Positions 1-64,000 of a stretch of DNA of 64,000 nucleotides are shown in pieces. The stretch spans positions 2,250,469-2,314,468 of the forward strand of contig NZ_KE650771.1 of NCBI RefSeq assembly GCF_000447295.1. Reading direction: 5' to 3'. The notes under the pieces are model-generated. The model was not told the origin of the DNA. It made no database searches and saw only the letters and a program-made list of their open reading frames with translations. Origin of the DNA: Fischerella sp. PCC 9431 (GTDB lineage: Bacteria; Cyanobacteriota; Cyanobacteriia; Cyanobacteriales; Nostocaceae). Both the position numbers and the translations under genes were made by a program. How positions within the stretch are numbered: position 1 is the stretch's first letter; every line of letters begins with the position of its first letter.

Positions 1-2
1 TG

Positions 3-347
3 CCGCTACACTACTACTACAATTATGAACAAACTATAGGCGCAACAGGAGTTGATCCGCTTTATTTAGGAAGTAGTCCTTCCTTTGCTAACAAAATGTC
101 AAATGGAAGTGAAGGACTTTGGTATCAACTTAAGAAAAACATTCAGTTGCATGTAATTACAGGAGCTAGTTTAGGTACCAAAAATCAACAACGCCATGTT
201 TGCTTTGACCACGAATGTATGGAAATAATTTTAATGCGGGTAGAAGTGCGGGGGTTGAAATTCAAAATTCGCAGCAGAAAACCCTTGAACTTTTTGGTCA
301 AAGACTACGAAGGGCGAATTATTGAGATGGCTGAAGTAGCAAATTAG
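3..347 (+). CDS. Hypothetical protein, 5' end cut off by window edge
   Basis: The reading frame is open from the first bases of the window to a TAG stop, so this is the C-terminal 114 residues of a longer protein. An internal ATG at 96 is unlikely to be the true start because the frame continues upstream without a stop. The visible part is soluble, mixed polar and aromatic, with a Tyr-rich stretch at the left edge and no membrane segment. I recognise no domain. It may be a C-terminal lobe of an enzyme or secreted protein. No function is assigned. Confidence 0.5.
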   Translation, partial: PLHYYYNYEQTIGATGVDPLYLGSSPSFANKMSNGSEGLWYQLKKNIQLHVITGASLGTKNQQRHVCFDHECMEIILMRVEVRGLKFKIRSRKPLNFLVKDYEGRIIEMAEVAN

Positions 348-656
348 TCTCTTTTAAAGAGTCAATGGTAGAGACGCAATTATACTCTTACCTTGAAGCC
401 GCTCTTACGAGCGTCTATGCGTATGTACAATAGTTAAAATCAATTGTCAAGATTTATTCTCCCCATGTCTTAAATGCAACATTGGCAAGGGGTGATAATT
501 ATTATTAGCCACTAAGCTAAGTAAAAATTTTTTCACAATCACTTTTTTTCGGAAAATCATAGCTTGCTTCTGTAGCTACAGAAGGTTGTTTTGATATGAC
601 ACTCAAGTGTTTAGCAGCCTAAAATAGAGCAAATTTGCAGGAGTAAGCAAAAAAGA
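348..656. other. Spacer with short palindromes
   Basis: About 310 bp without a gene. It holds a fragment resembling dispersed repeats elsewhere in the window (GCGTCTATGCG near 410, shared with 30.4 kb and, inverted, with 42.1 kb), a hairpin around CGCTCTTACGAGCG at about 399-412, and a perfect 18-bp palindrome listed separately. Confidence 0.5.
567..584. promoter_or_regulatory. Perfect 18-bp palindrome upstream of the Spo0M-like gene
   Basis: CTTCTGTAGCTACAGAAG reads the same on both strands and lies 73 bp before the start codon at 657. Uninterrupted even palindromes of this length suit a dimeric regulator or a short hairpin in the leader. No regulator is assigned. Confidence 0.35.
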
Positions 657-1421
657 ATGTTCAAAAAAATGTTAGCAAGCGTTGGTATTGGTGCAGCTAA
701 AGTTGATACACGTATTTTTAACGCTTCAGTTGTTCCTGGTGATGTATTGGAAGGAGAAGTTTACATCATTGGTGGTGATATAGCTCAGGATATAAATGAT
801 ATTTATTTAAAGCTTGCTACCGAATATGAGCGGGAAGTTGATGATTCTACCGTTCATGAAGAATGCGTAATGGTCGATTATCGCTTGCTAGAACGGTTGA
901 CTGTCCAGCCAAAAGAAGAAATTGTAGTACCATTTGCCTTGGAATTACCCTATGAAATGCCCTTAACAATGGGTAGAATACCAGTATATATCCGTACAGG
1001 CTTGGATATTAAGACAGCTATCAACCCCAGAGATAGAGATGTTTTAGAAGTTAGACCACATCCACTGATGCAGCGAGTATTTGCAGCAGTTGAAAGATTA
1101 GGTTTTCACTTGCATAAAGTAGATTGTGAATATACACATGCTTTTGGTGGTTCTTATCCCTTTGTCCAAGAATTTGAGTTCAAACCTGGTGGAGAATATA
1201 GAAATTATCTAGACGAGTTGGAAATTATTTTCCGTTTACATCCAGAGGAATTAGAAGTGTTACTGGAAATTGATAAACGGGCCCGTGGTTTTGGAGGGTG
1301 GTTAAATGAAGCTTTTGATTTAGATGAGCGCTATGCACGTTTTTATCTGCCAGAATCAGATTTAGATCAGGTAGACGTAGAAGCGATGATTGATGATATT
1401 CTTCGCAGCCATATCCACTAA
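657..1421 (+). CDS. Spo0M-like (sporulation control) protein
   Basis: A 254-residue protein matching the Spo0M family throughout: N-terminal MFKKMLASVGIGAAKVDT, the following strand with the GDVLEGEVYI pattern, and a C-terminal acidic half. Bacillus Spo0M has an arrestin-like beta-sandwich and affects sporulation and cytoskeletal processes; cyanobacterial members are uncharacterised. There is no signal peptide or membrane span, so it is probably cytoplasmic. GGAG lies about 13 nt before the ATG, and a second in-frame ATG at 669 is possible. The gene stands alone and converges on the SWIM/SNF2 pair, with a hairpin terminator between them. Confidence 0.85.
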   Translation: MFKKMLASVGIGAAKVDTRIFNASVVPGDVLEGEVYIIGGDIAQDINDIYLKLATEYEREVDDSTVHEECVMVDYRLLERLTVQPKEEIVVPFALELPYEMPLTMGRIPVYIRTGLDIKTAINPRDRDVLEVRPHPLMQRVFAAVERLGFHLHKVDCEYTHAFGGSYPFVQEFEFKPGGEYRNYLDELEIIFRLHPEELEVLLEIDKRARGFGGWLNEAFDLDERYARFYLPESDLDQVDVEAMIDDILRSHIH

Positions 1422-1494
1422 TTTTTGTAGACTTTTTGTGAAGGATAACAGGATTTTTATAGATATAGCATTCCTAAATCATTTATGAACAAAT

Positions 1495-1527
1495 AGAAAC
1501 CGGAATTTTTGAAAAAAGCCGGTTTCT
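1495..1527. terminator. Hairpin between convergent genes
   Basis: Nine-bp perfect arms AGAAACCGG and CCGGTTTCT enclose a 15-nt A/T-rich loop, between the ends of the Spo0M-like gene and the SWIM gene. It could serve both directions. Confidence 0.6.
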
Positions 1528-1533
1528 AATATA

Positions 1534-2370
1534 TTAATTACCACCTACATTCATAGCAGCTAAAAATGCTTTTTGGCTAACGTCTTTGTAAACAGTATCT
1601 AAATATTTCATAGCTAGATCAGCAGCAGTTAAACTTGCAAGATTTTCCTCTTCTTTAGCAAGAGGAATTGAGCCTAAAACATCCAACACTGTTTCAGTAG
1701 TGGATGGTGCAATCACTACTAAAGAAGATTCTAATGGCTCATGATATTGCCAAAAAGATTCTAGATTGACAGAATATTGAGTATGTGAAGCCAACTCTTT
1801 GTCATCTGGAGTTTGGTCTGTTGTGACTTCAATATTCGTACTACGTAACTGACGTAAATTGCTAATAATTTGCTCTTTAGTGCGTCCCCGCAATTGAAAG
1901 AGTACAAAAGGATCTTCACTAAAGCGATCGCCTAACTGATAGTAAACTGCTGCAATATGTTTACAGGGATTTGCTTTATCAGGACAAGAACATCTACTGT
2001 GAACATCAGATAGAGTAAAAGGAAATAGCGAAATACCATTAGCAGTAAAAACATCTTCTATATTTTGTGGCATTTCTCCTGCCAAAAGTTTAGCTGCAAA
2101 AATTGCTTTTTGAGACATTGTTTCTACTACATAACCCCACTCTTCATCACTAAAAGAGTCAAGAGAAAGAGAAACTATGTAAGGTTCTGTTTCGCTACCC
2201 TGCACCTTCGCTAATACCTTTGCACTCTCAAACTCAATACTAAGGACATTTCCTTGACGTGCATAGTTTCTACCACGTTCTAAACGCTTTTTAAAGCGAT
2301 AGGAATCTAATAATTCTAGCCACCGTTGTGACCACCATTCTCGACTTGCTTGTAAGGTGTCATTTGTCAT
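1534..2370 (-). CDS. SWIM zinc-finger domain protein
   Basis: A 278-residue protein with a SWIM zinc finger: Cys127-x-Cys129, then Cys136-x-His138 (CSCPDKANPCKH). SWIM modules bind DNA or protein. This type is usually encoded next to a bacterial SNF2 helicase, as here, with 79 bp separating the helicase stop and this ATG on the same strand. The flanking N-terminal part (residues 10-110) is an alpha/beta region and the C-terminus is acidic and helical. The pair probably works as one remodelling unit, with the SWIM protein as targeting subunit. That pairing is an inference; the zinc ligands are visible. Confidence 0.85.
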   Translation of the reverse strand: MTNDTLQASREWWSQRWLELLDSYRFKKRLERGRNYARQGNVLSIEFESAKVLAKVQGSETEPYIVSLSLDSFSDEEWGYVVETMSQKAIFAAKLLAGEMPQNIEDVFTANGISLFPFTLSDVHSRCSCPDKANPCKHIAAVYYQLGDRFSEDPFVLFQLRGRTKEQIISNLRQLRSTNIEVTTDQTPDDKELASHTQYSVNLESFWQYHEPLESSLVVIAPSTTETVLDVLGSIPLAKEEENLASLTAADLAMKYLDTVYKDVSQKAFLAAMNVGGN

Positions 2371-2449
2371 TGGTTATTCTCTTCATCTCCCGTGTCTCCC
2401 TTTATTTGTCCCCGATCCCCAATCTCTGATCCCTGATCCTTGATTCCTT
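2371..2449. repeat. STRR and GTGTCTCCC-type repeat between SNF2 and SWIM genes
   Basis: The 79-bp spacer contains CCCGTGTCTCCC followed by degenerate heptamers of the CCCGATC / CCCAATC / CTGATCC type. Both motifs recur in other spacers of this window. Confidence 0.6.
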
Positions 2450-5400
2450 TCACTCTGAATCTTCTTCCATCACTGCACTACGATCTAGTAGTAATAAATT
2501 ACGGAGTTGGTTTGTATCGAGTTCAGTTAACCACTCTTCACCCGCACCCACAACTTGTTCAGCTAGTTGTTTTTTACTTTCAATCATGTCATGAATTTTC
2601 TCTTCTAAAGTACCAGTACAAACAAATTTATGTACTTGGACATTGCGGGTTTGACCAATACGAAAAACTCGGTCTGTGGCTTGATTTTCTACTGCGGGAT
2701 TCCACCAACGATCAAAGTGGAAGACATGATTTGCACGGGTTAAATTTAATCCTACACCACCAGCTTTGAGTGACAAAATCATTATTGGTGGTCCTTGGGG
2801 GTCGTGTTGGAAACGATCAATCATTTCCTCACGTTGTTTTTTGCTAGTACTACCATACAAAAAGAATATTTCTCGTCCTAGCTGTTGTTCTAAATAGGGT
2901 TTGAGTAGTTTACCCCACTCGGCAAATTGGGTGAAAATTAAAGTGCGATCGCCTTCTGATAAAACCTCTTCTAACATTTCCTGCAATCGCAGTAATTTAC
3001 CAGATAACTGCGGTTCTGATAGAGTAGTTTTTTTCAAATACTGGGCGGGATGATTGCAGACTTGTTTGAGTTTAACGAGTAAACCTAAAATCATCCCCCG
3101 ACGCTGAATTCCATCGGCTGTTTCAATTTCAGCAAGTGAATTTTCTACTACTTTTTGATAGAGTTCTGCTTGTTCCAGACTCAGACCACAAAAAACATTT
3201 ATTTCCTGCTTTTCTGGTAAGTCTTGAATTATTTCACGGTCAGTTTTTAAACGACGCAAGATAAACGGTTGCACTAATGAACGCAATTGATTCAATGAAG
3301 AACTATCTCCATATTTTTCAATTGGCATAGCAAAGCGTCGTTGGAAGAACTGCTTATTTCCTAAATATCCTGGATTAAGAAAATCCAAAATCGACCAGAG
3401 TTCTTGTAGCCTATTTTCTACAGGTGTCCCAGTTAAAGCAATCTTATACGTTGATTCTAATTGCCGCACTGCCTGAGATTGTTTTGCCTCTGCATTTTTA
3501 ATATTTTGGGCTTCATCTAAAACAATTCCCTGCCAAGAAACCGCTTGTAATGACTTGATATCCCGGTGAATTAGCGCATAACTGGTAATTACTAAATTAT
3601 GCTTATTTGCTCTTTCTGCAAATGCCTTACCTTTAGGGCGTTTATCACCGTGATACTGCCAAACTTTCAGCGTGGGGGCAAATTTTTTAACTTCTCTTTC
3701 CCAGTTTCCTAAAACTGAAGTTGGACAAACTAAAAGTGTTGGTTTTTCTAATACATCTTGTTCTTTTAAATGTAGTAAAAAAGCGATAAATTGGATCGTC
3801 TTACCCAGTCCCATATCGTCCGCCAGACATGCACCCAAGCCCCAGCGTTCGAGAAATGTTAACCAAGCAACTCCACGCTGTTGATACGGGCGTAACTCTC
3901 CTTGAAAATCGGCGGGTGTAGGTAAGGGTTCGACTGCTTTATTATTTGTCAGGGTATTAACCAACTCTTGCAATGCACCTGATGCTTCAAAGCTAACTAC
4001 TGGCAATTTTTCAATTGTCTGGGTATCTCCCGTACTCAGACGCAAAGCATCTTCCAAGGAAAGGGCCATTTGGTCTTTGCGAGATGCAAAAAAGGCTTGG
4101 GCTGTTTTGATATCTTGGGGTCGCAATTCTACCCATTCGCCGTTAATTTCCACTAAGGGACTATTCAACGCCACCAATCTGTCAAATTCTTTTTTGGACA
4201 GAGTCTGTCCCCCAATTGCCAATTGCCATTGGAAATTTAGTAAACTTTGTAAACCCAAGCGTCCTTGTTTTTGATCTGGTGTTTGGGCAGAAATTTTTAA
4301 ACCCAGACGGTTCGCCCATCCTTCCCGATTTGCCAAACTCGGAGGTAAAACTACACCTAAACCATTATCCTCCAGTCGTGCCTTTACTGACTTGATAAAT
4401 TCGTAGGCTTGCATGGGGTTAAGGCGGCAAGATATGGGATAACTCGTATCCATGCTGGGTGTAATAATTGGATACAAGCGCGATGCTAATCCCAATCCAC
4501 GTAAAAATGTCTCTTGTGGTTGCTTAATTGTGCGATCGCGATAAACAAAATTTTCAACTGAATGCTGCCATATTGTTTCTGCATCGACTAAAAATTCTGG
4601 ATCATCTGGGGCCTGCAAACAATACTCCAAAGTCCAATCTGTCTCGTCTGACTCTGGTGGATGCAAAACAAAAGCAGTACGAAACAGATTTTTTCCTGCC
4701 AACTGATATTGTAGCGGCATCGTCCAAGCTTTGAGTGCCGCTTCTAGTCGCTCCAAACCCATCGGTTCAGCGTTGACAGTATCTAGCTTATCTGTTAAAG
4801 ACTGCAACCACTGTCGTACCGCCGATGGTACAGACGCCATTACTCTGGGTTCAAGCACAGTTTGGGAACCAAACATTTCTCTGATTTGGGTATCTATCGT
4901 ACTGTTAAGAAATCCCAGTAATAATTCTTGTGGTTCTGGTGGGAAATTTACACTTAACGAGGATTGAGAATAATTCTCTATTTCTCCTTTCCCCTCATAA
5001 GTCCGGCATACTAATGGCATCAGTTGGGAAAATTTTTCTAGGCGAGTTACATCCAAAGCACTATCTAAAAGTGCTTGCCACTTGGCAATGAAAGAACCAT
5101 CTATTTGGTGTTCAAGAGTAGGCAAAAATTTACATCGAGAGATTAAATCCAAACTCCAACGGGCAATGTGTGACCAGAAGCGTAAATCTCCTCCTATAAA
5201 ATCATCCTCAACTTTGGCAAGACTCAAAGGTAAAGAAGCCAAAAACTTTACTGCTTCTGTAGGATTAAGACAAAAACCCTCTACTCGCCACGGTTGTAGA
5301 TATTGATCAGATGATTTTTTGGAACCTAAGATTGCTGAATGTACCGGATAAATCGCTGTTATTTCCTCAGTTTTGCTTTCTACAAAGTTAGTTGGGAAAG

Positions 5401-5704
5401 CAATAATCGTTTGTGAGGAGGTTGGCAAATTTTGTGTAGTAATTGTTTTCGCTGCACGTCGTCCTGTTTGCCCTAAAGCGATCGCTTCTTTCTCTACAGA
5501 TTGTGATGTTGAATTTGAAATTTTAATATTACGAGAATTTAGCCACTCGTTTAATTCGCTTGGTGCGATCGCATAAGGTAATAATGGCACTTCTGTTAAT
5601 GTGTTTGGATCAATATTCGTCCCTAGCGATCGCCAAGTCTCTCCCCAAATAAATAGACAGTTACCTTGATTTTGTATTAACCAACTACCGTGTAATATTG
5701 CCAT
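2450..5704 (-). CDS. SNF2/Rad54-family DEAD/DEAH helicase
   Basis: About 1084 residues when started at the ATG at 5704 (MAILHGSW); a TTG five codons upstream is less likely. The N-terminal 550 residues are the SNF2-associated region of bacterial members. Then comes the ATPase: motif I DDMGLGKT at about 629-636, motif II DEAQ at about 729-732, motif III LTGTPVENR, and the C-terminal helicase lobe with LIFTQF, GGVGLNL and motif VI (QATDRVFRIGQ). All ATPase motifs are intact. It should be an ATP-driven duplex translocase that remodels nucleoprotein, and it is probably co-transcribed with the downstream SWIM gene. The cellular substrate is unknown. Confidence 0.93.
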   Translation of the reverse strand: MAILHGSWLIQNQGNCLFIWGETWRSLGTNIDPNTLTEVPLLPYAIAPSELNEWLNSRNIKISNSTSQSVEKEAIALGQTGRRAAKTITTQNLPTSSQTIIAFPTNFVESKTEEITAIYPVHSAILGSKKSSDQYLQPWRVEGFCLNPTEAVKFLASLPLSLAKVEDDFIGGDLRFWSHIARWSLDLISRCKFLPTLEHQIDGSFIAKWQALLDSALDVTRLEKFSQLMPLVCRTYEGKGEIENYSQSSLSVNFPPEPQELLLGFLNSTIDTQIREMFGSQTVLEPRVMASVPSAVRQWLQSLTDKLDTVNAEPMGLERLEAALKAWTMPLQYQLAGKNLFRTAFVLHPPESDETDWTLEYCLQAPDDPEFLVDAETIWQHSVENFVYRDRTIKQPQETFLRGLGLASRLYPIITPSMDTSYPISCRLNPMQAYEFIKSVKARLEDNGLGVVLPPSLANREGWANRLGLKISAQTPDQKQGRLGLQSLLNFQWQLAIGGQTLSKKEFDRLVALNSPLVEINGEWVELRPQDIKTAQAFFASRKDQMALSLEDALRLSTGDTQTIEKLPVVSFEASGALQELVNTLTNNKAVEPLPTPADFQGELRPYQQRGVAWLTFLERWGLGACLADDMGLGKTIQFIAFLLHLKEQDVLEKPTLLVCPTSVLGNWEREVKKFAPTLKVWQYHGDKRPKGKAFAERANKHNLVITSYALIHRDIKSLQAVSWQGIVLDEAQNIKNAEAKQSQAVRQLESTYKIALTGTPVENRLQELWSILDFLNPGYLGNKQFFQRRFAMPIEKYGDSSSLNQLRSLVQPFILRRLKTDREIIQDLPEKQEINVFCGLSLEQAELYQKVVENSLAEIETADGIQRRGMILGLLVKLKQVCNHPAQYLKKTTLSEPQLSGKLLRLQEMLEEVLSEGDRTLIFTQFAEWGKLLKPYLEQQLGREIFFLYGSTSKKQREEMIDRFQHDPQGPPIMILSLKAGGVGLNLTRANHVFHFDRWWNPAVENQATDRVFRIGQTRNVQVHKFVCTGTLEEKIHDMIESKKQLAEQVVGAGEEWLTELDTNQLRNLLLLDRSAVMEEDSE

Positions 5705-5860
5705 TTGCCAATTACTCAAATTTTCCCAACATCAAAGCCTTGAATTTGCTTATTTTCTACTTTTATGAATTCTTAATTTTTTGAATTTTAAATACATTAT
5801 ATTAATAATTGTTAAAGATAATTAAAAACTAAAAATTAATCTTAATAAACTTGATGAGCA

Positions 5861-6400
5861 ATGCAGTTACCCCTTTATAAAACTTTAAGAAATGGCATAA
5901 AAGTAGAATTAGATTCTATGCATCCAGAAGAACAAGAGGAGGTAAGGAAATTACTTAATGTTGTGATTTTAGAAGGACAAACTTATCCCCAAAAACAACC
6001 CCTCTCACCGTCAGAATTTGCTGCTTATTGGTTAAATCAGGATGCATTTGTTGTTAGACCAACAGCTGAATATGCTACACAGCAACCCAAAGAAATATGG
6101 GGAGCATTTTATCTCAAACCCAACTTTCCAGGTCGATGTAGCCATATTTGCAACGCTGGTTTTATTGTACAACCTGGCAAGCGGGGTTTAGGAATTGGGA
6201 GGTTCATGGGAGAGCAAATGCTGTCAATTGCTGCTAGTTTAGGCTACGAGGCAGTAATGTTCAACCTAGTCTTTGCGACTAATATAGCTTCAATTCAACT
6301 GTGGCAATCCTTGGGATTTCAGATAATTGGGCAAATTCCAGAGGCGGTGAAATTAGATACCCAACAGGTGGACGCCTTGATGATGTATCGGAATTTGTAA
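5861..6400 (+). CDS. GNAT-family N-acetyltransferase
   Basis: A 179-residue protein with the GNAT fold. The acetyl-CoA-binding motif A is visible at residues 104-113 (QPGKRGLGIG), followed by the helix and the NIASIQLWQSLGF segment that marks the end of GNAT domains. The substrate cannot be read from sequence. It starts at an ATG after a very A/T-rich 155-bp spacer that also serves the divergent SNF2 gene. It precedes pnp by 109 bp on the same strand, but a functional link to pnp is not implied. Confidence 0.85.
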   Translation: MQLPLYKTLRNGIKVELDSMHPEEQEEVRKLLNVVILEGQTYPQKQPLSPSEFAAYWLNQDAFVVRPTAEYATQQPKEIWGAFYLKPNFPGRCSHICNAGFIVQPGKRGLGIGRFMGEQMLSIAASLGYEAVMFNLVFATNIASIQLWQSLGFQIIGQIPEAVKLDTQQVDALMMYRNL

Positions 6401-6509
6401 CAAAATTGTTAATCATGAATTCTGTATACTGCTCAAGCCAGTATTAGATCATAAATGTTAGGATTGCCACAGAGAGAGAATAGCGAGCATAGTAAGGAAA
6501 AAAAACTGA

Positions 6510-8666
6510 ATGGGAGAATTTGAGAAGTCAATATCCTTCGATGGAAGGGATATTCGACTGAAGGTGGGTTTACTAGCACCCCAGGCTGGTGGATCGGTGT
6601 TGATACAATCTGGGGATACGGCAGTTCTAGTTACAGCTACGCGATCAGCAGCCAGAGAAGGCGTTGATTTTCTGCCCCTCACGGTAGATTACGAAGAAAG
6701 ATTATACGCAGCAGGTAGAATCCCTGGAGGATTGTTGCGACGTGAAGGTCGTCCGCCAGAGAGAGCAATTCTCACCAGTCGTCTTATTGACCGCCCTTTA
6801 CGTCCTTTGTTCCCCTCCTGGTTACGGGATGATCTGCAAGTTATTGCGCTGACTCTTTCTATGGATGAGCTAGTACCACCAGATGTACTAGCTGTTACAG
6901 GTGCTTCTATTGCTACCCTGATGGCAAAAATCCCTTTTAATGGGCCTATGGCAGCCGTGCGCGTCGGTTTGGTGGGTGATGATTTTATTATTAACCCCAC
7001 TTATGCAGAAATCGAAGCTGGAGACCTGGATTTAATAGTGGCAGGTTCGCCGGATGGTGTAATCATGGTGGAAGCGGGAGCTAATCAGCTACCCGAACGT
7101 GATATTCTCGAAGCGATTGAATTTGGTTACGAAGCTGTGCAAGATTTAATTCAAGCGCAGCAAGATTTAATTGCAGAATTGGGTTGGGAAATAGTGCATG
7201 AAGCACCACCAGAACCTGATCAATCACTGAGTAACTTTATTAGCGATCGCGCTACCGACGAAATTAGAAAAATCCTCTCACAGTTTGATTTCGATAAAAC
7301 TGACCGGGATACAGCTTTAGATGCGGTCAAAGAATCCATTGCAACTGCGATCGCAGAACTACCAGAAGATGATCCAATTCGAGTGGCTGCAACGACTAAC
7401 GCTAAAGCACTGGATAATACTTTCAAAGAAATCACCAAAAAGCTGATGCGCCGTCAGATCATCGAGGATAATGTGCGGGTCGATGGTCGCAAGTTGGATG
7501 AAGTTCGTCCTGTTTCCTGTGCAACTGGTTTATTACCCAAGCGAGTCCACGGTAGTGGTTTATTCAATCGGGGGCTAACTCAAGTCTTGTCTGCTTGTAC
7601 GCTTGGTACACCAGGAGATGCTCAAAACTTAAACGATGATTTGCAGCAAGACCAAGCAAAGCGTTACATGCACCATTACAACTTCCCGCCGTTCTCCGTG
7701 GGGGAAACCAAACCCCTGCGGGCGCCGGGACGTCGAGAAATAGGTCACGGGGCGTTGGCGGAAAGGTCTATTTTACCAGTGCTACCACCTAAAGATGAAT
7801 TTCCCTACGTAATTCGCGTAGTATCGGAAGTGCTTTCTTCCAATGGTTCTACCTCGATGGGTTCTGTGTGTGGTTCCACCCTGGCTTTAATGGATGCAGG
7901 CGTACCAATTCTCAAACCTGTGAGTGGTGCAGCTATGGGTTTAATTAAAGAAGGTGATGAAGTACGAGTCCTGACAGACATTCAAGGGATCGAAGACTTT
8001 TTGGGTGACATGGATTTCAAGGTCGCTGGTACAGATGCAGGGATTACAGCCTTGCAAATGGATATGAAAATAAGCGGTTTGTCCTTGGATATTATTTCCC
8101 AAGCTGTCGATCAAGCAAGAGGCGCACGCTTACATATTCTGGAGAAAATGCTCCAGACTATTGATCAACCACGCACAGAGATGTCATCTTATGCTCCACG
8201 TCTGTTGACGATCAAGATTGATCAAGACATGATTGGTCTGGTGATTGGGCCTGGAGGTAAGACCATCAAAGGCATTACTGAAGAAACTGGTGCTAAAGTT
8301 GACATCGAAGATGATGGTACAGTAACTATTTCGGCGGTGGATGAAAACAAGGCCAGAAGAGCAAAGAGCATCATTCAAGGCATGACGCGGAAGCTGAATG
8401 AGGGTGATGTTTACGTAGGTAGAGTGACACGAATTATACCTATTGGTGCTTTTGTGGAGTTTTTGCCAGGTAAAGAAGGAATGATCCACATTTCTCAACT
8501 TGCTGACTATCGTGTTGGTAAGGTTGAAGATGAAGTTGCAGTTGGTGATGAAGTGATTGTCAAAGTACGTGAAATTGACAATAAGGGTAGAATCAATCTT
8601 ACTCGTTTAGGTATTCATCCTGAGCAAGCAGCAGCAGCACGTGACCAAGCAACATCAAACAAATAA
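6510..8666 (+). CDS. pnp: Polynucleotide phosphorylase
   Basis: A 718-residue PNPase of normal length. It carries two RNase PH-like cores (first about 10-230, second about 310-540 with [15 protein letters not shown] in the active core), a KH domain around [10 protein letters not shown] (from about residue 575) and an S1 domain (about 632-702). It degrades RNA 3'-5' phosphorolytically and can add tails in cyanobacteria, which lack a separate poly(A) polymerase. AAGGA lies 8-12 nt before the ATG. In many bacteria pnp follows rpsO; here it follows a GNAT gene instead. Confidence 0.97.
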
Positions 8667-8684
8667 AATAGGAGGTTTAGTAGT

Positions 8685-8820
8685 GAGCGCTTGAGCGCTC
8701 TATCAAAGGACTAAAGTCTCAGTACGAAGTATAATTGCAGAAGCGATCGCAAGCTAAAGAAGTAAGCCCGCAAGTAAACTGCGGGCTAATAGTCTAAGTC
8801 TACTAAAAGTAGACTGTAGT
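8685..8820. repeat. Cluster of hairpin repeats downstream of pnp
   Basis: It contains GAGCGCT/AGCGCTC (8685-8700), an ACTAAAGT motif also found at 16.1 and 17.6 kb, and two strong hairpins: AGCCCGCA/TGCGGGCT (8765-8787) and AGTCTACT/AGTAGACT (8797-8815). The two are joined by GGCTAATAGTCTAAG. The two-hairpin module resembles the core of the inner miniature element at 30.06-30.17 kb. It may also end pnp transcripts. Confidence 0.6.
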
Positions 8821-8832
8821 AAACAATTATCA

Positions 8833-8862
8833 ATTAACTGATAACTGATAACTGATAACTGA
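8833..8862. repeat. Heptamer STRR, unit TAACTGA
   Basis: About four copies of TAACTGA in tandem just past the stop of the HlyD-like gene. The same heptamer appears in reverse orientation (TCAGTTA) near 12097-12120. Confidence 0.75.
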
Positions 8863-8863
8863 A

Positions 8864-9913
8864 TTACTTCCCAGTGACTTTTACAACTGCTGACATTCCG
8901 GGAGTAATGCGCGATTCATAACCTTTAATACTCGCCGGATCAAACATAATTTTGACAGGAATTCTGCGTACATCATTGGTATTGGTATTCACAGACTTTT
9001 CTGTATTATTGTTTGGCGGAATCAAAGCAATACTATCTACTTTACCGACAAAGTTACGACTGGGAAAAGCAGCAATTTTAATGTCTACCCTTTGCCCTGG
9101 TTGTATTTTTTCTAACTGATTTTCTTGAAAATTACCAATCACCCAAGGGTCTGGTTGCACGACAGTGAAAAGAGTTTGACCGGGTTCTACCCGTTGTCCA
9201 ATTTGGATATTTTTGTTACCTATTTTCCCCGGAACAATGGCATTAATATTGGTATAGGATAATTGCAGTTCAGCTTTTTTGACCTCTGCCTGTTTTTGAG
9301 CGATCGCAGCCAATGCTGTTTTATACTGTTGTTCGTTGATATCTCTTTGTTGAGTAGCTTGTGCTTGGAGAAAATTCTGTCTGGCTTGAGTATTGTTGTC
9401 TGCTGGTAATAACTGCGATACTGAAGCCGGGACTGGGACATTTCTAATTTTTTTCTGTGCTAAAGCTGCTTGCTGTTTAGCTAACTCTAAAGATGCTTTC
9501 GCTTGGGCGAGAGATACTTGATAATCTTGAGGATCAAGTTTTACTAACAGTGTTCCCGGAGTTACCGCTTGATTCTCGTTGACTGGAATTTGGTTGACTA
9601 TCCCTGAGACACGAGCAGTCACAGGATAAATGTCTGCGGTAATATAGGCGTTATCGGTTTGGGGAAAACTTTGGCTATACTGCCATTGGCGATAAGCGTA
9701 AATTCCTGATGCGATCGCCCCTGCACCTAAAAATACTCCTATTACCACAACAGGAAGCAAACGACTTTGAGATAGAGGTACTCTGTTTTTGATATTACTA
9801 TTTGATCCAGCAGGAGTGATAGCTGTAACCTCTTGCTCTCCAACTGGAGTTTTTTGTTCCTCTACTCCTGTAACTTGTTGTGCGTGTTGTTGTAAAGAAT
9901 CTACCTGTTCCAT
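8864..9913 (-). CDS. HlyD/EmrA-family membrane fusion protein
   Basis: A 349-residue periplasmic adaptor. It has an N-terminal cytoplasmic tail, one membrane span at about 45-65 (PVVVIGVFLGAGAIA), the TDNAYI motif and beta-barrel/lipoyl halves typical of EmrA, a helical hairpin rich in Ala/Gln (about 135-205), and a C-terminal VKIMFD segment. It would link an inner-membrane exporter to an outer-membrane channel. The ATG at 9913 is preferred because GAGGG sits about 8 nt upstream; a TTG 15 codons earlier lacks such a site. No transporter is encoded next to it, so the exported substrate is unknown. Confidence 0.88.
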   Translation of the reverse strand: MEQVDSLQQHAQQVTGVEEQKTPVGEQEVTAITPAGSNSNIKNRVPLSQSRLLPVVVIGVFLGAGAIASGIYAYRQWQYSQSFPQTDNAYITADIYPVTARVSGIVNQIPVNENQAVTPGTLLVKLDPQDYQVSLAQAKASLELAKQQAALAQKKIRNVPVPASVSQLLPADNNTQARQNFLQAQATQQRDINEQQYKTALAAIAQKQAEVKKAELQLSYTNINAIVPGKIGNKNIQIGQRVEPGQTLFTVVQPDPWVIGNFQENQLEKIQPGQRVDIKIAAFPSRNFVGKVDSIALIPPNNNTEKSVNTNTNDVRRIPVKIMFDPASIKGYESRITPGMSAVVKVTGK

Positions 9914-10254
9914 CAGCCACCCTCTTTTAAGTAATACTTCAAGATTTCTTATTAACAATTGACAACAAATATATAAGTGCTTTAATACACTAAGTGCTAG
10001 GAGTAATGTTAATCTTATTATATGCTTTTGCTTTATTTTTTTACTTTGAATATTTATTTATGATTTTGCTTAATTGATTACTTATACCAATTTATATTCA
10101 GTGTATTTAGTATATCTTGAGACAGCTTGAACAAAAAGACTTTGAAATCCGGGTAAAGTCATTACTTTAAACTTAAGCGATCGCAATTTTTCATTTTTTC
10201 ATAATGATATATTTGTGGGACGATCCAGATAGTTCATCCCACAACAAGAAATTA
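9914..10254. other. A/T-rich spacer, no gene seen
   Basis: About 340 bp containing the promoter region of the HlyD-like gene and the terminator hairpin of queA at its left-strand end. I see no ORF or repeat of note. Confidence 0.5.
10213..10244 (-). terminator. Hairpin downstream of queA
   Basis: TTGTGGGA and TCCCACAA, 8-bp arms around a 16-nt loop, 11 bp beyond the queA stop on the minus strand. The T-run is weak. Confidence 0.5.
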
Positions 10255-11457
10255 CTATATTGTTGCTTCTGGCAAAATCAACATCGCATCACCAAACGAG
10301 TAAAAACGATATCGAGATGCTATCGCTTCTTGATAAATATTTAGCAATCTTTGCCTACCAATTAAAGCACTCACCAACATCAATAAACTCGAACGTGGTA
10401 AATGAAAGTTAGTAATCATACCTTCTACTACTCGCCATTTATAACCAGGATAAATAAATAAATTAGTCCTACCACAAAATGGTTGCAGTTCACCTTTAGT
10501 TGCTGCTCCTTCCAAAGCACGGACTACCGTCGTACCCACAGCAATAATACGACCACCAGCCGCCTTAGTAGCATGAATTTGTTCTACAGTATTTTGAGGT
10601 ACTTCTATCCATTCTTCATGCATTGTGTGGGTAGTAACGTTTTCTACTTCTACCGGACGAAATGTTCCTACACCTACGTGCAATGTTACAAAAGCTTGAT
10701 TAATATTTTGTTCGCGTAACTTTTGTAATAATTCTGGAGTAAAATGCAGTCCTGCGGTGGGAGCAGCAACTGCTCCTGGATTTTGAGCATACACTGTTTG
10801 ATACTGTTCACTTTGAGCTTCGCTTGTTGTGATGTATGGTGGTAGAGGTATTTCACCAAATGCATCCAGCAATTGCAGCAAAGAAACTTCTTCTGGTAGT
10901 TCAAATTGTAGCAAACGCCCTCCAGTTGCAGTATCGCTTGCGATGACAGTCGCAGTTAAGGAAGAAGACGGGGAGACTCCGAGACAGGGTGACGCGGAGA
11001 TATTTTCTGATTTTTTCTCTGTGTCTTCTTTCCTGTTCTTCGCTGTGAAAACAATTTTTGAGCCACGTTTAAAACGTTTTCCCGGTTTGACTAAAGCTAA
11101 CCAACAGTTGTGCTGTCTTTCCTCTAGCAGCAATACTTCTACTTCTGCTCCTGTTAACTTCTGACCGTATAAGCGGGCTGGAAGCACTCGTGTATTATTC
11201 ATCACTAGTAAATCCCCCGGTCGTAGGATTTCTGGTAAATCTCGGAAGATGTGGTGTCGGGGTGCAACTTCTGTACCTACATTCTGAGAATTTACAACTA
11301 GCAGTCTAGAACTATCTCTGGGAACTACTGGGTTTTGAGCAATTAGTTCGGTTGGTAATTCATAATCGTACCCAGCTAATGAGAGATCTAGCTCAGAATT
11401 TTCTGGTGTTTGTTCAGATATTAAATGAGAATTTGTTTTTGCGAGTTGTTCCTGCAT
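10255..11457 (-). CDS. queA: S-adenosylmethionine:tRNA ribosyltransferase-isomerase QueA, with in-frame repeat insert
   Basis: This 400-residue enzyme transfers the ribosyl part of SAM to preQ1-modified tRNA to give epoxyqueuosine. Diagnostic segments are YDYELP, the RDSSRLLVV strand, the [10 protein letters not shown] signature and the C-terminal [15 protein letters not shown]. It is longer than usual because residues 138-166 (29 residues between KIVF and LTATV) are encoded by a low-complexity, imperfectly palindromic stretch. That insert falls on a loop of the small beta-barrel domain and leaves the reading frame intact, so the enzyme is probably active. The ATG is clear; no ribosome site is obvious. 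Confidence 0.95.
10960..11046. repeat. In-frame palindromic repeat inside queA
   Basis: 87 bp (29 codons) with GAAGAAGAC at one side answered by GTCTTCTTTC at the other, and inner GACGCGGAGA answered by TCTCTGTGTC. The words resemble stretches inside yraN, the acylase gene and cobB. Confidence 0.65.
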
Positions 11458-11595
11458 TTAGATTTTAGACTTTCTTAAACAAACTGATTGAAAATAGTAC
11501 GTTCTAAAAGAACTCTAAAGTATTGCCGACAAAATAGAATCTTCGACTTTAAGATAGATAGCATTAAGTACCACTGAAACAACTATATGAAAATT

Positions 11596-11633
11596 GGGTA
11601 AACCTCCCTATCTAAAAACGGGGGCTTTTACCC
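11596..11633 (+). terminator. Stem-loop in the leader of the 129-residue gene
   Basis: GGGTAAA pairs with TTTTACCC and is extended by CCTCC with GGGGG. It sits between the queA promoter region and the next plus-strand gene and would mask a GTG start at 11643, which is one reason to prefer the ATG at 11700. Whether it terminates or regulates is unknown. Confidence 0.4.
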
Positions 11634-11699
11634 TAGCAAGTTGTGACTCGCTCTACCAATAATAGAAATGTAGGATTGGCTTTGATCCCAAGCACCAAG

Positions 11700-12089
11700 A
11701 TGGAATACTTGTATTATCTGGCAAATGCCAGTCTCACTCTGAGGGTTGTTCAATACTTGCACGCTAAACCCCAAATACCTGTTTCCTTCATCACCGTAAT
11801 TCATCAAATTGATGGTTGGGTGGTTAGAGTCAAACTTAGAAAACAGGTATCGCCCCAAGAAGACGGTGACATTCGAGCTTTTTTGAATGAATTAGGAATT
11901 AGCTACGAACCGCCAATGCGAGTACAAATGGCACTTTGGAGTTTAGAGGCAGGTCAGTGTCCTGTTGATGTTATGCGTCGTTATCAAGTTGCTATTGTTT
12001 CTCATGGTAGCCCGGAAAAAGAGGAAATTGAGGCATTTAGACAACAATTTGTTAGGGGATTGGGTTATTGTCCAGAAACTTTGGCATAA
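11700..12089 (+). CDS. Conserved hypothetical protein
   Basis: A 129-residue soluble protein with no domain I can name. It begins MEYLYYLANASL, has a central beta-rich part (ITVIHQIDGWVVRVKL) and an acidic, helical C-terminus ending in a Gly-Tyr-Cys-Pro motif. A GTG at 11643 would add 19 residues but lies right behind a stem-loop, so the ATG is chosen. There is no signal peptide or membrane span. It is flanked by queA (divergent) and yraN (convergent) and stands alone. It looks like a real gene by codon pattern and hydrophobic spacing; its function is unknown. Confidence 0.6.
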   Translation: MEYLYYLANASLTLRVVQYLHAKPQIPVSFITVIHQIDGWVVRVKLRKQVSPQEDGDIRAFLNELGISYEPPMRVQMALWSLEAGQCPVDVMRRYQVAIVSHGSPEKEEIEAFRQQFVRGLGYCPETLA

Positions 12090-12093
12090 CGAA

Positions 12094-12120
12094 ATCAGTT
12101 ATCAGTTATCAGTTATCAGC
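12094..12120. repeat. Heptamer STRR, unit TCAGTTA
   Basis: Three to four tandem TCAGTTA units directly after the stop codon of the preceding gene; reverse complement of the array at 8833-8862. Confidence 0.75.
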
Positions 12121-12243
12121 TTTAAAAATTATAGGTCAGCCTTGAAATATAATTGGAGCAAGAAACGAAATGATGTATGAGGGTAATTGATAATTGGTAA
12201 TTGTTGATCATTTTTTCTAACAACAAAAAACTCACAGAAACCA

Positions 12244-12825
12244 CTACCCAAAATCATCGGCTAAATCAAAAGCCGCAGGAATGTATTCTTGCAATGTTAA
12301 TTTATACCCTGCTATATACGAGCTAATTAGGTTTTTTTCTGGAAATTTATCCTTACTAAATTTTGTTGATATTTGACGATAACTAACAATAGCAACGTCA
12401 AATCGACAAGGGTAATCTGCTTGATCAGGGTGTGCTACTAAAAACATCTGTGCTGTACGCCAAAGCTTAACTTGCTTTGATAAGGCGATCGCACTTTTTC
12501 CCCCCGCATCCCAATTTCTGGGACTGCGGGTTTTTACTTCGATAAACACCAGTGTTGGAGAGGTGGTGAGGGGGGACATGGGGGATAAGGGAGACAAAAA
12601 GGAAAGATTGCTCCCTTGTCCTTGTCCTTCTTGTCCTCCATGTCTCCCTTGTTCCGATATTCCCGCATCCTCTTCCACATACTGAGCAATAATATCAATT
12701 TCTCCCCAACGACAACGCCAGCGACGATCAATGATTACCCAACCTTGAGATTGTAAGCAATGTGCTACTAGGTCTTCTCCTGCGTTGCCGATATCGAGAT
12801 AATGGTAAGGAGAATGGTTCGTCAT
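12244..12825 (-). CDS. YraN/UPF0102-family nuclease-like protein with in-frame repeat insert
   Basis: 193 residues, against about 120-150 for most members. It has the Holliday-resolvase-like PD-(D/E)XK pattern: GNAGEDLVA at the N-terminus, Glu42/Asp44 in RWGEIDIIA, and Glu96-Val-Lys98 in FIEVKTRS. All catalytic residues are present. Residues about 58-90, between Asp44 and Glu96, are a Gly/Gln then Ser/Pro/Leu stretch encoded by an imperfect palindrome built of GGGAGACA-like words. The insert separates two core strands and should loop out. The physiological substrate of YraN is not established. The start lies 15 bp from the divergent pentapeptide gene. Confidence 0.88.
12564..12662. repeat. 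In-frame palindromic repeat inside yraN
   Basis: The core arms at 12571-12585 (GGGGGACATGGGGGA) and 12635-12649 (TCCTCCATGTCTCCC) pair with only two mismatches. Between them lie GGGAGACAA and reiterated CTTGTC words. The whole stretch is translated without a stop in the yraN frame. Confidence 0.7.
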
Positions 12826-12840
12826 TGGTTAAAAGTTACA

Positions 12841-13350
12841 ATGAGTTCTAAGTTGAGCGATCGCATTACAATAAGCATACTAAGTGTGTTGTTTTTGGCT
12901 GTGATGGCTATCACAGTTGCTCTAGCTTTCCCTGAAAGTGCTGTGGCAATTAACTACAACAACCGAACCTTAGAAGCAGCTGATTTCTCCAAGCAGGATT
13001 TAACAGATTCTAGCTTCGATCATGCCAATCTTCGTAATAGCAACTTCAGTAATTCCAATTTGCGTGGTGTCAGATTCTTTTCATCAAATTTAACCTCGGT
13101 AGATTTCAGTGGCTCTGACCTCAGTTATACCGATTTAGAATCAGCACGGATGACTAAAGCCAATTTGACGAATGCAGTCCTAGAAGGCGCATTTACTACT
13201 GGCACTATGTTTAATGGAGCAATAATTGATGGTGCAGATTTCACTGATACTTACATCCGTGAAGACATGCTCAAGAAATTATGTGAAGTAGCTAAAGGCA
13301 CTAATCCAGTCACAGGACGGAATACTCGCGATACTTTGGCTTGTTCTTGA
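12841..13350 (+). CDS. Lumenal/periplasmic pentapeptide-repeat protein
   Basis: 169 residues from the ATG at 12841. ATGs at 12802 and 12814 are in frame, but the first overlaps the divergent yraN start and the second has its AAGGAG too close. A signal peptide (about residues 1-36, ending AVA) precedes roughly 14 pentapeptides of the A(D/N)Lxx type, then a conserved C-terminal tail ([18 protein letters not shown]) with Cys residues. This resembles thylakoid-lumen pentapeptide proteins shared by cyanobacteria and chloroplasts. The quadrilateral beta-helix is structural; its partner is unknown. Confidence 0.85.
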
Positions 13351-13360
13351 TTGTTGGTAA

Positions 13361-13413
13361 CTTGGTGTCTTGGTGTCTTTGTGGTTAAACCACCAAGACA
13401 TTAAGACACGAAG
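13361..13413. repeat. Long inverted repeat between convergent genes
   Basis: Two 26-nt arms (starting CTTGGTGTCTTGG and ending GACACGAAG) pair with few mismatches around a single-base centre. The words (GTGTCTT, GACAC) recur in other dispersed palindromes here. It may terminate both the pentapeptide and acylase transcripts. Confidence 0.65.
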
Positions 13414-13419
13414 AGAATT

Positions 13420-15912
13420 TTAAGGAACTAATCTTAAACTTTCAGCAGCATTACTTGCTATATTTTTTTGTTCCCAAAGCATGGGATGATATTCAAACTT
13501 ACGCCAAGACTGGATCATATCGTCGTAATGGCGATGAAAAGCATGACCAGATTGTCCAGTTGTTTGAATGGCGACAGAATTATCCCAATTTGCTAAGTCT
13601 ACAATCATCCGCATTGATGGTAAAGAAACTACAGTGTAGTCTTTAGCTGCATTCCACCCAGTTGCATTGACAATTGAACCACCACCACCACTAGGGAAGG
13701 GGCCACGGTTAAAAAGTGCTTCAACAGGTGCAATACCTGACTTCCCTAAAGTTTGATTGCGGAAGGTGACAGTGTGGAGATTTCCCCAACGCCAGCGATT
13801 TGCATCTTTTCCCAAAGTTTGTCCTAGTTCGTCTACTGCTTCGGCAAAAGCTTGTTTAAAAATTTGGTCACGGTTTTCCACTGGAGAGGTTTTTTGATTA
13901 TCCCACCAATTGTTATTAGGTTGTTTCACCAATTGTCTGATGATTTCAAACCCGCGACTGCTACCGGTGGGTAAATAAGCTTCGGGTAGTTGATCGCTAA
14001 ATGTATCAGCTAAGAGATGTTTCCAAAATGCTGCAAAAATTGCCCCAGCATTACTGTCTTGACTTTGCTGAAAATCCCAATCTACTAGCAAACGCCGTAC
14101 TTTTTCCAAACGATGATCTGACATGGGAATTTTCAGGAGAATAGGCACTATATTTTCGGCAATTAAATTTTTATTATCTGCCTGCATTTTCTGCACATCA
14201 GCAACGGTAATACCATTTTTTTTGGCTGCGATCATTTCTACAATGCGCTGGGCGCGAAAACCATAATCCCACTCACTAGAAATCAGATAAGGATAATCTT
14301 CATCTACGGCTGCATTATTAGCAGTCACAATATAGCCAGATTCTGGATTAAATACTGAGGGAAGTTTCTCAAACTGAATATATGCTTGCCATTCAAAATC
14401 ATCTGTCCAACCAGGGACAGGGTATCGCCCATCTCCTGTTTTGCGAACAGGGATTTTACCAGGCATCTGGTAGCCAATATTGCCATCAATATCTGCGTAA
14501 ACAAAATTTTGTGCAGGTACATCAAAATCTCGCACTCCTGCGCGGAATTCTTGCCAATTTTGACTACGATTGATTTTGACAATTGCAGATGCCAAGGTTG
14601 AAGGTTCTAACGCAGTCCAGCGCAATGCTAAAGCATAATTTGCTGGTAAGTTAATTCCTACTGTTTGACGGAAGTTTTTTAAGGGAGCAAATGTGTCAGA
14701 AATAATTGGCCCGTGACGAGTGTAGCGGACTGTTTGTGTAACAGATTTACTGCCAGCAACTTGAATTTTTTCTGCTAGCAGTTTCATGTCAACCCATTTG
14801 CCATTTACTTCATATTGATTCGGATTATTGGGGTTGATTTTCTCAATGAACAAGTCCATCACATCTGCTTCTAAATTAGTTACTCCCCAACTAATACGGT
14901 CATTGTGACCGATAATTACTCCTGCCATCCCAGGAAAAGAAAATCCTGTCACATCGTAGGGACATACAGCAGTTTTTGGTAAACAATGTAAACCAACTTC
15001 ATACCAAATAGATGGCATTTGCACACCCAAGTGAGGATCATTAGCGAGGATAGGTTTACCAGTTGCAGTGCGTTTTCCTGAAATTACCCAGTTGTTGGAA
15101 CCTATACCATCACCTTTACCAAGGGCGAGGGGAGAAGAAAAGGAGGACGCGGAGAATCTATTTACATTACTCTCTGTATCTCTGCTTCCTCGTGTCCTCG
15201 TGTCTTTATTATTCCCTGCATCACCTACAATAACGGGATGATCGGCGGGATAGGGAGGAATAAATTGGTTTATTTGTTGTGATGTGAGGGTTTTGAGTAA
15301 GATACTGCGTTCAATTTCTGTGTCTAGGTTGTCGCCAAGATCGTAGGACATAACTTTGCCCCACGTAAGTGTATGTAAAAGTTGCCAAGGTTCGGGTTTA
15401 TATTTGGGATTGAGCAGTTTTAAGACAGCGTATTCTAAACTTAAGCCACTATCTTGATGATTGCCAAGATAGGTATTAATCCCAGCAGCATAAGCTTCTA
15501 GGATATTCTTGGTTTGTGTATCCATCTGCTGTATTTCTGTTTGGGCGACTCGCGCCCATCCCAAAGTACGCAGGAATTTATCAACATTTAGCTGTGACTG
15601 ACCAAACATTTCTGCTAAACGACCAGAACCTATGTGTCGCCAAAAATCCATTTGCCAGAAACGATCTTGAGCATGAATATAGCCTTGGACCATAAATAGA
15701 TCGTGGATAGTCTGGGCATAAATGTGAGGAATTCCTGATTGGTCGCGTCGGACTTCTACCTGTGCTTGCAATCCTGGTAATCTAATTTTGCCACTTTCTT
15801 GGGGCCAGGAATGGTGAATAGTGTAGGCGATCGCACCACTCATTACCAACATTACAACTAAAATACTGATGCTAATCCATTTCAAGATTTTGCTTTTGAA
15901 TAGCTTCTGCAT
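13420..15912 (-). CDS. Penicillin-acylase-family (peptidase S45) hydrolase
   Basis: An 830-residue Ntn-hydrolase precursor. A membrane anchor or signal lies at about 11-31. The alpha-chain part carries IPHIYAQ and QGYIHAQDRFWQMD, and the nucleophile is Ser272 in GIG-SNNW, after which maturation would cut. The beta chain has LANDPHLG, the GHNDRISWG motif and FNRGPFPSGG. It would hydrolyse an amide; penicillins are not necessarily the substrate, and some family members act on acyl-homoserine lactones. Residues about 234-261, immediately before the nucleophile, derive from a palindromic repeat and fall within the spacer peptide that this family removes. Location is probably periplasmic. Confidence 0.92.
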   Translation of the reverse strand: MQKLFKSKILKWISISILVVMLVMSGAIAYTIHHSWPQESGKIRLPGLQAQVEVRRDQSGIPHIYAQTIHDLFMVQGYIHAQDRFWQMDFWRHIGSGRLAEMFGQSQLNVDKFLRTLGWARVAQTEIQQMDTQTKNILEAYAAGINTYLGNHQDSGLSLEYAVLKLLNPKYKPEPWQLLHTLTWGKVMSYDLGDNLDTEIERSILLKTLTSQQINQFIPPYPADHPVIVGDAGNNKDTRTRGSRDTESNVNRFSASSFSSPLALGKGDGIGSNNWVISGKRTATGKPILANDPHLGVQMPSIWYEVGLHCLPKTAVCPYDVTGFSFPGMAGVIIGHNDRISWGVTNLEADVMDLFIEKINPNNPNQYEVNGKWVDMKLLAEKIQVAGSKSVTQTVRYTRHGPIISDTFAPLKNFRQTVGINLPANYALALRWTALEPSTLASAIVKINRSQNWQEFRAGVRDFDVPAQNFVYADIDGNIGYQMPGKIPVRKTGDGRYPVPGWTDDFEWQAYIQFEKLPSVFNPESGYIVTANNAAVDEDYPYLISSEWDYGFRAQRIVEMIAAKKNGITVADVQKMQADNKNLIAENIVPILLKIPMSDHRLEKVRRLLVDWDFQQSQDSNAGAIFAAFWKHLLADTFSDQLPEAYLPTGSSRGFEIIRQLVKQPNNNWWDNQKTSPVENRDQIFKQAFAEAVDELGQTLGKDANRWRWGNLHTVTFRNQTLGKSGIAPVEALFNRGPFPSGGGGSIVNATGWNAAKDYTVVSLPSMRMIVDLANWDNSVAIQTTGQSGHAFHRHYDDMIQSWRKFEYHPMLWEQKNIASNAAESLRLVP
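15130..15213. repeat. In-frame palindromic repeat inside the acylase gene
   Basis: About 84 bp with GGAGGACGCGGAGA on one side and TCCTCGTGTCCTCGTGTC on the other, forming an imperfect hairpin. It encodes a Thr/Arg/Ser-rich stretch just upstream of the autoprocessing site. Confidence 0.6.
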
Positions 15913-16513
15913 AGTTTATTTGGCAGATGATAAATTTTTAGATTCTTAACATTGTCTGTATTTTCGGTAATTTTATACATTTATTTTTGCAGTGTTCTTT
16001 AAAATATCTTTCCCTAGTATGGTTAAGCTTGCTTAGTAAACTTGTAGATTAAATAAAGAAAAAATTAAAAAATAAAATCCAAAAGATCTTTGAGTAATTA
16101 TACTCAAAGATAAGTTCGTAGTCAGAACTTTAGTCCTCATTATGGAACTTAAAATCATTATGTCAGTTGCATCAGTCTTGACTATTTTGAGCTTTAATCA
16201 GCAATCAAAATGAATTTAAATTAGTACTTATCCTTTACCTTTTATCTATCTACCTTAAGAAGCATATGCTTACTCAATTGTTGCAAATTATTTAGTTACC
16301 AATTTCCAGGTAAAGTTTATTTTCAATCAATGCAATAAGAATAAAAGTACTGTTAGCCTGTTTATGTAAGAGAAGACTAGTTTGAAATTGCTTAGAGGTA
16401 GATTTTGCTCTTAACAAGTTTTAACAATTGCTAGATTTAATTAACTTAAAAGAGACTGAGAAATTATTAAGATTAACTAAAAAAAATTATACTTATTGAT
16501 TTTCTAATTATTT
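15913..16513. other. A/T-rich spacer with one dispersed repeat
   Basis: 600 bp without a convincing gene. At about 16110-16135 lies GTTCGTAGTCAGAACTTTAGTCC, the reverse complement of the ACTAAAGT repeat family seen at 8.7 and 17.6 kb. A 23-codon ORF at 16142 has no ribosome site and is not called. Confidence 0.5.
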
Positions 16514-16873
16514 ATGTTGAACTTCTTGAAGCGAATTGGTAGTCGGAATATGAAACATTACTCTGATGCATGGATTGAAGAATGGTGCAAGGATAACGGC
16601 TGGACAGATTTATTTATTGAGCGCTGTAATAGTTACTGGGCTTTTCCTCCTGGTGCAGTAATGCCAGAACCAATTCCCATGCAAGTTCTCAGAGTCATTA
16701 AAGCTGAAAAAGGATTAACCTGTGAAGAACGTTTTTGGTCGCTCACAGCAGTAATTGCAACTATGATTGCAGCTTTTGTGACCTATTGGCTGAGATGTCC
16801 GATACCATTGGTTGCAGCTTTCGCTTTGAATGCAGTGACGGTGGCTCAACTTGAGGTTGAGGATGCGTATTAA
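16514..16873 (+). CDS. Small membrane-associated hypothetical protein
   Basis: 119 residues. The N-terminal 75 residues are soluble and Trp-rich (AWIEEWCKDNGW, YWAFPPGAVMPEPIP). The C-terminal third holds one or two hydrophobic segments (SLTAVIATMIAAFVTYWL and IPLVAAFALNAVTVA), so it is likely anchored in a membrane. The start could be the ATG at 16514 or 16550; neither has a good Shine-Dalgarno. I recognise no family. It has long spacers on both sides and no operon partner. Confidence 0.65.
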   Translation: MLNFLKRIGSRNMKHYSDAWIEEWCKDNGWTDLFIERCNSYWAFPPGAVMPEPIPMQVLRVIKAEKGLTCEERFWSLTAVIATMIAAFVTYWLRCPIPLVAAFALNAVTVAQLEVEDAY

Positions 16874-17040
16874 AAGAGGAGAATGGTTAAGAAATAAAGG
16901 AGAAAGAAAAGATTTATTTTTGATTTTATGCTTACAAAAGGTGCTGCGATCGCGGCACCTTTTGTAGTCACGAATTCCCCACAATGATAATTCCTGAAAA
17001 AGATTCATCGCCAAGCTGAAATAGACAAATCGCCTGATAG

Positions 17041-17451
17041 TTATGATTCTGGAATTACAGCAACGGCTTCTACTTCAAACAACATCGTATCCAGTGCAAG
17101 TCTAGGAACCGGAATCAATGTTTGAGTAGGTGCTTCATTCCCCCAGATAGCTTGCACTTGAGCAACTAACTGTTGAAGCTTGGATTCGTCGTGATTAACT
17201 ATCAGCGTCGTCAGCTTGACAACGTGTTCCGGGCGTGCGCCAGCAGCAGTCAACGCAATCTGGAGATTGGCAAAAGCCTGCTTCAATTGGGTAGCAAAAT
17301 CATCAACAAGATTACCATTTTCGTCTTCACCACCTTGACCAGCAATATAAATCAAATTTGCTTCGGGTGGCACAACCACTACATGGGTGTAGCCGTTGGC
17401 AGATGGATCATACAACCCTGTCGGATTGATACGTTGAAATTTTTTAACCAT
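17041..17451 (-). CDS. RidA/YjgF-like protein lacking the catalytic arginine
   Basis: 136 residues of the YjgF/YER057c/UK114 fold, seen in the N-terminal INPTGLYDPS, the central AGQGGEDENGN strand-turn and the C-terminal LFEVEAVAVI. Archetypal RidA deaminates reactive enamines with a conserved Arg in an ARS..EV..LP segment. Here the aligned segment reads APTQTLIPVPRLA, with Gln in place of that Arg, so this is probably a Rid-subfamily member without the RidA activity. The ATG at 17451 is chosen over a TTG at 17466. Confidence 0.85.
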   Translation of the reverse strand: MVKKFQRINPTGLYDPSANGYTHVVVVPPEANLIYIAGQGGEDENGNLVDDFATQLKQAFANLQIALTAAGARPEHVVKLTTLIVNHDESKLQQLVAQVQAIWGNEAPTQTLIPVPRLALDTMLFEVEAVAVIPES

Positions 17452-17565
17452 TGTTGCAATTCTCAATCACAAGGTACTTATATTACCCTTGTATTGGGGA
17501 TGTTGTCTGTATAATCGCGACTTCTAGCTACCAAAAATAGTATTAAATGAGACTTTTAATTAAAG

Positions 17566-17622
17566 GTTTGTAGTAAGCACTTTAGTGCTTAAAAAACAAG
17601 GACTAAAGTGCTTACTACGAAC
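17566..17622 (-). terminator. Long hairpin repeat downstream of the kinase-TPR gene
   Basis: 21-nt arms (GTTTGTAGTAAGCACTTTAGT and its complement, one mismatch) around a 15-nt loop. It belongs to the ACTAAAGT dispersed repeat family and sits 8 bp beyond the kinase stop, so it probably doubles as its terminator. Confidence 0.6.
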
Positions 17623-17630
17623 TTTTTAAG

Positions 17631-19805
17631 CTAACGTAGAGGTTTTGGCAGAATTAATTGTATTGGATTTGATTTTTGAATTGGTTCTATGCCAGGTTTT
17701 GACTGAGTAAATACTTGTGGTTTAATAATAGTTACACTTGGTTTGATCACTGACAACTGACTTTGGGCTTTGTCTCGTGCTTGAATAGCTTGCTGATAGT
17801 CTGGTTTAATTTTGATTGCTTGATTATAAGAAGCGATCGCTTCTTGATAACGTTGTAAATTAAACAAGGCATTTCCTCTAGAAAACCAAGTTTCGTAGTG
17901 TTTTGGGTTGTAACGGGCGGCGCGATCATATGAGGCGATCGCTTGTTCATAATTCTGTAAAAGATATAGCGAGTTACCCCGGTTATACCAAAGTTGATCA
18001 TCGTTTCGTTTCAATTTTGCTGCTTGCTCGTAAGCTGCTACAGCTTCGTTGTATTTTTGCATTTGATGGAGCGACCAACCCTTGTTATACCATGCTTGGA
18101 AATTATTAGGGTTTAATTCAATAAATCTATTGAATGATTCAACAGCCTCTGGATAGCGTCGTAAACTCATCAGTATATTACCTCTTGCTAACCACGCTTG
18201 GTAATAATTTGGATTAGTTTGCACAGCTTGATCATAGGCTGTCAATGCATCTTGATCACGTTGCAAATTTACAAGAGAATTGCCGCGATTATACCAGGCT
18301 TCTGTATAACTTGGTTTGATTTCAATAGTTTTATCGTATGCTTTTATTGCCTCTTCGTAGCGTTTTAATGTTTGCAGTGTCTGGGCTTTATTGTACCAAG
18401 CTTGATAATCATCTTTTTGCAAATTAATTGCTTGTTCGTAAGCCGATATTGCTTCATCATAACGCTTTAAACTACTTAAAGCTTCTCCTTTTGCATTCCA
18501 AACTAGGGGAGAGTTATTTTCTAGTTGTAAAGCTTTATCAAAAGAGGCGATCGCTTCCTGATATCGGCGTAAATCTTTTAATACAAAACCTCTACCTATC
18601 CAAGCTTCTAAATAATCTGGTTCAATTTGAATTGCTTTGTCATATGCTGTGAGGGCTGCTTTGTATTCTTTTAGCTTACTCAGCGCGCTAGCCTGTCCAT
18701 TCCAAGCTTCAGCATATTCCGGTCGAATTTTTACTGCTTTTTCATATACTGACAAAGCATCTTGATAGCGTTGCAGTTCATAAAGTGTATTAGCTTTTTT
18801 ATATAATTCTGTGGCGTTGACAGAATTAATACTATTAATAGTATATAGAGATGCTACTGTCCCCACTCCTAAAATTATTATTCCAGCTAATATTTTTTTG
18901 ATAATCTTTTTTTGGGACTTGTGATTTGTAATTGATGGCTGATTTTGATCAGGAAGATTTAATGCTACTGTTTGCCAGTTGGGATTTTGCAAATCTTTTA
19001 ATGCTTGTAAAGCGAAAGTTGCTGATGAGTAGCGTTGACGAAAATCATAACATACCATTTTGTCTAAAAATTGAGCAAATTCTTGGCTAACTTCAGTATG
19101 ATTTTGCCAAATAATTTCACTAGTTTCTGGGTCTTTTTCAAGTTCTTCAGGAGATAAGCCAGTGAGTGCTTGAATGGCAAGAATACCAACAGCATATATA
19201 TCGCTACTATATTTTGGGCTACCTTGAGCTTGTTCGCCAGGAATATAGCCAGGAGTACCAATCGCCACGGTAAATGTAGTTTTGTAACCAGGATGAATTA
19301 CCTGAGTCGTAATTTGTTTGACCGCTCCAAAATCGATTAAAAATAACTTGCCATCTAATTCTCTTCTTAGTAAATTATGGGGGTTAACATCACGATGGAT
19401 AACTTTTTGTTGATGGACAAAATCTAAAATTTGCAAAATCTCTTGCAAAAGAGAAATAACTTGAGATTGATTGAGGGGTTTTCCTGGTATGATTTCTTGG
19501 CTGAGATTATGACCTTCAATAAATTCTTGTACCAGATAAAATTCTTCGTTTTCTTCAAAATATGCCAAAAGTTGGGGTATCTGATTGTGCGTACCTAATT
19601 TATGCAAAACTTGGGCTTCTGTATCAAACAGACGTCTAGCAGTTTGCAGACTTTCTGGATCTGTAACTTGGGGTTTAAGTTTCTTGACAACACATTTAGG
19701 ATTGCCAGGTAATTGAGTATCATAAGCGACAAAAGTTTCACCAAAGCCTCCTCCTCCCAAATGACTGATAATTTGGTATCTTCCAACAAGTATGTTTCCC
19801 AGCAT
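17631..19805 (-). CDS. Serine/threonine protein kinase with C-terminal TPR repeats
   Basis: 724 residues from the ATG at 19805 (MLGNILVGRYQII). Thirty-four extra upstream codons in frame are translated STRR DNA and are rejected. The kinase domain spans about 8-275: Gly loop GGGGFGETF (17-25), Lys41/42, HRDVNPHN (137-144, catalytic Asp139), DFG (158-160) and GTPGYIPGEQ. A single membrane span (IIIGVGTVASLYTI-like, about 305-325) leads to roughly ten TPR units of 34 residues, placing the TPR array across the membrane from the kinase. It is a receptor-like Hanks-type kinase common in Nostocales; the ligand is unknown. Confidence 0.93.
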   Translation of the reverse strand: MLGNILVGRYQIISHLGGGGFGETFVAYDTQLPGNPKCVVKKLKPQVTDPESLQTARRLFDTEAQVLHKLGTHNQIPQLLAYFEENEEFYLVQEFIEGHNLSQEIIPGKPLNQSQVISLLQEILQILDFVHQQKVIHRDVNPHNLLRRELDGKLFLIDFGAVKQITTQVIHPGYKTTFTVAIGTPGYIPGEQAQGSPKYSSDIYAVGILAIQALTGLSPEELEKDPETSEIIWQNHTEVSQEFAQFLDKMVCYDFRQRYSSATFALQALKDLQNPNWQTVALNLPDQNQPSITNHKSQKKIIKKILAGIIILGVGTVASLYTINSINSVNATELYKKANTLYELQRYQDALSVYEKAVKIRPEYAEAWNGQASALSKLKEYKAALTAYDKAIQIEPDYLEAWIGRGFVLKDLRRYQEAIASFDKALQLENNSPLVWNAKGEALSSLKRYDEAISAYEQAINLQKDDYQAWYNKAQTLQTLKRYEEAIKAYDKTIEIKPSYTEAWYNRGNSLVNLQRDQDALTAYDQAVQTNPNYYQAWLARGNILMSLRRYPEAVESFNRFIELNPNNFQAWYNKGWSLHQMQKYNEAVAAYEQAAKLKRNDDQLWYNRGNSLYLLQNYEQAIASYDRAARYNPKHYETWFSRGNALFNLQRYQEAIASYNQAIKIKPDYQQAIQARDKAQSQLSVIKPSVTIIKPQVFTQSKPGIEPIQKSNPIQLILPKPLR

Positions 19806-19839
19806 TTGGTTTACCCAGTTGAATACGCTACGACCTGAT

Positions 19840-19955
19840 TTTGATCTTGCCACAGTTTTCTGACTGTGGTTAGTAGTTAGTAGATAGTGGTCAGTGGTAA
19901 ATACCACAAGTAAATACTAAGCACTAACTACCAACCACCAACCATCAATCACCAA
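19840..19955. repeat. STRR of TTAGTAG/CCAACCA heptamers
   Basis: Degenerate heptamers (TTAGTAG, TAGTGGT, ACTAACT, CCAACCA) fill the divergent spacer and the first codons of the over-extended kinase frame. The same words recur at 48.9 kb and 57.85 kb. Confidence 0.65.
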
Positions 19956-19964
19956 ATACTTTCA

Positions 19965-20675
19965 ATGATTCCTATTAGCGATAACCTTTTCATTAGTTCG
20001 CGTAAAAAACCAATAATCATTTATTGGTTAATTGGTATGAACCTTGCTTTGTTTTTATGGGAATTTAAGCTAGAAATTAGTGGACAATTAGGAATTTTTG
20101 TGATTAATTGGGGTTTAATTCCAGCCCAAATACATGGCGCGATCGCTAGTTTCTTTGCTGGTAACTCTGCTGCTGGAATATTTGTGTTGTCGCGTTCTAT
20201 TTCTCTGTTAACTGCAATGTTTATTCATGGTAGTTTTAGCCAAATTTTGGGTAATCTACTATTTTTGTGGGTTTTTGGCAGGAATTTAGAAAATATTCTT
20301 GGTCATGGACGATTTTTGGTATTTTACCTGATGTGTGGCATTCTAACAGGAATAATCCAAATTATTGCTAATCCCAATTTGACCGTACCATTGATAGGTG
20401 CAAATGGTGCGATCGCATCTGTTTTGGGAGCATATATCTTCAAGTTTCCCAAAGTGAAAATCGATACTGTTATGCCTCTTTTAGTTATATTTATACCTAT
20501 GCAAATTCCAGCTATTTTCTACACAATTTGGTGGTTTTTACAACAATTATTTTATGGCATTGGTAGTTTAAATATTCCTGGTGGTGTCAATCCGCTTAAT
20601 AGTGTGAATTATTGGGCGCAGATAGCAGGATTCATTATGGGTATAATTACAATGAAAAGATTACAATTAAAATGA
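19965..20675 (+). CDS. Inactive rhomboid-family membrane protein (pseudo-rhomboid)
   Basis: 236 residues with six hydrophobic segments and the rhomboid layout: a membrane-2 HG motif (FIHGSFSQILGNLLFLWVFG), a Gly-rich helix 4 and a helix 6 ending in GFIMG. The catalytic dyad is lost. The GxSG nucleophile motif reads GANG with Asn147, and the helix-6 His position is Gln219 (YWAQIAG). It should therefore bind or chaperone membrane proteins rather than cleave them, like the iRhom/Derlin side of the superfamily, which is an inference. It is divergent from the kinase-TPR gene. Confidence 0.85.
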   Translation: MIPISDNLFISSRKKPIIIYWLIGMNLALFLWEFKLEISGQLGIFVINWGLIPAQIHGAIASFFAGNSAAGIFVLSRSISLLTAMFIHGSFSQILGNLLFLWVFGRNLENILGHGRFLVFYLMCGILTGIIQIIANPNLTVPLIGANGAIASVLGAYIFKFPKVKIDTVMPLLVIFIPMQIPAIFYTIWWFLQQLFYGIGSLNIPGGVNPLNSVNYWAQIAGFIMGIITMKRLQLK

Positions 20676-20715
20676 GTTATAAATAGATAACCATCCACTA
20701 TAAATAATCCAAAAA

Positions 20716-22359
20716 TTAAAATTTTAAATCATCCAAAGAATCTTCTATTTCTAAATCTAAAATTATTTCTTGAACTTTTTTATATTTGGCAAGATTACCT
20801 TCTTGATAATATATAGCTGTAGCTTTTTGAAAATCTGCGATCGCTCCTTGTTTATCTCCTAAATCATAATAAGCATTTCCACGATTATAGTAAGCATCGG
20901 CATCATTAATATTAATTTTGAGTGTTTCTGTATAATCTGCGATCGCTCCTTCGTAATCTTGGACATCATAACGAGCATTTCCACGATTATAATAAGCATC
21001 GGCATCATGAGAATTGATTTTGATAGCTTGGGTATAATCTGCGATCGCTCCTTCATAGTCTCCTAATTCTAAGCGAAAATTGCCACGTTTTTTATAAGCA
21101 AGAAAATCATCACTATCAAGCTCACTTTCTTGGACAAAATCTTCAACTTGTTCCTGATAATCGCCTATTTTGATATTTTTTAAATTTATCTTACCTTCTG
21201 GCTGTGGATACAACTTGACTAATTGAGTATAATCTTCGATGGCTCCTTGTTTATCTCCAATAAAATAACGCACATCAGCACGATTTTTGTATGCGATCGC
21301 ATCATTGGGATTAATTCTAATTGCCTGAGTATAATCAGCAATTGCTCCTTCGTAATCTCCTAGCTGATAACGTGCTAAACCGCTTTTATTGTAAGCTTTA
21401 ATATACTTTGCATTAATTCTAATTGCCTGGGCGTAATCGGCAATTGCTCCTTCGTAATCTCCGACTTGATAACGTGCTAAACCAAGCTTATAGTATGTAT
21501 CGGCATCATGAGCAGAGAATTGCAATGCTTCATTATAATTGATAATGGCAGCATGATATTGTCCTTTTTCACTGCATTCATCACCAAGTTTTATATAAAT
21601 CAGATTTAACTCTTCATTTTGATTACTTATATTGCCATTTTTAACAGAAGAGGATGAAATTTTTGTGAGTGAATTATCTGGTTGTTTATAGATAAAATCT
21701 GATTTAACATTTTGTTTATTTTTTAGAAAAATTTTCTCATTTGGCTGATGATTTTTAGAATCTTGTAATTGTTCTAAATAACCGCGTAAACCACCACCAT
21801 AAAGTAATTGCTGTATTCCGAAGGAAATTCTTCCAGTTTTCAGCTTAATCATTTGAGTCGGCAGAAAACCAGCTAGGAAGAGATGATACTCTGATTGTGC
21901 CTCATTGACTTGCTCTTGAATTAAAATGCAAACTACAACAGCATTTTTCTCAACTTCTTCAGCACTGATTGACCATCTGACTTTATCAATGTCACCGTAA
22001 CGAGATTTTACCTCAATCCCAATAGATGGATTAGCCGTCATCGTAAAATCTGTTTTACCATCTCCGCCAATTCTTTTTTCGTAATCTACTTCTGTGATTA
22101 AATCAGCTAGACGTTCTTTCACAACTTCCTCGCCTAACTTTCCCTTCAGATAGCTGATAAAAACGTCACGAACTGGCGAAACACGCTTATATTTTTCTGC
22201 CATTAACCAGCAAAAGTCTCTGAGTATTCTTAATCTTTCTCCAGATATTATTGTTGTTTCACTATATTGACCCTCTGTTTGACAATGCAGTAGACAACCA
22301 GATGTTAGCCTTTTGATGAAGTCTGATTGAAGCGATCGCAGTACTGTTATCCAATCCAT
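20716..22359 (-). CDS. PD-(D/E)XK nuclease-like domain fused to TPR repeats
   Basis: 547 residues. The N-terminal 200 residues contain a restriction-endonuclease-like core: Asp104 (GKTDFTM), eleven residues, then Glu116-Val-Lys118 (IGIEVKSRYGD), with a preceding helix EEVVKERLADLITEVDY. The active-site pattern is complete. A polar linker (about 200-250) leads to about eight TPR units, most with the GDYEGAIADYTQAI consensus, so the array looks recently amplified. Codons for the array carry repeated GCGATCGC. The nuclease role, its nucleic-acid target and any defence function are unproven. The gene is monocistronic and convergent with the rhomboid gene. Confidence 0.75.
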   Translation of the reverse strand: MDWITVLRSLQSDFIKRLTSGCLLHCQTEGQYSETTIISGERLRILRDFCWLMAEKYKRVSPVRDVFISYLKGKLGEEVVKERLADLITEVDYEKRIGGDGKTDFTMTANPSIGIEVKSRYGDIDKVRWSISAEEVEKNAVVVCILIQEQVNEAQSEYHLFLAGFLPTQMIKLKTGRISFGIQQLLYGGGLRGYLEQLQDSKNHQPNEKIFLKNKQNVKSDFIYKQPDNSLTKISSSSVKNGNISNQNEELNLIYIKLGDECSEKGQYHAAIINYNEALQFSAHDADTYYKLGLARYQVGDYEGAIADYAQAIRINAKYIKAYNKSGLARYQLGDYEGAIADYTQAIRINPNDAIAYKNRADVRYFIGDKQGAIEDYTQLVKLYPQPEGKINLKNIKIGDYQEQVEDFVQESELDSDDFLAYKKRGNFRLELGDYEGAIADYTQAIKINSHDADAYYNRGNARYDVQDYEGAIADYTETLKININDADAYYNRGNAYYDLGDKQGAIADFQKATAIYYQEGNLAKYKKVQEIILDLEIEDSLDDLKF

Positions 22360-22419
22360 TGATATTTCTGCGAATCTTTTGATCAGGTGATTCTATCTAA
22401 GATATCAAAACTGGACTAA

Positions 22420-22467
22420 CTGTCAAAATAAAACCCCACTCCTATTATCTAAGTTAGGCGTGGGGTT
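22420..22467 (-). terminator. Intrinsic terminator of the SLH-fasciclin gene
   Basis: On the minus strand, AACCCCAC (extended by CCTA/TAGG) forms a hairpin with GTGGGGTT, followed by TTTTATTTT. It lies 73 bp beyond the stop codon. Confidence 0.85.
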
Positions 22468-22539
22468 ATATCATCACAGGGAATTAGACAATCTTTTACT
22501 TTTGCTAATCCTGAGAAGTTAGCTTATTTGTAGATTAAT

Positions 22540-24183
22540 TTAGAATCTGTAACCAATTCCTAACATCAGACCAACATCTGTGTCATCTACAAAAGAAGCA
22601 TTCACAGAACCTGTGATCATAAATTGAGAAGACAAAGGATAATCTACACCACCAGTAAGTAGCAAACCAACATCAGTGTCATCACCAGTCCCGATAGCGA
22701 CGCCAGCACCTATGTAAGGAGATATAACAGCATCACTACCACCAATATCAGTTGGTCGGAAAGCAAAGTCATAGGTGATAGGAACTAGAAAGACAGTATC
22801 ATCACCAATCACTGCTCCTGGTCGGATTGAGAAGTTGTTTGTGATTCCAAATTTGCTGGTGACAGAGAAGTTTCCACTACCAAGAGCCGTATTACCACCT
22901 AAGCCAATGTTACCACCAACAGCAATATAGTTTCTCTTAACTCTGACAGCAGTTTCTTCACCTTGTGTTTGCTCGCCCTGTGCCAATTCCGGTGGAATCA
23001 AAACCTGGTTAATGACGTGTACAACACCATTGGTCGCTTTCACATCTGGTTGGATGACACTGGCATTATTGACTGCAATCTGATTATTGGCAGAATCAAC
23101 TTTTACATTTACAGATTCATCTTCCAAAGTTTTAACTTCACCAGATGTCAGCTTGTTTGCAGTCAAATCACCAGAAACTACGTGATATCTCAGAATCTTG
23201 ATTAACGTTTCTCTGTTTTCTGGTTGCTGCAACTGCTGTAAAACATCTGGAGGTAAAGCTGCAAATGCTTGATCTGTCGGAGCAAAAAGTGTGTAAGGTC
23301 CTGGTTGTCTCAAAGCATCTGCCAGACCTGCTGTCTTCAGTAAAGAAGTCAGAGTTGTAAAACTACCACTAGACTCAGCTAGCGAAACAATATCGCCTGT
23401 AGTTTGAGGATTTCCACCCACAATATAACTTACAGCAGCCACATTACCAGGTAATGGTTGCACTTGTCCAAGTCTCACCAGCGCTTGATATAAAAGTGCA
23501 GTCGCCTCCGCCCGTGTCAGACCTCCTTGAGGATTCAGCGTTCTGACATCAGGATAGTTGACGACAAGATTAGCCTGAGTTGCTGCCGCTACTTGATTAA
23601 TAGCATATGACGGGATCTGACCAGCATCTACATAATTAGTAGAAAGAGTTTGTTCTACAGAACCACTAGGAGATAAATTGAGTCCGCTAGCGACAGCAGT
23701 AATAGCATCTGCTTTGGAAACAGTTTGATTCGGCTGAAATAAATTATTTGGATAACCTGCTAGAAATCCAGCTTCATAAGCAGCCCTAATTGCAGATGCT
23801 GCCCAATAATCAGAAGGCACATCTCGGAAGCCTTCTGGTGGTAGCTGACGAACTGGATTTAGCGTAAAAGCTTTTTGGAACATCGCTGCAAGTTCAGCCC
23901 TGGTTACAGGTTGATTTGGTCTGAAGGTTCCATCTGGAAAACCAGCAATTACATTTCTTGCAGCTAAACCTTGAATAAATGGTAACGCCCAATAATCTGC
24001 TGGCACATCAGCAAAGCTAGGAGTAGTCACAGCAGGTGCAGGTGTGGGTGCAGGTGCTGGAGTTGGGGCATTAACTTGAGCAGATACAGGAGCGGACATT
24101 ATGATTGGACTTGCCGCAGTAGCCATCATTCCTAGAGCCACTAATGCGCTACTTGTGAACGACCAACCAGATAAACTACGCAT
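22540..24183 (-). CDS. SLH-fasciclin-outer-membrane-barrel fusion protein
   Basis: 547 residues from the ATG at 24183, which has GGAGG 8 nt upstream (a GTG two codons earlier is worse placed). A signal peptide (1-36) is followed by a Pro/Ala linker, three SLH modules (about 56-105, 118-170, 185-242), a FAS1/fasciclin domain (about 263-400, with YTLFAPTDQAF and VVHVINQVLIPPEL), and a C-terminal region (414-547) of alternating hydrophobic strands ending in Phe, as in outer-membrane barrels. SLH would hold peptidoglycan-linked polymer, FAS1 mediates adhesion, and the C-terminus could insert in the outer membrane. It probably bridges envelope layers. Confidence 0.9.
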   Translation of the reverse strand: MRSLSGWSFTSSALVALGMMATAASPIIMSAPVSAQVNAPTPAPAPTPAPAVTTPSFADVPADYWALPFIQGLAARNVIAGFPDGTFRPNQPVTRAELAAMFQKAFTLNPVRQLPPEGFRDVPSDYWAASAIRAAYEAGFLAGYPNNLFQPNQTVSKADAITAVASGLNLSPSGSVEQTLSTNYVDAGQIPSYAINQVAAATQANLVVNYPDVRTLNPQGGLTRAEATALLYQALVRLGQVQPLPGNVAAVSYIVGGNPQTTGDIVSLAESSGSFTTLTSLLKTAGLADALRQPGPYTLFAPTDQAFAALPPDVLQQLQQPENRETLIKILRYHVVSGDLTANKLTSGEVKTLEDESVNVKVDSANNQIAVNNASVIQPDVKATNGVVHVINQVLIPPELAQGEQTQGEETAVRVKRNYIAVGGNIGLGGNTALGSGNFSVTSKFGITNNFSIRPGAVIGDDTVFLVPITYDFAFRPTDIGGSDAVISPYIGAGVAIGTGDDTDVGLLLTGGVDYPLSSQFMITGSVNASFVDDTDVGLMLGIGYRF

Positions 24184-25148
24184 GAACACTTCCTCCTCGA
24201 CAACACATATCGACAGTTCATCAAACAGAACTTTTACATTAACTTAAGACATGCAAAATACAATCCTTCATGCTTTGTATTTGTGATGATATCAGTTGAT
24301 TTTGTAAATTCAAACAGAAGTTTTTGTCGTGACTTCCATTTAAGAAGTTTCATAGCTCTAATGTCCAACATATCCATCAAAAAAACAATACTTTTTAAGG
24401 TATAAATTTGTTCTAAGATTAGCTGGCAAATAGTTAAGTATAGTTAGTGAAGGAGCAGCTGACTCGTCATTATATGTCATCTAGATTACAGACCATATCA
24501 TCTATTGATGATGAGCAAGCTAGAAAATGATAACGAATTGCACTTTCCCAAGGAGGCAATTGTTAGAGTCAACGTTGATCTATCTACTTAATGATACCTG
24601 TTTTTGAGTGCCTGAGTCATATATCAAAAGCAATGAATATATATCTACCGAAAGCAAGGGTTGGTAGGTGCTAAATGTCTGTTATGCTCATAATATGAGG
24701 CAAACTGTTTACTATTCCGGCAATACAGTCAATACAGTGGAATCATCAATTTATGTTCGATCACTTCAAGAGCATACATAATATCAACTTAACTAAACTC
24801 TGTCTTGAAAGTGGGTGTAGGGTCAAAACCTCTTTTATCTTTGGTGGTAAAATTGTTTCATTGGGACTGTCTTGAAAATACGGAACTAGTAAACTCCAGC
24901 ACTTTCAAACTATATAGTTAATCATAGTTAATATAGACAACAGGTTAACAGAACAGAATCTTTACTCTGGCTAAAGTTTAGGTATATCTTTAGTAGTTCA
25001 TAAAAATGAATGAAAAACAAAATCCCCAACTTTTTGGAAAAGTTGGGGATTTGTGTGTTTAGTTTTCACCAATCAAATACGATCGCTATATTCTAGGACA
25101 ATACATCGTAGTTGTTCAAAAGTGCTTTTTAATTCATTTCTAATGTTT
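24184..25148. other. 960-bp spacer, no gene seen
   Basis: It holds the promoter and leader of the SLH-fasciclin gene and the terminator of the 60-residue gene. No ORF with a ribosome site was found. The middle (24.4-24.9 kb) has no clear repeat. An unannotated small RNA cannot be excluded. Confidence 0.45.
25012..25052 (-). terminator. Strong intrinsic terminator
   Basis: A 14-bp perfect stem (AATCCCCAACTTTT with its complement) closes a 3-nt loop. On the minus strand it is followed by TTTTGTTTTTC, about 100 bp past the stop of the 60-residue ORF. Confidence 0.85.
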
Positions 25149-25331
25149 TCACTTCTGCTTGAGGTTATAGATTATGGATGGCTGGGTATTTGGAATATTT
25201 ACGGAAGAGTAATTCGCAATAACTAACAGAGGCAATGTTAAAGTCAGTAAACCGATCACAGTTCCGATGATGTCTGCCAAACGATGAGAAGATGCGTCGG
25301 TTGAATTGGCAGACTGGCTGTTTGAATTCAT
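25149..25331 (-). CDS. Small single-span membrane protein
   Basis: 60 residues: a polar Ser/Asn-rich N-terminus, then a clear membrane helix (ADIIGTVIGLLTLTLPLLVIA) and a short polar tail. An excellent terminator about 100 bp downstream on the same strand supports transcription. No Shine-Dalgarno is obvious before the ATG. The composition resembles the many small thylakoid or plasma-membrane proteins of cyanobacteria, but I cannot name it. An overlapping ORF in another frame (to 25350) is not supported. Confidence 0.55.
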   Translation of the reverse strand: MNSNSQSANSTDASSHRLADIIGTVIGLLTLTLPLLVIANYSSVNIPNTQPSIIYNLKQK

Positions 25332-26124
25332 ATAGAGTTTGTTTGATCACCTTATTTTGTATTTAGACTCTGACAGAAAGAGTCTAATTACTATTTTAGC
25401 TACTTTTTAACTGTTATTTTTTTTATTGTCAAGCATTGTATATATCTTAATCAAGCTACTCCTCAATTTTTTGTATCTGCAACACTTGATACTAAATTTT
25501 GATGACAAAAATGTTGATAACCATGTAATTATTTTTGCTTAACTTTTTGTTAACCTATACAATATATGCATTGTTTATCGATTAAATGGATAGTATTAAA
25601 AAGTACAATTTTTCAAATTTTATTTTCATTAACTAAAGTAATTTAATATACAAATTTTTGAAATATCGGACTCCAAAAAGCTTAAAAACCTTAGTTTAGA
25701 GGTTTTTTGTCCCTACAAGTAATACTACTTAAAAAATCACGTTAATAGAATCTAAGTAATCAAAGACTTTAATCCTAAATATACATTGAGTATATATAGA
25801 TATTTGTTTGATATTTTGTAATTTTCAACAGTGATTATACCCAAAAAAAGTTAAACTAATCAAAACAGAGGTTTGGTACTGTTTTTTATATTTTGTCAAT
25901 CTATAAATAGGTAGATAAAAATTATTTCATGCTTACGCCATTAATGTAGCTTTTGCTTTACATTACAATTTTAAAACAAAAATTAGCATCATTATTAGAA
26001 GTGAACTCTATTGAAAAAAACCGCCACTAGTAGAGTAGGGCGGTCTGGTTAAGCAATCGGAGGGTATTTTTAGCTTACTCTGGCGATTTTAAAATTGCTG
26101 TAACAGAATTTGCACTTGTTATAG
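25332..26124. other. 790-bp very A/T-rich spacer
   Basis: No gene is seen. It contains the DUF362 terminator near its right end and a weaker A/T hairpin around 25674-25710 (AAAAACC / GGTTTTTT). The remainder is low-complexity A/T DNA. Confidence 0.45.
26013..26044 (-). terminator. Intrinsic terminator of the DUF362 gene
   Basis: On the minus strand ACCGCC and GGCGGT form a stem followed by a run of seven T residues, 80 bp past the stop. Confidence 0.8.
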
Positions 26125-27096
26125 TTAGCTTCTAACATAAGCGCTGATTGGTTCTTTGATAAACTTGATGTAGAGATGTTTGAACGTAGATTTGATGACG
26201 CGAGGCATACCAAAATCAATCGGAACGAATTTGTCTGGTAATCGCCAATCATCTATTTTTAGTAACTCAGGATGTAAACAAGGATAGTGGATAGCGTTTA
26301 GTTCTGGACAGACCCCCAAACGCATAGATGCGGCGACAGTAGGTACTGTTATAGCTGGGACATTAAGTATCTCTACCATAGCTCTATCTAAGGCAAATAC
26401 ATTTGGTGATGCCCCTAAAATACCCAGTGAACGAGGTTCGCCACCACTAGGGCCATTGCCTTCATGACCGATAATACCGTCTAATATGGTTAGATTAGGG
26501 TTAATTGTTCTAGCAGTTTCTACTAACATTTCTCCGAATCTACTAGCATCTTTTCCTGCTTCCATGTGCCACCAAGCTTTCATTTTGCCAGGAACACAAC
26601 CAAACAAATTTTTGACTCCCAAGGTCAGCACCAGTTGAGCATGAGATTTGACTTTGGGTAGATTGATCACTACATCTGCTTCCATCGCTTCCTTGGAAAG
26701 TAACAAATGGTTAAATTCCTCGCTCACAGTTTGATAACGAACACCTTGGAAATCAATAATTGGCAGGTTGAGTTCTTCTAAAATCGGTTGATAACCATTG
26801 GCTACAGCTACTCCTTTAGCGCTACCAAAAGCCGGACTATCGCCTAAAAATGGCTTCCCGCCAGCTTCAATCACCATCTGCGCGACTACATAAACGAGTT
26901 GCGATCGCGTAGTACACTCTTTGCCAGGACGTGCGCCTGTGAGCAAATTCGGTTTAAGTAAAACGCGATTCCCTGGTTTGACAAACGCCGCCATTCCTCC
27001 GAATGGTTCTAGCAGTGTTTCTAAAGATTTTCTTAAAATCTCTCGTTCGTAAGAATTAGCTCGAATGAAACTAACGGTTGGTGTTTGAGTTTGCAT
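26125..27096 (-). CDS. DUF362 domain protein
   Basis: 323 residues from the ATG at 27096 (MQTQTPTVSF). A longer frame adds a Pro/Gln/Ser peptide that is merely translated STRR DNA. The DUF362 core is clear: RVLLKPNLL, VVINLPKVKSHAQLVLTLGVKNLFG and a C-terminal GxxPNVFALDRAMVE segment. It has no ferredoxin-type Cys clusters, unlike many DUF362 proteins. Members are often next to redox or [Fe-S] genes, but the reaction is undefined. Here it is 213 bp downstream of aspA on the same strand. Confidence 0.88.
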   Translation of the reverse strand: MQTQTPTVSFIRANSYEREILRKSLETLLEPFGGMAAFVKPGNRVLLKPNLLTGARPGKECTTRSQLVYVVAQMVIEAGGKPFLGDSPAFGSAKGVAVANGYQPILEELNLPIIDFQGVRYQTVSEEFNHLLLSKEAMEADVVINLPKVKSHAQLVLTLGVKNLFGCVPGKMKAWWHMEAGKDASRFGEMLVETARTINPNLTILDGIIGHEGNGPSGGEPRSLGILGASPNVFALDRAMVEILNVPAITVPTVAASMRLGVCPELNAIHYPCLHPELLKIDDWRLPDKFVPIDFGMPRVIKSTFKHLYIKFIKEPISAYVRS

Positions 27097-27107
27097 ATTA
27101 AGAAAAG

Positions 27108-27183
27108 GGATTGGGGATTGGGGATCGGGGATTGGGGATTGGGGATTGGGAATAACAAACAACCATTACCCATTACCCATTAA
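27108..27183. repeat. STRR arrays GGGGATT and CCATTAC
   Basis: About six GGGGATT/GGGGATC heptamers (27108-27150) then three CCATTAC units (27163-27183), directly upstream of the DUF362 start. Confidence 0.85.
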
Positions 27184-27309
27184 CAATTGCTAGCCTAAGT
27201 AAGTCGGTGAGAATAAACATAACTGTAGTTACTAAAAGTAAACATGTTAATTATGGCGATTCCCTGTTGCCTGTTGCCCGTTCCCTATTCCCTTTTAAAA
27301 ATGACAATT

Positions 27310-28725
27310 CTATTCCAAGGGTACAATTTGGCTCATTTGTTCCAGATTTAAAACCTCAGCTAATTCTGCTTCACTCATCAGTCCTTTTTCCAGCACAATC
27401 TGTCGTAGGGATTTACCGCTTTCCAAAGATTCTTTCGCCACAGATGCAGCATTTAAATAACCAATATGGGTATTTAAAGCTGTGACTAAAGCTAAACTAC
27501 CTTCTGCATAGGCTAAACAACGTTCCTGGTTAGCCGTAATTCCTTGAATGCACTTTTGAGTGAGTGCAGCAATGGTGTTACCGAGAATTTCGATACTGTG
27601 AATCAAGTTGTAGGCAATCAGTGGCATCATCACATTTAATTCTAATTGTCCTGCTTGGGCTGCTAGGGCGATCGCACTGTCGTAACCCATCACCTGAAAA
27701 CACACCATTGATGTCATCTCTGCCATCACAGGGTTATATTTACCTGGCATAATCGAAGAACCAGGTTGTACTGGTGGGAGTTGAATTTCTTTTAAACCAG
27801 TTTTTGGTCCAGAGTCCATCAACCGCAAATCATGAGAAATTTTGACTAAATCTTGGGCTATGTTACGTAAAGCACCAGAAACATTGACAAATGGAGCCAT
27901 ACTCTGCATTGCTGCCATCAGGTGAGGTGCTGGTTGTAGGGGACTATTAATTAATTCTGCTAGAGTTGCTACTACACGGGCGCGATATTGGGGATGAGTG
28001 TTCATTCCCGTACCAGCTGCACTTCCACCTAAACCCAGTATCATTAAATCCCCGCTGGCTGTGTAAATTCGGTTTTGGTGTTCAGTCAGAATCTGCGCCC
28101 AAGCGCGAAAATTTTCACCCAAGCGCACCGGAACAGCATCTTGCATGTGAGTTCTACCAGAACGAACGATATCTTGAAACTCTGCTGCTTTTGCTTCTAA
28201 GGTCGCGATCGCTTTTTCTAAAGCTGGGTGCAGTGTTCTAGACAATGCTAATAAACCACCTATTCTAATTGCCGTGGGAATCACATCATTGGTAGACTGC
28301 CCGTAATTAACGTGATCATTAGGACTAACACGCTTGTAGTTACCTTTCTCTTCGCCGAGAATTTCTAACGCCCGATTTGCTAGTACTTCATTGACATTCA
28401 TATGATGAGATGTACCAGCACCCGCTTGATAAACATCTACCACAAACTGATCACGGAACTTACCTGCTAGAACTTCATCCGCAGCTTGGACTATTGCTTG
28501 ACTGATTTCTGGGGGAATACAACCTAGTTCACCATTGACGATCGCAGTCGCTTTTTTAATTAAAATACAGGCATCTACGTAAGTAGCTAGTGGTTTAATG
28601 CCACTAATTGGGAAATTTTCTGTAGCACGTAGTGTTTGAATACCGTAATAAACGCTACTAGAAATTTGGCGATCGCCCATCGAATCGCGTTCTATTCTGT
28701 ATCTAGAATCTGTTTGTTGAGTCAT
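27310..28725 (-). CDS. aspA: Aspartate ammonia-lyase
   Basis: 471 residues of the fumarase/aspartase superfamily: RIERDSMGDR near the start, the substrate-binding GRTHMQDAVPV, and the signature loop GSSIMPGKYNPVMAE with the catalytic Ser. It deaminates aspartate to fumarate and ammonia. The RIERD start and TNDVIPTA segments favour aspartase over fumarase. The signature loop has Tyr where Val is typical (GKYNP for GKVNP), next to the lid, which may affect lid closure. The ATG is in a standard context and the gene ends 213 bp before DUF362. Confidence 0.92.
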   Translation of the reverse strand: MTQQTDSRYRIERDSMGDRQISSSVYYGIQTLRATENFPISGIKPLATYVDACILIKKATAIVNGELGCIPPEISQAIVQAADEVLAGKFRDQFVVDVYQAGAGTSHHMNVNEVLANRALEILGEEKGNYKRVSPNDHVNYGQSTNDVIPTAIRIGGLLALSRTLHPALEKAIATLEAKAAEFQDIVRSGRTHMQDAVPVRLGENFRAWAQILTEHQNRIYTASGDLMILGLGGSAAGTGMNTHPQYRARVVATLAELINSPLQPAPHLMAAMQSMAPFVNVSGALRNIAQDLVKISHDLRLMDSGPKTGLKEIQLPPVQPGSSIMPGKYNPVMAEMTSMVCFQVMGYDSAIALAAQAGQLELNVMMPLIAYNLIHSIEILGNTIAALTQKCIQGITANQERCLAYAEGSLALVTALNTHIGYLNAASVAKESLESGKSLRQIVLEKGLMSEAELAEVLNLEQMSQIVPLE

Positions 28726-28866
28726 AGTGATTTTGGATTTTGGGTTGGGTATAGTTGCTTATTAAAATTAACAACCTAAAATTAAATATTATTTATTGGT
28801 ATTACCGCAAACGAATTAATCTATCAAACTAAATCCAAAATCTCAAAATCAAAAATATCAAATTTC

Positions 28867-29379
28867 ATGACTTTACCTAACTGGATTACATTTTCCCGCT
28901 TATTGGGCTTACCATTCCTGCTTTATGGTTTATACAACCCGACACCAACAGCTAGATGGGTGTGTTTGGCAATTTTCTTGGTTGCAGCAGGTACTGACTG
29001 GCTAGATGGGTACTTAGCGCGAAAACTTAACCAAATAAGTGACTTAGGTAAATTTCTTGATCCGTTAGTAGATAAATTACTGGTACTTGCTCCCCTATTA
29101 GTCTTGATTGAACTACGACAAATTCCAGCTTGGGGAGTATTTTTGATACTAGCACGGGAGTTAGCGATCGCTGGTTGGCGTGTAAATCAAACTACAATTA
29201 CCGGAGCGAATATTTGGGGTAAACTCAAAACTGTTAGCCAAATCATTGCGATCGCGCTTTTGATTGCACCATTACCAGAAGTTTGGAGAATTCCCTCTCT
29301 CATTGCTTTTTGGGTTTCTGTCACCCTCACCATAATTTCTGGAGCAATTTATCTTTTACCGCAAACAAATAGTGATTAG
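28867..29379 (+). CDS. pgsA: CDP-diacylglycerol-glycerol-3-phosphate phosphatidyltransferase
   Basis: 170 residues with four to five hydrophobic helices and the CDP-alcohol phosphotransferase motif: DGYLAR, eight residues, G, three residues, D, three residues, D (DWLDGYLARKLNQ then DLGKFLDPLVDK). It makes phosphatidylglycerol phosphate, the committed step to phosphatidylglycerol, an essential lipid of photosystems. It begins NWITFSRLLGLPF, as in other PgsA proteins. It is divergent from aspA across 141 bp of repeat-like DNA. Confidence 0.92.
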   Translation: MTLPNWITFSRLLGLPFLLYGLYNPTPTARWVCLAIFLVAAGTDWLDGYLARKLNQISDLGKFLDPLVDKLLVLAPLLVLIELRQIPAWGVFLILARELAIAGWRVNQTTITGANIWGKLKTVSQIIAIALLIAPLPEVWRIPSLIAFWVSVTLTIISGAIYLLPQTNSD

Positions 29380-29634
29380 TGGTTTTTTGATCTCCCCAAT
29401 CACTAAAAGGTTAAAAATTACAGCATCAAAGGTATGTTCATCTGCAACAAACTCTTCAAAAGTCATACCTTAAGCGTAATGCAGTATTTTCGTACAACTT
29501 GAAACAATATCTTCGCCTTTTAGTTTTAGTAGAAGTGCGATCGCTCTTATGAGTGAGTGAATTACTAAAATGAGTAAGCATTCAAGCATATTGAGAAAGC
29601 ATTTTACCTATTTGCTTTCTGATTTGATTAAAAT
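29380..29634. other. Spacer after pgsA
   Basis: No gene seen. It is a lead-in to the 42-bp tandem array; the last 60 bp already contain degenerate half-units (GAGTAAGCATTC, GAGAAAGCATTTT). Confidence 0.5.
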
Positions 29635-29823
29635 GAGTGCGTGATTTACTGAAATGAGTAGGTAAAATGGCATTTCAAGTGCGTGATTTACTGAAATGAG
29701 AAGGTGAAATGGCATTTCGAGTGCGTGATTTACTGAAATGAGAAGGTGAAATGGCATTTCGAGTAAGCAATATGGCATTTCAAGTGCGTGATTTACTGAA
29801 ATGAGTAGGTGAAATGGCATTTT
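29635..29823. repeat. 42-bp tandem repeat array with 21-bp half units
   Basis: Four near-identical 42-bp units at 29635, 29677, 29719 and 29782, with one 21-bp half unit at 29761-29781. Each 42-mer is itself two diverged 21-bp halves (GAGTGCGTGATTTACTGAAAT and GAGTAGGTAAAATGGCATTTC). Each unit contains the small palindrome GAAATGGCATTTC. The minus strand reads as a repetitive 70-codon frame, which I attribute to the unit length and not to a gene. Confidence 0.9.
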
Positions 29824-29923
29824 GAGAAGTCATTTTGGCAAAACGAGAAAGTAATAAGGCTTTTTGTTTACTAAAATCAAGCTTATGTGTTTTTTTGATG
29901 AAGTGCCAATTTATGGCGATTCT

Positions 29924-29933
29924 CCCAAAAGGG
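29924..29933. repeat. Left 10-bp direct repeat of the outer miniature element
   Basis: CCCAAAAGGG immediately precedes the left terminal inverted repeat. The identical 10-mer follows the right one at 30321-30330, as expected of a target-site duplication. Confidence 0.8.
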
Positions 29934-30004
29934 CTGCGGTGTACACACAAGTCTTATAAAGTTGCCTAGTAGCGTTTTGATCCCCCCTAACCCCCCTTAA
30001 AAAG

Positions 30005-30215
30005 CTACGGTGTATACACAAGTCAAGTCGAAAATCTTCAAGCTGAACCAATATCCCACCTAGAACTAAAGTTCCAGGCTAATAGCTTAAGTCCACTTCA
30101 TGGACTAAATCGAATTTCTCTATGAGTCCTCTTTAGAGGAGTTTTGCTATTAGACTCGGAATTTATTCCGAGGCGGGATAAATACACTGCACCAAGATTT
30201 GTGTGTACACCGTAG
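30005..30215. mobile_element. Inner MITE-like element (211 bp), nested
   Basis: The ends are CTACGGTGTATACACAAGTC (30005-30024) and, inverted, GATTTGTGTGTACACCGTAG (30196-30215). Perfect 10-bp direct repeats CCTTAAAAAG lie at 29995-30004 and 30216-30225. The ends belong to the same family as the outer element (consensus CTRCGGTGTACACACAARTC). The core (30058-30175) is a multi-hairpin module. It is non-coding. Confidence 0.87.
30058..30175. repeat. Multi-hairpin core module
   Basis: Hairpins in order: CCTAGAACT/AGTTCCAGG; then a long-range stem CTAATAGC/GCTATTAG enclosing AGTCCA/TGGACT and TCCTCT/AGAGGA; then CTCGGAAT/ATTCCGAG. The joint GGCTAATAG and the following TTAAGTC are shared with the module at 8.78 kb, while the stems differ but remain paired. 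Confidence 0.65.
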
Positions 30216-30330
30216 CCTTAAAAAGGGGGGGACCAGAATCAAAGTCCCCCTTTTTTCTAGCGTAGCGGCGCGCCAGCGCGGGGATTTAGGGGGATCAAAG
30301 GATTTGTGTGTACACCGCAACCCAAAAGGG

Positions 30331-30445
30331 AGACGCTACGCGTAGACGCGCTACCCTTACAGGTAGACACGGAGTGGCTACTTGCAGAAGTCGCTAACGC
30401 GCCTACCGAAGGTAGCCGCAAGGCGTCTATGCGCCGCTTCTCCTA
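30331..30445. repeat. GC-rich dispersed repeat abutting the MITE
   Basis: It contains ACGCTACGCGTAGACGC and GTGGCTACTTGCAGAAGTCGC..CCTACCGAAGGTAG, related to the copy at 42074-42130, and GCGTCTATGCG, also near 410. CTACC/GGTAG pairs form small hairpins. Confidence 0.7.
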
Positions 30446-30681
30446 GAGTACGCCTGTGTTAAAAATTGCCCAGCATAATAACTGTTAACTCAATTAAAGG
30501 TTTGAGTCCACTGAGCGTGGAATTATACTGGCGGTAATATTCAGTGGTTCGATATCAACCTTAATTGTCGCACTCGTCAACTTGAAGCCAAGAACCTTAA
30601 TTTAAATGTATTATTTTATAGCAACAAGCTCCCCGACTTACTTCAAAAAATCGGGGAGTTGGCTCTCTCGATATTGAATAA
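30446..30681. other. Spacer between repeat island and epimerase gene
   Basis: No ORF seen. It holds the hairpin CTCCCCGA/TCGGGGAG (30629-30658) downstream of the epimerase stop on the minus strand, a likely terminator with only a weak T-run. Confidence 0.5.
30629..30658 (-). terminator. Hairpin downstream of the epimerase gene
   Basis: Eight-bp perfect arms CTCCCCGA and TCGGGGAG with a 14-nt loop, 24 bp beyond the stop. It lacks a strong T-run. Confidence 0.55.
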
Positions 30682-31617
30682 TTATTTATTTTGCAAAATT
30701 TCCTCATCCACAGAAAAATCAATTTCTGCTTTATCTCGCCCTGACACTAAATAATCATTCTCAAAGGAATCTTTTAACCCAGAAATCAAATCATACTCAG
30801 GTTTCCAATCTAATTGAGTCATGGCTTTATTGACTGAAGCAAAAAAGTGCTGTGTTCGCATAGGGAATGCTTTACGCTTACCAAAATCGAAGTTTTTCGG
30901 ATCGTAATGAACGATTTTAATATCATCTGGTGATTTTCCAGCAGCAACAGCACAAGCACGGGCTAAACCATCAAATGTTACAAAGCGATCGCCTGAAATA
31001 TTGTAAATTTGTTTAACTGCTTGGGAATTACCTAAAACTTTGGTCATTGCTGTTGCTAAGTCTTTGACATGGCCTAGCTGGGTGATATGTAAACCATTAC
31101 CGGGGATCGGAATTGGGCGATCGCGCACAATTCTGTCAAAAAACCAAGCTTCCAAATCGTTATAGTTCTGTGGTCCATAAATATATGTGGGACGAATAGA
31201 AGTAAAGGGAATTCCTTGTTGTGTTAAGTAAGCTTCGGTTTCATGCTTACCCTTGTGGCGACTTTTTGGATCGACTGCATCACCTTCAATGTGTGGCATT
31301 TGGTCTGATTTGAGGTATACTCCAGCAGAACTCATGTAGATAAAATTTTGGACACGCCCTTGAAAAATTTCTGCAAGTGGTTGAGTATCAGTAAGTTCCC
31401 GTCCGTTATTGTCAAAAATGGCATCAAAATTCTCTTGAGAAAGTTTTTCTTTTAATTGGATGCTGTTAGTGCGATCGCCTGTAATTTGTCCTACACCCTC
31501 AACTGGTACTGGACGATTACCGCGATTAAAAAGCACTACTTCATGTCCTTGTTGTACCAGCAGTTGTGTGAGGTAAACACCAATGAATCGAGTACCACCC
31601 ATAATTAGAATTCGCAT
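30682..31617 (-). CDS. NAD(P)-dependent epimerase/dehydratase, CSP41-like atypical SDR
   Basis: 311 residues of the extended SDR fold: N-terminal GGTRFIG (NAD-binding), DNNGRE, and the segment SSAGVY. The sequence follows the cyanobacterial/chloroplast CSP41b group, in which the usual catalytic YxxxK is not conserved and some members bind RNA. A sugar-nucleotide role is also possible given the polysaccharide genes just downstream on the opposite strand. It starts at the ATG at 31617 with GGGGA close upstream. Confidence 0.82.
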   Translation of the reverse strand: MRILIMGGTRFIGVYLTQLLVQQGHEVVLFNRGNRPVPVEGVGQITGDRTNSIQLKEKLSQENFDAIFDNNGRELTDTQPLAEIFQGRVQNFIYMSSAGVYLKSDQMPHIEGDAVDPKSRHKGKHETEAYLTQQGIPFTSIRPTYIYGPQNYNDLEAWFFDRIVRDRPIPIPGNGLHITQLGHVKDLATAMTKVLGNSQAVKQIYNISGDRFVTFDGLARACAVAAGKSPDDIKIVHYDPKNFDFGKRKAFPMRTQHFFASVNKAMTQLDWKPEYDLISGLKDSFENDYLVSGRDKAEIDFSVDEEILQNK

Positions 31618-31649
31618 AAATCCCCAATTTTTATGTCAGTTACCTTTTG

Positions 31650-31810
31650 CGGAATAGGGACAAAGAGGACACGGGTGACAAGGGAGACAAAGAATTTTAG
31701 ATTTTAGATTTGCGATTTTTGATTAGATTTTAATCTAAAATCCAAAATCCAAAATCCAAAATCGTTTTCAATGCCCAATGCCCAATTCCCCATGCCCAAT
31801 CCCCAATTTG
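31650..31810. repeat. Mixed STRR block: GGGACAA, TTTAGAT, CCAAAAT and CCCAATG
   Basis: In order: GGGACAAAGAGGACACGGG and GGGAGACAAAG words, TAGATTT units (31694-31710), three CCAAAAT (31742-31762), then CCCAATG/CCCAATT (31773-31806). It lies between the divergent epimerase and glycosyltransferase genes and fills half their spacer. Confidence 0.8.
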
Positions 31811-31957
31811 AGGTTATCAGCTTGTGGAACCTATTTTGAGAAGATAACGTCTTTTAATTGATATGGGGCATTTCCCATTTTCAATGACAACGGGAAACTT
31901 TTCAGTTAACCTCACATTTCATATGTACTTTTTTTTACCTATTAATTAAAGTTAGCT
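31811..31957. other. Promoter-side spacer of the polysaccharide cluster
   Basis: The remaining 150 bp of the epimerase-glycosyltransferase divergent spacer. It is A/T-rich and presumably carries the promoter of the plus-strand cluster; no box is convincing. Confidence 0.4.
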
Positions 31958-33097
31958 GTGCCCTTGAAATATGCTTTGGTGCATGAGTGGCTGACACCTA
32001 AAGCCACTGGTGGTTCGGAACTAGTTGTGCGGGAAATTCTAAACTCTGTTGATGCGGACTTATATGCCCTCATCGATTTTGAATCTCGCAATCCAGACAG
32101 CTATTTATACAGACGTCAGATTGGCACGACGTTTCTTCAATACTTCCCTTTTGCCTATACAGGTGTACAAAAATACCTGCCTTTTTTACCCTTAGCAATT
32201 GAACAACTCGATTTGCGTGGGTATGATATCATTCTTTCTTCATCTCATGCTGTTGCTAAAGGAGTTCTCACTTCCCCTGAACAGCTACATATTTGTTATT
32301 GCCATAGTCCCATGCGCTACGCTTGGGACTTAACTTTTGATTATCTGCACCAAAGCAAACTAGGTAAAGGTGTACCTGGTTGGATAACACGATATTTATT
32401 ACATAATTTACGTATATGGGATGTATTGAGTGCTAATCGTGTTGATTATTTTGTTGCTAATTCCCACCATACAGCTCGTCGAATTTGGCGTTGCTACCGA
32501 CGGGAAGCAACTGTTATTTATCCACCTGTTAATATCGAAAATTTTACTTTTTCACCTGACAAAGAAGATTTCTATCTAACTGTTTCCCGATTAGTTAGTT
32601 ACAAACAAGTATCTCTAATTGTCAGAGCTTTCAACCAAATGCAAAAAAAATTAGTAGTAATTGGCACAGGCCCAGAAATGCAAAAAATTCGTCAAATAGC
32701 AAACTCAAATATACAAATTCTCGGTTGGCAGCCTGATGAGGTTGTAAAAAAATATATGGCTTATGCTAAAGGTTTTGTATATGCAGCTTGTGAAGATTTT
32801 GGCATTGCCTTAGTAGAAGCACAAGCTTGTGGTACGCCAGTGATTGCCTATGACGCTGGTGGTGCAAAAGAAACGGTGCGGGATATCCGCACTTGGGGAG
32901 ATAAGGGAACGGGTATATTGTTTGAGGAACAAAAAGAAGCGTCTCTAATGAAGGCGACAGAAACTTTAGAAGCCTCTTACAGTAAATTTAATCCAGAATA
33001 TATCCGATTGCACGCAGAACAGTTTAAAACTCAAATTTTTGTCCAGCGTTATCTAGAATTTTTACAGAGGTGTATCGAAAAAAATTTATCCAAGTAG
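31958..33097 (+). CDS. Glycosyltransferase, GT4 family
   Basis: 379 residues with a GT-B fold. The N-terminal lobe has VHEWLTPKATGGSE. The C-terminal donor-binding lobe has VVIGTGPEM, the EDFGIALVE motif (E-x7-E) and the VIAYDAGG loop. It should transfer a sugar, possibly mannose, from a nucleotide donor to a lipid-linked or polysaccharide acceptor. The GTG start at 31958 (MPLKYALVHEW) is the only one that keeps the beta1 strand. It heads a plus-strand cluster with the initiating sugar transferase, gmd and fcl. Confidence 0.92.
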   Translation: MPLKYALVHEWLTPKATGGSELVVREILNSVDADLYALIDFESRNPDSYLYRRQIGTTFLQYFPFAYTGVQKYLPFLPLAIEQLDLRGYDIILSSSHAVAKGVLTSPEQLHICYCHSPMRYAWDLTFDYLHQSKLGKGVPGWITRYLLHNLRIWDVLSANRVDYFVANSHHTARRIWRCYRREATVIYPPVNIENFTFSPDKEDFYLTVSRLVSYKQVSLIVRAFNQMQKKLVVIGTGPEMQKIRQIANSNIQILGWQPDEVVKKYMAYAKGFVYAACEDFGIALVEAQACGTPVIAYDAGGAKETVRDIRTWGDKGTGILFEEQKEASLMKATETLEASYSKFNPEYIRLHAEQFKTQIFVQRYLEFLQRCIEKNLSK

Positions 33098-33204
33098 ATG
33101 TGAGATATTGTTTTTGCAGAAGCTTTTGGAAAATTGCTCCCAGAAGCACCTGCTTTTGGCTTTAAGATTGGGACTATGTGTGGTGTGGATTATTAAGGAG
33201 TATG

Positions 33205-34038
33205 ATGACTGCCCAGAGCTCACTCCTCTCCGGCAAGCGCTCGCGTAGCGCATCCGGGACGGGGCGTTCTTTTACAGACAGCCCCTCTTTGCCTGAAAGA
33301 CGATCACCATCTGGTGAAGCCAGGTTAACGTGGATCGGGCGATCGCGTACGCTCTTAAAACGCGGTCAACCAATAAAGACGCCCAGAGTTAAACCAAGAG
33401 GTCTGTCCTTTCAGGCTCTCAACGGAGAGTTTGGTAAACGACTATTTGATATTGTCTTTTCGCTTTCTGTACTAATTTTGTTTTCTCCCGTTTATTTAAT
33501 TTTGGCCTTGCTTATTGCTTTAAGCTCAGAAGGCCCAATTTTTTATGTCCAAGAACGGGTTGGTAAAAACTACAGGCCTTTCAATTGTATTAAATTCCGC
33601 ACTATGGTGACGAACGCTGACGAAATTCTCATGCAAATGATGGATACATCGCCAGAGTTGCGGCAAGAATTTGAAAGCACTTTCAAACTCAAACACGACC
33701 CTCGAATTACAATGATCGGTAAATTTTTACGAATTACCAGTTTGGACGAATTCCCTCAATTTTGGAATGTTCTCAAAGGAGACATGAGCGTTGTGGGGCC
33801 ACGACCGTTAGTAGCGGAAGAATTACCAAAATACGGTTATTACATTGACCAAATTTTAACTATCCGACCTGGCATAACTGGATTATGGCAAGTTTCCGGT
33901 CGCAATGATATTCCCTATCCTCGGCGAGTCCAAATAGACCTGCATTATGTGAAATTCCGGAATTTTTGGCTCGATTTATGGATAGTTTTGAAAACGATTC
34001 GTGTGGTAATCATACCAAAAGATAACGGAGCTTACTGA
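33205..34038 (+). CDS. Bacterial sugar transferase (undecaprenyl-phosphate sugar phosphotransferase)
   Basis: 277 residues from the ATG at 33205, with AAGGAG just upstream. The catalytic module (about 80-277) has the KRLFDIVFS amphipathic entry, one membrane hairpin (SVLILFSPVYLILALL), FNCIKFRTMVTNA, the DEFPQFWNVLKGDMSVVGPRP signature and PGITGLWQVSGR. It would attach the first sugar-phosphate to undecaprenyl phosphate and start polysaccharide synthesis. The N-terminal about 70 residues are basic, Ser/Arg-rich and partly encoded by a palindromic repeat at 33230-33257, unlike the body of the protein. It follows the GT4 gene by 107 bp. Confidence 0.93.
   Translation: MTAQSSLLSGKRSRSASGTGRSFTDSPSLPERRSPSGEARLTWIGRSRTLLKRGQPIKTPRVKPRGLSFQALNGEFGKRLFDIVFSLSVLILFSPVYLILALLIALSSEGPIFYVQERVGKNYRPFNCIKFRTMVTNADEILMQMMDTSPELRQEFESTFKLKHDPRITMIGKFLRITSLDEFPQFWNVLKGDMSVVGPRPLVAEELPKYGYYIDQILTIRPGITGLWQVSGRNDIPYPRRVQIDLHYVKFRNFWLDLWIVLKTIRVVIIPKDNGAY
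33230..33257. repeat. GC-rich hairpin repeat inside the sugar transferase N-terminus
   Basis: CCGG outer arms enclose GCGCT / AGCGC with loop CGCGT. It lies in the first 20 codons and changes base composition sharply against the A/T-rich neighbourhood. Confidence 0.55.
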
Positions 34039-34425
34039 TCAAAGTACCACACCTTAATTTCGTGGGGCATTAACTGCCCCAGATGCCAAAAAAGCAGGAT
34101 GAATTTTGAGCAAGAGAGAGAACAAAGTATAGCATTTCCTCAATTTTTGCTTAATGATTCCAGCTTTATGATTTCTTCATAATTATATAAAGATATAAAT
34201 TTTCAATAAAAATTTGCAGAAAATATAAACAGCTTCGACAAATTTATTTATTTGCATGAGAAAAGTTTGTGAAAATAATCTAAAATCGGCATATTTACTG
34301 AGGTGAAATAACATAGAAGCAAGGAAACTCGTAGGTTTCCCATTGGGCAATTGAGCAAATTCCTGCTAAGTTGTACCAGGTCGCTTGTATAAATAATCAT
34401 CAGAAACGACAAGGGATAATTGAGC
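34039..34425. other. 390-bp A/T-rich spacer before gmd
   Basis: No gene. A short hairpin GGGGCA/TGCCCC (34064-34080) follows the sugar transferase stop but lacks a T-run. GGAAAC/GTTTCC (34323-34340) lies about 85 bp before gmd. The spacer suggests gmd-fcl has its own promoter. Confidence 0.45.
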
Positions 34426-35505
34426 ATGACGCAACAAAAGCGAGCGTTGATCACTGGTATTACTGGTCAAGATGGTTCCTACTTAAGTGAATTTTTACTA
34501 GAACAAGGTTACGAGGTTCATGGCATTATTCGTCGGACTTCCACCTTTAATACAGACCGCATCGACCACATTTACGAAGACCCTCACAAAGAAGGAGTGC
34601 GGCTGTTTCTTCACTATGGGGATCTGACAGACGGTACTACACTGCGCCGCATCTTAGAAGAAGTCCAACCAACAGAGATTTATAATTTGGGCGCTCAATC
34701 CCATGTAAGGGTCAGCTTTGATGCACCAGAATACACAGTTGATGCAGTGGGAATGGGAACACTGCGTCTGTTGGAAGCAATCCGCGACTATCAACACCGT
34801 ACAGGTATTCAAGTGCGCTTCTACCAAGCTGGCTCTTCGGAAATGTTTGGTTTGGTACAAGAAGTACCCCAAAAAGAAACTACACCTTTTTATCCCCGCA
34901 GCCCCTACGCCTGTGCTAAGGTTTATGCCCACTGGCAAACGGTGAACTACCGGGAATCTTACGGCTTGTTTGCGTGTAATGGTATACTGTTTAACCACGA
35001 ATCACCGAGACGGGGTGAAACTTTTGTCACACGTAAAATAACGATGGCTGTAGCCCGCATTTTTGCTGGTAGACAGAAAAAACTATATATGGGTAATCTT
35101 GATGCCAAGCGGGATTGGGGTTATGCCAAAGATTACGTCAAAGCAATGTGGATGATGTTGCAGCAAGACGAACCTGACGACTATGTAATTGCCACTGGCG
35201 AAACCCATACAGTACATGAGTTTCTGGAACTGGCTTTTAGTTATGTAAATCTCAAGTGGCAAGATTATGTGGAATTTGATCCACGCTATCTCCGCCCAGC
35301 AGAAGTAGACCTGTTGATTGGTGATCCAACAAAAGCTCAACAAAAATTGGGCTGGAAACCTTCGGTAACATTTGAGGAACTAGTTTCCTTAATGGTGGAA
35401 GCAGACTTACAAGCTTTAGGTTTGACTTCTCCCAATGGAAAATTAGCAAATGCAATTATGGATAATGCCATGATTCGCCAGGAAGTAGGGGTGCTGCATC
35501 TGTGA
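34426..35505 (+). CDS. gmd: GDP-mannose 4,6-dehydratase
   Basis: 359 residues of the extended SDR family: N-terminal [11 protein letters not shown], the [11 protein letters not shown] segment, the catalytic YACAK, and [15 protein letters not shown] (GDP-mannose binding). It converts GDP-mannose to GDP-4-keto-6-deoxymannose with bound NADP. The ATG at 34426 is preferred over a TTG two codons earlier, with AAGGGA 9 nt upstream. It is followed by fcl 22 bp downstream; the two make GDP-fucose. Confidence 0.96.
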
Positions 35506-35527
35506 ACAAGATCCACGAGGACAAAAG

Positions 35528-36472
35528 ATGAACACCTTGGAACTCAAAGATAAACGCATTCTTGTGACTGGAGGAACTGGTTTCCTGGGACGTCAGGTAG
35601 TCAACCAGTTATGTAAAGCTGGAGCTAATCCAGAAAAAATTACATTACCGCGATCGCGTGATTGTGATTTACGGCTGATGGAAAACTGTCAGCGTGCAGT
35701 TGATCAACAAGATATTGTCATTCACTTAGCAGCCCATGTCGGTGGTATTGGTTTGAACCGGGAAAAACCTGCCGAATTATTCTACGATAACTTGATGATG
35801 GGAACCCAGCTAATTCATGCTGCTTATCAAGTTGGCGTAGAAAAATTCGTTTGTGTAGGTACTATTTGTGCCTATCCCAAATTTACCCCAGTGCCATTCA
35901 AAGAAGATGACCTATGGAATGGTTATCCAGAAGAAACTAACGCCCCCTACGGAATAGCCAAAAAAGCACTTTTAGTCCAATTGCAATCCTACCGCCAACA
36001 ATATGGCTTTAACGGCATTTATCTTTTGCCAGTGAATTTATATGGTCCAGAAGATAACTTTGATCCCAGAAGTTCCCATGTGATCCCAGCCTTAATTCGT
36101 AAAGTTCACGAAGCTCAAATTAAGGGAGAAAAGCAAATCCCTGTTTGGGGTGATGGTAGTCCTACTCGCGAGTTTCTCTATTCGGAAGATGCAGCGCGGG
36201 GTATTGTCATGGGAACACAATTTTATAACGACTCAGAACCCGTGAATTTGGGAACTGGTTATGAAATCTCCATCCGTGACTTGATTAACTTAATTTGTGA
36301 ATTGATGGAGTATGACGGCGAAATTGTTTGGGAAACTGATAAACCCAACGGTCAACCCCGCCGTTGCTTAGATACCGAAAGGGCAAAAAAAGCTTTTGGT
36401 TTTACTGCCCAGGTAGACTTTAAGCAAGGATTGAAAAATACGATTGAATGGTGGCGTCAAAACGCCGCTTAA
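35528..36472 (+). CDS. fcl: GDP-L-fucose synthase
   Basis: 314 residues, SDR family: N-terminal [11 protein letters not shown] (NADPH), [10 protein letters not shown], the catalytic YGIAK and the substrate loop [11 protein letters not shown]. It performs the 3,5-epimerisation and 4-reduction of the Gmd product to GDP-fucose. GAGGA lies 7 nt before the ATG. It is separated from gmd by 22 bp, so they form one transcript ending at a strong hairpin. GDP-fucose probably feeds an extracellular polysaccharide made by the cluster. Confidence 0.95.
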
Positions 36473-36797
36473 AAATTAAGGTGGGCAAATTTGCCCTGTG
36501 TAACCTGTCATTAGACTTTGACCAAAACTTCAAGGAAGTTTTGGTCATTCTAATTACTTATTAAAAATATTAAACAATTCTCCACTTCACCGTGTCTCAA
36601 TATCTCCGCGTCGTTTTGCTCGTCACTTTTGAAGTGGACATGATATAAATTAAAAAAATTGGCTATTGACCAGAATTGAAGTATAAAAAAGATTTTCAGG
36701 GATTAAAACTGAATTTTTGCATTGGCGATCGCAATCCAAAGCAGTCTTAAAATTAACATTTATTAACACTATTTTCAGTGATTTTAGCTTCATAAAT
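36473..36797. other. Spacer with terminator and repeat words
   Basis: It holds the fcl terminator (36519-36547), a GTGTCTCAATATCTCCGCGTC stretch at about 36593 resembling the in-frame palindromes elsewhere, and the promoter region of the cNMP-binding gene. No further ORF. Confidence 0.5.
36519..36547 (+). terminator. Intrinsic terminator of gmd-fcl
   Basis: A 13-bp perfect stem (TGACCAAAACTTC and complement) with a 3-nt loop, 47 bp beyond fcl. The following bases are moderately T-rich. Confidence 0.75.
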
Positions 36798-37226
36798 ATG
36801 CTATCTACCGTTGAACGTTTATTATTTGTTCGCAGAGTACCCATTTTTAAAGAACTACGCGATGATTTTATCGTTCGCTTGGCTTCTGTGATGGATGAAC
36901 TATCATTTCCAGGAAATTACACAATTTTTAATGAGGGAGACGAAGGGCGATCGCTTTATATTGTCGTTTCCGGTAAAGTCAAAGTTCATATTGGTAAACA
37001 ACAACTAGCTATCTTTCCCAAGGGCGAATCCTTTGGTGAAATGGCTGTATTTGATGCTCAACCACGTTCTGCTTCCGCTACAACTTTAGAAGCTTGTGAA
37101 TGCTTAGAATTGACACAAGAACAACTTTATGAGGCAATTGATGAAATTCCTGAAATCGCCGTGAATATTATTGGTATTCTCTCCCGGCGAATTCGAGAAC
37201 TGAACGATAAAATAAATGCAATCTAA
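36798..37226 (+). CDS. Cyclic-nucleotide-binding domain protein without effector domain
   Basis: 142 residues from the ATG at 36798 (MLSTVERLLFVRRVPIF); a TTG at 36717 would add an unlikely extension. It is a single cNMP-binding beta-barrel: FPGNYTIFNEGDEGRSLYIV, then the phosphate-binding cassette FGEMAVFDAQPRSASA with Glu and Arg as in CRP. There is no helix-turn-helix, so it must signal by protein contact. It lies 74 bp before the STAND ATPase gene on the same strand, a possible partner. Confidence 0.88.
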   Translation: MLSTVERLLFVRRVPIFKELRDDFIVRLASVMDELSFPGNYTIFNEGDEGRSLYIVVSGKVKVHIGKQQLAIFPKGESFGEMAVFDAQPRSASATTLEACECLELTQEQLYEAIDEIPEIAVNIIGILSRRIRELNDKINAI

Positions 37227-37300
37227 GCGCTTTTTTTTGGAAGACTAGAATGAGAAAATAAATAAACTCATTTGTAAAAAACAAGGTGCATACACACATT

Positions 37301-40087
37301 ATGCAATACTCTCCTGACCTGGAAAGTAGGGCGAATAAAAAAGCTTTCTCCAAAGAAAAAGATTTGCTGAAAATAGCCCAAGACCATCATCTTTTGGCTG
37401 AAGTTGCTTTGGCACAACGAAATTGGTGTAATGCTAAAGACCAAGCTCAAAAAGCATTGCAAATTTTATTCAGTCACCAAAACAAAGAAAATTTAACGCA
37501 CAGTTCTACCTTAGCTTCTTATGGACTGGCGGAATACTTATTCCTAAAAAGTTCTTGTCTATTTATTCTCGCGCAAGCCCAAGAACAATTAAACGAAGTT
37601 GCAGCAGCTATCAGTAATTTAGAAGCTGCTAAACAAATTGGCATTACTGAAAATATACCCTATATTTACATTAGTATTTTAAATAGCTTACAGAGACTAT
37701 ACAAACAACAAAAACAATATTTAGAAGCATATTGTACCAAGCTGGAAAAAAGATCAATTGAACAAAAGTATGGCTTGCGAATCTTTATTGGTGCAGGTAG
37801 CTTGGAAGCAAAACAGCAACCAAAGTTGAACGCAACTGTAGAGAAACAGATTTTCACAGTTCAACAAGAAAATATTGCACCAGAAATTGCTGCTTCTGGT
37901 CGCCAAAAGGATGTAGAACATTTACTTGAATACATTCGTTGTGAAAACCACAAATTAATCATTATTTATGGAAAATCAGGTGTTGGTAAAAGTTCACTGT
38001 TAAATGCAGGCTTGATTCCAGCATTGAAAAATACTGCGATCGCCACCCAAAACAACTTAGTTGTGCAAATAAAAGTTTATCCTAATTGGATAGAAGAGTT
38101 GGCACAGCAGATAGAAGAGGAAGTACGGAAATTAGCAACAACACAAGACGCACAGACACAGAATAGAGAAAATGGAAAAAATCGAAATTTGAATTCTGAA
38201 GTGGAAAGTTTCCCCTCAGAACTCGAAACTTCGACCTCAGAAATCGACAGTTCCACCCTAGAAGTTCAAACTTTAGCCTTAGAACTTGCAAATTTGACTT
38301 CTGAAATCGAAATTCTGACTTCTGAGTTTGACAGCTTGAATTCAGAACTCGAAACATTGACTCCAGAACCCCAAACTTTCACCATTTCCCCTCCTCCCAC
38401 TCTTCCCCAATTCCACTTTCTCTTAGAACAACTACGCCAAAATGGACAGCACAACCTTCACACAGTCCTGATTTTTGATCAATTTGAAGAATTTTTCTTT
38501 ATTCACACTGACTCAGAAGCAAGGCGACAATTTTTTGAGTTTTTAGAAGAATGTCTGAATATTTCGTCTGTCAAAGTAATTTTGTCGCTGCGGGAAAATT
38601 ACTTATATCATTTGCTGGCGTATAATGATTTACCCAGCATGGAGATTATTAATAAAGATATTCTGAGTAAAAATATTCTCTATAAATTGGGAAATCTTGC
38701 ACCTACTGACGCTAAAAATGTTATTCAACACTTAACCACAGGTACTCGTTTTCAACTAGAACCTGCATTGTTAGAACAATTAATACAAGACTTAGCAGGA
38801 AAACTAGGTGAGGTGCGTCCAATAGATTTACAGATAGTGGGTGTCCAGTTACAAACAGAGAATATTACTACCTTGGCAGAATATCAGCAGTATGGTGAGC
38901 AAGCACAAGAAAAGCTGATTCAGCATTATTTAAATGATGTTATAGAAGACTGCGGGAGAGAAAATCAGCAATTAGCAAAACTGGTACTGTATTTACTAAC
39001 AGATGAAAAAGGTACTTGTTCTCTCAAAACTCGTACAGAATTAGAACAGGATTTGCAGCAATATTTAATGAGAGATGAAAAAACAGAGACATTTCCATTA
39101 GATATAGTCTTACAGATATTAGTCAAATCTGGGATTGTGATCTTACTGCGAGAAAACCCTTCTGATCGCTATCAACTAGCACATGAGCATTTAGTTACTT
39201 TTATTCGTCAACAACAACAGCAAAAGTTAAAACAGCTAATTGCGCCACAAGAAATCAAAATTGACTGTAAATCAGCTAGTGAAACCATATTTGATCGTTA
39301 TTTTAAACAAATTATTGTTGGTTCATTTGTGGCAGGATTCGTATTTTCTATTATGGCAGTTATAGCTTTTAATGCTACTAAACAAAAACAAATTCAATTG
39401 AGTGAAATCTATCTGCTTCAAGCTGAAAAGTTAGCAAGAGAAGGTAACTTTGAAGGTGCTGTTAACCACTTTCGCAAAGCCCAAAAATGGAATTCTGACT
39501 TAAAGTTTGATTCCAAAGCAAAAGCGCAAGAATTTATTAACAAATCTCAAGCCGAACTATTCTTTGTGGAAGGACAACAACGCTTGCAAACAAATGAATT
39601 AGAAAGCGCAGTAAGTAAGTTCCAAAAAGCACTGAAACTGGATACTCAAATAGGACGTTTGGCGGCTCCAGTTTTAATGTATGAAGGAAACAAATTTATG
39701 AAAGAGGGTAAGATAAAACAAGCTGCGATCGCTTATATCAATGCTCAAAATCTAGATCCAAAAATAGAAATTTCTGCTGACGCCTGGAAAGAACTTTGTC
39801 TACAAGGTAGTTTAAAAAAACAAGCAGCAGATGTCATGCAAGCCTGTGAAAATGCTGTGCAAATGGCTGCTGATAATCAAAAAATTCGAGTTGTGCGTGG
39901 TCTTGCTAGAGCAATAACTGGTAACAAACAAGGAGCGATCGAAGACTTTGAAGCATATATTGCCGCAACAGATAGTAAAACAGGAAAATCAAAAGTAAGA
40001 TCTTGGATTAAAGCTTTACGCACTGGGAAAAACCCTTTTACACAACAAAAATTGAAGAGGTTGCTAGGAGAAAATAAAGGGTATTAG
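37301..40087 (+). CDS. STAND-type ATPase with TPR-like ends and a repeat-encoded heptad segment
   Basis: 928 residues from the ATG at 37301 (a GTG at 37286 is also possible). N-terminal helical repeats (about 20-170) precede a STAND NTPase: Walker A GKSGVGKSS (224-232) and Walker B-like LIFDQFEEFF (DQFEE 393-397). Between them lies a Ser/Glu-rich segment at 299-361 made of nine seven-residue units (SELETST type). A winged-helix-like region follows. A single membrane helix (about 671-692) leads to C-terminal TPR-like helices. It is probably a membrane-anchored signalling switch; the signal is unknown. The gene is convergent with the histidine kinase. Confidence 0.85.
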   Translation: MQYSPDLESRANKKAFSKEKDLLKIAQDHHLLAEVALAQRNWCNAKDQAQKALQILFSHQNKENLTHSSTLASYGLAEYLFLKSSCLFILAQAQEQLNEVAAAISNLEAAKQIGITENIPYIYISILNSLQRLYKQQKQYLEAYCTKLEKRSIEQKYGLRIFIGAGSLEAKQQPKLNATVEKQIFTVQQENIAPEIAASGRQKDVEHLLEYIRCENHKLIIIYGKSGVGKSSLLNAGLIPALKNTAIATQNNLVVQIKVYPNWIEELAQQIEEEVRKLATTQDAQTQNRENGKNRNLNSEVESFPSELETSTSEIDSSTLEVQTLALELANLTSEIEILTSEFDSLNSELETLTPEPQTFTISPPPTLPQFHFLLEQLRQNGQHNLHTVLIFDQFEEFFFIHTDSEARRQFFEFLEECLNISSVKVILSLRENYLYHLLAYNDLPSMEIINKDILSKNILYKLGNLAPTDAKNVIQHLTTGTRFQLEPALLEQLIQDLAGKLGEVRPIDLQIVGVQLQTENITTLAEYQQYGEQAQEKLIQHYLNDVIEDCGRENQQLAKLVLYLLTDEKGTCSLKTRTELEQDLQQYLMRDEKTETFPLDIVLQILVKSGIVILLRENPSDRYQLAHEHLVTFIRQQQQQKLKQLIAPQEIKIDCKSASETIFDRYFKQIIVGSFVAGFVFSIMAVIAFNATKQKQIQLSEIYLLQAEKLAREGNFEGAVNHFRKAQKWNSDLKFDSKAKAQEFINKSQAELFFVEGQQRLQTNELESAVSKFQKALKLDTQIGRLAAPVLMYEGNKFMKEGKIKQAAIAYINAQNLDPKIEISADAWKELCLQGSLKKQAADVMQACENAVQMAADNQKIRVVRGLARAITGNKQGAIEDFEAYIAATDSKTGKSKVRSWIKALRTGKNPFTQQKLKRLLGENKGY
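38195..38383 (+). repeat. 21-bp minisatellite encoding heptads
   Basis: Nine units of 21 bp, translated as seven-residue units beginning Ser-Glu (for example SEVESFP, SELETST, SEIDSST, SELETLT). Unit length equals the heptad of a coiled coil, so copy-number changes would keep both frame and helical phase. Confidence 0.85.
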
Positions 40088-40110
40088 TTATTTAGAATGG
40101 TAGCCCGTCT

Positions 40111-41784
40111 CTATCCGTTAGCAATCATTGGTAAGCGTACGGTGAAAATTGACCCTATTCCCTGCTCACTCTTGACAAAAATTTCACCACCCATCATTAA
40201 ACAAAAATGACGGCTAATCGCTAACCCCAGTCCAGTCCCACCATATTTTTTCGTAGTTGAAGCGTCCCCTTGTGTAAAGGGTTGAAATAACTGCTGTTGT
40301 TGCTGTAAAGACATACCAATGCCTGTATCAGTTACAGTAAAAATTATGATTTCGATGGGTTCTTCCTGGGGTCTGTAAACTTTTTCTCTTTTGACATTTA
40401 ATACCACTTTGCCGTTGGTGGTAAATTTAGCAGCATTACTGAGCAAGTTGTAAAGTACCTGCCTGAGCTTAGTCTGATCAGTGTGCATGATACCCAATTC
40501 TTGCTCATAATCTACTTCTAGGACATTCCCATTTTTTTCTACTAGTGGTTTTACTGTCAAAACAACACTATTGATTAATGTCATCAGGTCAAATGTCTCT
40601 GGGTAAAAAGTCATTTTCCCTGCTTCAATTTTTGATAAGTCTAGGATGTCGTTAATTAGTAACAAAAGATGCCTACCAGCAGAGTTGATTGATTCTAAGT
40701 CACTAACAAATTCTCCTCCTAAGCTGGTATCAGCAGCATCATCTTGGAGCAGTTGACTCAATCCAATGATGGCATTTAAGGGTGTACGTAGTTCGTGACT
40801 AATATTTGCTAAAAATTGGCTTTTGGCTTTGTTGGCTCCTTCTGCCAATTCTTTGGCTTGCTCAAGCTCTCTAGTATGCTTTGATACTTGTTCTATAAGA
40901 CGATTCAGTGATTTTGCTAATAAGCCGATTTCATCATCAGTGGTAATTGGCGCTCGTAAGTCAAAATTTGATTTCCGTGCGACTTGTTCAGCAACTTGAG
41001 TGACGGTAATGACTGGTTCGGCGATCGCTCGCGAAGTACGCCAAGCGACAACAGCAGCTACTCCCACCGACAAGAGCATACTAGCTATGACTATTGATCT
41101 TTCAATTCCTTTAGACTGGCTGACATCATTTTTCATCTTCTCCTCTACTTGTTCAGCGCTTTGCAGGAGATCATTTAAATATTTGTATAGTTGATCTAGG
41201 CGCGAAGCTGTTTCACCGCGCATCACAGCTAGTAATTGATTTTGGATAATGGACGCTTGTTGTTGTGATATTTGCTGGTTATTAATTGGTTTTAGGATAG
41301 ACTCAATATCTTGAACGTAGGAATCTAAATTAGTCGCGTAATTTTGTAATAAAGTCTGTAAAGAAGCTTCACTGGTTGCTAAGTTTCTAGGCTTGCTTTC
41401 CAGAAAAGCCATAATTTGATTTTCTATTTTTTTGGTTTTTTCAATATTTTCCAGAAATTTATCTCTTCTGTAGGCTAGTTTTTCTGGATTTTCCACAACA
41501 GCAGGCAAATTCGTACTCTGGATTTGTGCATCTGCGATCGCATCTTTGTAATTGACCAGCATTTGCGTCTGGTAGTGGGCGTGATCTAATTCCTTGATTT
41601 GTTGTCCTCGGTAAAAATTAGCAACAAATAATCCAGCAAGTGAACCAGAAAATCCAATCCCAATTGCCAGAAAGTAGCCATAGCCTATTTTTTGATGGAT
41701 ACGCCAAGAACTAGCTTTGAGTTTCCCTCGCGAGGGAAATTCGATAGTTGGTAGTTCGTCGGTTGAGGGGTCGTTAGCTGACAC
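40111..41784 (-). CDS. Membrane sensor histidine kinase with HAMP domain
   Basis: 557 residues from a GTG start ([12 protein letters not shown]). It has membrane span 1 at about 35-55, an extracytoplasmic helical sensor (about 60-225), span 2 at about 230-248, a HAMP linker, HisKA with the phospho-acceptor His330 in SHELRTPLN, and HATPase_c with N box, G1 DTGIGM and G2 GGTGLGLA. It autophosphorylates and passes phosphate to an unlinked response regulator; no receiver is fused or adjacent. The sensor domain resembles four-helix-bundle chemosensors. Confidence 0.93.
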
Positions 41785-42073
41785 TTTTGTTGTTTGTGAA
41801 CTATTGTCAACAGCGGTTGGCTTATGAGTTTATATCCCTCAAATCTTCTTATCCATCCGCCAAAATTACCAAATCAGTTAGGCTTGAAATCACATCAGTG
41901 ACTCTCACCTCATATTATCTTCCTTTATAACAAGAACACATATTCGCTCACTATTATAGTTAGTCTTCCTCTTATGGTATTAAGCAGTTTTTCTCTTTAT
42001 GAATTTTATACAAATATTATGAATAGAGGATTGGGCATGGGGTATGGGACAACAAACTCTTAATTTTTTAGAT

Positions 42074-42130
42074 GCATAGACGCGTAGCGGCTACTTACAC
42101 CAAGTCGCTTACGCACCTACCGTAGGTAGT
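42074..42130. repeat. GC-rich dispersed repeat (copy related to 30.37 kb)
   Basis: GCGGCTACTTACACCAAGTC..CCTACCGTAGGTAG matches 30374-30415 at most positions. CTACC GTA GGTAG forms a small hairpin, and GCATAGACGCG is the inverse of CGCGTCTATGC. Confidence 0.7.
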
Positions 42131-42192
42131 GGCTAACGAAGGTATTTTGAATTAATGTGTCCCCCATGAGTACCGGATCGCTTTTTTACTAA

Positions 42193-42234
42193 AAATAAAG
42201 AGCTAGGAGCCATCATTTTGACGTTTGGCTCCTA
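42193..42234 (-). terminator. Intrinsic terminator of metK
   Basis: On the minus strand TAGGAGCCA pairs with TGGCTCCTA around a 13-nt loop, followed by GCTCTTTATTTTTA. It lies 20 bp past the stop. Confidence 0.8.
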
Positions 42235-42254
42235 ACTCTAGGTTTAACTTTAAA

Positions 42255-43517
42255 TTAAGCGATCGCAGCAGTTGAAGGTTGTTTGTTGAGCGCTTGTTTC
42301 AACAATTCCGCTTTGTCAGTACGCTCCCAAGGCAGATCTAAATCTGTCCGACCAAAGTGACCGTAAGCCGCGACGTCCTGATAAAAACGTCCGCCTCGTT
42401 CGCTTGGCAGGTTGCGTAAGTTAAAGGAATGGATAATCCCAGCTGGACGCAGTTCAAAATGATCTGTAATTAGTTGCAGCAAGGTTTCGTCATCAACCTT
42501 ACCAGTACCAAAGGTATCCACCATGATACTTACTGGTCGTGCTACACCAATGGCATAACTTAGTTGGACTTCACATCTTTCTGCTAAACCGGCGGCTACA
42601 ATATTTTTTGCCGCATAGCGACAAGCATAGGCAGCACTACGGTCTACTTTAGTGGGGTCTTTACCAGAAAAGGCTCCACCACCATGTCGGGAGTAACCAC
42701 CATAGGTATCGACAATGATTTTACGTCCAGTTAGACCAGAGTCTCCTTGTGGTCCACCAATGACAAATTTACCAGTGGGGTTAACTAAAAAGCGGGTATT
42801 TGCATCTGGCTTGACTTCTAAGTCGCCAAACACAGGTTCAACCACTGCTGACCAGAGGTCTTTTTTGATTTTGGTTTGCACTTCTGCCTCATCAGTGATA
42901 TCACCAATGGTAGGTGTGTGCTGTGTGGAAATCAGGATAGTATCAATACTTACAGGACGTCCATCTTGGTAAGCAACAGTTACCTGAGTTTTACCATCAG
43001 GACGCAGGTAGGCTAATTGACCTGTCTTGCGAACTGCTGCTAGTCGGCGGGCAATACGATGAGAAAGGCTGATTGGCAAAGGCATTAATTCTGGGGTTTC
43101 GTTACAAGCGAAACCGAACATAATACCTTGGTCGCCAGCACCAACTTTATCGAATTGTTCCTCGCTATCTTGGCGAGCTTCATGGGCAGTATTCACGCCC
43201 TGAGCAATATCAGGTGATTGCTCATCCAAAGCTACCAATACCGAGCAGCTGTTAGAGCAGAAGCCATTCACAGCATCGGTGTAACCAATTTCCGCTATTT
43301 TCTTGCGAGCAACATTGACGTAATTAACACTTGCTTTACTAGTGATTTCACCAGTAATTAATACTAAACCAGTGTTAACAACGACTTCCGCAGCCACACG
43401 ACTAGTCGGGTCTTGTGTGAGCAAGGTATCTAGAATTGCATCAGAAATCTGATCGCAGATTTTATCTGGATGACCTTCGGTCACTGACTCGGAGGTAAAT
43501 AGATAACGTTTAGACAA
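42255..43517 (-). CDS. metK: S-adenosylmethionine synthetase
   Basis: 420 residues, normal length. It has the [18 protein letters not shown] start, the [14 protein letters not shown]-binding hexapeptide region and the [16 protein letters not shown] loop. It makes SAM from methionine and ATP. The start codon is TTG, decided by an AGGAGG 8 nt upstream and the family N-terminus ([10 protein letters not shown]). It stands 149 bp downstream of prk on the same strand but is separated from it by a terminator. SAM also feeds QueA. Confidence 0.97.
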
Positions 43518-43611
43518 ATTTGATTCCTCCTAAAAATTTTGAGTTAGCCGAGTAAATGACAACATTTAATCTAGCTACTCAATCTGCAATCATAACAATA
43601 TTTGTAGTTAT

Positions 43612-43639
43612 AAAAAAAGGGACACTCTTGGCGTCCCTT
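43612..43639 (-). terminator. Intrinsic terminator of prk
   Basis: On the minus strand AAGGGAC and GTCCCTT form a stem followed by a T-run (TTTTTTTAT), 28 bp after the prk stop. It separates prk from metK. Confidence 0.85.
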
Positions 43640-43666
43640 AGATATTTGACACAAAAACTGTTTTTT

Positions 43667-44671
43667 TTAAACTTGAACAGCCATCTTGGCTTCCTTTGCT
43701 GTTAAACGCTCATAAGCGTCGCGCATTTTTAATCCTGTTAGCACTTGGAACAAACCTGTACCATTGTTGGAACCAGGATACTCACGATGCTGGAGTAACA
43801 AGTGAGTCATTTCACCTTGATATTTGGTGGATGTTTTGCTAAGGTGAGTTTCTATGTAAATCACTTCTTCGAGATTATCAAACTGACCATCTACCTCTAA
43901 AACAGAGACGTAGCGACCGTAGTATACATCTGAACCGTAGTAAAGTTGCATACCAGGATAAGAACAAGTCAGTTTACGTCCGCAGGGAGTCCACTGGATT
44001 GTGGAACCTTCATCGAACAAATAAACTGGCTCAAAGCCTTCTTTACCCTCACGTTGTAGCATCCGTACCCGCAGAACTTTACGTTCTTTATCCTCTTTGA
44101 TGAGGTTGGTAGGTAATACCTGAAGAACTACATCAGCAAATTCTCTTTGTGGTTCAATGTATTTCTGAAAATCAGGTTTGCGAGAATTGATTTGAGCCAA
44201 AACATCTTCATAACGATGACCACGTTCAGCCATGTCTCGCTGAATCTTCCAAGCAATTTTGACTTCATCACTAATATCAAAATAAACGCTGAAGTCAATT
44301 AGCGATCGCACACGCTCATCATATAAAGGATGTAGCCCCTCAACCACTACAATATGATTCGGCTCAATCAATTCGGGTGGATCGATCGCGCCGGTTTCGT
44401 GGTTATAAATTGGCTTCATGATTGATTGACCATCTTTGAGCGCTTTAATTTGCTCGTACATCAGGTCAAAATTGTTGGCTCTGGGGTCAAGTGCAGTTAT
44501 ACCTGTTTCTTTACGCTGCTTGCGATCCAAACAATGATAGTCATCCAAACAGATGACTGTCATCAACTCCTCACCGAATAAATCCGTCAAACGACGCAAA
44601 AACGTAGATTTACCACATCCAGAGTCTCCGGCTACTCCAATCAGTACCACTCGTTCTGGTTTATTACTCAT
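43667..44671 (-). CDS. prk: Phosphoribulokinase
   Basis: 334 residues of the photosynthetic (type II) PRK class. The P-loop GDSGCGKST includes Cys19; Cys41 lies in VICLDDYHC. Cys19 and Cys41 are the thioredoxin-regulated pair that in this class also controls assembly with CP12 and GAPDH. It phosphorylates ribulose-5-phosphate for Rubisco. AGGAG lies 4-5 nt before the ATG. A long leader precedes it, containing mutually exclusive stem-loops at 44740-44836. It is divergent from petH across 1.5 kb. Confidence 0.97.
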   Translation of the reverse strand: MSNKPERVVLIGVAGDSGCGKSTFLRRLTDLFGEELMTVICLDDYHCLDRKQRKETGITALDPRANNFDLMYEQIKALKDGQSIMKPIYNHETGAIDPPELIEPNHIVVVEGLHPLYDERVRSLIDFSVYFDISDEVKIAWKIQRDMAERGHRYEDVLAQINSRKPDFQKYIEPQREFADVVLQVLPTNLIKEDKERKVLRVRMLQREGKEGFEPVYLFDEGSTIQWTPCGRKLTCSYPGMQLYYGSDVYYGRYVSVLEVDGQFDNLEEVIYIETHLSKTSTKYQGEMTHLLLQHREYPGSNNGTGLFQVLTGLKMRDAYERLTAKEAKMAVQV

Positions 44672-44739
44672 AAATCTCCTCTAAATGCTAAAGACGAATC
44701 AATCAATAATTTTTCACACCTACAAGACATGAAGCCAGG

Positions 44740-44836
44740 AGCTTACCCCTTTGGTTTATCATGCGTTCTTGCTACTCGAAAGCACAAATAGGAATACAAC
44801 GGGTAAGCTTAACAGTGATAATTGTTACCCGTTTTT
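44740..44836. promoter_or_regulatory. Alternative stem-loops between prk and petH
   Basis: Segment A AGCTTACCC (44740-44748), B GGGTAAGCT (44801-44809) and C TTACCCGTT (44825-44833). B can pair with A (9 bp) or, with its flank AAC, with C (9 bp). On the plus strand B:C is followed by TTTTATT, as in an attenuator. On the minus strand it lies in the prk leader. Confidence 0.45.
44798..44836 (+). terminator. Orphan plus-strand terminator upstream of prk
   Basis: AACGGGTAA and TTACCCGTT with an 18-nt loop and a T-run. No plus-strand gene precedes it, so it may end a small RNA. Confidence 0.5.
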
Positions 44837-45628
44837 ATTGCCTAAATTGTTGCTAGTAAGTATTTAATCCTAGTGATATATTGGATTCTAACAGAAGGGG
44901 TTACTCTATACAAGGCTTACCAACAGCAAGAAATTGCGATTTTAGAATCATGCGTGTGAGTCTTTCGCAATCACAAAAACTCCCTCAACACTGGCTGTGC
45001 GGCTACTGAAGTATTAGGATTGCAGTTTATGACTCTGTTAATTCAAGTCTATAGGGTAGAATCTGATTTTTAAAGTACTTTTTTACCTTTTCTAAATTTT
45101 TCTTAGGCGACTCGCAAAACTCGGTAATACTACAAATTATTTTAGGATATGTATCCTAAGAAAGAAAATCACAAAACAAATACTAAAGCCATTAGTCAAG
45201 TCTGTGATAGGTTGACAGATGTTTCAGATCAAGTAAAACTTATGTAATTACTGATTTATTCTCTGTGGAAAAAATGGATGTCTACAATGCTACTTGCTGT
45301 GTGATTTCACATAGTGAAAAGATTTTTGTAGGTATGAAATATTCCAAAACCTCTGAGCGACAAAGCTTTGCAGTGTCGAGAGAATAAAGATGCAGAAAAA
45401 TTACAAAAATCGAAGCAAAAAATCCACTTCTTCTAGGCGTGGGATAAATCTTAGGCAAATTTAGTTGCCGCTTTCGTGCTAAAATTACAAACGGTTTCAG
45501 GTTGAAAATCCGCCGATATCGTGAAAATCTGCTGTAGCCCAAAAGGTCTTCCGTAGGGAAACAGTCCAGCAATTCATGAACGGAAAATAGAAAAAACCAA
45601 GAGCAGCGATAACTCTATAAACAGCGCA

Positions 45629-45642
45629 GTAACCATTAATAC
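45629..45642 (+). promoter_or_regulatory. Candidate NtcA box upstream of petH
   Basis: GTAACCATTAATAC fits GTA-N8-TAC. petH is a known NtcA-activated gene in Anabaena. The box is 522 bp from the petH start and no -10 element sits at the usual distance, so support is moderate at best. Confidence 0.35.
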
Positions 45643-46139
45643 AGTGGTGAATGATTTAAGAAAAGAAGCTTTTGGAGTAATCTAGTAGCGTAGGGCATAC
45701 GCAAACCTCTCTAAAATGGAGAAACACTTAGGAAGCCAAGCTTAAGTGGGCAACTAGATGTTCAGTGATATTCTAGTTAGTTTGGTTGAGACATGAGCCA
45801 TCAGACCTGGAGTAGGGAAACCAAAAAAGGCAAGTTCAGTCCAAGAATTACATCGCCTTTGAGGCGTGGAAGTATCAAATAGAGCTATCTATCGTTGTAG
45901 CGATGCCATATCACGAAAAAAAAATTAAATTGACTCATTATTAACATTCTCCAAAGAACTTATCCTCTACCTTAGAAGGTGAACAGGTGTGACTATTGCC
46001 ATGCCTTAGTATCTTTGGTGAGTGTACGTAAAAAGGCATTAGCTGATGCTGCTTTTCCAAGTGTTAGTTTTTTATAACCAAAATTTGGTAATGAAGAACT
46101 GCATCTGTGGTGAAACGGTTTTTTGTGAGAAAAGGTTAA

Positions 46140-47447
<1,308 letters not shown>

Positions 47448-47460
47448 TTTGAGTCATTAG

Positions 47461-47482
47461 AGACGCGATGTTCCTCGCGTCT
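47461..47482 (+). terminator. Hairpin downstream of petH
   Basis: Eight-bp perfect arms AGACGCGA and TCGCGTCT around TGTTCC, 14 bp past the stop. The GAGACGCGA word is a repeat type common in cyanobacteria. The T-run is weak. Confidence 0.5.
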
Positions 47483-47539
47483 GTACAATGGTCAGTTGGT
47501 CATTAGTGACAAAAGACAATTGACTAATGAATGATATTG

Positions 47540-47564
47540 GTAGGGTGGGCAATGCTCACCCTAC
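47540..47564 (+). repeat. Palindromic repeat GTAGGGTG/CACCCTAC
   Basis: GTAGGGTGGGCAATGCTCAC continues to CCTAC as a near-perfect palindrome just before the hom gene. It may be a leader structure of hom or a terminator of upstream transcripts. Confidence 0.6.
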
Positions 47565-47607
47565 AATTATTATTTAATTATTGTTGGTGAAATTTGGTAT
47601 AAGATTC

Positions 47608-48915
47608 GTGGGTGTAAAGCTGGGAATACTAGGTTTGGGTACAGTCGGTACTGGTACAGTGCAACTTTTGCAAGATAGTGTCGGGCGTCACCCTTTGTTG
47701 CAAGATGTAGAAATATATCGGGTGGGAGTGCGATCGCTCGACAAACCGCGAGCAGTGAAAGTGCCAGATGCTGTATTAACAACAGATTTAGACACAATTG
47801 TCAATGATCCGCAGGTAGATATAATCGTCGAAGTCATTGGTGGACTCGAACCAGCGCGATCGCTAATTCTCAAAGCCATTGAAAACGGCAAACATGTTGT
47901 GACTGCCAACAAAGCAGTAATTTCTCGGTTTGGAGATGAAATCTTTACTGCTGCCAATCAAGCTGGTGTTTATGTAATGCTAGAAGCTGCTGTTGGTGGT
48001 GGTATCCCGGTGATTCAACCCCTGAAGCAATCTTTAAGCGTTAACCGGATTCATACTGTCACAGGCATTGTCAACGGTACAACCAACTATATCCTCACAC
48101 GGATGCAAACTGAAGGCAGTAGTTTTGATGATGTCTTAGCTGATGCTCAAAAATTAGGTTATGCAGAAGCCGATCCTACAGCTGATGTTGATGGCTTGGA
48201 TGCCGCCGACAAAATAGCGATTCTGGCTTCATTAGCTTTTGGTGGACGCATCAAACTGCAAAATGTCTATTGTGAAGGAATTCGCCAAGTCAACAAAACA
48301 GATATCGCCTATGCGGATAAATTAGGGTTTGTCATTAAACTACTGGCCATTGCTAAAAGAGTTAATGTTTCCTCCATCACCTCATCTTCCCATCACCCTA
48401 TCTCCGTCAGAGTTCACCCCACCCTAGTTCCCAAAGCACATCCCCTAGCCAGCATTAACGGTGTTTATAATGCTATCCTTGTCGAAGGAGAACCGATTGG
48501 ACAGGTAATGTTTTTTGGTCCAGGTGCGGGTGCAGGTGCAACAGCTAGTGCTGTCTCATCTGATATTTTGAATTTAGTAGCAACACTACAAGCCAGTACA
48601 ACCACACCTAATCCTTTATTGACTTGTGGGCATCAAGACTACTGTGAAATTACACCACCAGAAGAACTTGTTAGCAGATTTTATACCCGTTTTCTCACAA
48701 AAGATCAACCAGGAGTAATTGGTAAATTAGGCACTTGCTTTGGTAAATACGGTGTCAGCTTAGAATCAGTTGTCCAAACAGGCTTTCAGGGAGAACTAGC
48801 AGAAATTGTTGTTGTTACCCACGATGTCCGAGAAGGAGATTTTCGCCAAGCTTTGGCAGAAATTCAGACTTTAGAAGCAATAGACAGCATTCCCAGCTTG
48901 TTACGAGTTTTATGA
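47608..48915 (+). CDS. hom: Homoserine dehydrogenase
   Basis: 435 residues from the GTG at 47608 (MGVKLGILGLGTVG); earlier in-frame TTG/GTG codons at 47581 and 47587 are possible but extend past the family start. It has the NAD-binding GLGTVGTG, the catalytic-core EADPTADVDGLDAADK, and a C-terminal ACT domain (KDQPGVIGKLGTCFGKYGVSLES) for threonine feedback. It reduces aspartate semialdehyde to homoserine for threonine and methionine, the latter the MetK substrate. It follows petH by 160 bp of repeats. Confidence 0.94.
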   Translation: MGVKLGILGLGTVGTGTVQLLQDSVGRHPLLQDVEIYRVGVRSLDKPRAVKVPDAVLTTDLDTIVNDPQVDIIVEVIGGLEPARSLILKAIENGKHVVTANKAVISRFGDEIFTAANQAGVYVMLEAAVGGGIPVIQPLKQSLSVNRIHTVTGIVNGTTNYILTRMQTEGSSFDDVLADAQKLGYAEADPTADVDGLDAADKIAILASLAFGGRIKLQNVYCEGIRQVNKTDIAYADKLGFVIKLLAIAKRVNVSSITSSSHHPISVRVHPTLVPKAHPLASINGVYNAILVEGEPIGQVMFFGPGAGAGATASAVSSDILNLVATLQASTTTPNPLLTCGHQDYCEITPPEELVSRFYTRFLTKDQPGVIGKLGTCFGKYGVSLESVVQTGFQGELAEIVVVTHDVREGDFRQALAEIQTLEAIDSIPSLLRVL

Positions 48916-48929
48916 GAAACTTTGTTATT

Positions 48930-48980
48930 GGTTAGTAGATGGTAGATATTTAGTTAGTGGTTAGTAGGTAACTGGCCATA
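48930..48980. repeat. STRR TTAGTAG/TTAGTGG
   Basis: Degenerate TTAGTAG, TTAGTTA and TTAGTGG units lie between hom and the SLH gene. Confidence 0.6.
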
Positions 48981-49011
48981 ACCAACAATCAACGATCAAG
49001 GATAATCACCG

Positions 49012-50001
49012 ATGACAGACACGCCTCCCGATCCTAAGTCATCTCAGACAGATACCCTCGGCTTTGATGAATTTATTGGCATTCTTGTTGCTTTTACTAC
49101 TGTTGGGGCAATATTGTTTTGGTCATTTTCCCGTAAGGAGTCTGGCTGGGACTTCAACAGCTTGTTATTACCTAACTCTAGTTCGGTTACTTCTCCTAGC
49201 ACTCTACCTAAGCAAACTGCTCCTAATGCCGAATCTCGTCAACAACCCTCTACATCTGTTGAGGATAAGTTACCTATAGTCACACCCGAACCAAGTGCTA
49301 ACTTTGCTGCTTTACCTCAACAACCAGCACCTTCACTACCTTTTACTAACAAAACCATACCACTAGTCATTCCTGAGCAAAAATCAACAATTCCGCCACC
49401 GATCGCATTTACTGATGTTCCTGGGGATTTTTGGGCGCGTCGTTTTATAGATGCGCTTTCCTCTCGAAATATCATTAAGGGCTACCAAGATTACACCTTT
49501 AGACCAAACCAGCCTGTAACTCGTGCTGAATTTGCTGCGATCGTGGAACAAGCTTTTGCAAAAGAAGTTGGCAAAACTAAAAGTACAATTGCTTTTAAGG
49601 ATCTACCAACTCAATTTTGGGCAAACTCAGCTATTGACCAAGCCATTAGTACAGGGTTCTTGAAAGGCTACCCTAACAACGTTTTTAGACCACAACAAAG
49701 AATTCCACGAGTACAGGTATTGGTTGCCCTTACTAGTGGTATGAATTTAAATGTTCCTAATTCCCCAACTCAAATTTTAAGTTTTTATGGGGATGCAAAA
49801 GTAATTCCTAACTACGCTACTAAGAAGATAGCAACAGCCACAGTCAATGATCTTGTGGTCAACTATCCTAATCCTAAAATCCTGAATCCAAATAAAGAAG
49901 CTACCCGTGCTGAGGTAGCGGCTATGGTTTATCAAGCTTTGGTGCGAACGGGAAGACTAAACGTGATTGAGTCTGAATATATTGTCAAAGCGCCCAATTA
50001 A
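49012..50001 (+). CDS. SLH-domain envelope protein
   Basis: 329 residues. A single membrane span (about 20-40, IGILVAFTTVGAILFWSF) serves as an anchor, followed by a Ser/Pro/Gln-rich linker (about 50-130) and SLH modules at about 135-185 (FTDVPGDFWARRFIDAL), 195-245 (FKDLPTQFWANSAIDQA) and 265-320. It would tether the inner membrane to the cell-wall polymer. AAGGA lies 9 nt before the ATG. It lies about 100 bp after hom with an STRR between; common transcription is possible. It is the second SLH protein of the window. Confidence 0.88.
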   Translation: MTDTPPDPKSSQTDTLGFDEFIGILVAFTTVGAILFWSFSRKESGWDFNSLLLPNSSSVTSPSTLPKQTAPNAESRQQPSTSVEDKLPIVTPEPSANFAALPQQPAPSLPFTNKTIPLVIPEQKSTIPPPIAFTDVPGDFWARRFIDALSSRNIIKGYQDYTFRPNQPVTRAEFAAIVEQAFAKEVGKTKSTIAFKDLPTQFWANSAIDQAISTGFLKGYPNNVFRPQQRIPRVQVLVALTSGMNLNVPNSPTQILSFYGDAKVIPNYATKKIATATVNDLVVNYPNPKILNPNKEATRAEVAAMVYQALVRTGRLNVIESEYIVKAPN

Positions 50002-50012
50002 ATTTAATGACA

Positions 50013-50052
50013 CAAGTGGCCAAGTGTTGCTAACAATCTACTTGACCACTTG
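50013..50052. repeat. Hairpin after the SLH gene
   Basis: CAAGTGGCCAAGT and ACTTGACCACTTG pair over 13 nt with one mismatch. It could terminate the SLH gene, though no T-run follows. Confidence 0.45.
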
Positions 50053-50182
50053 GGAGGAGGCGAGATCCAGCAGCAATTCGTGGTGTACCAATAGTGCGAT
50101 CGCCTAGCATCTCCCTTTTAGAAGAATCGCTTCTGGCGGGCGCTGCTGCGCCATAGCCCCTTGGGTACTGAATTACTCAGTT

Positions 50183-50611
50183 TTAGGCGTCTTTACCGAC
50201 CACTTGTGATTTAAGAGTTGCAATTTCACTGGTTAACTCTTCCCTGGTAGAGGCTTTGAGCAAATAACGGTAAATAAACCATGCGGAGTAACCAATACCA
50301 ATTAATTCAAAGGTCGGTGCTACTAAAGGAATATCATTTAAAGCATCCAAAATTGCCAAGACAACTTTAACAGCGACAATCGCTCCCACAATTAAACCAA
50401 TAGTAACCAGGGGCTGTTTGTACTTGTTAAAGAAGGTTCCCAAGTATTCAGGTAGTGTCGCTAAAAAGCTAGAAGCGACTTCTCCATACTTTAACCATTG
50501 GTCTTGAGTTTGTGCAGTAGGCTGGATTTTAGTAATGGTTCCTGTTTGGTTGTTCATTTCTGGCACTATTGCCTCTGGAGACTTTGTTTCTACTACTTCT
50601 GGTTCTTGCAT
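50183..50611 (-). CDS. CAAD/CURT1-like thylakoid membrane protein
   Basis: 142 residues from the ATG at 50611, with GGGAG 5 nt upstream (an ATG four codons earlier lacks one). An acidic N-terminal tail (about 1-40) leads to two membrane helices (about 60-85 TIGLIVGAIVAVKVVLAIL and 90-115 APTFELIGIGYSAWFIYRYLL) and a C-terminal amphipathic helix. This is the CAAD domain, first noted on cyanobacterial aminoacyl-tRNA synthetases and equivalent to plant CURT1, which bends thylakoid edges. It should shape or tether thylakoid membranes. Confidence 0.9.
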   Translation of the reverse strand: MQEPEVVETKSPEAIVPEMNNQTGTITKIQPTAQTQDQWLKYGEVASSFLATLPEYLGTFFNKYKQPLVTIGLIVGAIVAVKVVLAILDALNDIPLVAPTFELIGIGYSAWFIYRYLLKASTREELTSEIATLKSQVVGKDA

Positions 50612-51297
50612 TTCCGCTCCCATGATTGTGACAGTTGAGTTACTTTTATCGGGATAATTACAACCAAAAGGCTGTTGAATCGGCGATGCACTAACACATC
50701 ACTTTACACAATATAGACATGTGCCTTGAACCAAAGTTCAAGTTTTGGTCTTACCAGTTTTGCCCATCTGGTGGGCTAACATTCAGACAGGTAAGTTGCT
50801 TATGATCGTACTCATTCAAGTACAAATCATGCACCAATAAGTTCATCCCTTATTTATACAAGTCTAAATGCCGATTTTACCCGATATTTAGGCAATCTTA
50901 AGCTGTTATTCTCAATGTTGATAGTCGGATTGATATTAATACTTAATAAAAATTTTTATGTATTCACATAGTCTAGACTTTTCAAGCCATTTATGATATT
51001 GCATTGCTATACATGCATAAGAAAGTCTAAAACAGTTAGCTTAAAAATGAAGTATCCCACTTACAGACGAATGGGACTTTACATCCCACTCGCCCTTGCT
51101 TGAATGGACACACCCATTGCTAGAGATCCGAAACTCAATTTTGTCTGAGTCTTATACAGCGTCTCTTGGCAAAGCCGTTTATCTGCTCATCCAAGGCAGT
51201 TTGATTTATATATGATAAATAGTCGAACACCAGAAATAATGTGTTAACCAGGTAATGCACCTACAAAATATCGAATAATTTATTTTATGGTATTCCC
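50612..51297. other. 670-bp spacer, no gene seen
   Basis: It contains a small hairpin CTTGAAC/GTTCAAG (50725-50742) upstream of the CAAD gene. Otherwise no ORF or repeat of note. Confidence 0.45.
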
Positions 51298-51753
51298 TTA
51301 GTCCCAATCAGGAATATCCGCACTGTCACCACCAATACCGATCCCTGTATTGTATATCTCAGCATTAGTGATGTTGAGATTATTCATTGATGCGCCATGA
51401 ACATTGGAATCTAAAATTGTGGCACTGGTGAAGTTGACACCGTTGAGATTGGCATTTTTGAAATTAACATTGGTTGCAAAAGCTGACTCTAAGTTAGCAC
51501 CAGCCAAATTTGCACCTGTAAGATCAGCACCTTCCAAGTTAGCTCCTTCCAAGTTAGCTCCTTGAAGATTTGCGCCTCTTAAATCAGCGCCGATTAGGTG
51601 AGCGCCACTGAGGTTTGCTCCTGATAAATTGCACTGTATACATTCCCCAGTTGATAACAGCTTTTGTACTTGCTGCGGATTGTTGGCGCTAACTGCGCCA
51701 GTAAAGAACAGGGGAGCTGCTAAGGTTAAAGCTGTCAATATTTTAGTTTTCAT
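51298..51753 (-). CDS. Secreted pentapeptide-repeat protein
   Basis: 151 residues from the ATG at 51753 (MKTKILTALTLAAPLFFTG), with GGGGGA just upstream. A signal peptide (1-23, cut after VSA) precedes a GECIQCNLSGANL entry and about fourteen A(D/N)LxG pentapeptides, a regular beta-helix likely in the periplasm or lumen. The CIQC pair may form a disulphide or bind a cofactor. It ends with an acidic tail. Function unknown; it is the second exported pentapeptide protein of this window. A TTG seven codons earlier is rejected. Confidence 0.88.
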   Translation of the reverse strand: MKTKILTALTLAAPLFFTGAVSANNPQQVQKLLSTGECIQCNLSGANLSGAHLIGADLRGANLQGANLEGANLEGADLTGANLAGANLESAFATNVNFKNANLNGVNFTSATILDSNVHGASMNNLNITNAEIYNTGIGIGGDSADIPDWD

Positions 51754-52665
51754 ATTTCCCCCTTTAGATTTCAACGTGCTTCCGTTCTTTTCCTCACGAT
51801 CTAATTATCTCATTAAACAAGTTGTAAAAATGTATTTGTTTCATCAACTGCTGGCGATCGCACTTCTATTCATGCAAGTGCGTAAACAAAGTGCGATCAT
51901 AAGATAATCAATCATTTCTGGTCATAGTATATGTCTAACTAATCGTATCTGACAAATGCCTATTGTCAGAGTCTGCACATAGTTGATTTTCTCACTCTTG
52001 GCGGAAGAGAGATCATATATCTTTTCCTTTATATATTCCATTAGAAATAGGTCATGAATTACATAGAATTATTTCAATTTATCAAAAATATTATTTTTTG
52101 CTTTAATCTTCCTCAAAACCGAATTTTTACTGAACCCGGTCAAAAATACTGCTAGATTAGATATCAATCATCTTTAACATGTTGAAATTAACCACTCAGT
52201 ATTCTAATTATTTTTATTTTCTATTTGAGATATGAATATGAAAATATCTTTATTAGCTATATATATCTTGCCAAGCATTAATTAGTACTTTAAAAAATAC
52301 TGGTGTTTTTTAAAATACTAAAATTATCAAATATCAATAAATATCTCTAATTGAAGCTTATTAAGTAATAATTTACTTTTAGAAGACCAGTGATTAACTG
52401 CAAACAACCTAACTCTATTAATATAATTGGCAATCTGAATGTTATATAAATAAAAAAATTAATATATATAAAGACTTTTATACACTATTGAGATGAATAA
52501 GTATAAATTATTTTAATTTTTTTGTAAGACACAATTAAGCTTACAAGATTGATAGGTAGTTGTAGATACACATTTACCGCAAATTGATACTTTTTTCAAG
52601 CTTTGACCCTTGAGGCTAGTTAACGTATAGTCATAATCTGACAACAGACCAACAAGGCTTGATTT
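51754..52665. other. 900-bp A/T-rich spacer upstream of nrdJ
   Basis: No gene. I looked for a cobalamin-riboswitch B12 box upstream of nrdJ and found none. A few weak A/T hairpins are present. Confidence 0.45.
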
Positions 52666-54969
52666 ATGGTTCGAGAGCTTGAACGAAAACGCCAGAGTGC
52701 AAACTTTCCAGAAACAGCCCCAGCTGCTAACCCGGTGTTTTTTAGAACTTACAGCCGTCGTAGAGAGGCACAAACAAGAGAGACATGGGAACAGGTGTGC
52801 GATCGCACCTTGGAAGGCTTAATCAGTTTGGGGAAACTACAACCACACGAAGCTGACATTCTCGAACGAATGCAGCGCAACTTAAAAGCTTTACCCAGTG
52901 GGCGCTGGCTGTGGGTTGGTGGTACAGATTGGATAGCCAAGCCACAGAATTTTTCTGGGGCTTACAACTGCACTTCTACTAACCTCCAAGACTGGAGTGC
53001 TTTTGGTTTGATGATGGATTTGGCAATGATGGGTTGTGGTACTGGAGCAGTTTTAGAACCAAAATACATCAACCAATTGCCCCCAATTCGTAATCTCTTA
53101 AATGTAACTGTACAGGGAGAAATTGGTTTTACTCCCCGTCTAGAACGGCGTGAATTAACACAAGTCAAAATAGATAGAGATGCTAACCGCGTTACCATCT
53201 ATGTAGGAGACAGCCGTCAAGGCTGGGTGCAATCATATCAAAGTTTACTGGAACTATCTACAGATGAAAGATTGGCTCAAGAAGTTCAAGTAATTGTTGA
53301 TATCAGTGATGTACGTCAAGCTGGAGAAGTTCTTAACGGCTTTGGAGGAGTTGCCAATCCTGTAAAATTGCCTGGACTTTACCAACGCTGCGCTTCTATC
53401 CTCAACAAAGCAGTCGGGCGTCAATTGAATTCTGTAGAATGCTGTTTGTTAATAGATGAAGCTGCTGTAACTATTGTTGCAGGTAATATCCGAAGAAGTG
53501 CGGGGATGCGTCAAGGCAACAATGATGATAATTTGTTTGCTGACGCGAAAGCAAACCTTTGGCAGCAGGATGAAAACGGCAACTGGCGTATCGATCCAGA
53601 ACGCGATTCACTGCGAATGGCAAACCACACCAGAGTTTTTCACCGTAAGCCGACATTAGAAGAATGTGTTGATGCTGTTCGCAAACAGTACTACAGTGGT
53701 GAAGGTGCGATCCAATGGGCTGGTGAAGCTGTAGCTAGAGCAAACTTTGATTTATTGTCTACCCCCAGCTTGAAAACTGAATTTTTACAAGCTTATGAAC
53801 AAGGTAATGCCAAACAGTGGTTGCAAGAACACTATCCCAATCTTGATGTTCGTGAGCTAGAACATCGTTTAGCTCGATTTGCCTTGAATCCATGTGGTGA
53901 AATTATCGGTAGTAACTTCCACTGTAATTTATCAGAAATTCACCTCAATCAAATTGATCCATTTAACTATAAAGAACAGGAAGAAGCCTTCACCGCAGGC
54001 GCATTATCTGTAGCCGCCCTTTTGCATCACAAATTTCAAGAACCACGCTATCAATATAGCCGTGAACTTGACCCGATTGTCGGCGTTTCTTTCACTGGTT
54101 TATTTGATTTCTTTGTTCATGCTTTTGGGGTTGATTGGTTACATTGGTGGACTGAAGGAAGACCAAACACTGCTCAAGGATTAGCGTTTAAACGTGAAGA
54201 AGAAAAATACTTGAGTACGTGGAAAGATATTGTGCATCGGGTAGTTTGGGATTACTGCTCAAAGCACAATCTGAAACGTCCAAACCGTTGCACCACTGTT
54301 CAACCTAGTGGTACGAAATCTTTGTTGACTAGTGCTTCTCCAGGATGGCACCCCCCTAAAGCCCAAAGATTTATTCGCAGAATAACCTTCCGTAAAAATG
54401 ACCCAGTAGCTTTAGCATGTATTGACTATGGTTACAATGTTATACCTTCTCAATCTGATAAAGATGAACAAGGTAATTTATTAAATGACCCTTTTGATTC
54501 TAGAGTCAGTGAGTGGTTGGTAGAAATTCCTGTCGCTGTTCCTTGGGCTGATTTACCAGGCGCTGATGAAATTGACATTAGTCAATTTAGCGCTTTATCT
54601 CAAATGGATTTCTATATGCAGGTGCAAAAATTTTATGTGACGCATAACACATCTGCTACAATTGAACTGCGAGAGCAAGAAATAGAAGCTTTAGGAAGTC
54701 GTATATACGAAACTATTCGTGATGATCAAGGTTATATCAGTGCAGCTCTTTTAGCACGATTTGACGATCATCAAACTTTTCCACGCTTGCCCTTTGAACC
54801 AATTACAAAGGAGCAGTACGAGAAACTTATGCAAGAAGTCATAGTACGTCGTCAAACGAATGATTTTCACACAGCATTAAGTCGTTACGATTTCGGTGAA
54901 TTAATGGAAGTTGGACCAGCAGGTTGTGATTCAGATAAATGCATGATGCCTGAAGAAAATCCTAATTAA
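52666..54969 (+). CDS. nrdJ: Adenosylcobalamin-dependent ribonucleotide reductase (class II)
   Basis: 767 residues, monomeric class II type, no intein. The thiyl-radical/active-site Cys410 lies in ALNPCGEIIG. The C-terminal redox pair is Cys754 and Cys759 (GCDSDKC). The N-terminus matches the Lactobacillus-type triphosphate reductase. It reduces ribonucleotides to deoxyribonucleotides with AdoCbl generating the radical, oxygen-independently. The window also encodes a corrin-pathway enzyme (cobB/cbiA). The ATG at 52666 has no strong Shine-Dalgarno. Confidence 0.96.
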   Translation: MVRELERKRQSANFPETAPAANPVFFRTYSRRREAQTRETWEQVCDRTLEGLISLGKLQPHEADILERMQRNLKALPSGRWLWVGGTDWIAKPQNFSGAYNCTSTNLQDWSAFGLMMDLAMMGCGTGAVLEPKYINQLPPIRNLLNVTVQGEIGFTPRLERRELTQVKIDRDANRVTIYVGDSRQGWVQSYQSLLELSTDERLAQEVQVIVDISDVRQAGEVLNGFGGVANPVKLPGLYQRCASILNKAVGRQLNSVECCLLIDEAAVTIVAGNIRRSAGMRQGNNDDNLFADAKANLWQQDENGNWRIDPERDSLRMANHTRVFHRKPTLEECVDAVRKQYYSGEGAIQWAGEAVARANFDLLSTPSLKTEFLQAYEQGNAKQWLQEHYPNLDVRELEHRLARFALNPCGEIIGSNFHCNLSEIHLNQIDPFNYKEQEEAFTAGALSVAALLHHKFQEPRYQYSRELDPIVGVSFTGLFDFFVHAFGVDWLHWWTEGRPNTAQGLAFKREEEKYLSTWKDIVHRVVWDYCSKHNLKRPNRCTTVQPSGTKSLLTSASPGWHPPKAQRFIRRITFRKNDPVALACIDYGYNVIPSQSDKDEQGNLLNDPFDSRVSEWLVEIPVAVPWADLPGADEIDISQFSALSQMDFYMQVQKFYVTHNTSATIELREQEIEALGSRIYETIRDDQGYISAALLARFDDHQTFPRLPFEPITKEQYEKLMQEVIVRRQTNDFHTALSRYDFGELMEVGPAGCDSDKCMMPEENPN

Positions 54970-55135
54970 TTAGTTAATGTAGAAACGAGGAAGAAGGAAT
55001 AACTTAGATTAATTTTCTTCTTCCTACTGTATTTATATTTGAGGACTACTTTCTAACGAACTTCCTCGCACACGCTACGATGAAAAAAACTCACAAATTT
55101 TGATACCAATCAAGGTTATTTAGGAGACAAGAATT

Positions 55136-55354
55136 ATGTTTTTGGATGAACTGACACCTATTTTTCAAAAATTTGCCCAGCACCCTGTATCATTTTTGGG
55201 TGGTTTCTTCTCTGGGGTACTGCGATTAAATCTTGCTGACGATCCTGTTAAAAGCTGGCTTGATCAACAAACTGGCTCAAATATTCACACGGCTTCTACA
55301 GCCGAACAAACTAATGGTAGGTCAAGTGGTCCTCAATCAATAGCTATTGACTAG
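55136..55354 (+). CDS. Small conserved protein, 72 residues
   Basis: 72 residues with a well-placed AGGAG 9 nt before the ATG. The N-terminal half is amphipathic (FLDELTPIFQKFAQHPVSF then GGFFSGVLRLN) and could lie on a membrane. The C-terminus is polar and Ser/Thr-rich. A hairpin terminator (55413-55451) follows 58 bp downstream. The ribosome site plus terminator make it a credible gene, but I cannot name a family. It is downstream of nrdJ with a 166-bp gap, so it probably has its own promoter. Confidence 0.72.
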   Translation: MFLDELTPIFQKFAQHPVSFLGGFFSGVLRLNLADDPVKSWLDQQTGSNIHTASTAEQTNGRSSGPQSIAID

Positions 55355-56059
55355 ATAAAACAGTCATTAGTCAGAGGTTATTTATAAAGTAAAAATAAAG
55401 TTACCGTTGGATAGCCATTACGCTCTTGAAGGTTCTAAGAGCGTACTGGCTGCTTTATACGTTTTAACCCGTCCACCGCCCTAGCTGCCCTATTTAAGAT
55501 TCACTTTATAGATAATCTCTGAATATATTTATTTTACTGAGTTTTTCATAACCATCACATCCACAAATCTGTATAACTAAATCTGTCCTTAAAATACATT
55601 AGCGCCGAAATATAACAACAAAGAATAATTAATGATCAAAGATAAATGACTATTAAGAAGTAATAGTTGAATATACTTTTAGGATTAAGTGCGATCGCGT
55701 GGCAATTCTGGTAGAGAGAACATATGTTCGCAAAGGACTGCTGCTTTTTTCAATCAATGCATTCCTAAATTGACAAATCTCGCATCTGCACAAATAGGTA
55801 TATTTGGTGCAAATAGCATGAGTAAACTTTTCAAAAATTCACTTTACCATCAGCCAAACTCCACATATAAGAGAGACTAATTTAAAGTTAAAGGTGTTTG
55901 TAAAGTCTCATACTTTAAAAAATGTCAAGATCGGTTATCATATGAGCGTACGCGAAAAATTCAGCCGGAACGTTAGACCAGACGAAATTATTTTCGTTTC
56001 TTGTTAACTTTACTTTTGAGCTAAATTTATCGCCTCGAGTTGAGACTTACGTGATCCAA
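55355..56059. other. 705-bp spacer before the RRM gene
   Basis: It holds the terminator of the small gene and a long leader region of the RRM gene. A 63-codon ORF at 55689-55880 is not supported. Confidence 0.45.
55413..55451 (+). terminator. Hairpin terminator of the 72-residue gene
   Basis: AGCCA-t-TACGCTCTT pairs with AAGAGCGTA-c-TGGCT, about 14 bp of stem with one bulge, followed by GCTTTATACGTTTTAA. Confidence 0.7.
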
Positions 56060-56335
56060 ATGACTATTTACGTTGGAAATCTCTCCTACAGCGCTACCGA
56101 AGACGATTTAAAAGCTGTTTTTGCCGAATATGGCCAGGTTAAAAGAGTTGTATTACCGACCGACCGCGATACGGGTAGACTGCGCGGGTTTGCTTTTGTT
56201 GAAATGGATGATGATGCCCAAGAAGATGCAGCGATTACTGAATTAGATGGCGCTGAATGGATGGGCCGTCAACTTAAAGTCAACAAGGCAAGACCAAGGG
56301 AGGATAACCGACGAGGTAGCTGGGCGAAAAGGTAA
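56060..56335 (+). CDS. RRM-type RNA-binding protein (Rbp family)
   Basis: 91 residues from the ATG at 56060 (MTIYVGNLSYSATEDDL). It is a single RRM with RNP2 IYVGNL and RNP1 RGFAFVEM. The C-terminal tail is short and basic (EDNRRGSWAKR) without a Gly-rich extension. Cyanobacterial Rbp proteins bind RNA and are often cold-induced or target mRNAs to membranes. Here the upstream region is long, as for other rbp genes with leader-based regulation, but no cold-box motif is identified. A GTG three codons earlier is the alternative start. Confidence 0.93.
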   Translation: MTIYVGNLSYSATEDDLKAVFAEYGQVKRVVLPTDRDTGRLRGFAFVEMDDDAQEDAAITELDGAEWMGRQLKVNKARPREDNRRGSWAKR

Positions 56336-56790
56336 TATATATCTTATCTTTTAAAACTGATGAAAGATAATAATAGCAAATTGCTTACTTTTTAGGCAAG
56401 TTATTAAGTTACCGTAAGTAACTACAAAGCGGTGGATCGACGAAAAACTAAATAGCAGCTGAGTAGCCAGCTAGTTGTGACTTATAAACAAAGTTCATGA
56501 CTAGTTGGTTATTGCTATTTTATTGAGAGTTTAATCATCCATTATTACTAATGGCTGGTGCATTAGTGAATAAATTTAGATTACTAGTAAGACTAAGTAG
56601 ATTTGCTTTAAAAAATGATCTCAAATGAGCAAATAACCTTATTGAGGACGACAAAAGGTTGATTTCTTTAGTTTGTCTAAAGTCACATCTCAATTGTCAA
56701 ATTACCTTTTTAAGATAGAGGCAGCAACCACAAGTTGCAAGGCACGGGAGCAACCCAGTAAATAGCTAATTGCTATGGAGGACAAAGATA
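56336..56790. other. 455-bp spacer upstream of fbp
   Basis: Promoter region of the fbp-tal-zwf-opcA cluster. No ORF or convincing regulatory box. Confidence 0.45.
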
Positions 56791-57843
56791 ATGACGAAAG
56801 CAGCAGAATCTTTAGAGCAATCCATCAAAGATGCTACAGCAAACCGCAGCTTAGATCGTGATTGTACTACTTTATCCCGTCACGTCCTGCAACAACTCCA
56901 GACTTTTTCGCCACAGGCACAGGATTTAAGTGCGCTAATGAATCGTATTGGATTGGCTGGCAAACTCATTGCTCGTCATCTCAGTCGCGCTGGTTTAATG
57001 GAAGGTGTTCTCGGATTTACAGGCGAGACTAACGTCCAGGGCGAATCTGTGAAAAAAATGGATGTCTATGCCAATGACGTATTTATCGCGGTATTTAAGC
57101 AAAGCGGGTTAGTATGTCGCTTGGCTTCTGAAGAAATGGAAAATCCATACTATATCCCTGAAAACTGTCCTATTGGCCGCTACACTTTGCTGTATGACCC
57201 TATTGATGGCTCATCGAACACTGATATTAATTTGAGTTTGGGTTCCATCTTCTCCATTCGTCAACAGCAAGGAGAAGATATTGATGGTACAGCAAAAGAT
57301 TTGCTGGCAACGGGACGTCAACAAATTGCTGCTGGATACATCCTGTATGGTCCCAGTACGATGCTGGTCTATACTATAGGAAGGGGCGTTCATTCCTTTA
57401 CCCTTGATCCTAGTTTAGGAGAGTTTATCCTCACTGAAGAAAATATTCAGATTCCTACCCATGGCCCGGTATATAGCGTGAATGAGGGGAACTTTTGGCA
57501 ATGGGATGAATCGATTCGGGAATATATCCGTTACGTTCATCGTACAGAAGGTTATACCGCTCGTTACAGTGGGGCAATGGTTAGCGATGTTCACAGGGTG
57601 TTAATTCAAGGCGGTGTATTTCTCTATCCTGGAACTGTTAAAAAACCAGAAGGTAAACTACGCTTACTTTATGAAACAGCTCCCCTGGCTTTTTTGATCG
57701 AGCAAGCAGGTGGTCGAGCGACAACTGGACATGAGAACATTTTGGACGTGGTACCAAAGAAACTACATCAACGTACACCTCTGATTATTGGTAGTAGAGA
57801 GGATGTAGCGAAGGTAGAGTCTTTTATTCAAAACGGTCATTAG
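56791..57843 (+). CDS. fbp: Fructose-1,6-bisphosphatase, class I
   Basis: 350 residues from the ATG at 56791 with GGAGGA 8 nt upstream; a TTG seven codons earlier is rejected. The class I core is clear: the metal-binding [10 protein letters not shown] and the preceding Glu in the SEEMENP segment, and the C-terminal [15 protein letters not shown]. It hydrolyses FBP to F6P for gluconeogenesis and the Calvin cycle. It leads fbp-tal-zwf-opcA, a layout typical of Nostocales. Confidence 0.96.
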
Positions 57844-57957
57844 TTGTAAGGGTTAGTGGTTAGTAGTTGGTGGTTAATGGGAAATGAAACAGTAACCAAC
57901 AACTAACTTAGTTTAAAAAATTTCTCTAGCAAAGAGAATAAGCAGGAGGGAAAAAAT
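57844..57957. repeat. STRR TTAGTGG in the fbp-tal spacer
   Basis: About five degenerate TTAGTGG/TTAGTAG/TTGGTGG units follow fbp at 57850-57890. AGGAGGG for tal lies at 57942-57948. Confidence 0.75.
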
Positions 57958-59103
57958 ATGACGACAAATCATTTATTAGAGATCAAAAATTATGGTCAAA
58001 GTATCTGGATGGATAACTTGACCCGTGACATTATTAAGTCTGGCGAATTGAAAGATTTGGTGGAAAACAAAGATATTTGTGGTATTACTTCCAATCCAAC
58101 TATTTTTGAAAAAGCGATCGCTGGTAATGCCATTTATGACCAAGATATCGAAGCTGGAATTAAAGCAGGATTGCCAACTTACAAAATTTATGAATCACTG
58201 GTATTTCAAGATATCCGTGATGCCTGTGATATTCTACGCCCAGTTTATGAAGCCTCAAATGGGTTGGATGGTTACGTCAGCATAGAAGTACCACCAACAA
58301 TTGCTCATGATACCGAAGCCACAATTAATGAGGCTCGTCGCTACTTTCAAGAAATTGGCCGGGAAAATCTCATGATCAAAATTCCTGGCACAAAACCCGG
58401 TTTGCCAGCAGTTGAGCAGGTAATATCCGAAGGGATTAATGTCAACATCACGCTGCTGTTCTCCGTAGAAAGCTACATTAACACAGCTTGGGCTTATATT
58501 CGCGGCTTAGAAAAACGGGCAGCAGAAGGTAAAGATATCAGCAAAATTGCATCTGTAGCGAGCTTCTTCCTCAGCCGAATTGACAGCAACATTGACGGTA
58601 AAATTGATGCCAAGCTAGCCAAAGGCGTTGACAATCTCAATGTTGAAGCAAAGCTAAGAGCAATTAAAGGAAAAGTAGCGATCGCTAACGCAAAGATTGC
58701 TTATCAGGAATATAAAAAGATTGTGCAAAGCGATCGTTGGCAAGCTTTGGCGGTCAAAGGTGCAAAAGTGCAGCGCCTGTTATGGGCTAGCACCAGCACC
58801 AAAGACCCTCAATACAGCGACGTCATGTATATTGATGAGTTGATTGGTCAGGACACCGTTAACACCTTACCACCAGCAACCATCGAAGCTTGTGCTGACC
58901 ACTGCGATGTCGCTAACCGAGTGGAAACAGACGTAGATGAGGCTTATAACCTGATCGAAAATCTCAAAGATCCAGACGTGAACATCGACATCAACGCAGT
59001 GATGGACGAACTGCTAACAGAAGGAATCGACAAATTTGTCAAGCCCTTCCAATCCTTAATGGATTCTTTAGAAAACAAAGTCAAGCAGTTGTCGCCAGTA
59101 TAA
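57958..59103 (+). CDS. tal: Transaldolase
   Basis: 381 residues of the TalA/TalB superfamily (long cyanobacterial form). The N-terminal SIWMDNLTRDII and CGITSNPTIFEKAI are diagnostic; the Schiff-base Lys lies in LMIKIPGTKPG. A late segment (LLWASTSTKDP) matches the phosphate site. It exchanges dihydroxyacetone units between F6P and E4P in the oxidative pentose-phosphate cycle. AGGAGGG precedes the ATG by 9 nt. It is separated from fbp by 114 bp and from zwf by 220 bp of repeats. Confidence 0.95.
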   Translation: MTTNHLLEIKNYGQSIWMDNLTRDIIKSGELKDLVENKDICGITSNPTIFEKAIAGNAIYDQDIEAGIKAGLPTYKIYESLVFQDIRDACDILRPVYEASNGLDGYVSIEVPPTIAHDTEATINEARRYFQEIGRENLMIKIPGTKPGLPAVEQVISEGINVNITLLFSVESYINTAWAYIRGLEKRAAEGKDISKIASVASFFLSRIDSNIDGKIDAKLAKGVDNLNVEAKLRAIKGKVAIANAKIAYQEYKKIVQSDRWQALAVKGAKVQRLLWASTSTKDPQYSDVMYIDELIGQDTVNTLPPATIEACADHCDVANRVETDVDEAYNLIENLKDPDVNIDINAVMDELLTEGIDKFVKPFQSLMDSLENKVKQLSPV

Positions 59104-59323
59104 GAATAAGGGACAAGGGAAGGGGGACAAGGGAGACAAGGAGGACACGGGGTACAAGGAGGACAAGGGAGCAGGGAGCAGGGAGAGGAGGAGAATAACC
59201 AATGCCCAATGCTCAATGCCCCATGCCCAATGCTCAATACCCAATGCCCAATCCCCGATCCCTGATCCCCGATTTCTTATCCCCAATCCAAAATCTCAAA
59301 CCTAAAATTCAACATTCATTCCT
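59104..59323. repeat. Repeat-filled tal-zwf spacer
   Basis: First GGGACAA/GGAGACA units (59110-59190), then CCCAATG/CTCAATG/CCCGATC heptamers (59198-59290), up to the zwf start. Almost no unique sequence remains. Confidence 0.85.
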
Positions 59324-60853
59324 ATGGTCAGTCTGCTAGAAAATCCTTTGCGGGTCGGTCTGCAACAACAAGGGATGGCCGAACCCCAGATTATAGTCAT
59401 CTTTGGTGCTTCTGGAGACCTTACTTGGCGCAAACTTGTGCCATCACTATACAAATTAAGACGCGAAAGGCGCATTCCACCAGAGACAACCATTGTTGGC
59501 GTAGCACGTCGGGACTGGAGCCATGAATACTTCCGCGAACAAATGCGAAAAGGTATGGAAGAGGTTCATGGTGGTGTTGGTCCAGAGGAACTCTGGCAGG
59601 ACTTTTCTCAAGGATTATTTTACTGCCCTGGTAATATTGATAAGCCCGAAGATTACCATAAACTGAAGACTTTTTTGCAAGAGTTAGACGAGAAACGGGG
59701 AACACGAGGAAACCGGATGTTCTACCTTTCTGTGGCACCAAATTTCTTTGCAGAAGCAATTAAACAACTAGGAACCGGGGGAATGCTCGACGATCCCTAC
59801 AAACATCGTCTAGTTATTGAAAAACCCTTTGGTCGAGATTTGGCATCTGCTAAAAGTCTAAACTTAGTAGTGCAGAAATATTGTAAAGAACAGCAAGTCT
59901 ACCGTATTGATCATTACTTAGGTAAAGATACAGTTCAAAATTTGCTGGTATTTCGCTTTGCCAATGCTATTTTTGAGCCGTTATGGAATCGCCGCTTTGT
60001 TGACCACGTCCAGATTACCGTAGCTGAAACTGTCGGAGTAGAAGACCGGGCTGGCTATTATGAAAGCTCCGGCGCTTTGCGGGACATGTTGCAAAATCAC
60101 TTGATGCAACTTTATTGCTTGACAGCAATGGAAGCTCCTAATGCTATGGATGCAGACAGTATCCGTACAGAAAAAGTGAAAGTACTCCAAGCTACACGTT
60201 TGGCAGATATCAACAATTTAAATCTCTCTGCTGTACGTGGACAATACAGCGCTGGCTGGATGAAAGGGAAGCCTGTACCTGGGTATAGAGAAGAACCAGG
60301 AGTCAACCCCAATTCCACTACACCGACTTACGTAGCGATGAAGTTTCTCGTTGACAACTGGCGCTGGCAAGGAGTTCCCTTTTACCTGCGTACTGGTAAA
60401 CGAATGCCAAAAAAAGTTAGCGAGATTTCTATCCACTTCCGCGAAGTTCCTTCTCGGATGTTTCAATCCGCAGCCCAACAGATGAACGCCAATATTTTGG
60501 CAATGCGGATTCAGCCAAACGAAGGTATTTCCCTGCGGTTTGAAGTCAAGATGCCTGGGGCAGATTTTCGCACCCGTTCGGTTGATATGGACTTTAGCTA
60601 TGGTTCTTTTGGCATCACCGCAACTTCTGATGCTTATGATCGCCTATTTTTAGATTGTATGATGGGCGATCAAACATTGTTTACACGGGGAGACGAAGTA
60701 GAAGCAGCTTGGCAAGTTGTCACGCCAGCCCTTTCTGTGTGGGATGCACCCGCAGATCCAACTACCATTCCTCGCTATGAAGCCGGAACCTGGGAACCCG
60801 TGGAAGCGGAATTATTAATTAACCGAGATGGTCGCCGTTGGCGCAGACTCTAA
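59324..60853 (+). CDS. zwf: Glucose-6-phosphate dehydrogenase
   Basis: 509 residues. The Rossmann start is [13 protein letters not shown] (usual GxSGDLxxRK), and the substrate-binding signature is [21 protein letters not shown] with the catalytic His. It oxidises G6P with NADP+, starting the oxidative pentose-phosphate cycle that feeds dark respiration and nitrogenase in heterocysts. Its allosteric partner OpcA is the next gene. No Shine-Dalgarno before the ATG; the preceding spacer is entirely repeats. Confidence 0.97.
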
Positions 60854-60865
60854 GAATTTGAGATT

Positions 60866-61074
60866 TTAGATTTTAGATTTTAGATTGGAAGAGACTGGTT
60901 ATAAAGTTATTTTTGACCAATTATTCCTTGATCGTACAGAGCAAGCAGATTTATCTGTGGGGTCAATCCAAAATCCAAAATCTAAAATCCAAAATTGGTT
61001 GACAACCAACAACCAACAACCAACAATCTAAAATCTAAAATCCTAATCCAAAATCCAAAATCCAAAATTATTCT
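60866..61074. repeat. STRR blocks in the zwf-opcA spacer
   Basis: TTTTAGA units (60866-60888), CCAAAAT/CTAAAAT units (60968-60995), CCAACAA units (61003-61025), then CCAAAAT again (61047-61070). It has extended the opcA frame upstream with a low-complexity peptide. Confidence 0.85.
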
Positions 61075-61075
61075 T

Positions 61076-62443
61076 ATGACTCCCCAAGCTCCTACTATTT
61101 TTTCACTACAGGCTCCCAAAGATGTTTCGCTGACAGATATTGAAGCGGAACTCAGCCAAATTTGGCAAAGTTACGGCATGGCTGGCGAAGATGGTACACT
61201 TCCGGCAGCGACAAGAGCAACCACATTTACTTTGGTGGTTTATGAGTCGGAAGAAACCCAACATTTACTAGCTGCTTTGGGATTTTACAATGGCCCTATT
61301 GATGGTATCCCTGGTCCGCAAACCCAAGCAGCACTGCGGGAAGTACAGAAAAAGTACGGATTAACAGAAACTGGAACAGCTACAGAGGAAACTTTGACTC
61401 TGTTGCGGGAAGAAGTTGCCAAACGTTACAAAAGTGGGATAACAGAAAATGGAGCTGCATCCTATGGTTTAGATGCAAAAAGTCCCAGAATTGCTGACGA
61501 AATTGCTTTGCGTAACCCCTGTCGGATTATTACTCTTTTACCAGTAGTCGGAGAAGACGAAGGCGTGAAAGCTCAAGTCTCTGCCTACTGTCCGATTCAA
61601 AAGGGTGCATCCAGCAGTTTAGTCTGTTGTGAATACATCACTCTTACCGGAACCGCCACCGCCTTAGAACGGATTGGTGGTATGATACCGGCACTGACGA
61701 TTGGCGGTTTACCTAAGTTTTTGTGGTGGAAAGCCACGCCAGACGCCAACAACGGTTTATTTAAACGGTTGGCGGCAATATGCAATAATGTGATTGTAGA
61801 TTCTTGCAACTTTAACAAACCAGAAACAGATTTACTCAGCCTACAAGGATTAGTAGAAAATGGTGTACCTGTAGCTGACTTGAACTGGCGTCGCCTCTCT
61901 GGATGGCAAGAATTGACAGCAGAAGCTTACGATCCACCCCAACGTCGCGCCGCCCTGATTGAGATTGACAAAGTAAATATTGATTACGAGAAAGGTAACT
62001 CCACACAGGCGTTACTCTTTTTAGGTTGGTTGGCAAGTCGTTTGAATTGGCGTCCGGTTTCTTATCAAAAAGAAAGCGACGATTATGACATTACCCACGT
62101 TACCTTTAGCACTGATAATCAACGGCAAGTAGAAGCGGAATTAGCAGGAGTTCCTGTGGCTGATGTGGGCGAAGTTCCAGGCGACTTGATCGCTTTACGC
62201 TTGAGTTCTACCAATCCCCAAGCTAACTGCGGTACGGTGATCTGTACGGAAACTGGCGGTTGTATGCGGATGGAAACTCAAGGTGGCGCCCAATCTGCTG
62301 GATTATTCCAGCAGGTAACTTCACTCTCTGAACAAAAAGCCGAAGTTTTGTTGAGTCAACAGGTACAACGTTGGGGAAATGAAGCGCTGTTTGAAGAAAG
62401 TCTCGCAGTTATCGGACAAATACTCAAGCTAGGGAATGGATAA
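61076..62443 (+). CDS. opcA: OxPP cycle protein OpcA with embedded peptidoglycan-binding-like module
   Basis: 455 residues from the ATG at 61076 (MTPQAPTIFSLQAPKDVSL); 27 upstream codons are translated STRR. OpcA assembles and activates Zwf (redox- and thioredoxin-linked). Residues about 60-120 (LLAALGFYNGPIDGIPGPQTQAAL) are a PG_binding_1-like three-helix module inserted into the OpcA body. The rest (IRLF-like strands, PKFLWWKATPDANNG, CSNCGTVICTETGGCMR-like tail) is standard OpcA, with Cys residues near the end. The module may mediate protein contacts and not peptidoglycan binding. Confidence 0.93.
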   Translation: MTPQAPTIFSLQAPKDVSLTDIEAELSQIWQSYGMAGEDGTLPAATRATTFTLVVYESEETQHLLAALGFYNGPIDGIPGPQTQAALREVQKKYGLTETGTATEETLTLLREEVAKRYKSGITENGAASYGLDAKSPRIADEIALRNPCRIITLLPVVGEDEGVKAQVSAYCPIQKGASSSLVCCEYITLTGTATALERIGGMIPALTIGGLPKFLWWKATPDANNGLFKRLAAICNNVIVDSCNFNKPETDLLSLQGLVENGVPVADLNWRRLSGWQELTAEAYDPPQRRAALIEIDKVNIDYEKGNSTQALLFLGWLASRLNWRPVSYQKESDDYDITHVTFSTDNQRQVEAELAGVPVADVGEVPGDLIALRLSSTNPQANCGTVICTETGGCMRMETQGGAQSAGLFQQVTSLSEQKAEVLLSQQVQRWGNEALFEESLAVIGQILKLGNG

Positions 62444-62499
62444 CAGGTAAAGGGTAATGGTAATAGGATAGAAAATCACATACCAATTACCAATTACCA

Positions 62500-63987
62500 A
62501 TGGCTTTAATTATTGCAGGAGAACGTAGCGGGGTGGGTAAGACTACAGTCACACTCACCCTGCTAGCGTCTTTGTGTCGGCGATCGCACCAAGTACAATC
62601 TTTCAAAGTAGGGCCGGATTATATAGATCCGATGTTTCATCAGCATGTGACTGGACGTGCTTGTCGAAATTTAGACCCAATCTTAACTTCCGAAACATAC
62701 GTACAGCAGTGTTTTACTCGTCACAGCCAAGCGATGGATTATGTTCTCATTGAGGGTGTGATGGGGTTGTTTGATGGAGTGAGACTAAGAGGGAGAGACA
62801 CGGAGAACTTAAGACGCGGGGACGCGGAGAATTTATCAAGAACATTCTCCGTGTCCCCGCATCCCCACCTCCCCGTGTCCTCTTTTGCTAGTACTGCTCA
62901 TATAGCAAGATTATTGGATTTACCTGTAATGTTGGTGATTGATTGCAGTCGTTTGTCTGGTTCTGTTGCTGCGATCGCTCACGGTTATAGTTCTTTTGAT
63001 CCCAGAATTAAAATAGTTGGATTAATCCTAAATCGTGTGGGTAGTGATCGCCACTTAGAATTGCTCAAAAATTCTCTTGCATCCCTACAATTACCAATTC
63101 TGGGTGTACTGCGTCGCCAAGATAACATTACCATCCCTGATCGCCATCTCGGTTTGGTACCCACAGCTGAACTTCCCGAACTCAATGCTTTGATTGAGCG
63201 ATTTGCTGATTTGGGTGACACTTGCTTTGATTGGGAGAAGTTATTACCGTTGCTAAGAATAGAAGAACACGGGGACACGGTGACACGCCGATGCGGGGAT
63301 GTTACTAATAATTTCTCCGTGTCCCTGCGTCCCAAGCTCTCTGCGTCTTCTTCGGTCAAGATTGCTGTGGCACGCGATCGCGCTTTTAATTTTTATTACC
63401 AAGACAATCTCGACTTGTTACAACAACTGGGTGCAGAGTTAGTTTTTTGGAGTCCCTTAGAAGATCATGGGCTACCAGAAGGAGTCCAGGGTATGTATTT
63501 TGGTGGTGGGTTTCCAGAAGTATTTGCTCAACAACTTGCGGAAAATACTGCTGCCAAAGTAGCACTTAAGACAGCTATTCTGGCGGGAATGCCAACAATT
63601 GCCGAGTGTGGCGGGTTGATGTATTTGTGTGAGCAAGTGATCGATTTTGCTGGTAAATCTTGGTCGATGGTGGGAGTGTTACCGACCACCGCAGTTATGA
63701 GTGGTCGGTTAACTTTAGGATATCGCCGCGCTGTTGTTCTGCAAGATAGTTTGTTAGTAAATGCAGGAACAACAGTTTACGGACATGAGTTTCATCGTTC
63801 CTATTTAATGTCTAATTTTGAGCAGCCACTCTTTCAAACTTATCGCTTTGATAATGAAGAATTTACAGGATATGAAGGATGGGGAGCTAATTCACCACAT
63901 CTCAATCTTCACGCCTCTTATATTCATATGCACTGGGGTGCTTCTCCAGAAATTCCCCGCAGATTTTTAAGATACTGTTCGGATTGA
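62500..63987 (+). CDS. cobB: Cobyrinate a,c-diamide synthase with two in-frame repeat inserts
   Basis: 495 residues: P-loop GERSGVGKTT (7-16), VGPDYIDPMFH, GLFDGVR, then the C-terminal class I amidotransferase domain with the catalytic Cys370 in AECGG and a late His in GHEFH. It amidates the a and c side chains of the corrin ring (CbiA/CobB step of B12 synthesis). Residues about 96-129 (after GLFDGVR) and 254-285 (before the amidotransferase domain) are palindromic-repeat insertions; the ordinary protein is about 430-450 residues. Neither disrupts a recognised motif. B12 made here would serve NrdJ. Confidence 0.93.
   Translation: MALIIAGERSGVGKTTVTLTLLASLCRRSHQVQSFKVGPDYIDPMFHQHVTGRACRNLDPILTSETYVQQCFTRHSQAMDYVLIEGVMGLFDGVRLRGRDTENLRRGDAENLSRTFSVSPHPHLPVSSFASTAHIARLLDLPVMLVIDCSRLSGSVAAIAHGYSSFDPRIKIVGLILNRVGSDRHLELLKNSLASLQLPILGVLRRQDNITIPDRHLGLVPTAELPELNALIERFADLGDTCFDWEKLLPLLRIEEHGDTVTRRCGDVTNNFSVSLRPKLSASSSVKIAVARDRAFNFYYQDNLDLLQQLGAELVFWSPLEDHGLPEGVQGMYFGGGFPEVFAQQLAENTAAKVALKTAILAGMPTIAECGGLMYLCEQVIDFAGKSWSMVGVLPTTAVMSGRLTLGYRRAVVLQDSLLVNAGTTVYGHEFHRSYLMSNFEQPLFQTYRFDNEEFTGYEGWGANSPHLNLHASYIHMHWGASPEIPRRFLRYCSD
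62785..62886. repeat. In-frame palindromic repeat 1 inside cobB
   Basis: 102 bp. The core arms GCGGGGACGCGGAGAAT (62816-62832) and ATTCTCCGTGTCCCCGC (62844-62860) match at 16 of 17 positions around an 11-nt loop; outer AGAGACACGGAG and CTCCCCGTGTCCTCT continue the stem. Confidence 0.8.
63259..63354. repeat. In-frame palindromic repeat 2 inside cobB
   Basis: 96 bp with ACACGGGGACACGGTGACAC on the left and CTCCGTGTCCCTGCGTCCC on the right, an imperfect hairpin sharing words with repeat 1. It encodes 32 residues. Confidence 0.75.
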
Positions 63988-64000
63988 CAAACCGTCATTC

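Follow-up and report, generated by a model that had tools for sequence, protein, structure and literature searches.

A nested pair of miniature elements in Fischerella sp. PCC 9431 and its probable ISSysp3-like mover

In the genome of Fischerella sp. PCC 9431 (7.17 Mb in 8 contigs) two small elements with closely similar ends lie one inside the other, in the space between two convergent genes. This raises the questions of which element arrived first, and of what moved them. We analysed the pair within a window, by which we mean the whole 64 kb stretch of DNA under study, and positions are those of this stretch. In the open reading frames listed for the window, none of ≥ 60 amino acids overlaps 29934–30320, in keeping with the suggestion of a preliminary description of this DNA that movement must have been in trans, by a transposase from elsewhere. 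The features of the locus are as follows:

28867..29379, + strand: CDP-alcohol phosphatidyltransferase gene, pointing at the elements, uninterrupted
29924..29933: outer target duplication, left copy, CCCAAAAGGG
29934..30320, + strand: outer element, non-autonomous, with a type-B interior; 387 bp in all, or 166 bp once the inner element and the extra duplicate are subtracted
29934..29953, + strand: outer left end
29991..30004: CCCCCCTTAAAAAG, the left half of the palindromic type-B target, which the inner element splits
29995..30004: inner target duplication, left copy, CCTTAAAAAG
30005..30215, + strand: inner element, non-autonomous, with a type-A interior; 211 bp
30005..30024, + strand: inner left end
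30196..30215, − strand: inner right end
30216..30225: inner target duplication, right copy, CCTTAAAAAG
30216..30231: CCTTAAAAAGGGGGGG, the right half of this palindrome together with the duplicate
30301..30320, − strand: outer right end
30321..30330: outer target duplication, right copy, CCCAAAAGGG
30682..31617, − strand: NAD-dependent epimerase/dehydratase family gene, pointing at the elements, uninterrupted

The outer ends (CTGCGGTGTACACACAAGTC and TTGCGGTGTACACACAAATC) and the inner ends (CTACGGTGTATACACAAGTC and CTACGGTGTACACACAAATC) each form an inverted match at 18 of 20 positions, and the 10-bp direct repeats are exact around both elements and differ between them. The coordinates, repeats and end matches given in the preliminary description were thereby reproduced to the base, and its view that there were two separate duplications was supported. 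When the window was scanned for exact 10-bp direct repeats 80–800 bp apart around inverted ends matching at ≥ 16 of 20 positions, only the outer and inner elements were found, with none in 100 first-order Markov windows. Folding was far above that of shuffled sequences (outer element as DNA, z = −11.0; inner element as RNA, z = −10.0). Rfam gave matches only under the gathering score, and CTACGGTGTAYACACAA had no match in IMG/VR viral contigs. To the left of the elements lie tandem repeats (29635–29849), with period 42 at 29635–29764 and an overlapping period of 105 to 29849, out of which a 70-aa open reading frame (29608–29820) is read.

The end motif, for which the preliminary description had proposed a search of the host genome, was found there at 90 sites with ≤ 3 mismatches, compared with 0 for the reversed control, so dispersed copies are present. 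We fetched 39 stretches around such sites outside the window, and most of the host ends belong to three interior types, read by eye: type A, that of the inner element, of about 205–213 bp; type B, that of the outer element, of 145–167 bp when uninterrupted, with one expanded copy of 209 bp; and type C, ATTAAATCACTCC... and related sequences. Conservation of the 90 host ends is high to position 19, falling to 1.1 bits at position 20 and 0.03–0.8 bits at positions 21–30, while 260 distinct ends from elsewhere are strongly conserved to position 19, with 0.56 bits at position 20 and ≤ 0.31 bits beyond. The two elements share an end, as had been described, but the widely shared length is 19 bp and not 20 bp. 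Tn5 works with 19-bp ends. The exact 19-mer is present in 167 of the 217 genomes of the family, and a search for it through named genomes of bacteria and archaea gave at least 112 stretches, all listed ones being cyanobacterial.

Single-linkage clustering of the 101 elements shorter than 700 bp from all loci produced 11 interior clusters (one of 59, one of 29, four of 2 and five of 1), indicating that the ends are common to unrelated interiors. One family element of 589 bp (L121:2540-3128) has an interior consisting mostly of a 21-bp tandem repeat array, the unit being read by eye.

Removal of the inner element and one duplicate leaves AACCCCCCTTAAAAAGGGGGGG, a palindrome, as had been noted previously. 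We aligned 11 sister type-B copies with the window's outer element after this removal (the longer copies L018 and L029 were left out) and found that the palindrome, CCCCCCTTAAAAAGGGGGG or a close variant, is continuous in all 11 sisters. The uninterrupted palindrome of the sister copies is an empty site within the same genome, and it supports the order already proposed from the window, with the outer element inserted first and the inner element second.

Target duplications were scored as 9 bp exact, or 10–11 bp with ≤ 1 mismatch. Among distinct reciprocal end pairs from the pooled loci, a non-random sample collected through the end motif and through the transposase, 61 of 122 had a duplication of 9–11 bp (shuffled right flanks: mean 3.1, maximum 8 in 200 shuffles). 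The preliminary description took flanking duplications at other copies as a mark of the family, and this held in part: 9 of 29 end pairs in the host genome have a duplication and 20 lack one (the window's inner pair is counted here as L330, and its two outer ends are not each other's nearest partners). The lack of a duplication is what one would expect if copies are old or have recombined. The restored targets are palindromic: at 39 sites with exact 10–11-bp duplications, 5.49 of the 10 innermost symmetric pairs matched, compared with 2.51 at random sites, and the commonest form was CCTT-N2/3-AAGG. IS231 has a palindromic target preference, GGG-N5-CCC.

We then consider what could have moved these elements. 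In Nostoc sp. FACHB-892 the 19-bp end is joined to a shortened gene for a Tn5-like transposase and itself forms the last codons of that gene (LVCTP and stop). The 286-aa transposase piece encoded there had matches in 55 of the 217 family genomes at E up to 1e−30, some of them distant (33–38% identity); relatives at ≥ 60% identity, fragments included, were found in 34 of the 217 (hand count, E up to 1e−30). Among the matches listed, 14 of 30 transposase loci are bounded on both sides by the exact 19-mer. Related genomes contain full insertion sequences which begin and end with CTACGGTGTACACACAAGT and are flanked by exact duplications of 10–11 bp, the length seen also in most of the MITE duplications found:

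L298: 1487 bp insertion sequence, duplication TTCTAGGGGC
L300: 1487 bp insertion sequence, duplication CACGGACAAAG
L304: 1487 bp insertion sequence, duplication CCTTATAAAGG
L305: 1487 bp insertion sequence, duplication CTCCTGGGGG
L307: 1602 bp insertion sequence, duplication GGCTGAAGCC

Copies from Nostoc C057 and Acaryochloris differ very little in their ends and are flanked by exact duplications, and a Kovacikia copy has similar ends and no duplication. The ends of the window elements are 1–3 bases away from the exact 19-mer of the full insertion sequences. A full insertion sequence with these ends, which the preliminary description had suggested looking for, was thus found in relatives as 1487-bp copies, and the case for one type of transposase acting on the ends of both elements, previously argued from the ends themselves, is now strong. 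The described element most like these copies is ISSysp3, an IS4-like insertion sequence on plasmid pAQ7 of Picosynechococcus sp. PCC 7002, which is 1485 bp long with ends CTACTGTGTACACACAAGT (1 mismatch to the family end) and an exact 10-bp duplication, CCCTCTAAAT; its transposase is 66% identical to the 286-aa partner fragment. ISSysp3 is autonomous and comes from a different species, whereas the window elements keep only the ends. None of the 101 small interiors matched the three ISSysp3-like transposases or the insertion sequences at E 1e−3. The interiors of the MITEs thus show no likeness to that of the insertion sequence, and only the ends connect the two.

The partner transposase matches the NCBIfam IS4 family NF033590 (E = 1.8e−116) and the solved structure of the Tn5 transposase (E = 2.2e−37). 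Pfam DDE_Tnp_1 was above the cut-off for two of three transposases, with that of L304 just below it, and the Tn5-specific Pfam domains were below the cut-off. The YREK pattern, given for IS4 transposases in the part of PMC2266710 consulted, can be read in the protein as Y-(2)-R-(3)-E-(6)-K (YTWRWRIEQLFAILK). The last codons of the transposase and its TAG stop lie inside the 19-bp end (L295:2550-2568, L304:2343-2361), so that the end and the protein sequence constrain each other. The N-terminal DNA-binding part is in another frame, and the change falls at an A4-6/G5 run in 8 of the 8 elements in which the 5′ part was read (L298, L299, L300, L304, L307, L326, L328 and L329); from its sequence this is likely to be programmed −1 frameshifting. 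NCBIfam includes a model named IS4_FS_Nterm. The same part of PMC2266710 lists the absence of a frameshift among the hallmarks of the IS4 family, from which the partner gene departs, and because the protein and the ends fit we call the driver IS4-like with that departure.

The consensus end, CTACGGTGTACACACAAGTC, fits the IS50-subgroup consensus, CW------Y---CA-A--W-, at all 7 fixed positions, but the duplications of 10–11 bp differ from the 8–9 bp printed for that subgroup (PMC2266710, in the part consulted), and we therefore describe the driver as “IS50-like” and do not place it in the IS50 subgroup. It is like IS50/Tn5 in transposase similarity, YREK motif and end consensus, and unlike it in duplication length and in the separate frame of the N-terminal part. 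IS231, also of the IS4 family, has a similar duplication length (10–12 bp), but its ends begin with CAT (PMC2266710, same part) and those of the present family with CT.

Two further copies bear on how small elements may form. At L301:801-2361 a second 19-bp end lies 74 bp upstream of an insertion sequence and an 11-bp duplication surrounds the whole composite, which suggests that new interiors arise when the transposase pairs whichever ends are near. At L318 in genome G035 an internally deleted insertion-sequence copy of 1008 bp is a possible step towards a MITE.

Taken with the duplications, these results make it very probable that both window elements are MITEs which were moved in trans by the Tn5-like, IS4-family transposase of an ISSysp3-like insertion sequence with the same 19-bp ends. 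Such a transposase would bring two 19-bp ends together regardless of the DNA they enclose, and would insert the element by cut-and-paste into a palindromic site, preferably CCTT-N2/3-AAGG, giving a duplication of 10 or 11 bp; the cut-and-paste chemistry is what the protein family would predict. The type-B outer element would first have inserted into CCCAAAAGGG between the two convergent genes. Within type B lies a CCCCCCTTAAAAAGGGGGG-like palindrome which would itself be a preferred target, and the type-A inner element would have inserted there later. We infer that an ISSysp3-like transposase moved these particular copies.

The mover itself appears to be missing from the host. No full-length transposase of the ISSysp3-like clade was found in the host or in three congeners. 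A search of the host with the whole protein sequence (E ≤ 0.01) gave two matches: L080 (33–35% identity), which is the host's one transposase with a Tn5 DNA-binding domain, and a very weak one (E = 4e−4). Since the host yielded no close relative of the mover's transposase, the window copies are, judging by this one assembly, probably orphaned in the host now. A congener (G002) has a match of 83% identity to the N-terminal part, lying in a 459-bp fragment from the left side of the insertion sequence, end included, which indicates that the genus has held the mover.

Other candidates were tried and dropped. At the loci of 23 DDE_Tnp_1 matches in the host no end was found with fewer than 5 mismatches of 17. 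Where ends were found at 50 loci of Tn5-like transposases with PF14706 (30 from the search and 20 by place, a subset of the matches in 57 genomes) they were of other types, the closest being at L074, with 4 mismatches of 19 but a right end of the CTATCC type. The L080/L085 clade of the host genus had no such ends and often formed inverted pairs. Such pairs were seen in three relatives (G001:C42, G095:C170 and G212:C17), some of them near contig ends, and the host's copy of this clade (G000:C1:6732084-6733454) lies less than 4 kb from the end of a 6.74-Mb contig. No convincing likeness emerged when 8 elements' interiors were compared with 13 transposases belonging to other clades.

It should be considered whether the nest came from a single event or from recombination between copies, for example as a composite which was assembled elsewhere and arrived as a unit. 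Duplications are absent from many members of the family, and some members look recombinant, with a good target on one flank and an unrelated sequence on the other, and a second type-A-in-type-B nest exists in the host genome (L029). In that nest the inner element has the opposite orientation, sits at a near but non-identical place and has no duplications; the window nest and L029 are thus not copies of one another. Both duplications in the window are exact and differ from each other, which recombination would not readily produce, and we regard this origin as very unlikely. It should be noted that, of five nested layouts (++−−) present in the loci examined, the window nest is the sole one with duplications around both elements, which makes it the cleanest case and not a typical one.

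The movers could instead have been other Tn5-like transposases with similar targets, such as the clade with ends CTATCCATTACCCACATC, which also makes duplications of 9–11 bp in CCTT..AAGG-like sites (e.g. CCTTGTAAGG and CCTTAGTAAGG), or the host's own L080. This too is improbable to a high degree: the ends of other clades, where found, differ in the middle, the identical 19-mer was seen only on ISSysp3-like copies among those examined, and any candidate end in the 3.2-kb locus of L080 has at least 5 mismatches of 19. Strong folding and a place between two convergent genes would also suit fixed, REP-like palindromic repeats with a structural or transcription-end role and no mobility. The exact and different duplications, the many dispersed copies and the identical ends on a transposase-encoding element speak against this, as do two congeners (G002 and G003) which keep both neighbouring genes and lack the nested element, leaving a reading which we consider scarcely credible. 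The spacer between these genes in G002 and G003 is a different sequence, giving no clean empty site for the window locus, and in G001 just one of the two neighbour genes was found there. For two other copies in the host genome (L001 and L030) the flanks in relatives were diverged or rearranged, and no empty sites were found.

Cyanobacterial MITEs have long been known (PMC10969869 and PMC3542288, in the parts consulted), and elements of this kind, among them Nezha, the MITEs of Anabaena PCC 7120 and the type II MITEs of Anabaena sp. 90, are similarly small and gene-less with inverted ends. For Anabaena sp. 90 the consulted part of PMC3542288 reports 147 MITEs, the ends of which resemble no insertion sequence of that genome; for the window family a partner was found, though in other genomes. 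Open-licence papers gave no hits for part of the end sequence together with cyanobacteria, or for ISSysp3. The family may be a known one under another name, such as Nezha or the PCC 7120 MITEs. As it stands, the window pair belongs to a family of MITEs that goes with an IS50-like IS4 element, and the palindromic target of the family, CCTT-N2/3-AAGG, is carried by one of its own interior types.

What was an anonymous nest of repeats has become part of a family with a probable mover. More tentatively, and at slightly less than even chances, the single 19-bp Tn5-like end may be a free-standing module across the Nostocaceae, which brackets unrelated interiors, takes up flanking DNA through neighbouring ends and persists in many genomes that lack the transposase, while the target palindrome of one interior type acts as a landing pad for later arrivals. 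With the end in 167 genomes and transposase relatives in 34, the 217 genomes are a natural set for the study of MITE mobilisation in trans and of orphaning. The 19-bp end, the unrelated interiors and the palindromic target suggest a natural counterpart of the mini-Tn5 elements used in the laboratory.
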